Below, piece after piece: positions 1-64,000 of a stretch of DNA of 64,000 nucleotides; position 1 is the first letter of the stretch; the number at the start of each line of letters is the position of its first letter. Made by a program: the position numbers and the translations under genes. Below the pieces are notes generated by a model. That model was given only the letters and a program-made list of their open reading frames with translations, was not told the DNA's origin and searched no databases. Source of the DNA: Streptomyces sp. NA04227 (GTDB lineage: Bacteria > Actinomycetota > Actinomycetes > Streptomycetales > Streptomycetaceae). The stretch is taken from assembly GCF_013364195.1 (NCBI RefSeq), contig NZ_CP054918.1:4949001-5013000 (forward strand), written 5' to 3'.

Positions 1-1
1 A

Positions 2-2163
<2,162 letters not shown>

Positions 2164-2167
<4 letters not shown>

Positions 2168-2394
2168 GGTTGGGTTGGGGGCGGTGCACCCACGACGACC
2201 GGCTCCACGCGATGGCGCGCGCACAGGGCGCGACACCCGCGCAGGTCCGGCTGGCCTGGACTCTGCACCGCGGGCCACATGTTCTTGCGATCCCCGGCAC
2301 CTCCGACCCCGCACACCTGGCCGAGAACATCGCCGCCGCCGGGCTACGGCTGTCCGACGCCGCCCTGGACCGCTTGGATGCGCTCGCTCGGTAA
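2164..2394 (+). pseudogene. Aldo/keto reductase C-terminal remnant
   Basis: A 76-codon frame resembles only the last quarter of an aldo/keto reductase. It has the ATPAQVRLAW helix, the IPGTSDPAHLAENI cofactor-loop motif and the closing LSDAALDRLDAL helix. The catalytic Asp-Tyr-Lys-His barrel is absent, because recQ occupies the DNA where it should be. The GTG start overlaps the recQ stop and probably is not meaningful. It is best read as the stump of a deleted reductase gene. Whether it is still translated cannot be judged. Confidence 0.7.
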
Positions 2395-2550
2395 GCACTG
2401 GGGGCAGCCCCGGGCGATACGGGGCCGGACGGCACCGCGGGTTCGGGCGTGCCCCCGCCCGGTACGCACGACCTGTGCCGTGCGTCACCGCCCACCCTCA
2501 GCCTGCACCCCCTGTGCTACAACGGACAACGAGGCCCCGTTTCGGGACCT

Positions 2551-2591
2551 GCGGACGACGGATCAGTACCCGCTCAGCGACAAGACTGGCC
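2551..2591 (+). promoter_or_regulatory. Guanidine-III (ykkC-III) riboswitch aptamer
   Basis: This 41-nt stretch matches the class III guanidine aptamer as I remember it from Thermobifida fusca, with the same length and the conserved blocks CGGACGA, GTACCCG, TCAG and GACAAGAC in the same order. Stem P1 forms between GCGG (2551-2554) and CCGC (2570-2573). The pseudoknot forms between GATCAGT (2561-2567) and ACTGGCC (2585-2591), with one wobble and one A-C mismatch. The Shine-Dalgarno GGAGGT (2594-2599) starts two bases after the pseudoknot, 10 nt before the ATG of the first SMR gene. Control of translation by guanidine is therefore likely. GACCT at 2546-2550 could pair with AGGTC at 2596-2600 as an alternative that hides the ribosome site (inference). 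Confidence 0.85.
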
Positions 2592-2609
2592 ATGGAGGTC
2601 AGAGCTGTC

Positions 2610-2924
2610 ATGGCGTGGATCGTCCTCGTCGCTTCCGGAGTGCTGGAGGCCGTATGGGCCACCGCACTTTCCAGATCCCAGAACTTCCGGCGCCCGTTGC
2701 CGTCCGCCGTCTTCGTGGTGGGCTTCGTGCTGAGTACGGCCGGTCTCGCCTTTGCCATGCGGACCTTGCCGACCGGTACCGCGTATGCGGTGTGGGTCGG
2801 TGTCGGTGCCGTACTCACCGCGGGCTGGGCCATGGTCACCGGCCGCGAAACCGCCACCCGGGCAAGGGTGTTGCTGCTGCTCGGCTTGGTCGGCTGTGTG
2901 GCCGGACTCAAGGTGGTGGGCTGA
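2610..2924 (+). CDS. SMR-family transporter, guanidinium exporter subunit 1
   Basis: A 104-residue protein with four predicted membrane helices, the usual size for small multidrug resistance transporters. The first helix carries the essential glutamate (Glu13) in the motif LEAVWATALS, the SugE/Gdx-type signature rather than the EmrE type. Members of this branch exchange guanidinium for protons across the membrane. The ATG is chosen because GGAGGT lies 10 nt upstream, just behind a guanidine-III aptamer. The stop overlaps the next SMR start by one base, so the two are probably translated together and form a heterodimer like YkkCD. The riboswitch makes guanidinium the most likely substrate. Confidence 0.93.
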   Translation: MAWIVLVASGVLEAVWATALSRSQNFRRPLPSAVFVVGFVLSTAGLAFAMRTLPTGTAYAVWVGVGAVLTAGWAMVTGRETATRARVLLLLGLVGCVAGLKVVG

Positions 2925-3349
2925 TGACCTGGGTGATCCTCTTCCTCAGCTCCGTCTTCGAAGCAGTGTGGGCCACGGCCCTCGGCCGGTCCGACGGACT
3001 CCACGAGCCGGTTCCCACGTGCGTCTTCCTGGTCGGCGTGGTCCTCAGCATGGCGGGTCTTGGGTACGCGATGAAGCGCATCCAGCTCAGCGTCGCGTAC
3101 GCGGTCTGGATCGGCGGGGGAGCGGCCATGACCGTGCTCTACGGCGTGCTCACCGGGCACGAGTCCGCCTCGCCCCTCAAGGGCGTCTTTCTGGCGGGGA
3201 TCGTCGCCTGTGTGGTCGGGCTGAAGTTCGTCAAGGGCAGCGAGAACGGTGAAGACGGCAGGGGTGGTGAAGACGGCGAGGACGAGGGGAGCGGTGAGGG
3301 CAGTGGGAAGGGCACCGATGATCACCGCTGCCCGGCCCGGAATCCTTGA
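2924..3349 (+). CDS. SMR-family transporter, guanidinium exporter subunit 2
   Basis: The second SMR subunit of the pair starts within the stop codon of the first (ATGA). Residues 1-104 form the four-helix SMR fold with Glu13 in FEAVWATALG. The remaining 37 residues are an unusual hydrophilic tail rich in Gly, Glu, Asp and Ser that ordinary SMR proteins lack. Paired SMR genes usually act as antiparallel heterodimers, with each subunit inserted in one orientation. The charged tail may help to fix the topology of this subunit, but that is a guess. Expression should be controlled through the upstream guanidine aptamer. Confidence 0.92.
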   Translation: MTWVILFLSSVFEAVWATALGRSDGLHEPVPTCVFLVGVVLSMAGLGYAMKRIQLSVAYAVWIGGGAAMTVLYGVLTGHESASPLKGVFLAGIVACVVGLKFVKGSENGEDGRGGEDGEDEGSGEGSGKGTDDHRCPARNP

Positions 3350-3440
3350 TGGGGTTCGCTGATCGCCGTTCGCTGATTGGTGATCGCCGTTCGCTGATGG
3401 TGATCCGGGAGCAGGGCGAATCTCTATGGCTCCATGCCAC

Positions 3441-3475
3441 GCAGGTCCGGGCGGGATTCCTCCGCCCGGACCTGC
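3441..3475. terminator. Bidirectional terminator hairpin
   Basis: Perfect 14-bp stem (3441-3454 with 3462-3475) and a 7-nt loop, lying between the convergent SMR operon and the VOC gene. There is no T-run, as is common in Streptomyces. Upstream, at about 3359-3400, an 18-bp sequence ending in CGCCGTTCGCTGAT is directly repeated. Confidence 0.75.
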
Positions 3476-3532
3476 CCGCTGGCGAGACCGCCAACCCCCG
3501 TAAGGCTGGCGGCGGTTGATGGCGCCAGCCCC

Positions 3533-4324
3533 TCAGCTCCCCTCCGCCGGCGTCAGCACCACGAACTCCGCCCCGGCCGGATCGGTGGCCACCGCGAGGC
3601 GCCCGACGCCTTCCGCGTCCTCCGGGCCCATGGAGACGGCGCCGCCCTTCTCGGTGATGCGGGCGACCGTGGCATCGCAGTCAGCGGTGCCGAACACCGG
3701 GTGCCAGTAAGGCTTTTGGTCGCCGGTGAACATGTCGGGCATGCCCATGATGCCGCCGTGCATGCGTTCGTCGCCGGAGTCGGCGGGGGTGATGAGGGTG
3801 TACGTTCCGCCGCCGCCGGGGAGCGGCACGTCCTGGGTGGTCCAGCCGAAGACGTTGCCGTAGAACTGCTGGGCTGCGGCCGAGTCGCTGGTGTACAGCT
3901 CGGTCCAGCCGAGGCTGCCGGGGGCGTCGGCGAGTTCGATGCCCTTGTGCTCGCCCGGTTCCCAGAGGGCGAACTGCGCGCCCTGGGGGTCGGTGAGCTG
4001 GGCGAACCGGCCTACGTTGGAGGGGACTTCGGACGCCGGGACGCGTACCGTGCCGCCCGCCTGTTCCACCGCCTTGACGGTGATGTCCGCGTCGGTGGTG
4101 TGGAAGTAGATCATCCAGGCCGATTTCGCGTCGGCCTCGGTCAGTGCGCCGACGGCGCCGACGATTTTGCCGTCGAGCCGGAAGAGCAGATAGCTGTTCT
4201 CGGGGTCGAAGGACTCGGTCCGCCAGCCGAACACGGCGCCGTAGAAGTCCGCGGCGGCCTCGACGTCGGGTGCGCCCAGGTCCAGCCAGCAGGGCGAGCC
4301 AGGAACGAAATCGGTGGTGATCAT
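3533..4324 (-). CDS. VOC-family protein with two glyoxalase-like domains
   Basis: A 263-residue protein built of two vicinal-oxygen-chelate modules, about 1-125 and 135-263. Each starts with a W-x-(D/E)-L strand and contains the DFYGAVFGW or QFYGNVFGW helix typical of the glyoxalase, bleomycin-resistance and dioxygenase superfamily. Such tandem proteins are common in Streptomyces and mostly uncharacterised. Some bind hydroxylated aromatics or drugs, so neither substrate nor metal can be assigned. It stands alone, is convergent with the SMR operon and ends beyond the shared terminator hairpin. Confidence 0.85.
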   Translation of the reverse strand: MITTDFVPGSPCWLDLGAPDVEAAADFYGAVFGWRTESFDPENSYLLFRLDGKIVGAVGALTEADAKSAWMIYFHTTDADITVKAVEQAGGTVRVPASEVPSNVGRFAQLTDPQGAQFALWEPGEHKGIELADAPGSLGWTELYTSDSAAAQQFYGNVFGWTTQDVPLPGGGGTYTLITPADSGDERMHGGIMGMPDMFTGDQKPYWHPVFGTADCDATVARITEKGGAVSMGPEDAEGVGRLAVATDPAGAEFVVLTPAEGS

Positions 4325-4526
4325 CGCAGTGCCGTGCCTTCCTCCGGCCCGCGCGCATACGCCCGCGACCCGTACGACTCACTCCACGTACGTCTGACCC
4401 GTACGACTCGCATGGCTCGCGGACCGGATCGGTCCAATGATTTTGCGCGTGTGAGGGACACGTGACGGTCCCCTTCCAGCCTGGCACCAAGGGGGCTGCG
4501 CCGCGCGGCGACCGGCAGCGCGGCCG

Positions 4527-5780
4527 TCACAGCCGGACGATGACCAGGGCCGTGTCGTCGGTGGCGCCGCCCGCCGGGAGCAGGTCGAGGAGGAGGGCGT
4601 CGGCGAGGCTTTCGGCGTCTCGGCCGCGGTGGCGGGTCAGGGAGTCGGTGAGGCGGGTGAGGCCGGTGTCGATGTCCTCGTGGCGGCGTTCCACCAGGCC
4701 GTCGGTGTAGAGGACGAGGACGCAGCCCTCGGTGAAGGGGGTGGACTCCTGGGGCCGGGCCTGGGGCTCGAACCGGGCGCCGAGGGGCGGATCGGTGGCG
4801 CGGTCGAGGAGTTGGACCGTGCCGTCGGGGTACAGCAGGGCGGGCGGTGGGTGGCCCGCGCAGCTGTAGGTGAGGGTCCAGGTGGTCCAGTCGACGAAGG
4901 TGGTCACGGCGGTGGTGGACTCGGCGCCCTCGACGAACCGGGCGTAGCGGCCGAGTACGTCCAGGGCCTGGGCCGGGCCGTTGGAGACGAGCGAGGCGGC
5001 GCTCAGGGCGCTGCGCAGTTGCCCCATCACACCCGCGGCGGCCAGGCCGTGGCCGACCACGTCGCCGACCGCGACCGCGATCCGGTCGCCGGGCAGCTCG
5101 ACCAGGTCGTACCAGTCCCCGCACACGTTCAGCGCGCCCGCCGCGGGCCGGTAGCGCACGGCGGCCCTGTGGTGCCCGACCGGGCGCGGCGCGGGCAGCA
5201 TCGCCTCCTGGAGGCTGAGCGCGACCTCGCGCTCGCGGGCGTGCGCGAGCCGCAGCCGTTCGTTGACCTCCTGGAGTTCGCGGGCGCGGCCGTACAGCTC
5301 CGCCTCCAGGGCGCGCGTACGGCCCCCGCCCGCCCGACCGCCCCTGGCCCGGATGAGCTCGGTGACCTCCTCGGACCGGTGCAGCAGCAGGGCCACGCGC
5401 CCGTCCGGGCCGCGTACCGGAATGTTGACCGGGCTCCAGTAGCGCTCCTCCCACACCCCGGGGCGGTCCGGGCGCTCCACGTCGTAGCGCTGCAGGGCCA
5501 TGCTGTCGCGCTCGCCGGTCTTCAGTGCCCGCGTCAGCGAGGCCTTGACGTTGCTCACGCCGTGGGAGGTCTGGTCGTCGGGGTTCTCGGGGAAGACGTC
5601 GAAGATGTAGTGCCCGACGACCTGTTCCCGTTCGCGGCCGGTGAGCTGGAGGAACTCGGTGTTGACGTCGATGTACACGAAGCGCGCGTCGAGCAGGGCC
5701 ACGGCGCCGGGCAGCGCCCGGAACACCGCCGTGTAGTCGATGTCGACTTCGGTGTCGACTTCGGTGTCGCCTTCGGTCAC
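4527..5780 (-). CDS. PAS-domain PP2C/SpoIIE-type serine phosphatase
   Basis: Starting at GTG 5780 the protein has 417 residues. A PAS sensor domain (about 15-130, with VNTEFLQLTGRE) is followed by a coiled-coil linker ending in the characteristic LQEAMLP, then a SpoIIE-type PP2C catalytic domain with metal-binding motifs GDWYD, GDVVGHG, YTDGLVE and ATDDTAL. Such phosphatases usually dephosphorylate anti-anti-sigma factors and release a sigma factor. The frame stays open upstream to 6059, but that part is Gln/Arg-rich and encoded by short tandem repeats (for example GCGTATCGCTCCT at about 5985-6015), so the shorter start is preferred. No partner anti-sigma gene is adjacent. Confidence 0.88.
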   Translation of the reverse strand: MTEGDTEVDTEVDIDYTAVFRALPGAVALLDARFVYIDVNTEFLQLTGREREQVVGHYIFDVFPENPDDQTSHGVSNVKASLTRALKTGERDSMALQRYDVERPDRPGVWEERYWSPVNIPVRGPDGRVALLLHRSEEVTELIRARGGRAGGGRTRALEAELYGRARELQEVNERLRLAHAREREVALSLQEAMLPAPRPVGHHRAAVRYRPAAGALNVCGDWYDLVELPGDRIAVAVGDVVGHGLAAAGVMGQLRSALSAASLVSNGPAQALDVLGRYARFVEGAESTTAVTTFVDWTTWTLTYSCAGHPPPALLYPDGTVQLLDRATDPPLGARFEPQARPQESTPFTEGCVLVLYTDGLVERRHEDIDTGLTRLTDSLTRHRGRDAESLADALLLDLLPAGGATDDTALVIVRL

Positions 5781-6126
5781 TGTCCTGCCTTGTCCGTCCT
5801 GCCGCGCGGTGCGCCCGCCCCGCTCGTCCCACCGGTCTTGCTCGCCGCGTCCGCTCTGCATGTCCCGCGCGTATCCGCTTTGCGTGTATTGAGTGTCTTG
5901 CGCGCCCTGCCGGCTGCGCAAGACTTCCGGCGCATTCTTGCCGTGCATCGCTTCCTGCGCGCCGCTTCCCGCGCATTGCCCCTGCGTATCGCTCCTGCGT
6001 ATCGCTCCTGCGCATTGGTCTGGGCTTCTCGCGCATTGCTTCTTACGTCGGGTGCCCACCGTAACCGGGTCGCTACGGTCGGGAGGTGTGGGGCGGGCGA
6101 TTGGGTGCCGGGCCGTGACCGTGGCG

Positions 6127-6894
6127 CTACGGCAGGGTCAGAATCCGTGGCCCCTCGTCCGTGACCGCGATGGTGTGCTCGATGTGGGCGGCGCGGCTGC
6201 CGTCGATGGTGTGCAGGGTCCAGCCGTCGGGGGCGACGCGGTAGGCGTCGCGGCCGCCGGCCATGAGCATCGGCTCGATGGCGAGGGTGAGCCCGTGCCG
6301 CAGCGGGAAGCCCCGGCCCGCGCGGCCCCGGTTCGGGACGTGCGGGTCCTCGTGCATGCGCCGCCCGATGCCGTGCCCGCCGAAGTCCGCGGGCATTCCG
6401 CATCCGGCGCGTTCGGCGACGGTGCCGATGGCGTGCGAGATGTCGCCCATACGGTGCCCGGCGACCGCCGCGGCGATACCGGCGTCCAGGGCTTCCTGGG
6501 TGGCCGCGATCAGTTCGAGGTCGCCGGGGCGCGGGGTGCCCACGACGAAGCTGATGGCGGCGTCGCCGGTCCAGCCGTCCAGGTGGGCGCCGCAGTCGAC
6601 GCTCACCAGGTCGCCGTCGCGCAGCCGGTAATCGGTGGGGATGCCGTGCACCACGGCGTCGTTGACCGAGGTACAGATGACCCCGGGGAAGGGGACCGGG
6701 GCGAACGAGGGCTGGTAGCCGAGGAAGGGCGAGGTGGCGCCCGCCGCTTCGATCACCGTGCGGGCCGCCTCGTCGAGTTCGCGCAGCGACACCCCTGCCT
6801 TCGCAGCCTCCCGCGTGGCCGCGAGCGCCTGCGCCACCACTCGTCCCGCTTCCCGCATGGCCTCCAGTGAGGCGTCGGACTTGATCTCCACCAT
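6127..6894 (-). CDS. map: Type I methionine aminopeptidase
   Basis: A 255-residue enzyme that removes initiator methionine from new proteins. All five metal ligands are visible: Asp100 (VDCG), Asp111 (GDAA), His174 (GHGIG), Glu207 (IEPM) and Glu239 (EHT). The substrate-binding His83 (VHG) is also present. It lacks the N-terminal SH3-binding extension of some actinobacterial forms. Streptomyces genomes usually carry several map genes, and the essential one tends to sit with ribosomal genes, so this isolated copy is probably accessory. It diverges from an XRE regulator gene and shares with it a region of three 14-bp repeats, which suggests control by that regulator. Confidence 0.95.
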   Translation of the reverse strand: MVEIKSDASLEAMREAGRVVAQALAATREAAKAGVSLRELDEAARTVIEAAGATSPFLGYQPSFAPVPFPGVICTSVNDAVVHGIPTDYRLRDGDLVSVDCGAHLDGWTGDAAISFVVGTPRPGDLELIAATQEALDAGIAAAVAGHRMGDISHAIGTVAERAGCGMPADFGGHGIGRRMHEDPHVPNRGRAGRGFPLRHGLTLAIEPMLMAGGRDAYRVAPDGWTLHTIDGSRAAHIEHTIAVTDEGPRILTLP

Positions 6895-6945
6895 GTGCTG
6901 ATTCCCTCTCCCCGTGCGCTCGACCGGCGTCCACGACCGACCGGC

Positions 6946-6987
6946 ACCGGTATAGCAATACCGGTATTTCTATCCCGGTATTAGTAT
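6946..6987. promoter_or_regulatory. Three tandem 14-bp operator-like repeats
   Basis: Three directly repeated 14-mers with consensus MCCGGTATNNNNAT begin at 6946, 6960 and 6974 with no gaps. The central one lies within the perfect palindrome ATACCGGTAT (6958-6967). They fill the region between divergent map and the XRE gene. The last repeat contains TAGTAT (6982-6987), correctly placed for a -10 element if transcription begins at the XRE ATG. Confidence 0.7.
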
Positions 6988-6994
6988 CACGCTC

Positions 6995-7342
6995 ATGGTG
7001 AGAACTCCTCTGACCCCGTGGGAACGAGAGCGCGGGGAGCGGTTCGGTGAACTGCTGCGCCGGGCGCGGGGCGCGCGCAGCATGGTCGAGGTCGCCGCGG
7101 CGGCCGGTGTCTCGGCGGAGACCCTCCGCAAGATCGAGACCGGACGCGCGCCCACCCCGGCGTTCTTCACGGTGGCGGCCCTGGCCACGGCACTCGGTAT
7201 CTCCCTGGACGAACTGGTCCACGCCTGCGCGGAAGCGGTCGAGGGTGTGGACGGTGCTGAGGGTGTTGAGGGTGCCGGTGGTCTCGCGGGTGTCGACGGT
7301 GCGGTGGGTGCCTACGGCGGGCGGCAGCGGCTCTCGGCCTGA
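6995..7342 (+). CDS. XRE-family helix-turn-helix regulator
   Basis: A 115-residue protein with one Cro/C1-type helix-turn-helix over about residues 15-75 (LRRARGARSMVEVAAAAGVS, then ETLRKIETG). This is followed by a low-complexity Val/Gly/Ala/Glu tail of about 35 residues. No Shine-Dalgarno precedes the ATG, and a -10-like TAGTAT ends 7 nt before it, so the message may be leaderless. The gene diverges from map across three 14-bp repeats, its probable binding sites, making autorepression and control of map likely. Confidence 0.85.
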   Translation: MVRTPLTPWERERGERFGELLRRARGARSMVEVAAAAGVSAETLRKIETGRAPTPAFFTVAALATALGISLDELVHACAEAVEGVDGAEGVEGAGGLAGVDGAVGAYGGRQRLSA

Positions 7343-7431
7343 GGCGGGGTGCGCTCCGGTCGAGTGCTGCCGCCTCCTCGGCTCCCTCCCTCAACCCTCA
7401 TCTCGGACAAGGGCGTTGGGTCCGCTGCGGC

Positions 7432-10299
7432 TCACAACGCCCGCCCCGCGTAAGCCCGTACGTCCGCGTCGGAGTCGTCCAGGACCGTCGCGAGCGCGGT
7501 ACGGGCCTCGGTGTGGGACGGGGCGTGGCGGGACAGGGAGAGTACGGCGGCCTTGCGGACGTCGGCGTTCGGGTCGCGCAGTGACCGGGTGAGCGGTGGC
7601 AGTGCGAGCGGGGCCGTTGCCGCGCCGAGCGCCTTGGCCGCCCCCACCCGTACCTGCCAGGCGGCATCGGTCAGCGCGCCGACCGCACGCGCGGCGAACT
7701 CCCCGTCGCAGCCCCGGACACCGAGGGTCTCCAGGGCGGCGGCCCGTACCAGGATGTCGGAGTCGTCCACCAAGGTGCCGAGCAACTCCCTTACGGCGTC
7801 GGCTGTTTCGGACCTCGTCCCGGACCCTGTCCCAGACCTCGTCCCCGCACCTGTGTCCCTTCCCGCACTCGTTCCCGTACCGGCATCGGCCCCGGCCCCC
7901 GCGCCCGTACCCACGGACGCGAGCCCCTTGGCCACAGCCGTACGCACCTCGCGCGAACCGTCCGACCCGGCGGCCGTCAGGGCCTCGGCGGCGTCGACGG
8001 AGACCAGTCCGCGTACCGCTTCGATGCGTACCGCCCGGTCCTCGTCGTGCAGCGACCGGCCGAACAGCTCGGCGTCCGCGAGGCGCAGGGCGCGCAGGAC
8101 GTCCAGGGCGGCGGCGCGGACCGTGGCGTCCGGGACGGTGAGGGCTTCCAACAGGCCTGTGCGCAGGGCGGGTTCGGGAGGCAGGGTCTCGACCAGCTCA
8201 CGCAGCGAGGCCGCCGCGGTCGCCCGTACGGCACCGTCCTGATCGGCCAGCGCGGCGGCGAGTGCCGGACCTGTACCGTCCGGCGTCGTCTCGGTCAGAG
8301 TCGCCACTGCGGCCCGCCGCACCGCCGCGTCGCCGTCCGCCAAGTACGGTTCCAGGTCCGAGAGTTGAGGCTGCCCCTCCGCCAGGCCGGTCACGCGCAG
8401 CAGCCTCTCCGCCGCCGACACGGTTGCCGCAGCTGACGCGGATGCCGTAGCCGAGGCCGACCTCGCAGCCGACGTGGATGCGGGCGTCGCCCCCGACACC
8501 GAACCGGACGACACCGAACCGGACGGCACCGCACCCGGCGCCCCCGCCGTCGCCACGTACTCGCTCTCCACCGCACCCAGGTGCCGAGGTTGCCCGCCCA
8601 CGGGCGTGAACTCCTCGACCGGGACCACGTACGGCTCCACCGGCCGTGCCGTGAACTCCATAGTCCCGTCGGGGGACTTGCGCAGGTCCAGGTGGTGCAG
8701 CCAGTTGTCGTCGTCCTGTGCGGGGTGGTCCAGGCGCTCGTGGTAGAGGCCCCAGCGGGACTCGGTGCGGGCCAGGGAGGAGCGTGCGGCCATCTCGGCG
8801 CAGTCGCGGATGAAGCTCACCTCGGCGCACCGCATCAGCTCGTGCGGGGTGCTGCCGCCCATCTCCGCCAGGTCCTCCCGCATCCGCAGGAAGTGCTCCA
8901 GGGCCAGGGAGAGGCGGGCGCCGGACTTGGGCGGGGCGACGTAGTCGTTCACGAACCGGCGGAGTTTGTACTCGACCTGGGGCTGTGGCGGACCGTCCGG
9001 ATTGCGCAGCGGGCGGTAGATCAATTCGTGTGCCTCGGCGAGCTGGTCGGCGGGCAACTCGCCCTCGTAGGCGCGGTATTGGGCGGCGTCGATGCCCGCG
9101 AGGTCACCGAAGACGAAGGCGCCGATCATGTAGTTGTGCGGGACGCAGGCCAGGTCGCCCGCCGCGTACAGGCGGGGCACCGTCGTCCGCGCATGCTCGT
9201 CGACCCGCACCCCGGAGGCCGAATGGCCGCCGCACAGGCCGATTTCGGAGATGTGCATCTCGATGTCGTGGGTGCGGTAGTCGTGCCCGCGTCCGGCGTG
9301 GAAGGTGCCACGGGTGGGGCGTTCGGTGCTGTGCAGGATGCCTTCGAGCGCGCTGATCGACTCCTGGGGGAGATGGCTCAGCTTGAGATAGACCGGCCCC
9401 CGGTCGGAGGCGACCTCGGCCGCGAACTCCGCCATCATCCTGCCCGACCAGTAGTCGGAGTCGACGAAGCGCTCGCCGTGCCGGTTCACCTGGTAGCCGC
9501 CGAAGGGATTGGCGACATAGGCGCAGGCCGGGCCGTTGTAGTCCTTGATCAGCGGGTTGATCTGGAAGCACTCGATCCCGGTCAGCTCGGCGCCCGCGTG
9601 GTACGCCATGGCGTAACCGTCGCCCGCGTTGGTCGGGTTCTCGTACGTCCCGTACAGATACCCGCTCGCCGGAAGCCCGAGCCGCCCGCAGGCGCCGGTC
9701 GCCAGGATCACCGCACCGGCCCTGACCCGCACGAAGGCGCCGGTCCTCGTGTGCAGGGCCGCCGCACCGACCGCCTTGCCGTCGGCGGTGAGTACCCGGA
9801 CCGGCATCAGACGGTTCTCGATACGGATGCGCTCGCGCATCTCGCGCCGCCGAAGCTGCCGGTAGAGCACCTTCTTGACGTCCTTGCCCTCCGGCATCGG
9901 CAGTACGTACGAGCCGGACCGGTGCACCTGCCGCACGGCGTACTCCCCGTGCTCGTCCTTCTCGAACTTCACCCCGTACGACTCCAGGCGCCGCACCATC
10001 TCGTAGCCGCGCGTGGCCGTCTGCCGCACCGTGCGCTGGTCCACGATGCCGTCGTTGGCGCGGGTGATCTCCGCGACGTAGTCGTCGGGTTCGGCCCGGC
10101 CCGGGATCACCGCGTTGTTGACCCCGTCCATGCCCATCGCCAGCGCGCCCGAGTGCCGTACGTGCGCCTTCTCCAGGAGCAGCACCCGCGCCCCGCGTTC
10201 GGCGGCGGTCAGCGCGGCCATCGTCCCCGCCGTGCCGCCGCCGATCACGAGCACGTCGCAGGAGAGTTCCTCGGCCGAGTCGAGTGCGGGGATCTCCAT
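7432..10299 (-). CDS. APS-reductase/fumarate-reductase-like flavoprotein fused to HEAT repeats
   Basis: A 955-residue protein. Residues 1 to about 570 form an FAD-dependent oxidoreductase of the succinate dehydrogenase/fumarate reductase/APS reductase superfamily: Rossmann motif VLVIGGGTAGTMAA, ILATGACGRLG, and the C-terminal FAD loop VPRLYAAGD. The stretch LIKDYNGPACAYV looks closest to AprA-type proteins. A Ser/Ala/Thr-rich linker (about 570-625) leads to roughly 330 residues of HEAT-like repeats (units such as DADVRAYAGRAL), broken by a Gly/Thr-rich insert. It is the last gene of an operon with a dicluster ferredoxin, the probable electron partner, and an ABC importer. I infer a cytoplasmic redox step on the imported compound. 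AKAP-like scaffold functions for the HEAT part are unknown. Confidence 0.85.
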   Translation of the reverse strand: MEIPALDSAEELSCDVLVIGGGTAGTMAALTAAERGARVLLLEKAHVRHSGALAMGMDGVNNAVIPGRAEPDDYVAEITRANDGIVDQRTVRQTATRGYEMVRRLESYGVKFEKDEHGEYAVRQVHRSGSYVLPMPEGKDVKKVLYRQLRRREMRERIRIENRLMPVRVLTADGKAVGAAALHTRTGAFVRVRAGAVILATGACGRLGLPASGYLYGTYENPTNAGDGYAMAYHAGAELTGIECFQINPLIKDYNGPACAYVANPFGGYQVNRHGERFVDSDYWSGRMMAEFAAEVASDRGPVYLKLSHLPQESISALEGILHSTERPTRGTFHAGRGHDYRTHDIEMHISEIGLCGGHSASGVRVDEHARTTVPRLYAAGDLACVPHNYMIGAFVFGDLAGIDAAQYRAYEGELPADQLAEAHELIYRPLRNPDGPPQPQVEYKLRRFVNDYVAPPKSGARLSLALEHFLRMREDLAEMGGSTPHELMRCAEVSFIRDCAEMAARSSLARTESRWGLYHERLDHPAQDDDNWLHHLDLRKSPDGTMEFTARPVEPYVVPVEEFTPVGGQPRHLGAVESEYVATAGAPGAVPSGSVSSGSVSGATPASTSAARSASATASASAAATVSAAERLLRVTGLAEGQPQLSDLEPYLADGDAAVRRAAVATLTETTPDGTGPALAAALADQDGAVRATAAASLRELVETLPPEPALRTGLLEALTVPDATVRAAALDVLRALRLADAELFGRSLHDEDRAVRIEAVRGLVSVDAAEALTAAGSDGSREVRTAVAKGLASVGTGAGAGADAGTGTSAGRDTGAGTRSGTGSGTRSETADAVRELLGTLVDDSDILVRAAALETLGVRGCDGEFAARAVGALTDAAWQVRVGAAKALGAATAPLALPPLTRSLRDPNADVRKAAVLSLSRHAPSHTEARTALATVLDDSDADVRAYAGRAL

Positions 10300-10313
10300 G
10301 ACGGGGGCCTTTC

Positions 10314-10382
10314 GGGTACGGGAGCAGGGGGTGGGAGGGGACGTGGGGCGGGAGGGGAAGTGGGGTGGGGCAGGTGGGTGGA
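10314..10382 (+). other. G-run tract with quadruplex potential
   Basis: Between the ATPase stop and the flavoprotein start the + strand carries many G-runs of three to five separated by one to five bases. The mRNA from this operon would be C-rich here. It occupies most of the only sizeable gap (107 nt) between the last two genes of the operon. Confidence 0.5.
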
Positions 10383-10406
10383 GGGAAGCGGTACGGGGCC
10401 GGGGGC

Positions 10407-11303
10407 TCAGGACTGGGCGGAGCCCAGGGCGGCCACAACTTCCTTGCGCAGGGCCGCTGTCGCGGGTGCGTCGCGGGCGTCCCGGTCGCGCGGGTGCGGG
10501 ACCTCGTGGACGGAGAGCAGCTCGCCCTGACCCAGGAGTACGAGGCGGTCGCCGAGGAAGAGGGCCTCGTCCACGTCGTGGGTGACGAAGACGACCGTGG
10601 CGCCGGTGCCGCGCAGTACCTCGATGAGCAGGTCCTGCATCTCGGTCCTGGTCCGGACGTCCAGCGCGCCGAAGGGTTCGTCCATGAGCACCGCGCGCGG
10701 TTCGGCGGCCAGGGCGCGGGCGAGCTGCACGCGTTGGCGCTGGCCGCCGGAGACCCGGTGCGGGAGCTGGCGCGGCCGGTCGCCGAGCCCCACCCGCTCC
10801 AGCCACTCGGTGGCCCGCACACGACGTTCCCTCCGAGCCAACCCCTTGATGGCTAGGGGGAGTTCGACGTTCGCGCGCAATGTCCGCCAGGGCAGCAGCG
10901 CGTCCTCCTGGAAGACCAGAGCCCGGTCGGCGGAGGGGCCGGTCAGCGGCGCCCCGTCCTGGCCGACGCGACCGTCGAGCGGCGCGAGCAGCCCGGCCAG
11001 CGTGCGCAGCAGCGTCGACTTGCCGCAGCCGGAGGGCCCCACGACCGTGACGATCTGCCCGGCCGCCACCTCCAGGTCGACCTCGCGCAGCGCCGGACGG
11101 CCGGGGCGGCCCAGCGTGACCCCGTCGAGGGTCAGTCGTGCGCCGCGCACCTCGCGGGCCGCGGAATCCTTCGCGGCCGGAGCCGGAGCCGGGTCCTGGT
11201 CTGCGGCCGGTCCCGTCACAGGGGCCGATGCCGGTTCCGTATCTGCGGCCGAGGGGGCGGGCGAACCCGAAGTCCCTTGCACAGTAAGCCGATTCACGTT
11301 CAC
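10407..11303 (-). CDS. ABC importer ATPase, SsuB/TauB/NrtD type
   Basis: A 298-residue ATPase with Walker A GPSGCGKST, Q-loop VFQEDALLPW, signature SGGQRQRV, Walker B AVLMDEPF and H-loop VTHD. The pattern, including ALLPW and DEPFGALD, is that of the nitrate/sulfonate/taurine importer branch. An unusual Pro/Ala/Asp-rich N-terminal extension of about 55 residues precedes the ATPase fold. The GTG start overlaps the permease stop (GTGA), so translation is coupled. It energises the adjoining permease. Confidence 0.92.
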   Translation of the reverse strand: MNVNRLTVQGTSGSPAPSAADTEPASAPVTGPAADQDPAPAPAAKDSAAREVRGARLTLDGVTLGRPGRPALREVDLEVAAGQIVTVVGPSGCGKSTLLRTLAGLLAPLDGRVGQDGAPLTGPSADRALVFQEDALLPWRTLRANVELPLAIKGLARRERRVRATEWLERVGLGDRPRQLPHRVSGGQRQRVQLARALAAEPRAVLMDEPFGALDVRTRTEMQDLLIEVLRGTGATVVFVTHDVDEALFLGDRLVLLGQGELLSVHEVPHPRDRDARDAPATAALRKEVVAALGSAQS

Positions 11304-12079
11304 TTGCCGCCCTCCCCACGGCCGGGCAGCCATCGGGTGGCCCGGCGTCCGGTCACTTCCACGGCGGTGGAGGTCAGCCAGCCGAGCGCGCCGATCGTGA
11401 CCATCCCGACGAAGACGCCCGGGTAGTCCACGACCGTGTAGTCCTGCCAGGTGCGGTAGCCGACTCCGTACTCGCCCGAGATCATCTCCGCCGAGATCAC
11501 ACAGATCCACGACACCCCGATGCCGACCGAGAGCCCGCCGAAGATCCCCGGCAGCGCGCCCGGCAGTACCACCGAGAACAGCACCCGCGGGCGCGAGCCG
11601 CCCATGGTGCGCACGGCCTCCTCCCAGACCGGTGCCAGCGCGCGCACCGCGTGCCGGGTGGAGACCAGGACCGGGAAGAACGCGGCGGTGCAGGTGATGA
11701 AGACGATGCCCTGCTCGTTGCTCGGGAACAGCAGGATCGCCACCGGTACGAGGGCGATCGCCGGGATCGGCCGCACCACTTCGACCAGCGGCCCGATCAG
11801 GTCCTCGGCCAGCCGAGAGCGCGCGGTCGCGGTGCCGACGATCACGCCGAGCACCGCCGCGAGGGCGAAACCGACGACGATACGCCGGACGCTGTCCGTC
11901 AGGTCCTGCCAGTACGCGCCGGTGCCGAGCCGGTCACCGAAGGCGTGCGCGACGTCCGTCACGGTCGGGAACTGCTCGAAGCGCAGCCACAGATTCACGT
12001 CCCGCGAGGTCAGGAACTGCCACAGGCCCAGCGCCACGGCCAGCGACAGCACCCGCAGCGCGTAGCGGTACCACCTCAT
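11300..12079 (-). CDS. ABC importer permease, SsuC/TauC/NrtB type
   Basis: A 259-residue inner-membrane protein of the BPD transport family with about six helices. The EAA loop reads WEEAVRTMGGSRPRVLFSVV, which contacts the ATPase, and the start overlaps the binding-protein stop (ATGA). Its size and GGSRPRVLFSVVLPGALPGI pattern match aliphatic sulfonate/taurine/nitrate permeases. Its partners are the lipoprotein upstream and the ATPase downstream. Confidence 0.92.
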   Translation of the reverse strand: MRWYRYALRVLSLAVALGLWQFLTSRDVNLWLRFEQFPTVTDVAHAFGDRLGTGAYWQDLTDSVRRIVVGFALAAVLGVIVGTATARSRLAEDLIGPLVEVVRPIPAIALVPVAILLFPSNEQGIVFITCTAAFFPVLVSTRHAVRALAPVWEEAVRTMGGSRPRVLFSVVLPGALPGIFGGLSVGIGVSWICVISAEMISGEYGVGYRTWQDYTVVDYPGVFVGMVTIGALGWLTSTAVEVTGRRATRWLPGRGEGGK

Positions 12080-13530
12080 GACCCGCCACCTCCGGCGGAC
12101 TTGACCGCCTTGGCGTACGACACGGTACGGGCGCCGGGGTGCTCGGCCACGTACGCCGCCGCCCCCGCCGGAGTCACGAAGGCCTTGAACTCGCCGTTAC
12201 CGGAGTCCTGTTGACCCTTTCCACTGCCGGTCGCCTCGCGCACCCATACCGCCTTGTCGGCGAACCACAGGGTTCCGGTGACCGCGTCGGGTACGTAGGC
12301 CGCCCGTATCCGCTTGGGGTCCGCAGCGCCAACCGCCTTGAGGAGCAGGTCCGGTGAGGCGAAGGAACGGGTGCGGCCGGCACCGGTTTCCCACAGTTCG
12401 CTCCGCGCCTTCGGGCCGGTCTTCGCGAGCTGCTGGGCGTACGGGGCGGCGCCGAGCGCGCGCTTGACGTACCGGTCGTCGACGAAGCCGTCGACGTCGA
12501 CGTCCTTGACCAGACCGGCCGACGCGAGCACCGGTACGTCCTTCTTCAGGGCGGCCACCAGCTGCGGCTTCACCGTCGGGTCGAAGGTCGCGATGCCGTG
12601 CGCGCCGTTGTAGAGGTACACCACCTCGGCGGGCAGCTTGGTAGCCTCCGCGACCTTCTCGGCGGCGGCCACCGGGTGGCTGTGCAGATAGTCGGTCGCC
12701 GTGTTCTGTGCCCGCAGGAAGGCCTCCAGTACGGCCGGCTTGTCCTTGGCGAAGTCCTCGCGGGCGGTGACCCCGTGGAAGGTGGGGAGGTTCAACTCGG
12801 CACCGTCGTACAGGGCCTGCGCCTTGTCCTGGTGGACGAGCAGCCCGGGCCAGGCCACGAACTGCGACAGCGCGTCCGCGCCGCCCGAGCCCAGCGCAGA
12901 AGCACCCACCGCCGGCTGCTGGTTGAGCTTGCGGATGTCCTCGTCCGCGTCCAGACCGGCACGCTGCAGCGCCCGTACGAGTGTGCCGTCCGCCGCCGAA
13001 CCGACGCTCGTGGAGACCTTCTTGCCCTTCAGGTCGGTCAGCGTCTTCAGCTTCGAACCCGGCTTGGTGACCACGGTGTTGAGGCCGCCGCGCAGGTTGT
13101 AGCCGGTCACCGAGACCAACTTGGTGGGACGGTTCAGCTGCTTGCCACGGGCGGCGTTGATCAGCAACGGGAAGTCGCCCATCGAACCGATGTCGATCTT
13201 CCCCGCCGTCATCTGCGCGGTGATCGGCGCCCCGGTCGCGTAGTCCTGCCACTCCACCTTGTAGGTCTTGCCGTCCCGCTTGCCCAGCGCCTTCAGCTCC
13301 TTCTCGAAGGCGCCGAGGGAGCGCAACAGGGTCCCGGCCGTCACGGTGTTGATGGTCTTGGACTGGTAGCCGACCGTGACGGTGACGGTCGAGTCGTCGC
13401 CGGAGGACCCGCACCCGGCCAGCGGGAGGGCGAGCGCGAGGGTGAGGGGGAGGACGAGGGGGAGGGTGAGCGCGGGGCGTGCGGTGCCCGCAGGGCGTTG
13501 GTGGGTGCGGGTAAAAGACCTGTGTGACAT
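12076..13530 (-). CDS. Lipoprotein substrate-binding protein (SsuA/NrtA-like) with extra C-terminal domain
   Basis: A 484-residue extracytoplasmic binding protein. The signal peptide ends in lipobox LPLAGC with Cys40 as the lipidated residue. The body (about 45-400) resembles aliphatic-sulfonate/nitrate/thiamine-precursor binding proteins (VGYQSKTINTVTAG, TDLKGKKVSTSVGSAADGTL). It is roughly 150 residues longer than a typical SsuA. The last 50 or so residues (FKAFVTPAGAAAYVAEHPG) look like a NosL-type module, a weak assignment made by eye. ATG 13530 lies 17 nt downstream of the ferredoxin stop. It should capture the substrate for the adjacent permease and ATPase. Confidence 0.85.
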   Translation of the reverse strand: MSHRSFTRTHQRPAGTARPALTLPLVLPLTLALALPLAGCGSSGDDSTVTVTVGYQSKTINTVTAGTLLRSLGAFEKELKALGKRDGKTYKVEWQDYATGAPITAQMTAGKIDIGSMGDFPLLINAARGKQLNRPTKLVSVTGYNLRGGLNTVVTKPGSKLKTLTDLKGKKVSTSVGSAADGTLVRALQRAGLDADEDIRKLNQQPAVGASALGSGGADALSQFVAWPGLLVHQDKAQALYDGAELNLPTFHGVTAREDFAKDKPAVLEAFLRAQNTATDYLHSHPVAAAEKVAEATKLPAEVVYLYNGAHGIATFDPTVKPQLVAALKKDVPVLASAGLVKDVDVDGFVDDRYVKRALGAAPYAQQLAKTGPKARSELWETGAGRTRSFASPDLLLKAVGAADPKRIRAAYVPDAVTGTLWFADKAVWVREATGSGKGQQDSGNGEFKAFVTPAGAAAYVAEHPGARTVSYAKAVKSAGGGGS

Positions 13531-13547
13531 GGGAGTTGACGAACCTC

Positions 13548-13775
13548 TCAGCGGAGCAGATAGGGCATGTTGACCGTGACGGCTCCGGTGGGACAGCGGG
13601 CCGCGCACGGGCCGCAGTACCAGCACTCGTCCACGTGCATATAGGCCTTGCCGCTCTCCTCGTGGATGGCGAGGGAGTCCAGCGGACACATGTCGACGCA
13701 CAGGGTGCAGCCGTCGATGCACTTCGACTCGTCGATGGTCACGGGCACATCGGCCCGCTGGGGCACCAAGGGCAT
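13548..13775 (-). CDS. Dicluster [4Fe-4S] ferredoxin, AprB-like
   Basis: A 75-residue protein with two complete 4Fe-4S motifs: Cys19, 23, 26 and 30 (CIDGCTLCVDMCP), and Cys51, 54, 57 and 61 (CWYCGPCAARCP). The arrangement resembles the beta subunit of APS reductase without its tail. The start at 13775 is chosen because GGAGAC lies about 6 nt upstream; a longer frame upstream is only Pro/Ala/Arg-rich. It is probably the electron donor or acceptor for the flavoprotein at the other end of the same operon. Confidence 0.9.
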   Translation of the reverse strand: MPLVPQRADVPVTIDESKCIDGCTLCVDMCPLDSLAIHEESGKAYMHVDECWYCGPCAARCPTGAVTVNMPYLLR

Positions 13776-13896
13776 GGCTGTCTCCAGTCGCCGGGCCGAC
13801 TGCCGTCCGAAGAAGGCACCAAGTCCCGTACGGAAGAAGGTGGTTGGGGAGAGATGTTGAGGGGGTGCTGCTGCGGAGAGAGGCGCGAAGGCCCGG

Positions 13897-14742
13897 TCAG
13901 CGGCAGCGGCAGGAGCGGGGGGCGGCCTCGCTCGCGCTCGGGGAGCCGCTCGCGAGAAGGTCACCGCTGGAGCGGTGCAACAGGCCGCTCATACTGATCC
14001 GGTCGCCGCGGAAGCGGATGAACTCCAGGTCCACCGGGCGTCCGTCGGCGAGATGGGTGAGGCGTTCCAGCATCAACACGGCAGCGCCGCGCGGAGCCCC
14101 GAGCACCGCCGCCGAGTGGGCGTCCGCCGTCACCGCCTCCAGGGTGATCTCGGCATGCCCGAGAGCGGTGCCCGTGAGGGCTTCCAGGAGCCGGAAGACG
14201 TCGTTGTGTTCCAGGTCGGCGCCGAGCAGCCCGGTGCCGATGTCCAGCGGCAGATAGGTCAGGTCGAGCGAGAGCGGGATGCCGTTCAGGCTCCGCAGCC
14301 GTTCGATGTACAGCACGTCCTCGCCCGGCGGCACCCGGAGGCGTTCGGCCACCGGCAGCGAAGCGGGGACCGGCCCGACCGTACGGACCTCGTTGGTGAC
14401 CCTGCCCTGTTCCCGCAGGGTCTCGGCGAGGCCCATCAGCCGTTCCAGACCGTGGGTGCACTTGTCGGCCACCACGACCGTCCCGACCCCCGGCAACCGC
14501 TTCACCAGACCCTCGGAACTGAGCAGTCCGAGCGCCTGCCGCACGGTGTTGCGGGTCGCCCCGTACTCGTCGGCGAGCGCCGCCTCGTGCGGCAGCACCC
14601 CCTCCGCGTACCCCCCGGTCAGTACCTGCCGACGCAGCAGGTCCGCGAGCTGCCGCGCACGGTCCGCACGCAGCCGCCGCCGGTGCGCGGCGACGGTTCG
14701 CGCCCCTGCTCCGGCGTGCTCACGAATGCGTTCGGCTGACAT
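13897..14742 (-). CDS. GntR-family regulator with UTRA ligand-binding domain
   Basis: A 281-residue regulator. An N-terminal winged helix-turn-helix (about 15-85, with ATRNTVRQALGLLSSEGLV and GVGTVV) is followed by a HutC-type UTRA effector domain (about 100-260). An alternative ATG lies at 14754. It is the first gene of the leftward ABC/ferredoxin/flavoprotein cluster, 121 nt before the ferredoxin, so it is the likely local regulator. The ligand is presumably the transported compound or a metabolite of it. Confidence 0.9.
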   Translation of the reverse strand: MSAERIREHAGAGARTVAAHRRRLRADRARQLADLLRRQVLTGGYAEGVLPHEAALADEYGATRNTVRQALGLLSSEGLVKRLPGVGTVVVADKCTHGLERLMGLAETLREQGRVTNEVRTVGPVPASLPVAERLRVPPGEDVLYIERLRSLNGIPLSLDLTYLPLDIGTGLLGADLEHNDVFRLLEALTGTALGHAEITLEAVTADAHSAAVLGAPRGAAVLMLERLTHLADGRPVDLEFIRFRGDRISMSGLLHRSSGDLLASGSPSASEAAPRSCRCR

Positions 14743-14900
14743 GCGAAGGACCATAACCAGGGCCCGCGCCGCGTGGTGTTGCCACAGTATTGCGCCATCT
14801 CCCGCCCCGGCTCGTACGCCTGTGACCTGTGGTTTTCCCGCCCGTGCAGGAAGATCTGCCAGTGCTGCGCCGCCTGTGCGTCCACAGTGCGGACGGGTCG

Positions 14901-14960
14901 GGGAGGCAGGGGAGTACGGCGGAGGCGGGGGAGTACGGCGGGAGGCAGGGGAGTACGGCG
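14901..14960. repeat. Three tandem 20-bp repeats in the GntR/SDR intergenic region
   Basis: Three successive copies of a unit close to GGAGGCAGGGGAGTACGGCG. They are followed at about 14979-15016 by repeated GACTCAAGAGG-type motifs. The rest of the 420-bp divergent region (14743-15163) shows no gene. It must contain the promoters for the GntR and SDR genes. Confidence 0.7.
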
Positions 14961-15163
14961 CGGGCGCCGTGGCCCAAGGAGGACTCAAGAGGGACTCAAG
15001 GGGGCTCAAGAGGGGAGGGGAACCGGGCGCGGCCGAGAAGAGACTGGGCTTCCGCTACGTCCGAGAACTTCCGCCCGTGGCGGGCCCGGAGGTGGCAGGC
15101 TTGGCGATGCCGGGCCGTCCGGGCCCGCGCCTCTGTTCCTTGCGTATCCACGGGAGGCAGTCA

Positions 15164-15904
15164 GTGTCGCGTCCGGTCACCATCGTCACGGGCGGCAGCC
15201 GCGGAATCGGCGCCGCCATCTGCGTCCGACTCGCCGCCGAGGGACACGATCTCGTCCTCGGCTACCACTCCGACGGCTGGGCCGCGGAGGAGACCGCCGC
15301 CCAGGTCCGCACGGCCGGAGTGCGCTGCCTGCCGCTGCGCGTCGACGTCGCCCAGGAGACGGAGGTGGAACGGACCTTCGACCGCGCCGCCACCGAACTC
15401 GGCCCCGTCACCGGCCTGGTCAACAACGCGGGCGTCACCGGCGTCACGGGACCGCTGGCCAAGGCCCAGACCGAGGACCTGCGCAGCGTCCTCGACGTCA
15501 ACGTCCTCGGCGTCCTGCTCACCTGCCGCCGCGCCGCCCGCGACATGACCGCCGCGGGCGGCGGCGCCATCGTCAACATCTCCTCCGCCGCGGCCACCCT
15601 CGGCAGCCCCGACGAGTACGTCCACTACGCGGCCAGCAAAGCGGCCGTCGACGCCCTGACCCTCGGCCTCGCCAAGGAACTCGGCCCCGACGGCATCCGC
15701 GTCAACGCGGTCGCCCCCGGCGTCGTCAACTCCGGCATCCACGCCGCCATGGGCGACCCGGACCGGGCGGCACGCATCGGGGCTACCTCGCCCCTGCGCC
15801 GCCCCGGCGAACCGGAGGAGATCGCCCACGCGGTGGCGTGGTTGCTGTCGCCGGAGGCTTCGTTCACTACGGGGGCGGTTTTGCGGGTGGCTGGGGGTAG
15901 GTGA
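15164..15904 (+). CDS. Short-chain dehydrogenase/reductase, FabG-like
   Basis: A 246-residue classical SDR. It has the NAD(P)-binding motif TGGSRGIG, the NNAG motif and the catalytic Ser-Tyr-Lys (ISS, then YAASK), and PGVV after the active site. GTG 15164 follows GGGAGG at a 6-nt spacing. It resembles 3-oxoacyl-ACP reductases and sugar or alcohol dehydrogenases, and the substrate is not predictable. It is a single gene, divergent from the GntR regulator, so it could belong to the same regulon (inference). Confidence 0.9.
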   Translation: MSRPVTIVTGGSRGIGAAICVRLAAEGHDLVLGYHSDGWAAEETAAQVRTAGVRCLPLRVDVAQETEVERTFDRAATELGPVTGLVNNAGVTGVTGPLAKAQTEDLRSVLDVNVLGVLLTCRRAARDMTAAGGGAIVNISSAAATLGSPDEYVHYAASKAAVDALTLGLAKELGPDGIRVNAVAPGVVNSGIHAAMGDPDRAARIGATSPLRRPGEPEEIAHAVAWLLSPEASFTTGAVLRVAGGR

Positions 15905-15919
15905 GGGGGCGTGCCCTGG

Positions 15920-15941
15920 GTCCGCCCCGGTCTGGGCGGAC
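15920..15941. terminator. Terminator hairpin between convergent genes
   Basis: Stem GTCCGCCC/GGGCGGAC with a 6-nt loop, between the SDR gene and the convergent PIN-toxin gene. AGGGAGCTCAGGA is directly repeated just to the right. Confidence 0.65.
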
Positions 15942-15985
15942 GGTTCAGGGAGCTCAGGAGCGGATGGTTCAAAAGGTCAGGGAGC

Positions 15986-16366
15986 TCAGGAAGTGAGATC
16001 CAGGACTCGGACCGGCCGTCCGCTCCACCGCTTCGGCTCGATGGTCGCGATGACCGCCCCGTCGGGCCGTTCCGGCGTCGGCTGTGCGGCGAATTCGCTG
16101 TGCGCCGTGGCCCAGCCCTCCAGCCCGGTCAGTGCGAGCGCGGCGGGAAGATCCAGTTCGAGCACGGTGACGGCCGGCAACGCGACGATGTGTTCGGCCG
16201 TGCCGGGCCGGGCGCGGTCGGCCTCTACGAGCGCACACGCAGGTGCGTACAGAAACCACCCCGCTTCGGAGTGCGCCCGGTGAATCAGCCTGGACGCCAG
16301 AGCGTTGCCGAGGCCTGCTGCGGCCATCGTCGAGTCGTCCATGACGATGTGGATGTGTTCGCTCAC
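15986..16366 (-). CDS. PIN-like toxin of a type II toxin-antitoxin pair
   Basis: A 126-residue protein whose layout fits a PIN-type ribonuclease. Acidic residues lie at the end of the first strand (MDDSTM), in a mid-protein ALVEADRARPG segment, and in PDGAVIATI near the end. The GTG start overlaps the stop of the preceding ribbon-helix-helix gene (GTGA), the usual antitoxin-first coupling. The toxin would cleave RNA in the cytoplasm when free. The active-site assignment is by eye, and the protein is more divergent than VapC. Confidence 0.65.
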   Translation of the reverse strand: MSEHIHIVMDDSTMAAAGLGNALASRLIHRAHSEAGWFLYAPACALVEADRARPGTAEHIVALPAVTVLELDLPAALALTGLEGWATAHSEFAAQPTPERPDGAVIATIEPKRWSGRPVRVLDLTS

Positions 16367-16620
16367 TGGTCGGTCACCTGGGCAAGGCGCCGATCCAACT
16401 CGTCGTCCATGGAGCGTTGTTCCGTGGCCGTCGGAGCGTATCCGTTCCACTTCTCCAGCACCCGGCGGGCCCGTTCCGCCCGTTCAGCCCGCTCCTGCGG
16501 AGTAAGCAGGCTTTCTGCCAGCTGGGACAGGTAGGCACGAAGGGACAGACCTTCGGCTGCCGCTATGGCGGCCAGCCGACTCTTGGCTTCCTCGGGGATT
16601 CGTACGTTGGCGTCGGGCAT
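16363..16620 (-). CDS. Ribbon-helix-helix antitoxin
   Basis: An 85-residue protein. Residues 4-40 fit an Arc/CopG fold: the DNA-contacting strand ANVRIPEEAK, then the helices SRLAAIAAAEG and SLRAYLSQLAES. A charged helical C-terminus follows that could wrap the toxin. The ATG at 16620 is supported by AAGGAG 8 nt upstream. A perfect 24-bp palindrome 27 bp upstream of the ATG is the obvious autoregulatory operator. Confidence 0.8.
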   Translation of the reverse strand: MPDANVRIPEEAKSRLAAIAAAEGLSLRAYLSQLAESLLTPQERAERAERARRVLEKWNGYAPTATEQRSMDDELDRRLAQVTDQ

Positions 16621-16646
16621 CACGAAACTCCTTCCCATGGCGTCTA

Positions 16647-16670
16647 GGGTACGGGTACGTACCCGTACCC
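16647..16670. promoter_or_regulatory. Perfect 24-bp palindromic operator of the toxin-antitoxin operon
   Basis: The palindrome consists of two GGGTAC hexamers followed by two GTACCC hexamers, giving four half-sites at 6-bp spacing and perfect dyad symmetry. It lies 27-50 bp upstream of the antitoxin ATG. This suits cooperative binding by ribbon-helix-helix dimers. Confidence 0.8.
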
Positions 16671-16727
16671 GGAAACCGTGGGAAGCCGAGAACGCGAGGG
16701 AAGCCGGGAAGCCGTGGATGAGCCACT

Positions 16728-16753
16728 GGGCGAGTCCCCGCAGGGACTCGCCC
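16728..16753 (-). terminator. Terminator hairpin after fahA
   Basis: Perfect 11-bp stem GGGCGAGTCCC/GGGACTCGCCC with a 4-nt loop, 18 nt beyond the fahA stop. It separates fahA from the toxin-antitoxin operon further left. Confidence 0.75.
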
Positions 16754-16771
16754 TCACCCCTCCTGCCCTAC

Positions 16772-18019
16772 TCAGCGAGCCCCCGTGATCCGCCCCCGCA
16801 CCTCGCCCAGCTCGACCCGGGTGCCGTTCGGCCCCGGTGCCCAGGCGGTCATGGTGACCTCGTCGCCGTCCTCCAGGAACGCCCGCTTGCCGTCGGGGAG
16901 TTCGAGGGGCTGCTTGCCGTTCCAGGTCAGTTCGAGCAGCGAGCCGCGCTCGGCCTCGGTCTCGCCGCTGACCGTGCCGGAGCCGTACAGGTCGCCGGTA
17001 CGCAGCGAAGCGCCGTTGACCGTCATGTGCGTGAGCTGCTGCGCCGCCGTCCAGTACATGGTCGAGAACGGCGGCTCGGAGACCGTGTGCCCGTTGATCG
17101 CCACGGTGATCCGCAGGTCGTACCCGCCCGGCTCGCCCTTCAGCTCCTCGGTGGTGTCGTCCAGGTAGGGCAGCAGCGCGTGCGTCCGCGCGGGCGGCGC
17201 GATACGGGCCTCCTCCAGCGCCTCCAACGGCGTGATCCACGCGGAGACCGAGGTGGCGAACGACTTCCCGAGGAACGGGCCCAGCGGCACGTACTCCCAC
17301 GCCTGGATGTCCCGGGCCGACCAGTCGTTGAGCAGCGTCAGCCCGAAGACGTGCTCCCGGAAGTCGGCGAGGGCGACGGTCTCGCCGAGCTGCGTGGGCA
17401 CACCGACCACGAATCCGACCTCGGCCTCGATGTCGAGCCGTACGGAAGGACCGAACACCGGCGTCGGGTCGGTCGGCGCCTTGCGCTGCCCGGAGGGACG
17501 CACGACCTCGGTGCCGGAGACGACGACGGTGCCCGACCGCCCGTGGTAACCGATCGGCAGGTGCTTCCAGTTGGGCGTCAGCGAGTCCTCGGCGTCCGGC
17601 CGGAAGATCTGCCCGACGTTACGGGCGTGGTTCTCGGACGCGTAGAAGTCGACGTAGTCCGCCACCTCGAAGGGGAGGTGGAGGCTCACGTCCGCGAGGG
17701 CGTGGAAGTGCGGCGTGACGATCGCCCGGTGCGCCTCCTCGGTCACCCACGAGATCAGCGCGGCCCGGACCTCGGTCCAGGTCGCACGCCCGGCGGCGAG
17801 CAGCGGGTTGAGACTGGGCCGCGCCAGCACGGCGGCGTGCGCCGAACCGAGCGCGGCGGCCACGGCACCGGCGTCGAGTACGTAGTCACCGAGGCGGACG
17901 CCCACGCGGGGGGCGTCGGACTCGGCGGGGGTGAACACCCCGTACGGGAGGTTGTGCGGCCCGAAGGGGTGGTCTTCGGGGAGGTCGAACGGGGTGGTCT
18001 GCGCCTGCTGCTCGGACAT
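16772..18019 (-). CDS. fahA: Fumarylacetoacetase
   Basis: A 415-residue enzyme matching the eukaryotic-type fumarylacetoacetate hydrolase over its full length. It catalyses the last step of tyrosine/homogentisate breakdown, giving fumarate and acetoacetate. Key residues align closely with the mouse enzyme: Asp124 and His131 (DFYASENHA), Glu198 and Glu200 (LDIEAEVG), and Asp232 (LLNDWSARD). It stands alone rather than next to hmgA or hppD. A perfect 14-bp palindrome lies 125 bp upstream and may be its operator. Confidence 0.97.
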   Translation of the reverse strand: MSEQQAQTTPFDLPEDHPFGPHNLPYGVFTPAESDAPRVGVRLGDYVLDAGAVAAALGSAHAAVLARPSLNPLLAAGRATWTEVRAALISWVTEEAHRAIVTPHFHALADVSLHLPFEVADYVDFYASENHARNVGQIFRPDAEDSLTPNWKHLPIGYHGRSGTVVVSGTEVVRPSGQRKAPTDPTPVFGPSVRLDIEAEVGFVVGVPTQLGETVALADFREHVFGLTLLNDWSARDIQAWEYVPLGPFLGKSFATSVSAWITPLEALEEARIAPPARTHALLPYLDDTTEELKGEPGGYDLRITVAINGHTVSEPPFSTMYWTAAQQLTHMTVNGASLRTGDLYGSGTVSGETEAERGSLLELTWNGKQPLELPDGKRAFLEDGDEVTMTAWAPGPNGTRVELGEVRGRITGAR

Positions 18020-18143
18020 CGGTCTCGCTGCCTCGCTTTCCGTGCGTGGTACGCGGTGGGGGTGGGGCTCTGGAGGGGGCCCTGGGGTGGTTCACGGTAT
18101 CGGGGGCGCCCTACGGGAGAACAGGGGGAGCACCGATTTCAGG

Positions 18144-18157
18144 ATCGAACGTTCGAT
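18144..18157. promoter_or_regulatory. Perfect 14-bp palindrome upstream of fahA
   Basis: ATCGAACGTTCGAT, perfectly symmetrical, 125 bp upstream of the fahA start. It is a candidate regulator-binding site. No regulator gene is adjacent. Confidence 0.45.
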
Positions 18158-18182
18158 TATTGGACGGTCGTGGTGCTGAACT

Positions 18183-18783
18183 GCGGGATTCGAAGGTGAT
18201 GCGAAGGTGGCTCGGGAAGACGAGGACGGTCGCGGTGACCCGCCGCCACGCTGCTGAAGCACCTGTCCGCAAAGGGGAGTTCGTGCGTCGCTTCCGATTC
18301 CTGTGCATCCTCGCGGCGCTAGTGGGAGTGGAGCTCGGGGTGAACCGACCTGGTCGCGATGCCCTCAGTGCAGGCGACAAGCGTTTCGGCGGACGCGAGT
18401 GCCATGGCCAAGTCTGCGGGCCGGAAGTGGGCGCTCAAGTCGCTTGCCACCGCAAGCACGTCTCGATGGAGATGAACGACACCGGCCAGTACGAGTGGCG
18501 ACTGCACGTCCGCAGTGACTTGGTCAGTTCCTGGGAGCGCTTGACCCTGCACACCAACCATGGCGGCGGCACGCGGCCCGAGCCGATCGCGGGTTGGACC
18601 CGCGCGTGGGGGAGTGCGTGCTGGTCTTCCAGTACGAGGGTTCTGCTCCGGGGTGGAGGCGCCGACGGGTCGATCCGGAGCAAGGAAGCTGATCAGGCAG
18701 CGCCAGCGGGGGCGGTCCAGATCGTCGAATTTCTGCACGAGGATGCTCAACTGGTCGGCTATGAGTGGTTAGTTGAGCTCTAG
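18183..18783 (+). pseudogene. Possible frameshifted gene remnant, unrecognised
   Basis: No intact convincing gene lies between fahA and the putative immunity gene (18020-18917). On the + strand, one frame gives a protein-like stretch QYEWRLHVRSDLVSSW (about 18490-18540). It appears to continue in another frame as VGECVLVFQYEG (about 18606-18645) and ends in the first frame with FLHEDAQLVGYEWLVEL to the stop at 18783. Switching of frames suggests a decayed gene. No family is recognised. Confidence 0.3.
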
Positions 18784-18917
18784 GGCAGGGTCCTCTTTCT
18801 GGTCGAAATATGGCAGACCTGGGGTTGCTGGCACGTAAGCAGAGGCTGTGGTTTGGAAGCCGGCGGGACGGGGTGGGAGGCATGGACTCGGACGTTATGG
18901 CGGGAGCGGATATTACG

Positions 18918-19454
18918 CTAGGGGAGTTTTGGGATAAGTTCGAGCCATTCTTTCAGCTCATTGTTGAGTTTAGAATGCGAAGCGAGGTAGGGGTGAATGT
19001 CTTGGAGCGGGGTTAGCATGTTCTTGATTCTTCTAAGAGGCAACATCTGGCTAGGTTCGAGTTCCCGCCAGTGTGCCGACATTTCAGAAGCAGTCGCACA
19101 GTCGGTTTCGATGTTATCGATCACATACCTGCTCAGGTCCTCCGGGCTCCTTGTGGCGTCATCGTCCGCGGGTCCGAACTCCTTGATCAAGTAGCTGCGG
19201 ACTCTGGCTGATTCAGCGACCTGCTTGGCGGTGTCGATGTATTCGGCCTCGCGCTTCTTGGAGATTGTTTCGAGAGCCAACTTCCCCCACCGGACCCGCT
19301 CGATCACGCCGATCTCTTGGGTCTGCATTTTTCCGACGGAGAAATCTCGAAGAGCCTCCCACGCCTGTTGAGGCGCTGCCGTCGCTCGAATCTCTGAAAC
19401 GAGACTCTCCAGTCTTGTTAGTGGAAGGTGCAGAAATTCCTTTGATTCGAGCAT
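18918..19454 (-). CDS. Putative immunity protein of the RHS toxin
   Basis: A 178-residue, mostly helical, soluble protein of no family I recognise. The case for immunity is positional. It starts 34 nt after the RHS stop on the same strand, it is the only gene there, and it shares the visibly AT-richer base composition of the toxin tip while flanking genes are very GC-rich. Many Lys, Glu and Ser codons end in A or T, unlike neighbouring genes. The start at 19454 has only a weak GAGG upstream. It should bind the C-terminal toxin domain in the cytoplasm. Confidence 0.6.
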   Translation of the reverse strand: MLESKEFLHLPLTRLESLVSEIRATAAPQQAWEALRDFSVGKMQTQEIGVIERVRWGKLALETISKKREAEYIDTAKQVAESARVRSYLIKEFGPADDDATRSPEDLSRYVIDNIETDCATASEMSAHWRELEPSQMLPLRRIKNMLTPLQDIHPYLASHSKLNNELKEWLELIPKLP

Positions 19455-19488
19455 GCTTGCCTCGCGGATGACCGTCTCCAGTGTTGTG

Positions 19489-22400
19489 TTACTCGAATCC
19501 GACTACGCCAGCCCTCTCGAACGCTTCCCTGCCTATCCGTAGGCTCTCCTGAGAGGGCCTGTAGTGGCCGCTGTTGTTATTGATCTCCATTCCCCAGTAG
19601 GACCCATTTCCGCCCGCGATATCTGCCTCGCCGGCTGCTTGTACCGGCGCCCCATTAGTGAGCACGGGATGCTTTAGCTCGACACCGTCGGCGAATTTCG
19701 GTATCACTAGCAATTCACCGTTCGTCGACACTGCCCATTTGATTGTCCCAGAATTAATGACTTCATCAAATCCATTGTCGCCTACTCTAAGTGGTTTGAC
19801 TCCCAAGCGCTCGGCATCAGCCAGTTCTCGGTCCAGCTCCTCGGGCATCTGATTTTCGTAGTTCGGTGCAAGCCCGAGAGGGTCAGACCATGAGAGCGGG
19901 TTGACTACGTAGGCGAGTGCATTGGGTGATGGGATTAGCCCAAACGGGTCGGCTGTGATGTATCGGGCGGTGCCTGGATCGTAGTGGCGGAATACGTTGT
20001 ACTGTAGCCCGGTTTCGGGGTCAAAATATTGCCCCGGAAAACGCAGCGGCGTATAAGCCGTACTATCCCTGGTCCACGTCGTGCTCCCCCACAGCGTCGT
20101 CCGAGTCCGCCAAGCCACTTCCCCCGACTCCGCCACCAACTCTGTAGGCGTCCCCACCAGATCCGTGACGATGGCGAAGAACCGTGCGTCGATCTCCTCC
20201 TGCGGAGCCTCGGCCGCCGTTATTCGTTCCGTCTGGGCCAGTGGGTGCAGCCCGTCGTGGTCCCACGTCAGCGTCACCGGGCGGGGCATGGACGCAGCCG
20301 TGCTGACCTGCTCGCACAGTGTCGTGCCGTCCCACGTGAAGTCCACGCGTTCGGTGACCGTCTGACCGTCGTCGCCGAGGCGCGACTTCGATATTCGGCG
20401 GGCCAGGGCGTCGTACTCGTAGCGCCAGACCGCCCCGTCCGGTGTCACGACCTCCCGTAGGCGGTCCTCCGCGTCCCACTTGTACCGCCACGTGTCCGGC
20501 TTCCGTGACAGCCGGACCTTCTGGCGCAGGACCACTCGGCCCGCCGCGTCATGCTCGTACCGGACATTGCCCGCCCGCATGATCCGCGTGCCCTCGTACG
20601 CGCGCTCGCCCCTGGCTTCTCCGCCCGGGTGGGAGTCCGGCCAGTTGGCCTGTGTCTGGTTGCCCGCAGCGTCGTACGCGTACGTCTCCGTCCAGCCGTG
20701 GGCATGGACCGCCGTGACCCGGCCCGTCGGGTCCAGGTCGAAGGAGCGAGTGCCGCCGAGCATGTCCTCGATGGCGGTCAGGTTGCCGTCGGCGCGGTAG
20801 CGGTAGGCGCGGTGCTGGATTCGAGTGCCGCCCTCACCGGCGACCGACTGGCTGCTCAGGCGGCCCATCGGGTCGTACGTGCTGTCGATCGACAGCAAGT
20901 CGCCCACGGAACGGGAGAGTTCGCGGCCCGCCGCGTCACGGGTGTACGAAATCCGCCGACCCGACGTGGTCAGTTCCTCGCGTCGCCCCGCCGCGTCGTA
21001 CGTCCACGAACTCTCCGCCCCCGACGGCGTGACCCGGCCGTTCCTGCGGCCGAACTCGTCGTAGGTGTACTTCAGTTCGCGGCCTGCCACCGTTTCGGAA
21101 CGTACTCGGCCGAAGCGGTCCCGCAGGATGGTGAGCTGGGTGTCCGGGTTGGTGGCCTCGGCGAGTTGGTCCGTGAAGTCGTATGCGTACGTGGTTACTT
21201 GGCCTGCTGCGTCCTTGCGGACGATCTGACCCAACACATTCCGCTCGAACGTGATCCGGTCGCCCAGCGGCGTCACCCGCCCCGTGAGACGTCCCACCGC
21301 ATCATGCTCATACCGCTGCACCCGGTCGTCGAAGTCCGTCTCCGCGACCAGGTGCCCGGCGCCGTCGTACTCGTAATTCCACGTCAGCCCCTGGGGGTTG
21401 CTGACCTGAGTGAGGCGGAGTTCCGTGTCGTGGCTGAACTCGTAGCGGACGCCGTCCGGCCCTGTTCGGGCCGTCAGCAGGTCGAAGTGCGTGTACTCGA
21501 AGCTGGTCGTGCCGCCGAGTGGGTCGGTGTGGGTGAGGCAGTTGCCCTCGCCGTCGTACGTCCAGGACTCCGCCGTACCGTCCGGGGTCACCCGGCGGGC
21601 CAGCTTGCCCTCAACCGTCCACTCCAGGCGCGTAGTTGAGCCCGTCGGGTCGGTCACCGCGACCGCTCGCCCCAGCCCGTCCCGCGCGCAATACGTCGTC
21701 GCGCCCAGCGGATCCGTGACCGCGACCGGCAGCCCGGCCCGGTCGCAGCGGATGTGGGATACGCCGCCCGCCGGATCGGTGACCGTCGTGGGGCGCCCCG
21801 CCTCGTCATAGGTGTAGTGCGTCGTGTGGCCGGAGGGAGAAGTGGTCGACGTGCGGTTGCCACGCTCGTCGTAGGCGTGGCGGACGGTCGTGCCGTCGAA
21901 CCTCGACACCCGTACCGGCAGGCCGAGTTGGTCGTACTCGGCTGTGGAGCGGCGGCCGTCCGGGCGGATGACTTCCGTGACCCGGCCGTCGGCGTCGTAG
22001 GTGAAGTGGGTCGTGTGGCCGAGTGGGTCGGTGCGGGCCAGGATGTTGCCCAGGCGGTCGCGTTCGTAGCGGACGGTGGCGCCGAGTGGGTCGATCTCCG
22101 CGACGATCTGGTCGTCGCGGTCGATGACGAAGCGGCGGGTGTGGCCCTCGGGTGTGACGGTGCGGGTTTCGCGCAGGCCCGTTTGCGGGTCCGGGTCCGT
22201 GTACTCGATCCGCAGGGTCATGTGGCCCGCTTCGCCGCCCTCGGCGATGCAGCGGTCCCGGTCGTCGTAGGCGTAGAAGTACGAGCGGTCGTTGGTGTCC
22301 GTCCAGGACGTGACGCGGTTCGCCTCGTCGTAGGTGAAACGCAGCGGCAGGCCCGAGGAGTTGACGACCTCGGTGAGGTTGCGGGCGGCGCTCACCTCGC

Positions 22401-24390
22401 CCGCGCCGCCCTGGCCCTGGCCGCCTCCGTCGTATCCGTACCGCATCAGCGTGAGGTCCGAGCCGTCGTCCGCCGCTCCGGCCAGGGCCAGGGCGGTTAC
22501 GCGACCGTCCTCCGTGCTCACCTTCAGCCGGTGACCCGCGCTGTGCACGAGCCCCGTCGGCGTCCCCTCCGCGTCGTACTCGAAGGTGATCCAGTTGCCG
22601 TTGCGGTCGTCGATCTGTTCCAGGACCGCGAGGTGGTCGTTCCGGTCGGCGAAGTGCCAGACGCGCAGGGTTCCCGGGTCCGTGATCGTGTAGCCGTCGT
22701 CTGTGCGGTCCAGGGGCCACCGCGGTCCGTGTTCGGGCAGGACGGGTACGCCGGGCGCCGGGTGCGGGTAGGACAGGACCGCGCCGTCGTCGCGTACGAA
22801 CAGCACGCCCTGCGCGTCGAGTTGGAGGCGCTGGTCGAGCGTGCTGGTCCAAGACGGGCCGAACCAGCGGCCCAGGCGGTAGCCGGACTCCACGCGGCGG
22901 GTGAAGACGAGGGGGAGCGCGCCCGGGATCGTGACGTCGGTCTGCGGCAGGTACATCTTGCCGGTGACCATGTTCACCGGGTCCGACCCGCCGGACTCCT
23001 GCCTGTTCTCCGGCTCGCTGTTGCCCTTGCCTTGTTCCACGCGGTCGCGTGACTCGTCGCTGCCCTTCGCATCCGGGTCCGCGTTCGAGTCCGCGCCCGG
23101 GCTCTTGTCCGCGTCGGGGCCGCCCTTCCCCTCCATCGTGTCCTTCAGCGCCTCCTGCGCCGCGTTCAGCGAGTCCGCGTCCATCTGTGTGGCCGGTGCG
23201 CCGTCCGGTCCGTCCTTGCGGCCCGGGCCGCCCTCGGCCGGGGAAGGGGCGTCGGCGCCGCCGTTCACCCGTGTCGGGAATTTGCCCAGGCCCCGGCCCC
23301 TGCCGAGGAACAGTTCCGGGATCAACCGGCCCCCCGTCTCGGACGGGTCGGCCTTCAACGCCTGATACGCCTGGAGAGCCGTCCGCTCCGGATGCAGGAC
23401 CTGCGAACCGACGCCCGCCAGCGTCATGTTGAGGTTCTCGTAGTAGGCGGCCGGGTGCGTGAGGTTGTACGGATCCAGCGGGTTCAGGCCGCGGACCGTG
23501 TTCAGCGCACCCGCCCCGGCCTTGAACAGACCGGCGCCCGCGTGCGCGGCCTCCACCTTGAACACCGTTCCGGTGTCGTTGAAGGCCGCCTTCATCTGTC
23601 CCAGGGGGGAGGGCTCTTGGGGCGCGTGTTGCAGGGCTTCCCGCACCAGCGTGACCGCGTCCGTTCCCGCCGCGTTGCGCTGCCGCCGCGCCTCGGCGAG
23701 AAGCGCGCGTGCCGCTTCCTTCGCCTCCTCGCCCGGGTCGGTCGTCGACGGTTTGGTCAGTTGGTCCTCGTTGCCCTTCATCTCCGCCAGGGCGTACGCG
23801 ATGACCTCCTTCTCGTACGCCTCGGACGCCTTCTCGGCCTCCCGGTAACCGTCGATCGCGATCTGGGCCTGGGACTTGGCCCACTGGACGACGTCCGCGT
23901 ACGCCTCAAGCGCGCCCTTGGCCTTCTCGCACGCGTCCGCCGCCCGGAGCCACTTCGTGGGGTGCGCCCCGAACTTCTTGCGGAACGCCTCCCCGGAGAC
24001 GCCCTGCCAGCCTTCGGAGTCCACCGCCTGCATGCCCGTGCCCACCGCACCGAACGCGGCGGCGAAGTCCTTCAAGTGCCCGGCTACATCGCGGAGTTTG
24101 CCGGGGTTGCCGTGGATGAGCTCACCGGCCTGCTCGGTCTGGCCGAGCTGCTGTTCGTCGACTTCGGCGCCGAGGTCGGAGCCCAGACGGTCGGCGCCGT
24201 CCTCGACCTTGTCGGCGAGCCCGTCCGCGCCGACCGATTCCAGGCCCGAGCCGAGGCCGTGACCGGCCTTGATGACCCCGTCGCCGGCGATCTCCTTGCC
24301 CTTGTCGAAGCCGTCCTTGAGCTTGCTTGCGCCGTCGTTGGCCAGGTCCTTGGCCTTGTCGTCCAGGCCGCCCGGGAGATCCCAGCCCAT
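19489..24390 (-). CDS. RHS/YD-repeat polymorphic toxin with type VII-like N-terminus
   Basis: A 1633-residue protein. Residues 1-240 are helical with a W-x-G motif (WQG at 128-130), as in proteins thought to leave by the type VII/ESX system. A charged linker (about 400-480) precedes a DUF6531-type entry segment (DPVNMVTGKMYLPQTDVTI). About 900 residues of YD repeats follow (for example THFTYDADGRV). The RHS core boundary DPETGLQYNVFRHYDPGTAR then ends at DPLGLAP. The last 124 residues (1510-1633) are a separate toxin tip with conserved-looking SGHYRPSQESL and HPVLTNGAPV motifs, whose activity I cannot name. The ATG overlaps the stop of the preceding gene (ATGA). The tip DNA is AT-richer than the repeat region. 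Confidence 0.93.
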   Translation of the reverse strand: MGWDLPGGLDDKAKDLANDGASKLKDGFDKGKEIAGDGVIKAGHGLGSGLESVGADGLADKVEDGADRLGSDLGAEVDEQQLGQTEQAGELIHGNPGKLRDVAGHLKDFAAAFGAVGTGMQAVDSEGWQGVSGEAFRKKFGAHPTKWLRAADACEKAKGALEAYADVVQWAKSQAQIAIDGYREAEKASEAYEKEVIAYALAEMKGNEDQLTKPSTTDPGEEAKEAARALLAEARRQRNAAGTDAVTLVREALQHAPQEPSPLGQMKAAFNDTGTVFKVEAAHAGAGLFKAGAGALNTVRGLNPLDPYNLTHPAAYYENLNMTLAGVGSQVLHPERTALQAYQALKADPSETGGRLIPELFLGRGRGLGKFPTRVNGGADAPSPAEGGPGRKDGPDGAPATQMDADSLNAAQEALKDTMEGKGGPDADKSPGADSNADPDAKGSDESRDRVEQGKGNSEPENRQESGGSDPVNMVTGKMYLPQTDVTIPGALPLVFTRRVESGYRLGRWFGPSWTSTLDQRLQLDAQGVLFVRDDGAVLSYPHPAPGVPVLPEHGPRWPLDRTDDGYTITDPGTLRVWHFADRNDHLAVLEQIDDRNGNWITFEYDAEGTPTGLVHSAGHRLKVSTEDGRVTALALAGAADDGSDLTLMRYGYDGGGQGQGGAGEVSAARNLTEVVNSSGLPLRFTYDEANRVTSWTDTNDRSYFYAYDDRDRCIAEGGEAGHMTLRIEYTDPDPQTGLRETRTVTPEGHTRRFVIDRDDQIVAEIDPLGATVRYERDRLGNILARTDPLGHTTHFTYDADGRVTEVIRPDGRRSTAEYDQLGLPVRVSRFDGTTVRHAYDERGNRTSTTSPSGHTTHYTYDEAGRPTTVTDPAGGVSHIRCDRAGLPVAVTDPLGATTYCARDGLGRAVAVTDPTGSTTRLEWTVEGKLARRVTPDGTAESWTYDGEGNCLTHTDPLGGTTSFEYTHFDLLTARTGPDGVRYEFSHDTELRLTQVSNPQGLTWNYEYDGAGHLVAETDFDDRVQRYEHDAVGRLTGRVTPLGDRITFERNVLGQIVRKDAAGQVTTYAYDFTDQLAEATNPDTQLTILRDRFGRVRSETVAGRELKYTYDEFGRRNGRVTPSGAESSWTYDAAGRREELTTSGRRISYTRDAAGRELSRSVGDLLSIDSTYDPMGRLSSQSVAGEGGTRIQHRAYRYRADGNLTAIEDMLGGTRSFDLDPTGRVTAVHAHGWTETYAYDAAGNQTQANWPDSHPGGEARGERAYEGTRIMRAGNVRYEHDAAGRVVLRQKVRLSRKPDTWRYKWDAEDRLREVVTPDGAVWRYEYDALARRISKSRLGDDGQTVTERVDFTWDGTTLCEQVSTAASMPRPVTLTWDHDGLHPLAQTERITAAEAPQEEIDARFFAIVTDLVGTPTELVAESGEVAWRTRTTLWGSTTWTRDSTAYTPLRFPGQYFDPETGLQYNVFRHYDPGTARYITADPFGLIPSPNALAYVVNPLSWSDPLGLAPNYENQMPEELDRELADAERLGVKPLRVGDNGFDEVINSGTIKWAVSTNGELLVIPKFADGVELKHPVLTNGAPVQAAGEADIAGGNGSYWGMEINNNSGHYRPSQESLRIGREAFERAGVVGFE

Positions 24391-25247
24391 CAGTCCTCGT
24401 CCTCGCCCTGTTCGCTGCTCGGTTCGCCGCTCGATTCGTTGGTCGCGGCACCCCAGAACGCGGTCGTCGGCGTCGGGTCACTCACCCGCTGCATCGTCTC
24501 GCCGTTGGCGGCGCGCTCCTCGGGGGAGGTCCCGAACCAGCGGTCCAGGGTCTCCTGGTGCTCCGAACCGCTCTCCCTGGTGATCGCTTCCGCTCCGCCG
24601 AAGGGGATCAGGAAGGGCGACTCGACCGCGTCGCGGCCCGCGTCGCGCAGCGCCTGGCGGGAGGTCTCCTGCGCGTGCGCGAACGAGTCCGGGCTGTAGT
24701 TCGGGTCCGCGAGGGCGTGGTTCTCCTTCACGAGATCGTTCCAGGACTGGTTGGCCGCCTGCTCCTCGCTGAGCATCGGGTTGCCGATCCCCGCGTTCGC
24801 CACGACCTTCGCCGCGTCACTCACGTACTGGTCGACCTGATGCATCGTGCCCGCCGAGAGCCCGACCGACTCCGCGAAGTGGTTCCCCTCCGCGATCAGG
24901 TCACGTACGCCCCAGTCCCACCGCTCGCAGAACGACTTGAAGACATCGGTGAGTTCGCTGTGTCCGATGTCCAGGCCGTTCAGCGCCAGCTCGGAGAAGC
25001 CCTTGCCCGCCGCCGAGTAACCCCAGCCGATCGAGAGCTCTTTGAGCTCTGCCAGGGACGCGTTGATACCGGCCGTGATCAGGTTCATGCCCATGGTCCG
25101 GATGTCCGGTACCGCGCCCTCCGCGGAAACCGGTCCGGCTCCGTTCGACCCCGAGCCCTCCGCGGGCCCGAACCCTCCCGCGACCGGACCCGCGCCGTTC
25201 TGCCCCAGCCCTTGGTCGTCGGTCTGGCCCGCGAAGCTCTCAGCCAC
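24390..25247 (-). CDS. Helical protein translated with the RHS toxin
   Basis: A 285-residue protein with no recognised family. The first 55 residues are Gly/Ala/Pro-rich. The middle (about 60-190) is helical and amphipathic and reads like an ESX/WXG100-type or toxin-chaperone helix bundle (NLITAGINASLAELKELSIG). The end is acidic. GTG 25247 is chosen because GGAAGG lies 6 nt upstream; it overlaps the SseB gene by 8 nt, and its stop overlaps the RHS ATG. That coupling suggests an equimolar partner, secretion adaptor or chaperone of the RHS protein. Confidence 0.75.
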   Translation of the reverse strand: MAESFAGQTDDQGLGQNGAGPVAGGFGPAEGSGSNGAGPVSAEGAVPDIRTMGMNLITAGINASLAELKELSIGWGYSAAGKGFSELALNGLDIGHSELTDVFKSFCERWDWGVRDLIAEGNHFAESVGLSAGTMHQVDQYVSDAAKVVANAGIGNPMLSEEQAANQSWNDLVKENHALADPNYSPDSFAHAQETSRQALRDAGRDAVESPFLIPFGGAEAITRESGSEHQETLDRWFGTSPEERAANGETMQRVSDPTPTTAFWGAATNESSGEPSSEQGEDED

Positions 25248-25941
25248 GGCCGTCCTTCCTTTCGGGGCCCGTGCCACCCGCACCGGCTCGTCCGCCGTCG
25301 CCTGTCACTTCAGCCGTCCCGGGTACGTCCGCAGCCACGGTCTCCGGCACGATTCCCCGCACCGGTGGGAACAGCATTCCGCCGCCCTCCCGCCCGGCGT
25401 CGAGCGCGACTCCGCACGGCATGCGGACCAGCGGTACGGCCACATCGAGCAGCCAAGCGCCCTGCACCCGCCGGTAGTTCCACATACGGTCGCCCTCGCC
25501 CCGCGCCAACGCCCAACGCGCCAGGGCCTCTTCGTCCGAGAAGGCGTACAGCCAGCGGACACCGCCGAACTCGCCGGAGAGCGGCGGCGCCTCCGCTACG
25601 GGCTCTTCGGACGCGAGCGGGATCAGCACCTGCGCACGGCGGAACTCGCCGAGCAGTACGCGGAACTTGCGTCGGACAAGCCGGACTTGGGCCTCGTCGA
25701 CGTCGACAGCGACAGGGGCGGGCCCGGTGCCAGGGGCGGGCCCGGCGACCGGCTCGGGAGCGGGTACGGGAGTGGGCTCATGTGCTGGTGCTGGTGCTGG
25801 TGCGGGCTTCGGGTGGGGTGGGGAATCCGGCACCGTAGTTGCCGTGGACTCCACCAGGTCCCACAGTCGCGAACGCGGTGCCCCGCCTGCGCCGCCCTCG
25901 ACCGAACCCGAATCCGACGTCGGCGCCCGCCCGTCTCCCAC
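25240..25941 (-). CDS. SseB-domain protein heading the RHS operon
   Basis: A 233-residue protein. A Pro/Ala-rich segment of about 75 residues (many PAPAPAP-like units) is followed by an SseB-type domain (about 95-200): VLIPLAS, GGVRWLYAFSDEEALARWA, GVALDAGREGGGMLFPP. In Streptomyces such domains occur next to type VII-like and polymorphic toxin genes, where their role is not established. It overlaps the next gene by 8 nt and is probably the first gene of the toxin operon. The GTG start has no clear ribosome site. Confidence 0.75.
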   Translation of the reverse strand: MGDGRAPTSDSGSVEGGAGGAPRSRLWDLVESTATTVPDSPPHPKPAPAPAPAHEPTPVPAPEPVAGPAPGTGPAPVAVDVDEAQVRLVRRKFRVLLGEFRRAQVLIPLASEEPVAEAPPLSGEFGGVRWLYAFSDEEALARWALARGEGDRMWNYRRVQGAWLLDVAVPLVRMPCGVALDAGREGGGMLFPPVRGIVPETVAADVPGTAEVTGDGGRAGAGGTGPERKDGRG

Positions 25942-26059
25942 TGTGTCCGCCCTGTCCCCGAACGTGATCAGTACAGGTCATGCTCACATGCGGGAATTGC
26001 CGAACGCAACGTGTTCTGGGACCAGTTGGGGACGTGTCGGGGCGGGGGCTGCGTCGGAG

Positions 26060-26245
26060 TCAGCCGACAGGCCGGGCGCTGAAAGGAACCGGCTCGTCCA
26101 TGCTCAGGATCGGTGCGGTCACGTGCTGCCCGCAGCACACGTACGGGTCGGCACCCTCGGGTGTGACTTCCCAGCGGAGGGCGGAACCGCAGGGCGTGCC
26201 GGAGGGGAGGAGGATCGGGCAGGTGTCGGCGTACACGGCAGTCAT
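26060..26245 (-). CDS. Small Cys/His protein, unknown
   Basis: A 61-residue protein with four cysteines and a histidine arranged like a small zinc ribbon (CPILLPSGTPCG, then CCGQH). The ATG at 26245 has GAGGAA about 5 nt upstream, which supports translation. It lies between the RHS operon and the WhiJ-type cluster on the same strand. Function unknown. Confidence 0.6.
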   Translation of the reverse strand: MTAVYADTCPILLPSGTPCGSALRWEVTPEGADPYVCCGQHVTAPILSMDEPVPFSARPVG

Positions 26246-26342
26246 GAATTTCCTCGTCGGCGTCGGTCGTTCGCGCGATCACGATCTCGCTCGCGAGGTG
26301 CGTCGGCCTCAGGTCAATCAGGCGATGAGGGCGGCGACCGCC

Positions 26343-26609
26343 TCAGTCCCGGGTGGCGTACGTCAGGAAGGACGACCAGGCGGTGGGGGTGAGGGTGAGG
26401 TACGGGAGGTCGGTGCGCTTGGAGTCGCGGACGTGGATGTGGTCGAGGGCGGCGGCGAACTCGACGCAGTCCTGGCCGTCCTCGTTGGAGCTGTAGCTGC
26501 TCTTTCGCCAGGCGACCTCCACGCAGTCCGAGTCCAGCTCGCCACTGCTGTAGCTGCTCTTGACCCAGTGCAACGTGACGGTGGTGTGAGCGATTGTCTT
26601 GGGGGTCAT
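26343..26609 (-). CDS. DUF397-domain protein with duplicated motif
   Basis: An 88-residue protein of the DUF397 family, the small partner in WhiJ/AbaA-type regulatory loci of Streptomyces. The family signature appears twice in tandem, as WVKSSYSSGELDSDCVEVA and WRKSSYSSNEDGQDCVEFA; single-copy proteins are the rule. The ATG overlaps the stop of the regulator gene upstream (ATGA), so the two are translated together. Partners of this kind are thought to modulate the paired DNA-binding protein. Confidence 0.92.
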   Translation of the reverse strand: MTPKTIAHTTVTLHWVKSSYSSGELDSDCVEVAWRKSSYSSNEDGQDCVEFAAALDHIHVRDSKRTDLPYLTLTPTAWSSFLTYATRD

Positions 26610-27499
26610 GTCTCTCCAAGCAGAGTCTCGATGAAGGCCAGGGACTCTTGAGCACCCAGGGCCTGGGCTCGGATTGTTCCGTACTGGATCTCCAGCGACT
26701 GGACTTGGGCCGCATCGGTGATCAGCTTGTGCACTTTCTGCGCCTCGGAGTATCCGAGAGTGGAGCCGTCCCGAAGCTTGAACAAGCGGAAGGCTCCTGT
26801 CAGGCCGGCGTGGTCCTCCAGGTCCGTAGGCATGACTTGAATCTCCACGTTCCGCAACTGGCCGATCGCCAGCAAGCGTTCGAGTTGCTGGCGGTGGACC
26901 ATTTTGCCTCCGATGGGGCGCCGAAGCGTCACCTCTTCCTGGACGAAGGTGAACATCGGCTCGACCTTCCCGTTGTCCAGAATCGTCTGGCGGGCCATGC
27001 GGTCGGCGACACTCCGCTCGATGGCTTCTTCAGAGTGCATTGGCCTGCGCATGGCGTAGAGGGCACGGGCGTAGCCCTCGGTCTGCAAGAGGGCCTGGAT
27101 TGTGTGGTTCGAGTAGGCCGCCAGCTCGACTGCCTGTGCCTCAAGCCTGGCCAAGTTCTTTGCGCGCCTGGGAGATTTGGCCTCCTTCAGGTCCTCCTGC
27201 AATGCCTCAAGATGCCCTCGCGCCCCCAGCACCTTGTCCGCGAGTTCCAGGAACTCCGGACGGAGCTTGCGCCGTCCCCGCTCCATGGAGCCGACCATCT
27301 CGCCGCCGTAGCCGACCTTGCCTCCGAAGTCGGCGCGGCTGAGTCCTGCCGCCTCGCGCCAGAGTTTCAGCTGGCGGCCTGCCATGCGCGTGACCCGGTC
27401 GCCGTCGTCCGCTTCGATGCCTGGCTCCCAGTCAAGACCGTCCGCGTCGTCCGGGTTGCTGTACACGTTGTTGGCCGTGCCCTCGTCTTCGTATGCCAC
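26606..27499 (-). CDS. XRE/DUF5753 regulator, WhiJ type
   Basis: A 297-residue protein. An N-terminal Cro/C1 helix-turn-helix (about 35-95, with LSRADFGGKVGYGGEMVGSMERG) is followed by the DUF5753 (Scr1-type) domain (about 115-285: YSNHTIQALLQTEGYARAL, VQEEVTLRRPIGG, TGAFRLFKL). The GTG at 27499 is preferred because GGGAAG lies about 6 nt upstream. Members act in development and antibiotic control, paired with a DUF397 protein and often an RsbW-like ATPase, both of which are present here. Confidence 0.92.
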   Translation of the reverse strand: MAYEDEGTANNVYSNPDDADGLDWEPGIEADDGDRVTRMAGRQLKLWREAAGLSRADFGGKVGYGGEMVGSMERGRRKLRPEFLELADKVLGARGHLEALQEDLKEAKSPRRAKNLARLEAQAVELAAYSNHTIQALLQTEGYARALYAMRRPMHSEEAIERSVADRMARQTILDNGKVEPMFTFVQEEVTLRRPIGGKMVHRQQLERLLAIGQLRNVEIQVMPTDLEDHAGLTGAFRLFKLRDGSTLGYSEAQKVHKLITDAAQVQSLEIQYGTIRAQALGAQESLAFIETLLGET

Positions 27500-27664
27500 G
27501 GTGAACTTCCCTTCTTGCTGAGTGGGCGTCAACCGGGCGAGTACGGCAGCGTGTTGGCGTACAACGCGTACTGGCGACAGCTCAGGCACACCAAGGTGAA
27601 CCATTACGCTCTGTACTCGCGTCGGCACTTCTCAGAGTAGAACCGACCGACCACGCTGAGTGAC

Positions 27665-28123
27665 GTGAATCAAGAAATCACCGAAGCGGCCCCGTACGTC
27701 GATGAGTTCAAGCTCCAGTTGCCCGCGACGAGAAGAAACGCGCGCCTGGCCCGGCGGCTTGCGGTTGCTCAACTGCTCAGTTGGAGGCTGCCGTTGGACC
27801 AGGCACAGCTCGTGATCGCCGAACTCGTCGCCAATGCCGCCGTGCACGGCCGGGTCGGCGGGCGTGACTTCCGGCTGCGCATGGCGGTCACGGAGAGCGG
27901 CACCCTCCGTATCGAGGTGACGGATCCGCGTGGTGACCGTCCGCTGCCGGAGGGGGCAGGGCTACGCACCGTTCCCTCCGGCGGCGAAGAGTCGGGGGAG
28001 GAGGAGCGCGGGCGCGGGCTGCTCCTCGTCGAGGCGCTGGCGGACCGGTGGGGAGTGGTCGACGGGCCGGTGCCGTGCAAGACGGTGTGGGCGGAGTGCG
28101 GGTTGGTTGGCGGGGACGTGTAA
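27665..28123 (+). CDS. RsbW-like ATP-binding protein
   Basis: A 152-residue GHKL ATPase of the anti-sigma-factor type: N-box ELVANAAVHG, G1 box VTDPRGDRPL and G2 box GRGLLLVEALADRWGV. It diverges from the WhiJ-type regulator and completes the usual trio. Such proteins may act as serine kinases on anti-anti-sigma partners or simply as regulators. The GTG start has no visible Shine-Dalgarno, so a leaderless message is possible. Confidence 0.88.
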   Translation: MNQEITEAAPYVDEFKLQLPATRRNARLARRLAVAQLLSWRLPLDQAQLVIAELVANAAVHGRVGGRDFRLRMAVTESGTLRIEVTDPRGDRPLPEGAGLRTVPSGGEESGEEERGRGLLLVEALADRWGVVDGPVPCKTVWAECGLVGGDV

Positions 28124-28242
28124 CTCAAGCACGACGTGAGCGCACAGGCCCGTAGCCAGCAGCCTGCCAACAGGCCTCCTTGGCTTGGGAATTGACTCCC
28201 GGAGGGTTGTGGCGCTGTCCAGGTCGCCGCCGGTCGAGAGGG

Positions 28243-28800
28243 TCAGCTGTAGGGATTGAGCGAGCTCAGGTCCAGCTCGAAGCCGAAGGGCTCGGGGATG
28301 CGGATACTGTCGCCAAATTTTCTGTCGGTTCGTGTCTGGTAGCGGTCGTGGTCGGGATCGGAGAACAGCGTCACGGTGGAGTCGCGGCTGTCGACGATGA
28401 GGTAGAGCGGGATGTGCATGGCGGCGTAGTCACGCAGCTTGCCCACCCAGTCGTTCTCAGGGTTTGTTGGAGAGACGAGTTCGATGACGATGAAGGCGAG
28501 GTCAGCGGGGAAGGAGTTCTCCCCGCTCAGCTCCGTCTCTTCGGGGAGGTAGCAGAGGTCGGGCACACGGCCCTTGTCGATTGTGGGCGACGTCAGTTCG
28601 GCGCCCTCGTTGGGCACTGTTCGGGCGGGGCGGTGAGCGTCGAATTGTTCCCGGATCTTGCGGACGTTGCCCTGGTGGATGCCGGAGGGCTGGGCTTGCA
28701 TGATGATCGTGTCCCCGGACCACTCGACCCGAAAGCCGAGGGGCGTGAGGCGCTGGACTTCTTCGATCAGGTCGCGGTGGCGTTCGTAGAACGAGGACAC
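28243..28800 (-). CDS. Uma2-family (DUF820) restriction-like protein
   Basis: A 185-residue protein with a PD-(D/E)xK-like core: VPDLCYLPEE, then LAFIVIELVSPTN, then KLRDYAAMHIPLYLIVD. GTG 28800 is preferred because GGAGG lies 5 nt upstream. Uma2 proteins are abundant in Streptomyces and cyanobacteria. They are predicted nucleases, but their biological role is unclear. The gene is isolated, with no partner methylase. Confidence 0.88.
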   Translation of the reverse strand: MSSFYERHRDLIEEVQRLTPLGFRVEWSGDTIIMQAQPSGIHQGNVRKIREQFDAHRPARTVPNEGAELTSPTIDKGRVPDLCYLPEETELSGENSFPADLAFIVIELVSPTNPENDWVGKLRDYAAMHIPLYLIVDSRDSTVTLFSDPDHDRYQTRTDRKFGDSIRIPEPFGFELDLSSLNPYS

Positions 28801-28926
28801 TGTTTCCTCCAAAGGGTTGCCCTGCCAGGTTATCGGCGAGGGGCAAGCCAGGGGGTGTGTCGAAGTGTGAGCCGACCGGGTGCGGATCTGGCGTCGGAGA
28901 GTTGGTGAACTCTCCGACAACGGCAG

Positions 28927-29802
28927 TCAGTTGCCCTTGCCCGCCACCCCCGCGATCTCCTCCGTGAACAACCCCCACAACTGCCGCGGCAGGTCGTGCG
29001 CCATCCCCGGCACCGCAAGGAGCCGCGCGCCCGGGACGGCTGCGGCCGTGGCGCGGCCGCCGCTGACGTCGACCAGGGGGTCGTCCTCGCCGTGGATGAC
29101 GAGGGTGGGGAGTGTCAGCTTGGCGAGGTCGGGGGTGCGGTCCGGGGAGCACATGATCGCGGCGAGCTGGCGGGCGGTGCCCAGGGGGCGGCGGGCGCGG
29201 TCGTAGTCGCCCGTGACGTAGGCGCGCAGTTCCTCCTCGGGCGTGGGGTGGCCGGGGGAGGAGAGGAACTGGAGGGCGTGCACCTGCTGGCTGATCGCCG
29301 CCTCGCGGTCGGCCTGCGGCGGGGCGAACAGGACCGTGGACGCCTCGGGAGTGGGGCGGCCGACCGCGCGGTCGCCGGTCGTCGACATGATCGAGCACAG
29401 GCTGAGCGCCAGGTCGGGGCGGGAGATCGCGAGCTGCTGGACGATCATGCCGCCCATCGACATGCCCACCAGGTGCGCACCGGTGATGCCGAGCGCGTCG
29501 AGGAGTCCGGCCGCGTCGTCGGCGAGGTCGGCGACGAGGTAGGCCGCGGAGGCGTAGTCGCCGGTGACGATGGCGCCCCAGTCCGGGCGCGGGGTGTCGT
29601 CGGGGTGGCCCCAGGACAGGCCGCTGTCCCGGTTGTCGAAGCGGATGACGTGGAAGCCCGCGTCGGCGAGCAGACGGCACAACCCCTCGGGATACGCGGT
29701 GAGTTGCTGACCGAGGCCGCCGACGAGCAGCAGGGCCGGGTCGCCCGCGGAGCCGAAGGTCTCGTACTCGATCTCGATGCCGTTCGCCGTGGTGCGGGCC
29801 AT
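28927..29802 (-). CDS. Alpha/beta-hydrolase
   Basis: A 291-residue cytoplasmic hydrolase with nucleophile elbow GMSMGG, acid HGEDDPLV and histidine PGMAHD, a complete Ser-Asp-His triad. The oxyanion-hole region is LLVGGLGQQL. The closest recognisable type is the group of esterases and polyketide methylesterase (RdmC)-like hydrolases. The substrate is unknown. It stands alone. Confidence 0.9.
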   Translation of the reverse strand: MARTTANGIEIEYETFGSAGDPALLLVGGLGQQLTAYPEGLCRLLADAGFHVIRFDNRDSGLSWGHPDDTPRPDWGAIVTGDYASAAYLVADLADDAAGLLDALGITGAHLVGMSMGGMIVQQLAISRPDLALSLCSIMSTTGDRAVGRPTPEASTVLFAPPQADREAAISQQVHALQFLSSPGHPTPEEELRAYVTGDYDRARRPLGTARQLAAIMCSPDRTPDLAKLTLPTLVIHGEDDPLVDVSGGRATAAAVPGARLLAVPGMAHDLPRQLWGLFTEEIAGVAGKGN

Positions 29803-30149
29803 GGACGCCTCCCTGTGCCTGTTGCGGTACCTGTCGCCGGTGCTACTCGCGGGTAGTCAACGGGCCGAGGCGACGCTACCCGGACGGGCGAGAGGCGGCG
29901 AGAGCCGGGGCGCAGGCGTTTCGCAGATCACAGTGCGGACGGGGTAGTGGGCCGGGAATGTCCTTGCTGGTCGCATATGACTAGCGCCGCATGCCCCGGT
30001 CGGACGGCCTCGCGGGAGTCCACTCGTACGCTCTGTCGCACGCCTCCTCGCGTGCGCCCTGTCGTGCGCCTTGTTCGCGTCGGGAGTGCGCCTGTCGTGC
30101 GCCGTTGCCCGTCGCCGCCCGGCCGCCGGGACCCGCGGTTTCGCTCCGT
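29803..30149. other. Divergent intergenic region
   Basis: 347 bp between the hydrolase and HAD genes. It contains three copies of a CTGTCGTGCGCC-like repeat near 30055-30105 and no convincing gene. Promoters for both genes must lie here. Confidence 0.5.
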
Positions 30150-30995
30150 ATGCTCGCAGCCATGCTCATGCCTGCCCCTGCCGCGCGTACGGGGACCAGC
30201 GTCCCCTTCGCGCTGATCGCGACGGACCTCGACGGCACTCTGCTGCGCTCGGACGACACCGTTTCCGCGCGCTCGCGAGCCGTCCTCGCGCGCGCCGCCG
30301 CGGCCGGGGCCCGGCACGTCGTCGCGACCGGACGGCCGGTGCCACAGGTCCGGCCGCTGCTCGTGGAACTCGGCTACCGGGGGCTCGCGGTGTGCGGGCA
30401 GGGCGCGCAGGTCTACGACGTGGAGCGGGACCGGCTGGTGCACTCGGTCATCCTGGACCGGGAGCTCGCGGACACCGTGCTCGGCAAGCTGGAGGCGGAG
30501 ATCGGCGCCGTGCACGCCGCCGTGAACCAGTCGGACACCGAGGGGCTGACCCTGGCCGAGCCGGGCTACCGGATGCCGCACCCCACCCTGCCCGCGACCC
30601 GGGTCGCCGACCGCGCCGGGCTGTGGACCGAGCCGATCAACAAGGTCCTCGTCCGGCACCCGGACCTCACCGACGAGGAACTGGCCGCCGCGGCCCATCA
30701 GGTGGTCGGCGAACTGGTCACCGTCACCCGGGCCGGAACCGACATCGTGGAGCTCCAGCCCTACGGCGTGACCAAGGGAGCGGGCCTCGCCCTCGCGGCC
30801 GAGCGGCTCGGGCTCGGCCCGGCCGACACCATTGCCTTTGGTGACATGCCCAATGACATCCCGATGTTCCAGTGGGCCGCGCACGGCGTCGCGATGGCCG
30901 AGGCCCACCCCGAGCTCAAGGCCGTCGCCGACGAGGTGACCGTCTCGCACCAGGACGACGGGGTCGCGGTGGTGCTGGAGCGACTGTTCGGGTAG
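30150..30995 (+). CDS. HAD-family Cof-type phosphatase
   Basis: A 281-residue protein if begun at ATG 30150; ATGs at 30162 and 30168 are equally possible, and none has a clear ribosome site. Motif I is IATDLDGTLL, motif II VATGRP, motif III a lysine in the VTKGAGLALAA segment, and motif IV FGDMPNDIPMF. A type IIB cap lies between them. Cof-type enzymes dephosphorylate sugar phosphates, FMN or pyridoxal phosphate. Confidence 0.9.
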   Translation: MLAAMLMPAPAARTGTSVPFALIATDLDGTLLRSDDTVSARSRAVLARAAAAGARHVVATGRPVPQVRPLLVELGYRGLAVCGQGAQVYDVERDRLVHSVILDRELADTVLGKLEAEIGAVHAAVNQSDTEGLTLAEPGYRMPHPTLPATRVADRAGLWTEPINKVLVRHPDLTDEELAAAAHQVVGELVTVTRAGTDIVELQPYGVTKGAGLALAAERLGLGPADTIAFGDMPNDIPMFQWAAHGVAMAEAHPELKAVADEVTVSHQDDGVAVVLERLFG

Positions 30996-31083
30996 TCGAG
31001 GAGCCGAGGAGCGGGTAGTCGGGGAGCCGGGTAGTCGGGGAGCCGGGGACTCGGGGAGCCGGGGAGCCGGGGACTCGGGTAGG
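30992..31083. repeat. Tandem GGGAGCCGGGTAGTC-type repeats after the HAD gene
   Basis: About five imperfect copies of a 15-18-bp unit built from GGGAGCCGG and TAGTCG or ACTCG, starting at the HAD stop codon. No strong hairpin is formed. Confidence 0.65.
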
Positions 31084-31693
31084 GGGCACGTGCTCGGAAT
31101 AAGGGGAGGGTGCTCGGGCCGGGGTGTCCCCTCGGGCGGGGTGTCCTGTTCAGCCCCCGTCGTTCAGGCGCTGTCCTCCCAGTCTTCGCCCTGCTCGCTC
31201 CCGCCCCTGCTCCACTGTCCCGGTCGGTGATTCGAAGATCATCTTCGGGGCCCCATCGGCCAGTTGGGATAATTGGAGTAATTTACGCCCAGTTGGGGGT
31301 GGGTCGAGGGTGAGCGGAAGTGGAGAGGGCCGTGCGGGTGGCTGGTGGTCCGTCCACGGGGAAGTGGCCAAAATCGCGCGCTCCGGGACGTCCGTGCGCG
31401 GGCAGGTTCCTGGCACCGTGGGTGACCGCTTTCGCAGGTGTAACGGTTCGGGACGGGTGCGCCGTACGGCACGGGCGGTGGCCGTCGGTGCGCGGTGGGC
31501 CCGTATTTCCGGGGGTCCCGGGTGAAAGGTGGCGGATCGTGACCGCATGGCGTCCGGATGGTGTCCGGGCTGTGCGGGCAGGCGCTCACTGTGATCGAAA
31601 GTCGACCGGATACGCTGAGTTGAGTGAACGCAGCGACACATCGACAAACCGTGTGATCGACGTCGTATTTGTCAGCAGACAGGAGAACCTTTC
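31084..31693. other. 610-bp leader region of the polyprenyl synthase gene
   Basis: No convincing gene is seen. It holds the near-perfect palindrome CGAAGATCATCTTCG (31233-31247), followed by a locally AT-rich stretch (31269-31288, TAATTGGAGTAATTTACG) flanked by repeated CCAGTTGGG. This looks like a promoter with an operator, about 400 bp upstream of the gene. Confidence 0.4.
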
Positions 31694-32704
31694 GTGACCG
31701 TCGTCGTGCCCTTCGGGCTGAGCGTGCGGGACCAGGCTCTCGAGGCCGACGTCCAGGGCAGATTGACGGCTGTCGAGGAGGGCCTCCTCGAGGCCACCAA
31801 GAGCGAGATCCCGTTCATCACCGAGGCGGCACAGCACCTGGTGCGGGCGGGCGGCAAGCGGTTCCGGCCGCTGCTCGTGATGCTCGCCGCCCAGTTCGGT
31901 GACCCGAACGAGCCGGGGGTCGTGCCCTCGGCGGTGGTGGTCGAGCTGACGCACCTGGCGACGCTGTACCACGACGACGTGATGGACGAGGCGGACGTGC
32001 GCCGCGGCGTGGACAGCGCCAACAGCCGCTGGGGCAACGCGCTGGCCGTGCTCACCGGCGACTTCCTGTTCGCCCGCGCCTCCCAGATACTGGCCGACCT
32101 CGGCCCCGAGGCCGTCCGCATCCAGGCCCAGGCCTTCGAGCGCCTGGTCACCGGCCAGATCCTGGAGACGGCGGGCCCGCGCGACGGCCGTGACCCGGTC
32201 GAGCACTACCTCGACGTCCTCGGTGGCAAGACGGGCTCCCTGGTCGCCGTCTCCTGTCGCTTCGGCGCGATGATGTCCGGTGCGGACGAGCGGGTCGTGG
32301 ACGTGCTCGCGCAGTACGGCGAACGGCTCGGTGTCGCCTTCCAGCTCTCCGACGACGTACTGGACGTGGCCTCCGACAGCCACGAGTCCGGCAAGACCCC
32401 GGGCACCGACCTGCGCGAGGGCATCCCCACGCTGCCGGTGCTCCGGCTGCGCGAGCGGGCCGCGCGGCTCGGCCTGCCGGAGGACGCCGAGCTGGTCGCC
32501 CTCCTGGACGGCGACCTCAGCGACGACGCCCGCCATGCGGAGGTACTGCGCCGGCTGCGCGTACACCCCGCGATCGACCAGGCCCGCCAGGACGCCGTGC
32601 GCTACGCCGAAGAGGCCCGCGCCGCCCTCACCCCGCTGCCCGAGGGCTCCGCGAAGACCGCCCTCATGGAACTCTGCGACGCGGTCGTCCACCGGGCGGG
32701 CTGA
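31694..32704 (+). CDS. Long-chain polyprenyl diphosphate synthase
   Basis: A 336-residue all-helical prenyltransferase with both Asp-rich motifs (DDVMD, and QLSDDVLD) that bind the allylic and isopentenyl diphosphates through magnesium, plus GGKRFRP near the N-terminus. Residues before the first motif are small, which fits heptaprenyl to nonaprenyl products for the menaquinone tail. GTG 31694 follows AGGAGA at a 7-nt spacing. Menaquinone is the quinone used by the complex I genes at the right end of the window. Confidence 0.94.
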   Translation: MTVVVPFGLSVRDQALEADVQGRLTAVEEGLLEATKSEIPFITEAAQHLVRAGGKRFRPLLVMLAAQFGDPNEPGVVPSAVVVELTHLATLYHDDVMDEADVRRGVDSANSRWGNALAVLTGDFLFARASQILADLGPEAVRIQAQAFERLVTGQILETAGPRDGRDPVEHYLDVLGGKTGSLVAVSCRFGAMMSGADERVVDVLAQYGERLGVAFQLSDDVLDVASDSHESGKTPGTDLREGIPTLPVLRLRERAARLGLPEDAELVALLDGDLSDDARHAEVLRRLRVHPAIDQARQDAVRYAEEARAALTPLPEGSAKTALMELCDAVVHRAG

Positions 32705-32729
32705 GTCCCGCCGGTACGGACGCAGGAGG

Positions 32730-32760
32730 GGCAACTGCCCTGTTTCCAGGGCTTGTTGCC
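32730..32760. terminator. Terminator hairpin after the polyprenyl synthase gene
   Basis: Stem GGCAAC/GTTGCC continued by GCCCTG/CAGGGC with a small internal bulge and a 4-nt loop. It lies between convergent genes. Confidence 0.7.
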
Positions 32761-32834
32761 GCCCGGGCGCCCGGCCGCCGGGTCCCCGCTCAACCGGTGG
32801 TCCCAAGCCGTGGTGGTCTCAACCCCCCGTGCTC

Positions 32835-33461
32835 TCAAGCCCCGGTGGTCGAGCCCGGCCGGACCACCATCAGGACCGTCACGGTGGCCCAGAGCAGGTT
32901 GAAGATGCCGGTCACCATGGCGAGCATGCGCGCGGCACGTGGATCGAGAGCGGCGCCGTCCTCCGTACCGTCGGCACCGGGGGCAGCCCCGCCACTCCCG
33001 TCACCCTCTGTCCGGTCCGCACCCTCGTCGGCGCCCGCCTCCACCGCGTCCAGCGCCTCCTGCTGCCACGGCAGCATCAGCAGGGCGAGGATCGCGCCCG
33101 CCAGGGCCGTCAGGCCGATGGAGACGATCAGCCAGGCGCTGTCCAGTACGCCGAGGCTCAGGGCCGTGGCGAAGCCGAGCAGGGGCACCGCCAGGCCGAT
33201 CGTGGCGTAGACCCGGCAGATGCGGTGCAGCGTACGGAGGACGACGAGGGTCCCGGCCCGGGCCGCCGTCCCGCTCTCGGTCACCGACCCGATCCCGGAA
33301 GCCGACGAGCCGCTCCCGGTCACAGGCCCGCTCCCGGCCACCGGCCCGGCCTCGGCCTGAGCCCGGCGCAGGTACGCCGGGAACATGCTCGCGGCGACCG
33401 TGACCGGGCCGACGGCGAGCACCGCGGCCAGTACGTGCAGGGACAGGAGCAGCTTTGTCAT
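32835..33461 (-). CDS. Integral membrane protein, DUF2269-like
   Basis: A 208-residue protein with four likely membrane helices (about 3-25, 80-100, 110-132 and 180-202). Two hydrophilic, low-complexity loops rich in Gly, Ser, Ala and Asp separate the first from the second and the third from the fourth. The opening LLSLHVLAAVLAVGPVTVA resembles DUF2269-type proteins. Function unknown. Confidence 0.65.
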   Translation of the reverse strand: MTKLLLSLHVLAAVLAVGPVTVAASMFPAYLRRAQAEAGPVAGSGPVTGSGSSASGIGSVTESGTAARAGTLVVLRTLHRICRVYATIGLAVPLLGFATALSLGVLDSAWLIVSIGLTALAGAILALLMLPWQQEALDAVEAGADEGADRTEGDGSGGAAPGADGTEDGAALDPRAARMLAMVTGIFNLLWATVTVLMVVRPGSTTGA

Positions 33462-33551
33462 CGGGTTCCCCTTCGGTTCGGGTCCGACGCTAGGCAGTGC
33501 GGCCGCCCCGCTCCCAGTGGCAGGAACGACGAGTACCCCGCGAAAACGGAC

Positions 33552-33584
33552 GGCGGGCGTCGGCCCGTACGGCCAACGCCCGCC
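33552..33584 (-). terminator. Terminator at the end of the conservon operon
   Basis: Stem GGCGGGCGT/ACGCCCGCC extended by GGCC/GGCC across one mismatch. It lies 71 bp beyond the crotonase stop, the last gene of the leftward conservon. Confidence 0.6.
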
Positions 33585-33654
33585 CTGTCACCGTGAGTTC
33601 ACGCCGTCGGCGCTTCACACCCGCAGTGGTTCCTACTCCCAGTGGTTCGTACTC

Positions 33655-34458
33655 TCAGCCTTCCGCGCGCTCCCGCTCGTAGTGCGCGGCCGCCACCACC
33701 GAGGCCATGAGCTCGCCGTCGAGTACCGACGGGTCGGCCAGGCGGGTGGGTGCCCCGTAGGAGTGCAGCAGGGCCTTGGTCACCCGTAGGGCGGCCGTGG
33801 GGCGCCTGCCGACCGGCTTGGCCCAGTACTCCACCGCCTCGTCCAACTCGCCCTCGGGGACGATCCGTTGGAGGACGGACAGGGCGTGGGCCTCGGCCGC
33901 GCCGAAGGAGCGGCCGGTGAGGACGAGTTCGCGGACCCGGGCCGCGCCCACCTCGTGGATCAGCCGGGGCAGCACCCCTCCCCAGGCCGTGGGCAGGCCG
34001 AGGGCCAGCTCCGGCAGGCGGAAGGTGGCCGTGTCGGCGCCGACCCGAAGGTCGCAGGCGAGCGCGAGCGCGAGCCCGGCACCGATGGTCTTGCCCTGGA
34101 GCCGGGCGATGGTGACCGCGGGGCTGCCGGTGATCAACTCGCAGACCCTGCGGGCCTTGTCGCCCGAGACCCGGACGCCGCTGCCGGTGGGGTCCAGGTC
34201 CACCATGGACGCGAACTCGCCCCGGTCGCCGCCGAGACAGAAGTCCTCGCCCGCCCCGGACAGGACCAGTACCCGGGTCTCCGGCGGCGGGGCCGAGAAC
34301 ACCGCGTACAGGTCGTCGAGCATCGGCTCGGTCACGGCGTTGCCGGTCGCCGGGCTGTGCAGCTCGACGTACAGGACGTGCCCGACCCGCCGGGTGCGCA
34401 GCGTCTTGAGGTCGGGGGCGGTGTCGCCACCGCCCGAGAACAGGTTCATGAATCTCAC
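33655..34458 (-). CDS. Enoyl-CoA hydratase/isomerase (crotonase) family protein
   Basis: A 267-residue crotonase-fold protein. The CoA-binding oxyanion-hole segments GEDFCLGGD and GKTIGAGLALALACD are present. Of the two catalytic glutamates of rat enoyl-CoA hydratase, the position of the first is Ala (GLALALACD), while the second is kept (RLPELALG). This suggests isomerase-like or other chemistry rather than simple hydration. GTG 34458 overlaps the P450 stop (GTGA) and has AGGA 8 nt upstream; ATG 34449 is the alternative. It is the last gene of the conservon operon, an unusual addition. Confidence 0.85.
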   Translation of the reverse strand: MRFMNLFSGGGDTAPDLKTLRTRRVGHVLYVELHSPATGNAVTEPMLDDLYAVFSAPPPETRVLVLSGAGEDFCLGGDRGEFASMVDLDPTGSGVRVSGDKARRVCELITGSPAVTIARLQGKTIGAGLALALACDLRVGADTATFRLPELALGLPTAWGGVLPRLIHEVGAARVRELVLTGRSFGAAEAHALSVLQRIVPEGELDEAVEYWAKPVGRRPTAALRVTKALLHSYGAPTRLADPSVLDGELMASVVAAAHYERERAEG

Positions 34459-35705
34459 AGGGCGAGTCCTAGGGTGCGCACCCGGCGGAAGACCATCCGG
34501 GGCTCGTAGGTGGGCGGCGTGGCCACCCGCAGGGTCGGGAACCGTTCCAGGAGGCGGGTCAGCAGGGTCCGCGCCTCCAGCCGGGCCAGGGCCGCGCCCA
34601 GGCAGTAGTGGATGCCGCCGCCGAAGGTGAGGTGGTTGCCCCGGCGGAGGATGTCGAAGCGGTGCGGGTCGTCGTTGACCCGAGGATCGTGATTGGCGGC
34701 GCCGTACAGGACGTGCACCATCGAGTCCTTGGGCAGCGGGACTCCGGCGAGCTCCAAGTCGTGTGCGGCGACACGGGAGTTGAGGCCTATCGGCGGGTCG
34801 TAGCGCAGCACCTCCTCGATCGCGTCGTCGATGTGCTCCGGGTTGCGCCGCAGCCAGTCCCAGCGGGCCGGCTCCTGGAGCAGCAGCCAGACCACGACGG
34901 ACAGCAGGGTGGCCGTGGTCTCCAGGGAGGCGACGGTGACGAACATGGTCAGTACGTAGACCATCTCGTCGGCGGTCTCCCGGTCGGGTTCGAGCTCGTC
35001 CCAGACCCGGATCCAGTGCGAGAGCACGTCGTCGCCGAGGTGTGCGCGGCGGTCGCGCACCAACTCGGTGAAGTAGGTGCGAAGTTCGACCGTGGCCTGG
35101 GCGGAGAGCGCCAACTCCGAGCTCTTGGGCAGCAGTTCGTGGGCGTGCGCCTGGTCGTGGGTGAGTTGCAGCAGGTACTGGTCGTCCTGCTCCGGGATGC
35201 CGAGCCAGCCGCCGATGGTGCGTGCGGGCAGCAGGTCGCCGACGATCTGGACGAAGTCGGCCTCGCCGGAGCGCAGTTGCTCGTCGAACCGGTCGAGCAG
35301 CGCGGTCACGTGCGCGTCGACCTGGGGCCGTAAGTCCTCGATCGTGTTCCGGTCGAAGAGGTTGCCGAGGCTGCGCCGCTGGCGGGTGTGCTCCGGTGGG
35401 TTGAGGCGCATCAGGGTCTTGCTCATCTCCCGGGTGCCCGTCGCCTGCCAGCGTGCGGTGTCGGTCTGGCGGGACTGCCAGTCGAAGTCCGGCACCAGCC
35501 ATTCCCGACTGCGAAGAATCTGGTTACAGGTCTCGAAGCCGGTCACGAGGTGCCCGCCCCAGGGGGCCGGCACGATCTCACCCATCGCGCGAATCTCGTC
35601 GAAGAGGGGGAACGGATCGGCCAGCCCCTCCGGGGAACGCAAACGTCGCAGCAGAGGTACCACAGCACGGCGGTCGAGGGCTATGCCGCCAACAGGGGGA
35701 GTCAC
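34455..35705 (-). CDS. Cytochrome P450, CYP154-like, conservon-associated
   Basis: A 416-residue soluble P450. The I-helix oxygen motif is ASLETT, the K-helix ExxR is intact (EEVLR), and the heme-binding loop is FGGGIHYCLGAALAR with Cys368. It follows the ExxR-less P450 by 125 bp on the same strand. Pairs of CYP157-like and CYP154-like enzymes in conservons are known in Streptomyces, so the CYP154 label is likely, although naming needs sequence identity. It would need ferredoxin partners encoded elsewhere. The substrate is unknown. Confidence 0.92.
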   Translation of the reverse strand: MTPPVGGIALDRRAVVPLLRRLRSPEGLADPFPLFDEIRAMGEIVPAPWGGHLVTGFETCNQILRSREWLVPDFDWQSRQTDTARWQATGTREMSKTLMRLNPPEHTRQRRSLGNLFDRNTIEDLRPQVDAHVTALLDRFDEQLRSGEADFVQIVGDLLPARTIGGWLGIPEQDDQYLLQLTHDQAHAHELLPKSSELALSAQATVELRTYFTELVRDRRAHLGDDVLSHWIRVWDELEPDRETADEMVYVLTMFVTVASLETTATLLSVVVWLLLQEPARWDWLRRNPEHIDDAIEEVLRYDPPIGLNSRVAAHDLELAGVPLPKDSMVHVLYGAANHDPRVNDDPHRFDILRRGNHLTFGGGIHYCLGAALARLEARTLLTRLLERFPTLRVATPPTYEPRMVFRRVRTLGLAL

Positions 35706-35830
35706 TCCAACTCCTAGATGCAGGGGAGCAGTTGTCGCGGTCGACGCAACCTACCCCTGTTCACACCCCGCTCATGCACGATCACGCCATTGTTCCCGTC
35801 ACATGTGTAGGACATATGACGGGAACGCCG

Positions 35831-37222
35831 TCATACGCGGAACACATCCAGGAAGGAGCTCCACCAGCCCTTTGTCTTCTTCGGGGCTTCTGCGGCCTGC
35901 GGAACCGGAATCGGTACCGGGGCCGGTTCGGCGGTGGTGGAAAACGAAACAGGTGGCTGACGCTGCGCTGTTGCGCGTCCTGCGGGGCTCGGCGTGAAGC
36001 GCACCGGCAGGGCCGCCAGGGCACGGTGGAAGCAGCCCGGCCGCCAGGCCAGTTCACCCGCCGGTACGGTCAGCGCCATGTCGGGCAGGGCGTTCAGCAG
36101 CCGCTCGACCGCCGTCAGCGCTATCAGCGTGGCCGGGGACTTGGCCGGGCAGGCGTGCGGGCCCGCGCCCCAGGACAGATGCGCACCCTTGCTGAGGGTC
36201 TGCCGGGCGTCGGTGAGCACCGGGTCGGAGTTCGCCGCCGCGAAGCTGATCAGTACGGGGGAGTTGGCGCGCAGGATGGTTCCGTCCAGGTCGACGTCCT
36301 GGACCGGGTAGTGCGCCGCGTAGTTCGCGATCGGGGAGTGGTGCCACAGGACCTGGTCGATGGCGTCCTCGACGAGCAGGCCCGCGCCCCGGTTGCCCGG
36401 CGTCGGCTCCTGCTCGGAGAGCAGCAGGAGCAGCGAGCTGCCGATCAGGTTGCGCTCGGGCTCGATGCCCGCGCCGGCCAGCATCATCAGCTGGTCCTTG
36501 AGCTCCTCGTCGCTCAGGCCCGCCGGGTGCTGGACCAGCCAGGAGGTCATGTCCTCGCCGGGCTGACGGCGCTTGATCGCGACCAGTTCGAGCAGGGCGG
36601 CGTCCAGGTTGGCCAAGGAGCGCGCCACGTCCTCGCCGTTGAACAGCGCGGACATGTTGTGCGTGACGCGGTCGCCGATCTCGGCGGGGCAGCCGAAGAG
36701 CTGGTTGATCAGCAGCATCGGGACCAGCCTGGCGTACTCGTTGAGCAGGTCCGCGTGGCCGCGCTCGCTGAACTGGTCGATGAGGTAGTCGGCGATGCGC
36801 TCGACACTGCGGCCGAGGCGGGCGGTGTTGATGCGCGCCATGCTCTCGGTGACCGCCTTGCGCAGCCGCAGATGCTCCGCGCCGTCGCTGAACAGCGCGT
36901 TGGGGCGGGGCGACATCATGCCGAGCGCCGGGCTGTCGGCCGGGACCCGGCCCTCGTTCAGGGCATCCCAGCGACGCGCGTCACGGGCGAACAGCGACGG
37001 GTTCTGGAGCACACGCAGCGCGGCGTCGTGCTGGATGACCAGAGAGGCGTCCACGCCGGGTGCGATCTCCACCGCCGCCACGGGGCCCTGGGCACGCAGT
37101 TCGTCGTAGACCTTCTGCGGCGCGGCGGCGAACTCGTCTCCGTACAGCGGCACCCGCCCGCTCTGGTGCATCGGGCACCCCGCGGGCGCGGCCTGCACGT
37201 CGGCTCCCTGCTGAGATTCCAT
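35831..37222 (-). CDS. cvnE: Cytochrome P450 without ExxR, CYP157-like (conservon CvnE)
   Basis: A 463-residue P450 whose heme loop is WGAGPHACPAKSPA with Cys358. Where every ordinary P450 has ExxR in the K helix, this reads DQVLW (context AIDQVLWHHSPI), so both Glu and Arg are missing. That is the hallmark of the CYP157 family. The I helix reads LAGAGIEPERN, without the usual acid-Thr pair. A Pro-rich tail of about 50 residues ends in KKTKGWWSSFLDVFRV, a basic, aromatic segment that could touch the membrane. It is fifth in the conservon, 90 bp after the GTPase. Confidence 0.92.
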   Translation of the reverse strand: MESQQGADVQAAPAGCPMHQSGRVPLYGDEFAAAPQKVYDELRAQGPVAAVEIAPGVDASLVIQHDAALRVLQNPSLFARDARRWDALNEGRVPADSPALGMMSPRPNALFSDGAEHLRLRKAVTESMARINTARLGRSVERIADYLIDQFSERGHADLLNEYARLVPMLLINQLFGCPAEIGDRVTHNMSALFNGEDVARSLANLDAALLELVAIKRRQPGEDMTSWLVQHPAGLSDEELKDQLMMLAGAGIEPERNLIGSSLLLLLSEQEPTPGNRGAGLLVEDAIDQVLWHHSPIANYAAHYPVQDVDLDGTILRANSPVLISFAAANSDPVLTDARQTLSKGAHLSWGAGPHACPAKSPATLIALTAVERLLNALPDMALTVPAGELAWRPGCFHRALAALPVRFTPSPAGRATAQRQPPVSFSTTAEPAPVPIPVPQAAEAPKKTKGWWSSFLDVFRV

Positions 37223-37312
37223 GCGTAGTTCCTCGGTCTGGGTCCCGGTCTCGGTCTGGAGTGCTCCGGGTCGGGCTGATGTGGGGACAGGACGTTGTGG
37301 CGAAGCGCGCCG

Positions 37313-37903
37313 CTACGAGGCGCGCGCCAGGAGATGGCGGATGAGGGTGATCAGGGCCTGCGCCGAGCTCTGCTGGTCGCGGGCGTCACAGAAGACCACC
37401 GGGGTGTGCGGCAGCAGGTCCAGTGCCTCCCGCAGCTCCGCCTCCGCGTACGCCGTGTCGGCGTGGAAGTTGTTGACCGCGATGGCGAATTCGAGACCGT
37501 ACTTCTCGATGAGGTCGATCACCGGGAAGGTCTCGGCGAGCCGGGAGGGGTCGACCAGGAGCAGCGCGCCGAGCGCGCCCCTGGCCATGTCCTCCCACAG
37601 CTGCATGAACCGCTGCTGGCCCGGAGTGCCGAACAGGTAGAGCACCAGCTCGTCGCTGAGCGTCAGCCGTCCGAAGTCGAGGGCGACCGTCGTCGTCTTC
37701 TTGTCCGGGGCACCCCGCAGGTCGTCCACGTGCGCGGCGGCCTGCGTCATCTTCTCCTCGGTACGCAACGGGGCGATCTCGGAGAGGGTGCCGATCAGCG
37801 TGGTCTTGCCCACCGCGAAGTGGCCGACGACGAGGATCTTGGCCGCCGTCCGCACCGCGTCCGGCACGTAAATGCTGTCAGCCGAAGCGGCGTTGGAGTC
37901 CAT
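37313..37903 (-). CDS. cvnD: Conservon GTPase CvnD
   Basis: A 196-residue small GTP-binding protein. P-loop GHFAVGKTT, switch region with TTTVALDFG, and FGTPGQQRF in place of the DxxG motif, then NNFH as the specificity motif. Related to MglA and Ras-like proteins. Conservon components A to D are thought to assemble at the membrane as a G-protein-like switch. Its coding start overlaps the DUF742 gene by 26 nt. Confidence 0.95.
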   Translation of the reverse strand: MDSNAASADSIYVPDAVRTAAKILVVGHFAVGKTTLIGTLSEIAPLRTEEKMTQAAAHVDDLRGAPDKKTTTVALDFGRLTLSDELVLYLFGTPGQQRFMQLWEDMARGALGALLLVDPSRLAETFPVIDLIEKYGLEFAIAVNNFHADTAYAEAELREALDLLPHTPVVFCDARDQQSSAQALITLIRHLLARAS

Positions 37904-38252
37904 GCAGCACCTCTTTGAGGATCTTCCTGTCGACGAGTTGGGCGGGCGGCGGGGCCGCCCGCCGGAGCAGATGGCCCTGATCCGTCAGATCGGTGAGCAG
38001 CAGTCGCACCACACCGACCGGAAGCTCCAGCCGGGCGGCGACCTCGGCGACCGACAGGTACCCGCCCGAACACAGCTCCCAGACGCGGGAGAGTTCGGGA
38101 CTCAGTCGTGCGGGAGGGACCCGGTCCGGAGCGATCGTGACCAGGGTGACCAGCGATAAACCGTCGGCGGCCGGAAGGTCGCGCCCATTGGTGATGACGT
38201 ACGAGCGGATGAAGCCGCTCGTGACCGCCTGTTCCTCGCCCGGCGCGCTCAT
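37878..38252 (-). CDS. cvnC: Conservon DUF742 protein CvnC
   Basis: A 124-residue DUF742 protein with a winged-helix-like C-terminal half (LSVAEVAARLELPVGVVRLL, DQGHLLRR). It begins in the stop codon of the roadblock gene (ATGA) and runs 26 nt into the GTPase gene. In conservons it is a partner of the kinase and the GTPase. Confidence 0.95.
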   Translation of the reverse strand: MSAPGEEQAVTSGFIRSYVITNGRDLPAADGLSLVTLVTIAPDRVPPARLSPELSRVWELCSGGYLSVAEVAARLELPVGVVRLLLTDLTDQGHLLRRAAPPPAQLVDRKILKEVLHGLQRRFG

Positions 38253-38653
38253 GCGCCGGTGCCCGGGGTCTCGCGCAGCGGGGTCATGAGCGCCTTGCCC
38301 AGCGCGCTGACCTGCTGCTGCATCCGGAAGGACATGGCCTCCATGTCGACGTCGGACGCCGCGGTCGCGGCCAGATAGGCGCCGCTGCCCGCCGCGATGA
38401 GGAAGATCCAGCCGTCGTTGTACTCGAGCAGCGTCTGGCGCCAGCCGCCGGTCCTGGTGCTTCCGATGAAGGGGGACAGTGCGCGGCTCAGCGACTGCAT
38501 GCCGCTGATCGCGGCGGCCACCGTCTCCGCGTCGTCGCGGCCGAAATCGCTGGAGTGCTCCAGGAGCAGGCCGTCCGCCGAGACGAGGATGGCGTGCCGC
38601 GCGCCGCGTACCTGCAGCACGTCATTGAGCGCCCACGAGAGATCGGAATTCAC
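38249..38653 (-). CDS. cvnB: Conservon roadblock/LC7 protein CvnB
   Basis: A 134-residue roadblock/LC7 protein (ARHAILVSADGLLLEHSS, MQSLSRAL, GAYLAATAASDVDMEAM). Proteins of this fold act as GTPase regulators of the MglB type, so CvnB may tune CvnD. It is translationally coupled by ATGA overlaps to genes on both sides. Confidence 0.95.
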   Translation of the reverse strand: MNSDLSWALNDVLQVRGARHAILVSADGLLLEHSSDFGRDDAETVAAAISGMQSLSRALSPFIGSTRTGGWRQTLLEYNDGWIFLIAAGSGAYLAATAASDVDMEAMSFRMQQQVSALGKALMTPLRETPGTGA

Positions 38654-39873
38654 GAGTTCTCCTGTCCTTCCGTGTCAGACGTCGTGGAGCGCCCGGAGAC
38701 CGTGCCGCGCTGGAAGGCGCCGAGCAGCGAGGCGGTCTCCTGGCTGGACCGGACGGGTTCGGCGGCCGGCGCGGGCTGCGGTACGACCGCGACCGGGCTG
38801 GTGCGGCGGCGCTTGGGCAGTCCGCCCGCGGTGGTGCCGTTGAGCTGGACGGGGGCCGGGACCGCCGTGCCCAGGTCGCTGACCGGGGCGAGCTGCGGGG
38901 CCGAGTCGCGGCCGTACTCGTCGGGCACCGGCATCGGGGCCGGAACGACGGTCGGGACCGGCGGGGCCTCGGCGGTCAGCAGCTCGTCGGGCAGCAGGAT
39001 GACCGCGCGGACACCGCCGTACGGCGAGACCGAGTCGACGGAGACCTGGAAGCCGTAGCGGCCGGCCAGCAGACCGGCGACGGCGAAGCCGAACTGCGGC
39101 GGGTTGCCGAGGTCGGACATGGTGACCGGGGCGGAGGGCTGCAGCAGGGCCGCGGCGCGCTCCTTCTCCTCCTGGCCCATGCCCAGACCGCCGTCGTCGA
39201 CGATCAGACAGACGCCCTTGGAGACCGCCTTGATGTTGATCTCGACGGGCGTGGTCGGGGCCGAGTACTTGGTCGCGTTGGCGAGCAGCTCGGCGAGCAC
39301 CACGGCGACGGGCTCCACGGCCCGGCTGACCACGGAGAAGTTCGCCTGGGCGTGAATGCGCACCCGGTCGTACTGGCGGATGCGGCCCTGGGCGCTGCGC
39401 GCCACGTCGTAGACGGAGGCGACGGCCTCACGACGGCCGAGCCAGCCACCGCAGAGCACCGCGATGCCCTGGGCACGGCGGCCGAACTGGCTGTTGGTGT
39501 GGTCGATGGCCATCAGGTCGGCAAGGATCTGCGGGTCGTCGCCGTACTTCTTCTGCGCCTGGTCGATGACCATCTGCTGTTCGTCGGCGAGGCTCTGCAG
39601 CGTGCGCATGGCCGATTTGAGAACCGTCTTGGTCTCTTCAAGGGCGTCCGAGCGGACGTCGGCGAGGTCGGCCGCATGCCGCGCCTGCACGCTCGCCTGA
39701 TGCACTCTCAGCTCCTCGAACTGGCCGATCAGCGCGGCCCGTTCGGTGTTCAGTTCTGCGTTACTCTTACGCAAACCGGTATTAGTCCTGCGCGCGCTCG
39801 AGAAGGCGGCCAGGGCTATCAGCAGTACAGCGACCAGGACCCAGAACACGGGGTCCTGCACAAGTGACGTCAT
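38650..39873 (-). CDS. cvnA: Conservon sensor-kinase-like protein CvnA
   Basis: A 407-residue protein. One N-terminal membrane helix (about 8-25), a coiled coil (about 35-95), then a nitrate/sulfonate-sensor-type dimerisation region and a GHKL ATPase (ELLANATKYSAP, DDGGLGM, GFAVAGLLAGRYG). The last 100 residues are Pro/Ala-rich. No classical phosphoaccepting His motif is obvious. The ATG at 39873 has a GAAGAG-type ribosome site. First gene of the conservon. Confidence 0.94.
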   Translation of the reverse strand: MTSLVQDPVFWVLVAVLLIALAAFSSARRTNTGLRKSNAELNTERAALIGQFEELRVHQASVQARHAADLADVRSDALEETKTVLKSAMRTLQSLADEQQMVIDQAQKKYGDDPQILADLMAIDHTNSQFGRRAQGIAVLCGGWLGRREAVASVYDVARSAQGRIRQYDRVRIHAQANFSVVSRAVEPVAVVLAELLANATKYSAPTTPVEINIKAVSKGVCLIVDDGGLGMGQEEKERAAALLQPSAPVTMSDLGNPPQFGFAVAGLLAGRYGFQVSVDSVSPYGGVRAVILLPDELLTAEAPPVPTVVPAPMPVPDEYGRDSAPQLAPVSDLGTAVPAPVQLNGTTAGGLPKRRRTSPVAVVPQPAPAAEPVRSSQETASLLGAFQRGTVSGRSTTSDTEGQENS

Positions 39874-41090
39874 GGAACTCTCTTCAAGTGGCGTAACGGG
39901 AAGAACGGTTGGCGCCTCCCCCACTTCGGAAGAAGCCGTGTCTCCACAGGCTGCCGCAGCCTAGCTACCGCGCCGGCAGACGTCCCTCCGAGATGAGGCC
40001 TGAGCGGCTGATCCCCCTGGCGCGATCCACGCACCGTCAGCCCACTGGAAGTTGCCGGGAGCTTATCACCGGCGTGAGAAGCAACTCGGCCTGTGCATAC
40101 GGCAATTGCCCGTCACTGTCCCGGCGGCTCACCGTGGCCGCCGTCCATCGGTGCGATGCGGCGCCAATTGCCTTGAGCCCGCTCGGGTGCGAAGGGCTGT
40201 TCGCTCTGTGCCTGTTGGGCCGTTGAGCTGGGCTTTTCGCGGGGCGATCGGATGGCTCGCGAAAGCCGGTCGGACGCCCTGTGCGGTGCACCGAAATGCG
40301 GACATGTGTCATCGGTCACAGTGCATCGGGGGTTCCGGTCTCTCCCGGCTGTCCCCAATTGCCCCTTGCTGTGGACCCCTCCGATTGTGCGGAGAAAATC
40401 CCCAACGGGTCCTTGTTGTACCGCAGTTGTGTAAGGCCGCTGCGCTACGCGCATTGCGGGAAAGTGAATTCCCGTACGGCGGCGAAACGTTCTTCCCGTG
40501 GCTCCGTCAACCAATTCGCCTGAGAACACGGCCGAGTTGAGGGGTTCGGGGCGTCATTGTCCGCTGCTAGAGCGGCACTTGTGTGTCGGTTGTATGTGGC
40601 ATGAACGAACCCCGCGGGAATGCGGGGTGATTACGGGCGATTCTCCGGCCGAATGTCCGGTTTTTCGTTTCCGGGGATTCGCTGCGCGAGGCTTCGCAGG
40701 TCCCGTTGCTCACCGGATTCGGCCCACTGTCTGACGCCGCCGAATGGGGGCGGGGCGGGGCGCGGACGACCGAGCCCCGGGCCGCTCGCCCAGGGCCTCG
40801 CCCACCTCGCGCGCGGGTGCTCCGGGCCCTGCCACCGACCCTTGTCCCGTACAGCGGTTTTGAGCCACTCGGGTGCGGTCCACCCCGAGACGGCTCCGGG
40901 GTGCGGCGCGCCTCGTGTCATCCCGCAGGTGTACGTCAGGTTGCTTCCGCGGGCTGACGCCACGGTGGCCCGGCTTTGGTCAGATGGAGTCACCGCTCCG
41001 ATACCGATTTCGGGTGGGAACTGGCGGCCTGGGGTGGATCGAGGGCACATTGGGTCGATAGGCCGCCGCTGATACGGAGGTAGGGCACAC
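39874..41090. other. 1.2-kb region with no convincing gene
   Basis: Lies between the divergent conservon and LolA-like genes. Short frames on both strands lack codon bias, ribosome sites or family motifs. It is less GC-rich than the genes around it, notably at 40080-40700. It holds the promoters of both operons and the structured element described separately at 40609-40665. Confidence 0.6.
40609..40665 (+). ncRNA. Candidate small-RNA 3' end / orphan terminator
   Basis: Hairpin ACCCCGC/GCGGGGT (40609-40628) followed by CCGG (40645-40648) with CCGG (40657-40660) and then TTTTTCGTTT. A T-run after a hairpin is rare in this GC-rich genome, and there is no + strand gene upstream. It could end a small RNA transcribed from the 1.2-kb gap. 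The 5' end is unknown. Confidence 0.3.
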
Positions 41091-42332
41091 ATGGCACCGT
41101 ACGAGTCCGGCAACTCGCCGGCCGAGGGCAGGACCTCCCGTACGCGCGGCAAGCTCGCGCGCTACGGAGTTCCGGTCGCGGTCGTGGGGGTGGCGGCGGC
41201 GACCATCGGGCTCGTCCCGGCGCTCGCCGACTCGGGGGACCCCGAGCTGCCGAAGACCACTGCACAGGAACTCATCGAGAAGATCGCCACGTCGGAGACC
41301 GAACAGCTCTCCGGCACCGTCAAGATCAGCACCGATCTGGGCCTGCCGGGCCTGGACAAGCTCGGCGACTTCGCGGGCGGCGAGCGCTCCGCGGGCGCCG
41401 ACCCGAGCGCCAGGCTGATGGAGCTGGCCTCGGGCACGCACACGCTGCGGGTCGCGGTCGATGGACCCGAGCGACAGAAGGTGTCCGTCCTGGACGACAC
41501 CTCCGAGTACAGCGTGATCCACAACGGCGACGAGGTCTGGGCGTACGACAGCGCCTCGGACGAGGCCTTCCACGCCACGGAGAAGGGCGCGAAGGGCGGG
41601 CACAGCAAGGGCATCAAGCCGGAGCACGAGCCGAAGCTGCCCAAGGGAGTCCCGGCCACCCCGGAGGAGCTCGCCAAGGAGATCCTCAAGACCTCCGAGG
41701 AGACCACCTCCATCGAGGTCGGCGGCACCGCCCAGGTCGCGGGCCGCGACGCGTACAAGCTGGTCGTCACGCCCAAGGAGAAGGGCAGCACGGTCGGCGC
41801 CGTCACCATCGCGGTCGACGCGAAGACGGGTACGCCGCTGCGGGTCACCCTGACCCCGGCGGGCGGCGGCGCCGCGGTGGTCGAGGCCGGTTACACCAAG
41901 GTCGACTTCGGCAGGCCCGACGCCTCCGTCTTCGACTTCAAGCCCGCCAAGGGCACCAAGGTCACCGAGGCCGAGGACGCCGCGAAGGAAGCGGAGAAGG
42001 AGGCCGGGAAGCACGGCGGCCGCCCCGACTTCGGCAAGGGCCTCGGTGGCGGCGACGTCCAGGAGCCGAACATCATCGGCGAGGGCTGGAGCGCCATCGC
42101 CGAGTTCACCGCACCGGGCGGCCAGGGCCTGCCCAACGCCGACAGCGGTGACCTGCCGCCCGAGGCCGCGGGTCTGCTCGACGCCTTCGGCGACAAGGTC
42201 AAGGGCGACTTCGGCACCGGCCGTGTCTTCTCGACCCGGCTGATCAACGCCCTGGTCACCGACGACGGCAAGGCATACGTCGGAGCCGTGACCAAGGACG
42301 CCCTGATCAAGGCGGCCGAGTCGGCCAAGTAG
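41091..42332 (+). CDS. LolA-like exported lipoprotein-carrier-fold protein
   Basis: A 413-residue protein with an N-terminal membrane/signal segment (about 25-46, VPVAVVGVAAATIGLVPALA, then a likely cleavage site after ADS). The body (about 55-300) fits the LolA/LppX-like half-barrel: repeated strands ending VEAGYTKVDFG, DASVFDFKPAKG. GGAGGTAG sits 8 nt before the ATG. Gram-positive members are thought to bind lipids or sense envelope state; some accompany ABC exporters, as here. The long Lys/Glu/Asp-rich part after residue 300 is less conserved. Confidence 0.75.
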   Translation: MAPYESGNSPAEGRTSRTRGKLARYGVPVAVVGVAAATIGLVPALADSGDPELPKTTAQELIEKIATSETEQLSGTVKISTDLGLPGLDKLGDFAGGERSAGADPSARLMELASGTHTLRVAVDGPERQKVSVLDDTSEYSVIHNGDEVWAYDSASDEAFHATEKGAKGGHSKGIKPEHEPKLPKGVPATPEELAKEILKTSEETTSIEVGGTAQVAGRDAYKLVVTPKEKGSTVGAVTIAVDAKTGTPLRVTLTPAGGGAAVVEAGYTKVDFGRPDASVFDFKPAKGTKVTEAEDAAKEAEKEAGKHGGRPDFGKGLGGGDVQEPNIIGEGWSAIAEFTAPGGQGLPNADSGDLPPEAAGLLDAFGDKVKGDFGTGRVFSTRLINALVTDDGKAYVGAVTKDALIKAAESAK

Positions 42333-42360
42333 GCGCGTAACCAAGGAAGTTGCACGCCGC

Positions 42361-42397
42361 CGAGCAGCGGCTCCGCGCACCGCGGGGCCGCTGCTCG
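42361..42397 (+). terminator. Strong terminator after the LolA-like gene
   Basis: Perfect 11-bp stem CGAGCAGCGGC/GCCGCTGCTCG extended inward by CCGCG/CGCGG, 29 nt after the stop. It separates the LolA-like gene from the ABC exporter, which then needs its own promoter in 42398-42635. Confidence 0.8.
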
Positions 42398-42635
42398 TGG
42401 TCGGGGCCCGGATACGCGCCCGGCAGACACGGGGCGGGCCGCCACAACGGCTTGTACCGTTCGAGGGGGAGGCACACCGCCGCCCGCGCGCCCGCCCGCC
42501 CGTCGGCGGCCCGTGCCGCGTACCGCAGGCGCAGTACCCACCGCACGACACCATCGCTTGCTCACCGCACCGCTTCAGCACAGCGCTTCGCAACACCGCT
42601 TCACCACGCAGCTTCGTACGACACCGGGGGAGACC

Positions 42636-43631
42636 ATGGCCGAACCGTCCGCGCAGGAGCAGGGCGTGGCCGGAGCCGAGAGGACAGTGGGGGACGAGCA
42701 GGACGCGGTGATCGCCACGCGGGCGCTCACCAAGCGCTTCCGGGGCGGCCAACTCGCCGTCGACAGGCTCGACTTGACCGTCCCCGCCGCCAGCGTCTTC
42801 GGCTTCCTCGGGCCCAACGGCTCGGGCAAGACCACCACCATCCGCATGCTGATGGGCCTCATCGAGCCGACCTCCGGTACGGCCCGCGTCCTCGGCCGCA
42901 CCATGCCCGAGTCGGCGCGCCACGTCCTGCCGCAGGTCGGCGCGCTGATCGAGGGACCCGCGCTGTACGGCTTCCTGTCCGGGCGCGAGAACCTCCTGCG
43001 CTACGACGCCGCCGACCCGACCTCCGACGGTGCCACCCGCAAACAGCGGGTGGGCGCCGCGCTGGAACGGGTCGGGCTCGCCGCGGCGTCCGGCAAGAAG
43101 GCCAAGGCGTACTCGCTCGGCATGAAGCAGCGGCTCGGCCTTGCGGCCGCGCTGCTGCAACCGCGCCGCCTGCTCGTACTGGACGAGCCGACCAACGGGC
43201 TCGACCCGCAGGGCATGCGCGAAATCCGGGCGCTGATCAGGGAGTTGGCGGCGGACGGCACCACCGTCTTCCTCTCCTCGCATCTGCTCGACGAGATCGA
43301 GCAGGTCTGTACGCACGCCGCCGTCATGGCGCAGGGCCGGCTGCTCACCCAGGGCCCGGTCGCCGAACTCGCTGCCCGCGCCCGCGGCAGGCTCGCGGTC
43401 ACCACGCCGGACACCGGCGAGGCCGCCCGCGTACTCAAGGAACACGGCGTCGCCGATCTTGTGACCGAGGAGGACCGGGTGACCGGGGAACCACCGCAGA
43501 AGGACCTCGCCGAGGTGAACGCGGCGCTGGTCGCCGCCGGGGTACGGGTGCGCGGCTTCGGCCTGGAGCGGGGCACCCTCGAGGACGCGTTCGTGGAGCT
43601 GACCGGGGAGGGCTTCGATGTCGCGGGCTGA
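42636..43631 (+). CDS. ABC exporter ATPase, DrrA/CcmA type
   Basis: A 331-residue ATPase with Walker A GPNGSGKTT, signature YSLGMKQRLGLA, Walker B LLVLDEPTNGLDPQG and H-loop SSHLLDE. The GMKQRL signature and EPTNGLDP are typical of drug and bacitracin-type exporters. A C-terminal regulatory segment of about 80 residues ends in GTLEDAFVELTG. Ribosome site GGGGGAGA precedes the ATG. It overlaps the permease by 14 nt. Confidence 0.92.
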   Translation: MAEPSAQEQGVAGAERTVGDEQDAVIATRALTKRFRGGQLAVDRLDLTVPAASVFGFLGPNGSGKTTTIRMLMGLIEPTSGTARVLGRTMPESARHVLPQVGALIEGPALYGFLSGRENLLRYDAADPTSDGATRKQRVGAALERVGLAAASGKKAKAYSLGMKQRLGLAAALLQPRRLLVLDEPTNGLDPQGMREIRALIRELAADGTTVFLSSHLLDEIEQVCTHAAVMAQGRLLTQGPVAELAARARGRLAVTTPDTGEAARVLKEHGVADLVTEEDRVTGEPPQKDLAEVNAALVAAGVRVRGFGLERGTLEDAFVELTGEGFDVAG

Positions 43632-44538
43632 GGTCGCGGAAGTACCGCCGAAGACGGGCGCCCCGGCGGGAGCGGCCGCCGCACGTGTCCCCGGCCGCTG
43701 GTCGGCCGCGCTGCTGCGCAGCGAGCTGAGCATCACCTTCCGCCGCTGGCGCACCCTGGCCCTGCTGGGCGTACTCGCCGCCGTGCCGATCCTGTTCGGT
43801 ATCGCGGTCAAGGTGGAGACGGCCGACGGCGGTTCGGTCGGCGGCGGCGGTGGCGGCGAGGAGGCGGGTCCCGCCTTCATCGCCCAGGTCACCAACAACG
43901 GTCTGTTCCTGGTCTTCACCGCCCTCGCCGCCACTTTGCCGTTCTTCCTGCCGATGGCGGTCGGTGTCATCGCGGGCGACTCGATCGCGGGCGAGGCCAA
44001 CGGCGGAACCCTGCGCTATCTGCTCGTCGCCCCCGCGGGCCGCACCCGGCTGCTGCTCGCCAAGTACGCGACCACGATGATCTTCTGCCTGGTGGCCACC
44101 CTGGTCGTCGCACTCTCGGCACTGGCGGTCGGGGCCCTGCTCTTCCCGATGGGGGAGCTGACCACGATCTCGGGGACCAGAATCAGCTTCGCCGAGGGGC
44201 TGCAACGCGCCGTGGTCATCGCCGCGCTGGTGGCCGCCTCACTGATCGGCGTGGCCGCGATCGGACTGTTCCTGTCCACCCTGACCAGCAGCGGGATCGC
44301 CGCCATGGCGACCACCGTGGGCCTGCTGATCACCGTGCAGATCCTCGACCAGATTCCCCAACTGCACGCCATCCAGCCGTACTTCTTCTCGCACTACTGG
44401 CTGTCCTTCGCGGACCTGATGCGCGAGCCGGTCATCTGGGACGAGATCGTCAAGAACCTCGGCCTCCAGGCCCTGTACGCGGCGGTGTTCGGCTCGGCGG
44501 CCTGGGCCCGGTTCACCACGAAGGACATCACCACCTGA
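43618..44538 (+). CDS. ABC exporter permease
   Basis: A 306-residue ABC-2-type permease with six likely membrane helices, starting inside the ATPase gene behind GGGGAGGG. After the first helix comes an extracytoplasmic loop with a Gly run (GGSVGGGGGGEE). The cytoplasmic coupling segment is GDSIAGEANGGTLRYLLVAP. Substrate unknown; with the neighbouring LolA-like protein, a lipid or lipopeptide is possible (inference). Confidence 0.9.
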   Translation: MSRAEVAEVPPKTGAPAGAAAARVPGRWSAALLRSELSITFRRWRTLALLGVLAAVPILFGIAVKVETADGGSVGGGGGGEEAGPAFIAQVTNNGLFLVFTALAATLPFFLPMAVGVIAGDSIAGEANGGTLRYLLVAPAGRTRLLLAKYATTMIFCLVATLVVALSALAVGALLFPMGELTTISGTRISFAEGLQRAVVIAALVAASLIGVAAIGLFLSTLTSSGIAAMATTVGLLITVQILDQIPQLHAIQPYFFSHYWLSFADLMREPVIWDEIVKNLGLQALYAAVFGSAAWARFTTKDITT

Positions 44539-44599
44539 CCGGCGCCCCACCCACGCACACACCTCGCGGGCTTTCCGTACGGCTCACTTCTCGTACGGC

Positions 44600-45181
44600 T
44601 CACTTCTCGTACGGGAAGCGCGCGGGCACCGGCTCCTGCGCGAAGAAGGTCTTGGCGCGGACCAGAGCGTCGGAGTCCTTGAGGACGTCGCCGGGCCTGC
44701 TGCCGTTGCCGAGCAGGACGCCGCCGAAACGCATCCGCATGTACGCGGCGGACGTCTCCAGGGTGCCCACCAGCGGGGCGGCGACCTCCTCCTCGCGGTG
44801 CGCGAGCGCGCTCACGCCCCACAGGTTGCGCCCGGCGAGGGTCCCCTTGAAGTCGACACCGGGCGTACGCAGCCAGCCTGACCAGTAGTCGAGGTAGCGC
44901 TTGGTCAGCGAGGAGACCGAGTACCAGTACAGCGGCGAGGCGATCACCAGGTCGGTGGCCTCGAGGGTGGCGTTCAGGAGCAGTGCCACATTGCCCTCGG
45001 TAGGCCGTATGTGGTCGGTGTCGTGGCGCAGGTCGGTGAAGTCGGGCAGCGGGTGCTCGGCGAGCCGGATCCAGCGCTGCTCCACCTCGGCCGGGAGCTG
45101 GGCCGCCGCCTCGCGGGCGAGCAGTTCGGTGTTGCTCTCGCTGCGGCTGCTGCCGAGCACGAACAGGAACTTACGGGTCAC
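44600..45181 (-). CDS. NADPH-dependent FMN reductase/flavodoxin-fold oxidoreductase
   Basis: A 193-residue flavodoxin-like protein. The FMN phosphate loop is GSSRSESNTE, and SPLYWYSVSSLTKRYLDYW is the conserved flavin/dimer region of the NADPH-dependent FMN reductase and quinone reductase family. GTG 45181 is chosen by homology; the frame continues upstream only through the operator palindrome. It is probably controlled by the long inverted repeat 37-87 bp upstream. Confidence 0.88.
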   Translation of the reverse strand: MTRKFLFVLGSSRSESNTELLAREAAAQLPAEVEQRWIRLAEHPLPDFTDLRHDTDHIRPTEGNVALLLNATLEATDLVIASPLYWYSVSSLTKRYLDYWSGWLRTPGVDFKGTLAGRNLWGVSALAHREEEVAAPLVGTLETSAAYMRMRFGGVLLGNGSRPGDVLKDSDALVRAKTFFAQEPVPARFPYEK

Positions 45182-45217
45182 GGGGGTCCCCCAGGGGTTC
45201 GGCCGCCGGAACACACC

Positions 45218-45268
45218 GACGGCGGCTGCATGCATATGCAAGTAATGAACATGCATGCGGCCGCCGTC
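45218..45268. promoter_or_regulatory. 18-bp inverted repeat operator of the FMN reductase gene
   Basis: Left arm GACGGCGGCTGCATGCAT (45218-45235) matches the reverse complement of the right arm (45251-45268) at 17 of 18 positions, with a 15-bp AT-rich spacer. The left arm also begins the perfect palindrome TGCATATGCA (45231-45240). It lies just upstream of the FMN reductase start. A regulator that binds it is not encoded next door. Confidence 0.75.
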
Positions 45269-45326
45269 ATTCCGGGCGGGCCGGACGAGTCCCCGGATCG
45301 GGTCATCGGCGGGCGGGGAGCTCACC

Positions 45327-45359
45327 GGCCCGGGCGCGCGTGCGGTGCGCGCCCGGGCC
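45327..45359 (-). terminator. Terminator hairpin after the M28 peptidase gene
   Basis: Perfect 13-bp stem GGCCCGGGCGCGC/GCGCGCCCGGGCC with a 7-nt loop, 114 bp beyond the peptidase stop. Confidence 0.75.
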
Positions 45360-45472
45360 CGGGGCGGGACCTGTGGGCCAAGCCCCCGGGAAGCGCACGT
45401 CCTGCGGGCAGTGGCATCCCTCAAGTGGCGTGCTTCCCCGGGGAGTTGGTTCCCCCGGTCAGCCGGCCTCGG

Positions 45473-46486
<1,014 letters not shown>

Positions 46487-46736
46487 TCAAGAACGTATAT
46501 GTGACTGACCCGTTCGGATTACGGACAACCGCAGCTGAGGGTGGCTGCCCCGCTCCTGTGATTCTTGATGTGAGGGGCGTTCACTCCGTTCACATCCGGC
46601 ACGGCCGGGGGTAACGGGCGTGGGACGCACGGCGACTGGCCGAGGGCTTCCTCAACCTCCCGTCGTCCGGGGGTAGTTGAAACCGGAGTGGGGACGAAAC
46701 GGACAGGTGCGGGGTGCGTGGGGTCCGCGGGTGCCG

Positions 46737-47630
46737 CTACGAGACGGGCTGACCCGAGGTGTCCAGGTGCCCCGGGCGCCCCACGGCCGCCGAGATCGCC
46801 TCGGACAGGGGCGTGGTCGGGCGTCCGATGAGTGCGGAGAGATGGCCGGGGGTGGCCGAGAGGAGGCCGCGTTTGATGGCGCCGTCGACGTCGACGAACA
46901 CCTCGGACATCGGCCCCGGGGTGCCGTTCTCGGCGAGCCTGCGCAGATGCTCCTGGGGTGTGACGTTCTCGCACCGGATGCTCCTCCCGGTCGCCCGCCC
47001 CACCTCGGCCGCGTATTCGGTGAAACTCCAGGCCGCGTCGCCGCTCAGCTCGTACGCCCGGCCCTCGTGCCCCTCCCCGGTGAGCACGGCGGCCGCGGCC
47101 GCCGCGTAGTCCGCCCGCGCGGCGGAGGCCAGACGGCCGTCCCCGGCGGAGGTCAGTACGTATCCGTCGCGCAGTACCGGTGCGAGGTGCTCGGTGTAGT
47201 TCTCGTGGTACCAGCCGTTGCGCAGAAAGGTGTACGGCAGTTTGGACTCGAGGATCGCCCGCTCGGTCGCCTTGTGCTCGGCCGCGAGCAGGAAGTCGGC
47301 CCGCGGTCCGCCCAGTACGCCCGTGTAGGCGAGCAGGGCCACGCCCGCGCGGGCTGCGGCGTCCACCACGTTGCGGTGCCGGGGGACCCGGCGGCCCACC
47401 TCGTCGGCGGAGATGAGCAGTACCCGGTCGCCCGGCTCGAAGGCGTCCCTGAGGGTGCCGGGCTCGTCGTAGTCGGCGACGCGTACGTGGATGCCGCGCG
47501 CCGACAGATCGGCGGCCTTCGCCCGGTCGCGTACCACGACGGCGAGGCTCTCCGCCGGGACCTGGGCCGAGAGCGCTGCCACGACGTGCCGCCCGAGACG
47601 ACCTGTCGCTCCGGTGACGACCAGGCTCAT
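46737..47630 (-). CDS. NmrA-like NAD(P)H-binding reductase (QOR2 type)
   Basis: A 297-residue atypical SDR with GATGRLGRHVV as nucleotide-binding loop and FLRNGWYHENY in place of the Tyr-x-x-x-Lys catalytic pair. This is the pattern of NmrA and quinone-reductase-2 proteins that bind NADP and act as redox sensors or quinone reductases. GGAGAG lies 6 nt before the ATG. A single gene. Confidence 0.88.
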   Translation of the reverse strand: MSLVVTGATGRLGRHVVAALSAQVPAESLAVVVRDRAKAADLSARGIHVRVADYDEPGTLRDAFEPGDRVLLISADEVGRRVPRHRNVVDAAARAGVALLAYTGVLGGPRADFLLAAEHKATERAILESKLPYTFLRNGWYHENYTEHLAPVLRDGYVLTSAGDGRLASAARADYAAAAAAVLTGEGHEGRAYELSGDAAWSFTEYAAEVGRATGRSIRCENVTPQEHLRRLAENGTPGPMSEVFVDVDGAIKRGLLSATPGHLSALIGRPTTPLSEAISAAVGRPGHLDTSGQPVS

Positions 47631-47970
47631 GCCCTGCTCTCCCTGCTCTCCGGCCGGTCCGGACCACGGTTCCCGGATTCCGGCGAGGACTGCCCGAGAT
47701 ATGAGTTCTTCACAAGCTTTCGGAGTTTTGAGCCTCCGCTCGGTCACTCTATGGGAGCGCAGCGTGACCCGAAAGCCGAGGGCAAAGGGCTTCGGAGCGC
47801 AACAATCCGATGCTGGAGGCAACCTTCTGGCCCTCTTGCACTCCAACTCGCCCTGAGTGACCCGTAACTGATGGTGCGTCAGATATGGGTCAGGTGTGCA
47901 CGCCCCGGAGCTGGCCTTTTCCGCCCGGGGTGGTCATTCGCCCGTTCCAGGGCGCGGATATCTTGAGCGG
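47631..47970. other. Divergent intergenic region
   Basis: 340 bp between the NmrA-like gene and the Met/His-rich membrane protein gene. The middle (47695-47760) is locally AT-richer and may hold promoters. No gene is seen. Confidence 0.5.
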
Positions 47971-48678
47971 ATGCGCGGGCGAGCGAGTGTGGCGGAACGG
48001 GGCCGGAACGGCCTCCTCTTCGCCGTCGCCGCTCTCGGTCTCGGCGCCCTCGGCCACCTCGCGGCGGGCGGCAGCCTGCCCGGCGCCGGATGGCTCGCGC
48101 TCCTGTTCGCCGTACTGACCCTGCTCGGCACCGCCCTCCTCGGCGGGCGTCGGCACCGCTTCGACGTGGCCACGGTGACGCTCGGCGCCACCCAGTTCGC
48201 ACTGCACCTCGTCCTGCATCACCTCGCGATGCGGAGTGGGGGCGGCTCGGGGGCGGCGGGGCATGCGGGGCACGGGCACGTCATGCGGGGCGGACATGCG
48301 AGGCCCGGCGGTCATGTCATGCCGGACGGCCACGTCATGCCGGACGGTCGCGTCATGTCGGGCTCGGATATGTCGGGTTCGGGCATGGCCGGTTCGGACA
48401 TGGCGGGGCACGGATTCTCCGGCGGGATGGCGTTCGCGCACGCGCTGGCGACGTTCGGCACGGTGGCCTGCGTCCTGTACGGCGAAAGGGTTCTGCGCCG
48501 ACTGGCCGCCCTGGCCGCGCTCGCCGTCCGCCGCGTACGGGTTCTCGTACCGCTGCCGCTTCCCGCCCTGCCGCCGAGTGCTCCGCTCCCGGACCCGGCG
48601 CCGCTCGGCGCCCCCTTCGGCGTACTGCTCGCCCGCTCCCGCCCACGGCGAGGCCCGCCGCTCCCGGCCCGGGCCTGA
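47971..48678 (+). CDS. Membrane protein with Met/His-rich loop, probable copper handling
   Basis: A 235-residue protein with about five membrane helices. Between the third and fourth lies a loop of roughly 55 residues made of repeats such as GGHVMPDGHVMPDGRVMSG and MSGSGMAGSDMAGHG, crowded with Met and His. Such loops bind copper(I) or copper(II) outside the membrane. The DNA of the loop is tandemly repeated. The next gene also carries a His-rich loop. The start is uncertain, with only a weak GAGCGG before ATG 47971. Family not recognised. Confidence 0.65.
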   Translation: MRGRASVAERGRNGLLFAVAALGLGALGHLAAGGSLPGAGWLALLFAVLTLLGTALLGGRRHRFDVATVTLGATQFALHLVLHHLAMRSGGGSGAAGHAGHGHVMRGGHARPGGHVMPDGHVMPDGRVMSGSDMSGSGMAGSDMAGHGFSGGMAFAHALATFGTVACVLYGERVLRRLAALAALAVRRVRVLVPLPLPALPPSAPLPDPAPLGAPFGVLLARSRPRRGPPLPARA

Positions 48679-48896
48679 CGACCGTCCGACGCGACGACCT
48701 CCCGCGCACCCGGCGAAAGCCGCCGGTGCGCGCTGCGGCATGCGTGGGCGGGACCGGCCCGGGTGGCGGCCCAGCCGCGGTTCCCGTCACGCGCCGGACC
48801 GACCTTCCCGCCCACCGAGGGCCGTGAGGCGGCGGCGCGCCCGTACCGGCTTCGCCGTACCCGTGTGCGTTCACGCGGGGCACCAGGAGTAGACGC

Positions 48897-50444
48897 ATGC
48901 CCAAGTTGCAAGAAGATCAAGGCAGTCCAGAAGCTCAAGGCAGTCCAGAAGTTCAGGACAGCAGAGAAGTTCAAGACGGTGACGACAAGCAGGACATTCG
49001 AGAGAGGGAAGAGGGGGAAAGGGAAGAGGGAGCCGGGACAAGCGGCCGGTCCTGGGCCGGGGTCCGGGCGCTGTTGCTGCGGCTGCACTTCTACGCGGGA
49101 GTGCTGGTCGCGCCCTTCCTGCTGGTCGCGGCGTTGTCGGGGCTCGCGTACACCGCGACCCCGCAGCTCGACCGGCTGGTCTACGACCAGGAGCTGACCG
49201 TGGAGCGCGTCGGCGGCGAGCCGCGGCCGCTCGCGGAGCAGATCCGCGCGGCCCGGGCGGCCGAGCCGGAGGGCACCCTCGACTCGGTGGTCACGCCGCC
49301 GGGCCGGGAGGACACCACCAAGGTCGTGTTCTCGCGGCCCGACCTCGGCGAGAAGCAGCGGACGGTGTACGTCGACCCGTACACGGCGAAGGTCCGCGGC
49401 GAGCTGACGACCTGGTCCGGCTACACCCCGCTGACCACCTGGCTGGACGATCTGCACCGCCATCTGCACCTCGGCGAGACGGGGCGGCTCTACTCGGAGA
49501 CGGCCGCGAGCTGGCTGTGGGTGATCGTCGCGGGCGGGCTCGCGCTGTGGCTCGGCCGCAGCAGGGGGCAGCGCGCCAAGTCGGTACGGGGCGTCCTGGT
49601 GCCGGACCGTTCGGCCAAGGGAGTGCGGCGTACCCGGAGTCTGCACGCGGTGACCGGTGTCTGGCTCGCGCTCGGGCTGCTGTTCCTCAGCGCGACCGGG
49701 CTGACCTGGTCGACGTACGCGGGCGCGCGGTTCGACAAGCTCCAGGAGTCCACGAAGGCGGCGGCCCCGGAGCTGGACACCGCGCTGCCGGGCGCCGGTG
49801 CGGGGGAGTCGGGCGGCGGTGAGCACGCCGGGCACGGCGGTCACGCGGGCCACGGCACCAAGCCCGAGCAGGCCGCGGCCGACCCCGCCGACTTCGACAA
49901 GGTGCTCGCCGAGGCCAGGCAGGCCGGGCTCGGCGGCACCGTCAAGGTCGTACCGCCGACGGAAGGCGGCACCGCCTGGACCGTCGCGCAGAAGGACAAC
50001 ACCTGGCCGGTCCACTACGACCAGGTCGCCGTCGACGCCGAGCGGGGCGAGATCACCGACCGCACCCGCTGGGCCGACTACCCGGTGCTCGCCAAGCTCA
50101 GCAAGCTCGGCGTGCAGGGGCACATGGGCGTGCTCTTCGGTATCGCCAACCAGATCGTGCTGGCCGTCCTCGCGATCGCGCTGATCACCGTGATCACCCT
50201 GGGCTACCGCATGTGGTGGCAGCGCCGTCCGACCCGGGCGGACCGCAGCGCGCCGGTCGGCAAGGCGCCCGCGCGGGGTGTCTGGCGCGGTGTGCCGGTG
50301 CCCGTCCTGGTGGTGGGTGTGCCGCTGGTGGCCCTGGTCGGCTGGGCGGTGCCGGTGCTCGGCGTCACCCTGCTCGGCTTCCTCGTACTGGATCTGGCGA
50401 TCGGCGCCGTACGGCATCTGAGGCGGACGCGGGCCGCCGGGTGA
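48897..50444 (+). CDS. PepSY-associated membrane protein with His-rich loop
   Basis: A 515-residue protein of the PepSY-TM/iron-reductase family. After a Gln/Glu/Asp-rich N-terminus encoded by 18-bp tandem repeats (AGTCCAGAAG), four membrane helices appear: LLRLHFYAGVLVAPFLLVAALSG, SWLWVIVAGGLALWLG, THE-type VTGVWLALGLLFLSATGLTW, and the GVLFGIANQIVLAVLAIA region. PepSY regions lie between them. A GEHAGHGGHAGHG loop (about 300-315) could bind metal. Such proteins are linked to metal reduction or uptake. It follows the Met/His-rich gene by 218 bp. Confidence 0.85.
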   Translation: MPKLQEDQGSPEAQGSPEVQDSREVQDGDDKQDIREREEGEREEGAGTSGRSWAGVRALLLRLHFYAGVLVAPFLLVAALSGLAYTATPQLDRLVYDQELTVERVGGEPRPLAEQIRAARAAEPEGTLDSVVTPPGREDTTKVVFSRPDLGEKQRTVYVDPYTAKVRGELTTWSGYTPLTTWLDDLHRHLHLGETGRLYSETAASWLWVIVAGGLALWLGRSRGQRAKSVRGVLVPDRSAKGVRRTRSLHAVTGVWLALGLLFLSATGLTWSTYAGARFDKLQESTKAAAPELDTALPGAGAGESGGGEHAGHGGHAGHGTKPEQAAADPADFDKVLAEARQAGLGGTVKVVPPTEGGTAWTVAQKDNTWPVHYDQVAVDAERGEITDRTRWADYPVLAKLSKLGVQGHMGVLFGIANQIVLAVLAIALITVITLGYRMWWQRRPTRADRSAPVGKAPARGVWRGVPVPVLVVGVPLVALVGWAVPVLGVTLLGFLVLDLAIGAVRHLRRTRAAG

Positions 50445-50476
50445 GCGACGCGGACTTAGCCGCCCGAGACACGAAC

Positions 50477-50519
50477 AGGCCGGTGGCGGAAGGGAGTTGG
50501 TTTCTTCCGCCGCCGGCCT
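50477..50519. terminator. Bidirectional terminator between PepSY and korB genes
   Basis: 16-bp stem (50477-50492 with 50504-50519, one G-T pair) and an 11-nt loop, centred between convergent genes. Confidence 0.85.
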
Positions 50520-50587
50520 CTGTCGTTCCTGATCAGCCTCTGGTGTGCGTGCGGTCAGCCCGCGTCAGCCTCCGGCGTGGGTACGGG

Positions 50588-51680
<1,093 letters not shown>

Positions 51681-51688
<8 letters not shown>

Positions 51689-53624
51689 CGAGGGACTCCT
51701 TGAAGACCGTGGCGAGTTGTTCGGCCTTGAACGGCATGCCGCTGACCTGCGTGTACGACCGGGTGTCGGTCAGGAACCTGGCCCGGATCAGCGTGTTGAG
51801 CTGGCCCAGGTTCATCTCCGGCACGATCACCTTGTCGTAGGCGGCGAGCACCGCGCCGAGGTTGGCCGGGAACGGGTTCAGGTGCCGCAGGTGCGCCTGG
51901 GCGATGACCTCACCGGCGCCGCGCAGCCTGCGTACGGCCGCGGTGATCGGTCCGTACGTCGAGCCCCAGCCGAGCACGAGCACCCGTGCCTGCCCCGAGG
52001 GGTCGTCCACGGCAAGATCCGGGACCTCGATCCCGTCGATCTTGGCCTGGCGGGTGCGCACCATGTGGTCGTGGTTGGCCGGGTCGTAGGAGATGTTGCC
52101 GGTGCCGTCCTGCTTCTCGATGCCGCCGATCCGGTGTTCCAGACCGGGCGTACCGGGCACCGCCCACGGCCGCGCGAGCGTGTGTTCGTCGCGCTTGTAC
52201 GGCCAGAACACCTCGGTGCCGTCGGCCAGTGTGTGGTTGGGTCCCTGTGCGAACTGCACGCGCAGATCGGGCAGTTCGTCCGGCTCGGGCACCCGCCACG
52301 GCTCGGAGCCGTTGGCCAGGTAGCCGTCGGAGAGCAGGAACACCGGCGTGCGGTAGGTCAGCGCGATCCGGGCCGCGTCCAGTGCGGCGTCGAAGCAGTC
52401 CGCGGGCGTGCGCGGGGCGATCACCGGGACCGGTGCCTCGCCGTTGCGTCCGTACATCGCCTGGAGCAGGTCCGCCTGCTCGGTCTTGGTCGGCAGTCCG
52501 GTGGACGGGCCACCGCGCTGGATGTCGATGACAAGGAGCGGCAGTTCGAGGGAGACCGCGAGGCCGATCGTCTCCGACTTGAGCGCGACACCGGGGCCCG
52601 AGGTGGTGGTCACCGCGAGCGCGCCGCCGAAGGCGGCACCGAGCGCGGCGCCGATCCCGGCGATCTCGTCCTCCGCCTGGAAGGTGCGGACGCCGAAGTT
52701 CTTGTGCTTGGACAGCTCGTGCAGGATGTCCGAGGCCGGGGTGATCGGGTACGAGCCCAGGTACAGCGGCAGGTCCGCCTGCTGCCCGGCCGCGACCAGG
52801 CCGTACGAGAGCGCCAGGTTGCCGGAGATGTTGCGGTACACGCCGGGCGCGAAGGCTCCGGTGGCGGGCGCCACCTCGTAGGAGACGGCGAAGTCCTCGG
52901 TGGTCTCGCCGAAGTTCCAGCCCGCCCGGTAGGCCGCCAGGTTCGCCTCGGCGATCTCCGGCTTCTTCGCGAACTTCTTGCGCAGGAAGGCCTCGGTGCC
53001 CGCGGTCGGCCGGTGGTACATCCACGACAGCAGGCCGAGCGCGAACATGTTCTTCGAGCGCTCCGCCTCCTTGCGGGAGAGGTCGAAGCCCTCCAGGGCC
53101 TGCACGGTCAGCGTGGTCAGCGGCACCTGGTGGACGCGGAAGGCGTCCAGGGAGCCGTCCTCCCACGGCGCCGCCGCGAAACCGACCTTCGCCATGGCCC
53201 GCTTCGTGAACTCGTCCGTGTTCACGATGATCTCGGCGCCGCGCGGCACATCGGCCAGGTTCGCCTTGAGGGCCGCCGGGTTCATCGCCACCAGGACGTC
53301 CGGGGCGTCGCCCGGCGTCAGGATGTCGTGGTCGGCGAAGTGCAGCTGGAAGGAGGAGACCCCCGGCAGTGTTCCGGCGGGCGCCCGGATCTCGGCCGGG
53401 AAGTTCGGCAGAGTGGACAGATCGTTGCCGAACGACGCGGTCTCGGACGTGAAGCGGTCGCCGGTGAGCTGCATGCCGTCCCCGGAGTCGCCCGCGAACC
53501 GGATGATCACCCGGTCCAGACGGCGGACATCCTTCGCCGCGCCGGACTCCTCGGTGGCAGTCGGCTCGGCGGCGGTCTGTGCGGCAGCGGTCTGTGCGAC
53601 CGGGCTGCTGACCTCGCTGGTCAC
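51681..53624 (-). CDS. korA: 2-oxoacid:ferredoxin oxidoreductase alpha subunit (gamma-alpha fusion)
   Basis: A 647-residue subunit in which the gamma domain (about 35-215: RFAGDSGDGMQLTG) is fused in front of the alpha domain (about 225-647: SYPITPASDILHEL, AEDEIAGIGAALGA, TTTSGPGVALKSE). This is the arrangement of actinobacterial KorA. The GTG at 53624 has GGAGGT 8 nt upstream. The 270 bp upstream contain GGTAAGGGTTACC (53699-53711) as a possible operator and no gene. Confidence 0.95.
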
Positions 53625-53906
53625 TGAACTGGACCTCCCTCGAAACGGGTCGGCGGGAGCGGCCGGCGGACCGGTCCTCCCGAGCCCCACCATACGTGGG
53701 TAAGGGTTACCTTCCCCTGGTTCTCCGTGTCCCGGTCGTCACACCGGACTATCCGTTTGTCCTGTTGTGCCATGATTTCCGGCCCCCCTGGGCGCACCCT
53801 TCGGTGACCCGCCGCTCATCCATTGGTTCTAGGTCCTCGGACGTAGCCTTCTGTTCCGCTCCGCGCTGTCGAGTGCCGCTCCCCGGTCCGGCCCGTCCGG
53901 TTCCGC

Positions 53907-54566
53907 TCAGGAATTGAGATAGGTCAGTACGGCGAGCACGCGCCGGTGGTCGCCTTCACTCGGCGAGAGCCCCAGTTTCAGGAAAATGTTGCTCACGTGC
54001 TTCTCCACCGCTCCGTCGCTCACGACCAGCTGCTTGGCGACCGCGGAGTTGGTCCGGCCCTCGGCCATCAGCCCGAGGACCTCGCGCTCCCGGGGCGTCA
54101 GTCCGGCGAGGACGTCCTGTTTGCGGCTTCGGCCCAGAAGCTGCGCCACCACCTCCGGGTCGAGCGCGGTGCCGCCCTCGGCGACCCGGACCACCGCGTC
54201 CACGAACTCCCGCACCTCGGCGACCCGGTCCTTGAGCAGGTAGCCCACGCCCCGGCTGGACCCGGCGAGCAGCTCGGTCGCGTACCGCTCCTCCACGTAC
54301 TGGGACAGTACGAGCACTCCCAGGCCAGGGTGCGCGCGCCGCAGTTGCACGGCCGCGCGTACGCCCTCGTCGGTGTGGGTCGGCGGCATCCGTACGTCCG
54401 CCACCACCACGTCCGGCAGTTCGTCCCGGTCGGCGAGTTCGCCGATCGTCTTGACCAGTGCCTCGGCGTCGCCGACGCCCGCGACCACCTCGTGGCCCCG
54501 GTCGGTCAGGAGCCGGGTCAGGCCCTCCCTCAGCAGCACCGAATCCTCGGCGATGACCACCCGCAC
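53907..54566 (-). CDS. NarL/LuxR-type response regulator
   Basis: A 219-residue regulator. Receiver domain with phosphorylatable Asp57 (VVADVRMPP), acidic pair ED at 7-8, conserved Lys in LLKDRV; then a LuxR-type DNA-binding domain (LTPREREVLGLMAEG, AVEKHVSNIFLKLGL). The GTG at 54566 is chosen because GGAGG lies 5 nt upstream. It is the only regulator next to two tandem kinases. Confidence 0.94.
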   Translation of the reverse strand: MRVVIAEDSVLLREGLTRLLTDRGHEVVAGVGDAEALVKTIGELADRDELPDVVVADVRMPPTHTDEGVRAAVQLRRAHPGLGVLVLSQYVEERYATELLAGSSRGVGYLLKDRVAEVREFVDAVVRVAEGGTALDPEVVAQLLGRSRKQDVLAGLTPREREVLGLMAEGRTNSAVAKQLVVSDGAVEKHVSNIFLKLGLSPSEGDHRRVLAVLTYLNS

Positions 54567-54891
54567 CCAGTCCTCCACAGCTCTCGGTCCCACGGCGCCG
54601 CTGCCACGGCGCCGGACTGAAGCATCTCAGCATGCGGGATCCGTGTGCGCCCGGGCCGGACAAAGCCTGCCGTGCGGGCGGCCCGGGCCGAAGTCCAGTG
54701 GCCGGATTGAGGTGGCGGAGCGGAGCTGTCAGGGGGCGGACGGGGTGTGAGTGGGGGAGCGGGGGGTGGCACGGGGGTGTGCGGGTGGTGCCGGGCGCGG
54801 GATCCTCCCGCCGCTCGGGCGCCCGCGTACGTGCGCCGCGCGCCCACGCCCGCGTACGCGCTCCCGTAGGCACTCCCCGTACGCGCTCCGC
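54567..54891. other. Gap between response regulator and kinase genes
   Basis: 325 bp, rich in repeated GTACGCG/CGCGTAC fragments (54825-54895). No gene is seen. It may hold a separate promoter for the regulator gene. Confidence 0.45.
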
Positions 54892-56259
54892 TCAGCGCCG
54901 CCAGGGGAGTTCGGCCACGACCCGGGTCGGTCCGCCCGGCGGGGAGTCGACGACGAGGATGCCGTCGACCGCGTCGAGCCGCTCGGCGAGACCGGAGAGG
55001 CCGGAGCCCGCGGTGACGTCGGCGCCGCCCACCCCGTCGTCGATGACCTGGAGCATCAGCCGGTCGTCCACCCTCCAGACGTCGATCGTGGCCTGGGTCG
55101 CGCGGGCGTGCTTGCTGATGTTCTGCAGCAGTTCGGAGGCGGTGAAGTAGGCGATGCCCTCGATCGCGGCGGCCGGGCGGCTGGGCAGGTCGACCTCCAC
55201 CAGGACAGGGACCGCGCAGCGCGAGGCGACCGCGGAGAGGGCGGCGTCCAGACCGCGGTCGGTGAGGACGGCCGGGTGGATGCCGCGGGCCAGATCGCGC
55301 AGCTCCTGGAGCGCGGTCTTCACCTCGCCGTGCGCCTCGTCCACCATCCGGGCCGCGGCCTCAGGGTCCTCGGCCAGCTTCTCCTTCGCCAGGCCCAGGT
55401 CCATGGCCAGGCTCACCAGGCGGGCCTGGGCGCCGTCGTGCAGATCGCGTTCGATACGGCGCAGATCGGCGGCCGCGGTGTCCACCACCACACCCCGGTC
55501 CGACTCCAGCTCCACCACCCGGTTCTCCACCTGCGAGGGGCCGAGCAGCCCGGAGACCAGCAGCCGGTCCACCATCGTCAGACTGCGGATCATCCACGGC
55601 GTCGCCAGCGTCAGGAGCAGGCCGACGAGCGCGGTGACCGTCAGCTCGAAGGGGTTGTCCAGATAGACGCTGTGCCGCTCGTCCCCGTAGAGCTGGATCC
55701 CGTCCACCCCCGCGTAGACCGGCAGCGCCCAGTGCCAGAGCGGGTAGGTGAGCGCCGCCCAGCCGTACGTCCACAGGGACACCGACAGGCTGAAGGCGAA
55801 CACCGACCAGGGCATGTGCAGGACCGCGTACAGCAGATGCCGCCACGAGCTGCCGCTCTTGAGCACCGCGCCCATCCACGAGAACGGCGAGTTCTTCGCA
55901 GGCCGCAGCGGCGCCGGGGCGGCCACCTGGAGCCCGAGCAGCCCGCGCGCCCGCGCACGCTCCAGTGCGCCGAATCCGCGCAGCGCGAACAGGCCGAGCG
56001 CGAGCACCGGGATGCCGAGGAAGGTCACGAGCAGCCCGACCCCGAGCGCGAACATGGTCACCGCGAAGCTGAACACCACCACCGAGATCGGCAGCCCGAC
56101 CACCTGGTAGCCCAGCTCCCGCAGCGTCCGCCCCTCGACAGGCGCGCGCAGCACCGCGGGGACCCGGTGCCGGGCCCCGCCCGCCGGACCGACCCCGGAC
56201 CCGTCCGCCGCGCCGAACCCATGCCCGCGGCCGTACCCCTGTCCGTACTCGCTGGACAT
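54892..56259 (-). CDS. Sensor histidine kinase, second of a tandem pair
   Basis: A 455-residue membrane kinase. Gly-rich N-terminus, a putative sensor domain with four or five helices (about 55-235), the HisKA_3 motif ERDLHDGAQARLV with His273, and a GHKL ATPase (ASELLQNISKHA, DDGVGGAD, SGLSGLAERLDAV). It closely resembles the kinase gene upstream, especially from the phosphoacceptor onward. Confidence 0.93.
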   Translation of the reverse strand: MSSEYGQGYGRGHGFGAADGSGVGPAGGARHRVPAVLRAPVEGRTLRELGYQVVGLPISVVVFSFAVTMFALGVGLLVTFLGIPVLALGLFALRGFGALERARARGLLGLQVAAPAPLRPAKNSPFSWMGAVLKSGSSWRHLLYAVLHMPWSVFAFSLSVSLWTYGWAALTYPLWHWALPVYAGVDGIQLYGDERHSVYLDNPFELTVTALVGLLLTLATPWMIRSLTMVDRLLVSGLLGPSQVENRVVELESDRGVVVDTAAADLRRIERDLHDGAQARLVSLAMDLGLAKEKLAEDPEAAARMVDEAHGEVKTALQELRDLARGIHPAVLTDRGLDAALSAVASRCAVPVLVEVDLPSRPAAAIEGIAYFTASELLQNISKHARATQATIDVWRVDDRLMLQVIDDGVGGADVTAGSGLSGLAERLDAVDGILVVDSPPGGPTRVVAELPWRR

Positions 56260-56408
56260 CGCTCACTTCCGTTTCTTCCCTGGCCGGTGCGCTCCTGGCC
56301 TGGCCGCTTCACTCCCGGCCGTCGCCCGTCGACCGGCCCACTCCACAGTCCTCCCGGACGCGGCCGCGGACCATGCGGTGCGTCGGTCTCTTCGGCCGGG
56401 GGTTTTCC

Positions 56409-57626
56409 CTACCCCCGCCGGACGTCGTCCCGCGTGGGCTCCTCGACGCGGTCCCGCCACGGCAGTTCGGCCGTGACGGTGGTCGGCCCGCCCTCGGGGG
56501 AGTCGATGACGAACAGACCGTCCACCGCCCCGAGCCGGTCGGCGAGACCGGCCATGCCCGTACCGCCGTCCAGATTCGCCCCGCCCCGGCCGTTGTCCGA
56601 GACCTGGATGAGCAGCCGGTCCTCGGACCGCCACACATCCACCGTCGCCGCGCTCGCGCCGCTGTGCTTGCTGATGTTCTGCAGCAGTTCGGAGACCGTG
56701 AAGTACGCGATGCCCTCGATCGCCGCCACCGGACGGCTCGGCAGCGAGGCCGTGACCGTCACCGGCACGGTGCAGCGCGAGGCCACCGAGGACAGCGCGG
56801 CGTCCAGGCCCCGGTCGGTGAGGACGGCCGGGTGGATGCCGCGGGCCAGATCGCGCAGCTCCTGAAGGGCGAGCTTCACCTCGCCGTGCGCCTCGTCCAC
56901 CATCTGGGCCGCCCCGTCGGGGTCCTCCAGAAGCTTCTCCTTGGCCAGGCCGAGGCCCATGGCCAGATTCACCAGGCGGGCCTGGGCGCCGTCGTGCAGA
57001 TCGCGTTCGATACGGCGCAGATCGGCGGCCGCGGTGTCCACGACCACACCCCGGTCCGACTCCAGTTCGGCGATCCGCCGCTCCAACTCGTCCGAGGGCG
57101 AGAGCAGTCCCCGGATGAGCATCCGGTCGACGTTGCTGAGCCCGCGCGCCAGGAACGGCAGCACCGGCCACAGCACGAACAGCGAGACGAGTACGAGGGC
57201 GAACGTCAGCACACCCCACGGCAGCCGGATGAACTCGTACAGCATCGTCCGCCAGGCCACCGTGTCCTTGAGCTGGGCCCACAGGCGGGTCAGGAACTCC
57301 TGGTCACGGCGCGGCAGCGGGCTCGGCTCGTCGATCCGCAGCCCGAGCAGCTTCCGCGCCCGCGCCCGCTCCGCCTTGCCGAGCTGCCGGGCCCCGAGCA
57401 GGCCGAGCGCCAGCAGCGGCAGACCGATCAGGGTCACCGTCAGGAACGCGCCGGTGGACAGCACCGTCACCGCGTACACGAACCCGATCAGCGCCGTCGG
57501 CAGGTTCAGCAGGAGATGCGCGATCTCCTTCCAGGTGAAGGCGTCGAAGGCGAAGCGTGGCTGCGGCGGACGGTCCTGGCCGTCCGCCTCGCCGCTCCGT
57601 GTCGTGGTGAGCGTGCGTGCGGTCAT
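56409..57626 (-). CDS. Sensor histidine kinase, first of a tandem pair
   Basis: A 405-residue membrane kinase of the same type as its neighbour: sensor helices (about 38-165), HisKA_3 motif ERDLHDGAQARLV with His211, and GHKL ATPase (VSELLQNISKHS, DNGRGGAN, GMAGLADRLGAVDG). The two share long runs of near-identical DNA from about 190 residues on, marking a recent tandem duplication. It diverges from the nuo operon. Confidence 0.93.
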   Translation of the reverse strand: MTARTLTTTRSGEADGQDRPPQPRFAFDAFTWKEIAHLLLNLPTALIGFVYAVTVLSTGAFLTVTLIGLPLLALGLLGARQLGKAERARARKLLGLRIDEPSPLPRRDQEFLTRLWAQLKDTVAWRTMLYEFIRLPWGVLTFALVLVSLFVLWPVLPFLARGLSNVDRMLIRGLLSPSDELERRIAELESDRGVVVDTAAADLRRIERDLHDGAQARLVNLAMGLGLAKEKLLEDPDGAAQMVDEAHGEVKLALQELRDLARGIHPAVLTDRGLDAALSSVASRCTVPVTVTASLPSRPVAAIEGIAYFTVSELLQNISKHSGASAATVDVWRSEDRLLIQVSDNGRGGANLDGGTGMAGLADRLGAVDGLFVIDSPEGGPTTVTAELPWRDRVEEPTRDDVRRG

Positions 57627-58095
57627 GGCGGACAGCCTGCCCGGCCGCGCGCCGCGGCGCCATGAGGTGCACCGGCCGGTTCAGCTGGGGTTAACCCCAC
57701 CCTTCCCGGCCACCGGCGGTGCGCCTTCCCGCGCACCGGCCGGTACCGCTTCCCGCTCACCGGCCGGCAGCGCTTCCCGCTCACCGCCGTACCTGCTCCG
57801 GCCCACCGGCCCGATTCCGCCCGCCACTTGACGCCGCACTTGACGACCCGCCTGACGTCCCGCTCGACGCCACGCGGCGGACGCGCGCCGAAGTACCCCG
57901 GTCGCGACCCCCTGCCGCCACCCCTGCCACCCGCGAGCGGGCCGTCCCCCGCCCAGGTGTGCCCATCTCCCGGACCAGCACGTGAGACGGCCTGCTTACC
58001 CTGCCCTTAGCAGGGCCTAGACTCCCGTGCGTACAGGTTGTCGGACAGATCGAGCGCGGGCGCGAGAGCGCCGGGCCGAGGAGCGAGGAGCGGAC
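57627..58095. other. Promoter region of the nuo operon
   Basis: 469 bp between the divergent kinase and nuoA genes. At 57717-57788 a 23-24-bp unit containing CTTCCCGCTCACCGGCCGG is tandemly repeated three times. A small hairpin CCCTGC/GCAGGG (57999-58015) followed by CTAGACT lies about 80 bp before nuoA. No gene is seen. Confidence 0.5.
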
Positions 58096-58488
58096 GTGCA
58101 GGAACCGACCGTTCTCGCCGCAGGCTATTTCGCGTCGTATTCGACCGTCGGGCTGCTCGCCCTGGTCGGCGTGCTGTTCGTGGCCGTCGCCTTCGGCGCG
58201 AACCGGCTGCTGCGGCCGATGGTGCCGACCCCCGAGAAGCTGCTCACCTACGAGTGCGGCGTCGACCCGGTCGGCGAGGGCTGGGCGCACACCCAGGTCC
58301 GCTACTACGTGTACGCCTTCCTCTACGTGATCTTCGCCGTCGACTCGATCTTCCTGTTCCCCTGGGCGACGGTCTTCGCCGCGCCCGCCTTCGGCGCCGC
58401 CACCCTGGTCGAGATGTTCGTCTTCCTCGGCTTCCTCGCCATAGGGCTGCTCTACGCCTGGAAGAAGGGAGTCCTCTCATGGATGTGA
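58096..58488 (+). CDS. nuoA: NADH-quinone oxidoreductase subunit A
   Basis: A 130-residue membrane subunit with three helices and the conserved loop [20 protein letters not shown], then [18 protein letters not shown] 58096 follows GAGGAG at 6 nt. First gene of a short complex I operon (A-B-C-H-I-J-K-L), overlapping nuoB by 10 nt. Confidence 0.96.
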
Positions 58489-59150
58489 CCGAAACCCCGG
58501 GCGCCGGGGCGGCCGGGAACGCCGCACCCCACGGCGCCACCGCACAGGACCTGCCCGACCCGGTACGCGTCCCGGCCACCGGCCGCGGCAAACTCGGCGT
58601 GCTCTCGCGGCTCGCGCCCGAGCCGATGAAGGTGGTCCTCAACTGGGGCCGCCGCTACAGCCTCTGGGTCTTCAACTTCGGACTCGCCTGCTGCGCCATC
58701 GAGTTCATCGCCGCCTCCATGGCACGGCACGACTTCATCCGGCTCGGCGTCATCCCGTTCGCGCCGGGCCCGCGCCAGGCCGACCTGATGATCGTCTCCG
58801 GCACGGTCACCGACAAGATGGCCCCGGCGGTCAAGCGGCTCTACGAGCAGATGCCCGAGCCCAAGTACGTGATCTCCTTCGGCGCCTGCTCCAACTGCGG
58901 CGGCCCGTACTGGGACTCGTACTCGGTGACCAAGGGCGTCGACCAGATCATCCCCGTCGACGTGTACGTGCCCGGCTGCCCGCCCCGGCCCGAGGCGCTG
59001 CTCCAGGGCATCCTCAAGCTCCAGGAGAAGATCGCCGAGGAGTCGCTGCGGGACCGGTACGGCAAGCGGGCGGCCACCGCCCGCCCGTCCACCGCCCAGT
59101 TGCAGAGCGGCCTGGTCAAGCCGCCCGTACCGGGGGAGGGCGACCGGTGA
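58479..59150 (+). CDS. nuoB: NADH-quinone oxidoreductase subunit B
   Basis: A 223-residue subunit that holds cluster N2. The four ligands are present: the adjacent pair in [14 protein letters not shown] and [11 protein letters not shown]. There is a 45-residue unstructured start and a C-terminal extension of about 30 residues. It normally sits against NuoD at the quinone site, but nuoD is missing from this operon. Confidence 0.96.
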
Positions 59151-60664
59151 CCGGCTGGCTGACCGCACCCGTCGAGGAACTCTTCGGCGAGGGCGCCACG
59201 GCGGAGGAGAGCTACGACGTCCTCACCGTCGACGTCCCGCCCGAGCGCTGGACCGAGGCGCTCACCACCGCCCGGGACACCCTGGGCTGCACGTATTTCG
59301 ACTGGCTGAGCGCCGTCGACGAGCCCGGCACCGGCTTCCGCGTCGCCGCGCACGTCGTGGCCCTCGCTCCGGTGCGCCGCCTCCTGGTCCGCACCACCGT
59401 CGCGCACGAGGCGCCCGTACTGCCCACCGCCGTCGGTATCTACGCGGGCGCGGGCTGGCACGAGCGCGAGACCCACGAGATGTTCGGCGTCGTCTTCGAG
59501 GGCCACCCGCACCTCGAACCGCTGCTGCTCCCCGAGAACTTCGAGGGCCACCCCCTGCGCAAGGACTTCGTCCTCGCCGCCCGCGTGGCCAAGGCCTGGC
59601 CGGGTGCCAAGGAGCCCGGGGAGTCCGAACACGGCGGGCCCAAGCGCCGTCAGATGCTGCCGCCCGGTGTCCCCGATCCCAATGAATGGGGGCCGCTCAA
59701 GGGGCAGTTGCCGCCTGCTCCGGCTCGGCCTGCCCGGGGGGCGGGGCGTGCGGCGGGTGCCGGTGGTGCGGGTCGTGCGGCCGGAGCGGAACGTGCGGCC
59801 GGTGGCGCTGCCGAGCGGGGCGCGCGGGCTGCGGCGCGGGGCGCGGGGCGTGCGGCCGGCGCGGGCGCGAGCACGGAGACGGGCACGGAGGCCGGCGCTA
59901 CGGGTGCCGCCGAGGGCGCGCCCGCGGCTGGGCGCGCCGGTACCGAGCGGCCTGCGCGCCGGGCGCGGACGGCGGCCGAGGGGTCGGTCAGTCAGGCGCG
60001 GGAGATTGGCGCGGGGAACGGTGCTGGTGCCGGTACGGGCGCGGGTTCCGGTACGGACACGGGTTCCGGTACGGGCGGCGCGGGTGCTGGTGAGGGTTCG
60101 GGTGCCGCTTCGGCGGGTGCCGCGTCCGATGCTCCGTGGCACCAGGCGCGACCGGCCTTCGACGAGTCCGAGAGTTCGGCGGGGGAGAGCGGCGCGAAGG
60201 CCGAGGCGAAGGCTGACGCCGAGAAGTCCGACGCGAAGTCCGACGCGAAGGCTGCCGACGAGAAGGCTGACGCCAAGGCCCCGGAGACAGCTGCCGAGAA
60301 GGCCGCAGAGGAACCTGTCGAGAAGCTTGAGAAGGCCGACAAGGCCCCAGAGGCAGTCGCCGAGGAGAAACCGGCCGCTCCCGAGCCCTCGGGTGGTGGC
60401 GAGAAACCGCCGCCTCCTGCGCCGCCGTCCGATGGCGGAAAGTCCGGCGCACCCGAGGCGGGCCAGGCCGAAGTGACCGCCCCGGACAGCGAGTCCAGGG
60501 ATCGCGAGTCCAGGGATCGCGAGTCCAGGGATCGCGAGTCCACGGACCGCGAGTCCAAGGACCAGGAGTCCACGGACAGCGAGTCCACGGACGCCGAAGA
60601 CCCCCGCCCCACCCGCGAGCCCGACCCCACCCCCGACCCGGAAGCCCCCGGAGGTACGCAGTGA
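59147..60664 (+). CDS. nuoC: NADH-quinone oxidoreductase subunit C with very long disordered tail
   Basis: A 505-residue protein. Only the first 180 or so residues are NuoC-like ([15 protein letters not shown], then the family signature [20 protein letters not shown] and PLRKDF). The remaining 320 are low complexity in blocks: Ala/Gly/Arg-rich, then Gly/Thr/Ser-rich, then Lys/Glu/Ala-rich, then Pro-rich, and finally SRDRE-type repeats. This is not a fused NuoD: no histidine/quinone-site motifs are present. Starts and stops overlap its neighbours (GTGA). Confidence 0.93.
60489..60593 (+). repeat. Seven tandem 15-bp repeats in nuoC
   Basis: Unit GCGAGTCCAGGGATC, three perfect copies followed by four diverged ones, encoding the repeated pentapeptide ESRDR and variants in the NuoC tail. 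The 15-bp length keeps the frame whatever the copy number. Confidence 0.92.
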
Positions 60665-61626
60665 ACGACGTGCTCGACGTCGCGCTGCGACTTCTGATCG
60701 TCTTCGTCGCATTCCTCGTGCTGCCGCTGGTCGTGGGCCAGACCGAGCACAAGGTGATGGCGCACATGCAGGGGCGGCTCGGCCCCATGTACGCGGGCGG
60801 TTTCCACGGGTGGGCCCAACTCGTCGCCGACGGCGTGAAGTTCGCGCAGAAGGAGGACGTGGTCCCGGCGGGTGCCGACCGGCGGATCTTCCAGCTCGCG
60901 CCCGCTGTCGCGCTGCTGCCGTACCTGCTCGTCCTCCTCGCCATCCCGGTCGGCAAGGGCGACGGGGCGGTCGGCGAGGTCATTGACGCGGGCATCTTCT
61001 TCGTCCTGGCCGTGATGGGTGTCGGCGTGCTCGGCTCGCTGATGGCCGGGTGGGCGTCCGCGAACAAGTTCTCGCTGCTCGGCGGTCTGCGCACGGCCGC
61101 GCAGCTCCTCGCGTACGAGCTGCCCATGCTGCTCGCCGCCGCCTCGGTCGCGATGGCCGCGGGCACGGTCTCGCTGCCCGGGATCGTGGACGCCTTCGAG
61201 TGGTGGTGGCTGCCCTGGCAGATCGTCGGCGCGCTGGTCTTCTTCATCGCCGGTCTGGCCGAACTCCAGCGCCCGCCGTTCGACATGCCGGTCGCCGACT
61301 CGGAGATCATCTTCGGCGCGTACACCGAGTACACCGGCCTGCGCTTCGCGCTCTTCCTGCTCGCCGAGTACGCGGGCATCGTCGTCCTGTGCGGACTGAC
61401 CACCGTCCTCTTCCTCGGCGGCTGGCAGGGACCGTGGGGCGCCGACATCGGCTGGGTGTGGACGCTGCTGAAGACGGCCGTACTCGCCTTCCTCGTCATC
61501 TGGTTGCGCGTCACCTATCCCCGGCTGCGTGAGGACCAGCTCCAGAAGCTCTCCTGGACGCTGCTCGTCCCGCTCGCCCTCGCCCAGATCGCCCTCACCG
61601 GCGTCGTCAAGGTGGTGATCGAGTAA
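60661..61626 (+). CDS. nuoH: NADH-quinone oxidoreductase subunit H
   Basis: A 321-residue membrane subunit with eight helices. Conserved loops include [23 protein letters not shown] and the quinone-cavity segment [16 protein letters not shown] with [12 protein letters not shown]. Slightly shorter than most NuoH. Links the peripheral arm to the membrane arm. Confidence 0.96.
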
Positions 61627-61628
61627 CC

Positions 61629-62549
61629 ATGACCGAATCCTCGCCGCACTCGCCGTCCTCGTCGCACGACCACACGCACACCCACTCCTCGCACGAGGGA
61701 CACCAGCACGCGCACCCGTCCCAGGCTTCCGCCGGGTCCACGGCGCGCGCCGACAACCCCGCGCGCCGCTCGCGGTTCCCCGGCTCGGGCCTCGCGAAGG
61801 GGCTTGCCGTCACCCTGCGCACGATGACGAAGAAGACCGTCACCGCGCAGTACCCCGACGCGCTGCCCCAACTGCCGCCCCGCACCCGCGGAGTGATCGG
61901 CCTGTTCGAGGAGAACTGCACGGTCTGCATGCTCTGCGCCCGTGAGTGCCCGGACTGGTGCATCTATATCGACTCCCACAAGGAGACGGTCCCGGCCGCC
62001 ACTCCGGGCGGGCGCGAGCGCAGCCGCAATGTGCTCGACCGTTTCGCCATCGACTTCGCGCTGTGCATGTACTGCGGTATCTGCATCGAGGTCTGCCCCT
62101 TCGACGCCCTCTTCTGGTCGCCGGAGTTCGAGTACGCCGAGACCGACATCCGCGAACTCACCCACGAGCGCGACAAGCTCCGCGACTGGATGTGGACCGT
62201 CCCCGAGCCGCCCGCCCTCGACCCGCGCGCCGAGGAACCCAAGGAACTCGCCGCCGCCCGCAAGACCGCGGACAAGCTGGCGGCCGAGGCGGAGGCCGCC
62301 CGGGAGGCACAGGCCGCCGAAGGCGCGGAGGCAGCGGACCCCAACGCCGCGACCGACACGGACAACGGCACCGGCACGGCTACCGGAACCGGTGCCGACA
62401 CCGGCACGGGCAGCGGAACCGGTGCCGACACCGGCACGGGCAGCGCCACGGGCACTGGCTCCGACGCCGATGCCCGCCCCGCCGACGCTCCCGAGAGCGA
62501 CCGGAAGAGCGGCCCCGAAGAGTCCGGCCCGCAGGGAGGAACGGCGTGA
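61629..62549 (+). CDS. nuoI: NADH-quinone oxidoreductase subunit I with His-rich N-terminus
   Basis: A 306-residue ferredoxin-like subunit with both clusters ([12 protein letters not shown] and [12 protein letters not shown]). The first 45 residues are a His-rich extension (HDHTHTHSS, then EGHQHAH). The last 110 are low complexity, with Gly/Thr/Asp repeats encoded by a 36-bp tandem unit (about 62381-62452). The typical length is about 170-200 residues. Confidence 0.95.
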
Positions 62550-63304
62550 GTGACCTGAGCCAGGTGAGCCACGTGGGCCTCGCGGCCCAGACGCACGGGT
62601 TTCTGTCCCCGACCGGTGTGGAGGTCACCTTCCTGCTCGTCGGCCTGGTGACCTTCGGCGCGGCCGTGGTCACCGTCACCACCCGGCGCCTTGTGCACGC
62701 GGCGCTCTGGCTGGTCGTCGCGCTCGGCGGACTCGCCGTCGAATACCTCCTGCTCACCGCCGAGTTCATCGCCTGGGTCCAGGTACTGATCTACGTCGGT
62801 TCCGTCGTCGTCCTCCTGCTCTTCGGTCTCATGCTCACCAGGGCGCCCATCGGCCCGTCCCCGGACGCCGACTCGGAGAACCGCTGGGTCGCCCTCGGTG
62901 TCGCCGTCGCCGCGGCCGCCGCGCTGATCTGGGTCGTGGTGGACGCCTTCCGTACCACCTGGATCGACCTCGAAGGCGCTCCCCAGGGCAGCACCAGACT
63001 CACCGGAGAGAGCCTGTTCCGGGGCTGGGTGCTCCCCTTCGAGGCCCTGTCCGTGCTGCTGCTGGCCGCCCTCGTCGGCGCCATCGTCATCTCCCGCAAG
63101 AACGCGGAGGGCGAGACACCGGGCGGCGCCGACGGCGGTCGCACGGGCACCGGCGCCGCACCGGCCCCGACCCGCCCGGCCGACGGCCGCGCCCGCGCCG
63201 CCACGCCGGGCAGCACCCCGGCGCACACCCCCGCTTCGGGCAACGCCCCCGCCGACGTCCCTACTCGGGGAGACGCCCCCGCCAACGAGGAGGAGCAGCG
63301 CTGA
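62546..63304 (+). CDS. nuoJ: NADH-quinone oxidoreductase subunit J
   Basis: A 252-residue subunit with five helices (VGVVV-type [56 protein letters not shown], and two more) and a Thr/Pro/Ala-rich tail of about 60 residues. GTG 62546 overlaps the nuoI stop and follows GGGAGGA. Confidence 0.94.
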
Positions 63305-63729
63305 TGCACCTCGCCTATCCCGCGGTGCTGTCCGCGCTCCTCTTCTGCACCGGCCTCTACGGAGTCCTGGCCCGGCGCAACGCGATCCTGGTGCTGATGT
63401 CGGTCGAGCTGATGCTCAACGCCGTCAACCTGAACCTGGTCGCCTTCGACGCGTGGTTCGCCCAGACCGCCGAGGACACCCTGCACTCCGGCCAGGCGCT
63501 GACCCTGTTCATCATCGCCATCGCGGCCGCCGAGATCGGTATCGGTCTCGCCGTCGTCCTCGCGGTCTACCGCGCCCGGGGCACCTCCGACATCGACCGC
63601 CTCCGGGACACGGCCGAGGGCCACGGCCCGGACGACCCCCACGACCCTGACGACATCGTGGGCCCCGACGGCACCGGGACCGCCGCGGACGCCCCCGGCA
63701 CGGCAGACAGGACTGAGGCCGCCGCGTGA
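63304..63729 (+). CDS. nuoK: NADH-quinone oxidoreductase subunit K
   Basis: A 141-residue subunit with three helices and the MrpC-like [21 protein letters not shown] and [20 protein letters not shown] segments carrying the buried glutamates of the proton path. The typical length is about 100; the extra 40 residues are an Asp/Gly/Ala-rich tail. ATGA overlap with nuoJ. Confidence 0.95.
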
Positions 63730-64000
63730 CCACCACGACCCTCGCCGTACTCGTCCCGCTGCTGCCCGCCCTCGGCGCCCTCGCCGGACTGCTGCTCGGC
63801 CGCACCGCCCCCGGCTTCGTACGGCCGCTCGCGGTACTGCCCACCCTGGCGGCGGCCGTCCTCGCGGTCACCGTCGCCGTCCGGCAGGGCGGCAACAGCC
63901 CGGTCGCCGCGGCCCGCGAGCTCACCCCGACCGGTTCGGTACCGATCGAACTCGCCCTGCACATCGACGGTTTCGCCGCCCTCGTGGCCGTGCTCGTCGG
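63726..64000 (+). CDS. nuoL: NADH-quinone oxidoreductase subunit L (3' end outside window)
   Basis: The first 91 residues of an antiporter-like subunit: hydrophobic helices [20 protein letters not shown] and [16 protein letters not shown], then [21 protein letters not shown] 63726 overlaps the nuoK stop (GTGA). It runs off the right edge. nuoM and nuoN probably follow. Confidence 0.9.

Follow-up and report, generated by a model that had tools for sequence, protein, structure and literature searches.

A putative toxin-immunity cassette with a Tox-EDA39C-like tip and an unnamed helical partner family at the 3' end of a T7SS-type RHS gene of Streptomyces

Does the 3' end of an RHS gene in Streptomyces sp. 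NA04227 carry an exchangeable toxin together with its immunity gene, and to which families would the two proteins belong? The stretch of DNA analyzed here (the window; 64,000 nucleotides) contains the parts named in a preliminary description of the sequence: a DPLGLAP boundary that closes the RHS core, a tip of 124 residues that ends the protein and includes the motifs HPVLTNGAPV and SGHYRPS, and behind it a gene for a protein of 178 residues (Table 1). The domains matched in the RHS protein were T7SS_signal, DUF6531, 20 RHS_repeat (PF05593) stretches, and RHS (Pfam). With its conserved core, DPLGL boundary, variable tip, small gene behind the tip, and a displaced cassette in a relative (see below), the locus resembles the RHS polymorphic toxins, but unlike those the window protein has a T7SS signal domain. 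Since one match to EccB and four to WXG100 were present in the same genome (one contig of 7.9 Mb, with most of its named protein relatives in Streptomyces), an ESX system is likely, and the signal domain and these genes together suggest this system as the probable export route of the RHS protein. The 297-aa product of the gene directly upstream could be a partner in this export. PADLOC gave no match, and no relative of the RHS protein or of the 178-aa protein was seen in a six-frame reading by eye of positions 18150-18920.

Table 1. Features of the RHS locus and of the second partner type (window positions unless a locus is named).
Feature	Position	Strand	Basis or remark
RHS-toxin gene, 1633 aa, T7SS type	19489..24390	-	open frame and domain matches
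T7SS signal domain, residues 25-260	23611..24318	-	PF21725, E 2.6e-83
Rhs-associated core, residues 1433-1507, conserved core end	19870..20094	-	TIGR03696 (Rhs_assc_core), E 2e-20
Toxin tip, 124 residues, Tox-EDA39C-like	19492..19863	-	homologues, AlphaFold2 model, motif
His65 of tip, candidate catalytic residue	19669..19671	-	invariant in 29 and in 14 aligned members
Ser98-Gly99-His100 of tip, candidate catalytic residues	19564..19572	-	all invariant in 29 members
Immunity candidate, 178 aa	18918..19454	-	starts 34 bp past tip stop codon
Gene directly upstream of RHS gene, 297 aa; served as locus anchor	24390..25283	-	
Low-GC block, GC 0.552	18716..20070	.	best two-changepoint fit (5-bp grid)
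Second-type small partner proteins	L086 6284-6706; L091 6408-6701; L143 about 2891-3254		Rhodopirellula, Aquabacterium, E. coli

The tip had been put forward as a possible new toxin; its motif instead fits the published Tox-EDA39C domain. In the accessible parts of Zhang et al. 2012 (PMC3482391), Tox-EDA39C is described as an alpha+beta domain with the motif H and Sx[HS]Y, predicted to be an RNase A-like enzyme with two histidines, carried by LXG, T5SS, and RHS toxins and found also in eukaryotes, with a place at the C-terminus of plant EDA39; its listed partner is Imm-SuFu, and SuFu is given as alpha+beta. The window tip resembles the domain so described in its alpha+beta fold, its C-terminal position in a polymorphic toxin, its two conserved histidines (H65 and H100), its motif of H65 and S98-G-H100-Y101, and the carriers of its family, which are of RHS, LXG, and CDI-like type and also go with HINT. 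Compared by published description and not by alignment, and as far as the accessible parts of that description go, the tip fits the features of Tox-EDA39C that we tested, with the exception of the partner, and it is very probably a Tox-EDA39C domain. Profile searches, suggested in the preliminary description as a check on both proteins, gave no convincing match to the tip in Pfam, NCBIfam, or PHROGs and none to the 178-aa protein in Pfam or NCBIfam. Our literature search, outside which most subscription papers lie, returned no experimental test of Tox-EDA39C, and EDA39C was named within the literature searched in Zhang et al. 2012 (PMC3482391) only.

Homologues of the tip numbered 46 at E 1e-3 or better. 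Two alignments were made, one (A4) combining the window with 28 of the 38 same-tip loci introduced below, the other (A5) with 20 of them. H65, G99, and H100 do not vary among 14 diverse members and S98 hardly does; position 101 is Y, as in the window, or F in other members; K42 is invariant in the 29 closer members but not conserved in the 14 diverse ones. Wider relatives form the C-terminus of an LXG protein on a Listeria innocua plasmid and the ends of a Janthinobacterium RHS protein and an E. coli Rhs protein, and one adjoins a VENN pre-toxin gene in Cronobacter. The E. coli tip type is uncommon, being present in 1 of 5426 complete genomes. The window tip type was present in 18 of 295 same-genus genomes and, in a sample of the phylum with 15 candidates scored per genome, in at least 3 of 296. 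Viral contigs, scanned twice, yielded no relative of the tip. In a Foldseek search of the tip model against viral models (BFVD), two unnamed proteins were matched, G8DGH9 (E 1.1e-4, 27% identity over 82 columns) and E5EQ39 (E 2.6e-3).

A link from the tip to plant IQM proteins is a tentative lead. We take plant EDA39 to be IQM1, and the plant IQM proteins presumably carry an H...SGHYxP motif. A joint literature search on EDA39 and IQM found no paper, and the letters of the tip motif were not found in the accessible text of plant IQM papers. As presented there, plant EDA39/IQM proteins differ from the tip carriers in being eukaryotic and in having an N-terminal IQ motif.

What kind of enzyme the tip would be is a separate matter. 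An AlphaFold2 model of the tip (pLDDT 96.3) has an alpha+beta fold, and its nearest solved folds belong to PHPT1 and PPK1 rather than to an RNase. In a different reading, which we consider unlikely, tip and partner still form a toxin-immunity cassette, and the tip would catalyze some other phosphoryl transfer on a PHPT1/PPK1-like scaffold, acting on protein phosphohistidine or on a nucleotide substrate. Between human PHPT1 (2hw4, 2nmm) and the tip there is no detectable sequence relation: hhalign gave a probability of 0.2% (one sequence, a weak test), and no such Pfam match was obtained. The Z score is too low for a claim of shared fold. BECR-fold RNases were not among the matches listed by VIA-align for the tip model, which excludes nothing. 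RNase activity of the tip, as predicted for Tox-EDA39C, is in our estimate a matter of even balance. A broader form of the phosphoryl-transfer proposal, in which the tip and its relatives would make up one family with a His pair and a Ser on a PHPT1/PPK1-like scaffold, occurring also inside plant EDA39/IQM, and in which the helical immunity protein ending in Leu-Pro would plug the active site, seems rather improbable to us.

We then considered the 178-aa protein, which is all-helical in its model (pLDDT 95.8). A partner profile was built from this protein and four relatives obtained by sequence search, and 38 loci with the same tip were found among 84,980 species genomes. In 35 of these 38 loci the profile matched the frame that immediately follows the tip, and it matched not one of the 1861 other frames of the same loci; in 11 control stretches, whose tips are of other kinds, a single frame of 374 was matched, and this was the displaced cassette of relative G004. 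The loci come from organisms that include Sorangium, Kribbella, Microbispora, Kitasatospora, Luteimicrobium, and Saccharothrix, as well as the cyanobacterium Hormoscilla, Rhodopirellula, Parabeggiatoa, and Aquabacterium. L082, L083, L084, and L088 all had a partner match behind the tip, and the partner matches span three phyla (actinobacteria, Sorangium, and, weakly at E 2e-4, Hormoscilla). A partner relative (E 1e-6) also lies behind a cyanobacterial plasmid protein whose tip is 50% identical. Thirty of the 31 tabulated partners end in Leu-Pro, the remaining one being a short frame. The pairing of tip and immunity gene put forward in the preliminary description is supported by gene order, and the candidate immunity gene was rightly called unrecognised, being without Pfam or NCBIfam match and distinct from Imm-SuFu.

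We are highly confident that the two genes form a toxin and its immunity. One could instead suppose that the tip is a toxin and the 178-aa gene a co-moving accessory factor with no role in immunity, given that the 178-aa protein has relatives that are not accompanied by the tip (in at least 65 of 392 same-genus genomes, 8 scored per genome, against the 18 of 295 with the tip) and that its domain is also fused within longer proteins. Orphan immunity genes are, however, common in RHS systems, and the place directly behind the tip that the family holds in nearly all same-tip loci is the usual one of RHS immunity genes, so that we regard the accessory role as very unlikely. For an immunity protein, the family differs from what is published: the partner listed for Tox-EDA39C, in the accessible parts of its description, is Imm-SuFu, whereas that of the window tip is an all-helical family without Pfam match, and SUFU (PF05076) had no match in 21 partner members or in the 178-aa protein. 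It therefore looks like a second, unnamed immunity family of Tox-EDA39C, as judged from sequence. The genome has a single SuFu gene, far off at G000:C1:5606750.

The three loci without a partner-profile match behind the tip (L086, L087, and L091) have another small gene there or none. The small proteins of L086 and L091 are 40% identical (0 of 100 shuffles reach the score), and the one behind the E. coli Rhs tip resembles the L091 protein (0 of 100) and, only marginally, the L086 protein (3 of 100), from which we conclude that a second partner type exists. By eye, these proteins are cupin-like. Relatives of the helical family at L044-L049, L051-L056, and L058 are possibly orphan or multi-domain immunity proteins; in five of six such loci, genes that by eye are E2 dehydrogenase- and acetyltransferase-like precede the relative. 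A segment of about 90 aa fused to orphan immunity domains had no Pfam match in the three proteins scanned, except one at E 0.04, and no PDB match; a likeness to EF-Tu domain II was considered for it and dropped. The N-terminal segment of the fused proteins occurs at L129 as a separate 94-aa gene (minus strand, 4882-5163), which adjoins an orphan immunity gene and whose product is 41% identical to the fused segment and without PDB match.

If the cassette is exchangeable, close relatives of the RHS gene should differ in their tips. Relatives of the 297-aa anchor gene were present in 10 of 31 genomes searched (own genome counted), and in 9 of the 11 relative stretches fetched there was an RHS frame 300 aa or more in length; of the other two, one lay where its contig ended and one had no frame of that length. 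All nine tips are unlike that of the window (no BLAST match at E 1), on cores 53-67% identical to the window core, and at least seven tip types could be told apart by eye. In G004 the RHS gene ends in a different tip, and a truncated window-type tip with a partner relative follows downstream; this pair is a displaced cassette of the window type. Conversely, the 46 same-tip proteins have cores 28-68% identical to that of the window, and in 45 of them conservation is higher in the tip than in the core. These comparisons support the exchange of tips on a conserved RHS core, as had been proposed, and relatives carry alternative tips, not identical ones. Exchange of cassettes in RHS toxins as such is already known.

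The proposal of exchange had started from base composition, and this part fared less well. GC is indeed low through the tip (0.544) and the following gene (0.536) compared with 0.694 for the rest of the RHS gene, as had been claimed, and the 900-bp stretch of lowest GC in the window starts at 18901 (0.541; sampled every 100 bp). The fall is real, but it does not begin at 19864: the best fit puts it at 20070, inside the core, so that the onset lies about 200 bp within the conserved core end, and the final 300 bp of the core already have a GC of 0.607. Among same-tip loci the core-to-tip drop has a median of 0.112 (range -0.024 to 0.199; 22 of 34 tabulated loci, namely those with core GC above 0.66, the table taking in 34 of the 38) and is 0.15 in the window. 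Because the drop is common to the cassette elsewhere, low GC is no evidence of a recent event here, and because it also begins inside the core, low GC is a weak argument for cassette exchange. Composition alone is no proof of recent exchange; its onset within the core fits recombination there but does not prove it. That the low GC results from biased amino-acid usage plus chance drift at the decayed end of an RHS gene, and that the tip is no functional module, is hardly credible even though low GC is common in high-GC relatives, since GC3 falls as well (0.88 in the RHS gene minus tip, 0.60 in the tip, 0.64 in the 178-aa gene), for which amino-acid bias alone is insufficient, and since the residues proposed as catalytic do not vary between diverse members and the tip is conserved better than the core.

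The RHS and T7SS domains, the ESX genes, the coupling of tip and partner, the unrelated tips of relatives, the displaced cassette, and the motif H...SGHY lead us to consider it likely that the locus is a polymorphic-toxin cassette, with a Tox-EDA39C-type tip and a helical immunity protein, at the 3' end of a T7SS-type RHS gene. Against this count the partner, which is not Imm-SuFu, the nearest folds (PHPT1/PPK1), the limited conservation of K42, and the commonness of low GC. In the mechanism that we infer, the RHS protein would be exported by ESX and would carry the tip to neighboring cells. Inside a recipient the tip would act as a metal-independent enzyme using H65, H100, and S98, probably an RNase, and RNA of the neighboring cell would be cut via H65 and H100. 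The 178-aa protein would bind the tip and shield the producer and its kin, and tip and immunity gene would move jointly, with recombination probably taking place within the conserved core end.

The novelty seems to lie in the helical immunity family and in how regularly it accompanies the tip domain; no description of the family was found in a literature search outside which most subscription papers lie. Tox-EDA39C is a widespread toxin domain, common also to eukaryotes, for which the accessible text of the literature searched holds only the 2012 prediction. A compact tip with a partner that is kept across phyla offers a clean route to producing the domain and to its chemistry and its target; the chemistry of the tip may also bear on the role of the same domain in plants. 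Immunity is in addition a likely function for an unnamed helical family that is spread through many same-genus genomes.

Some related features of the genome and window may be recorded. A second RHS gene outside the window (L108; G000:C1:5062453-5065578) encodes a protein 50% identical to the window RHS protein over residues 465-1513 and lacks the window tip type. An orphan relative of the immunity protein, also outside the window (L126; G000:C1:1715548-1715931, E 2.4e-13), adjoins three small genes on the opposite strand that by eye are ESX-type-like. Within the window, a tRNA-Pro (cgg) gene lies at 31104-31181.
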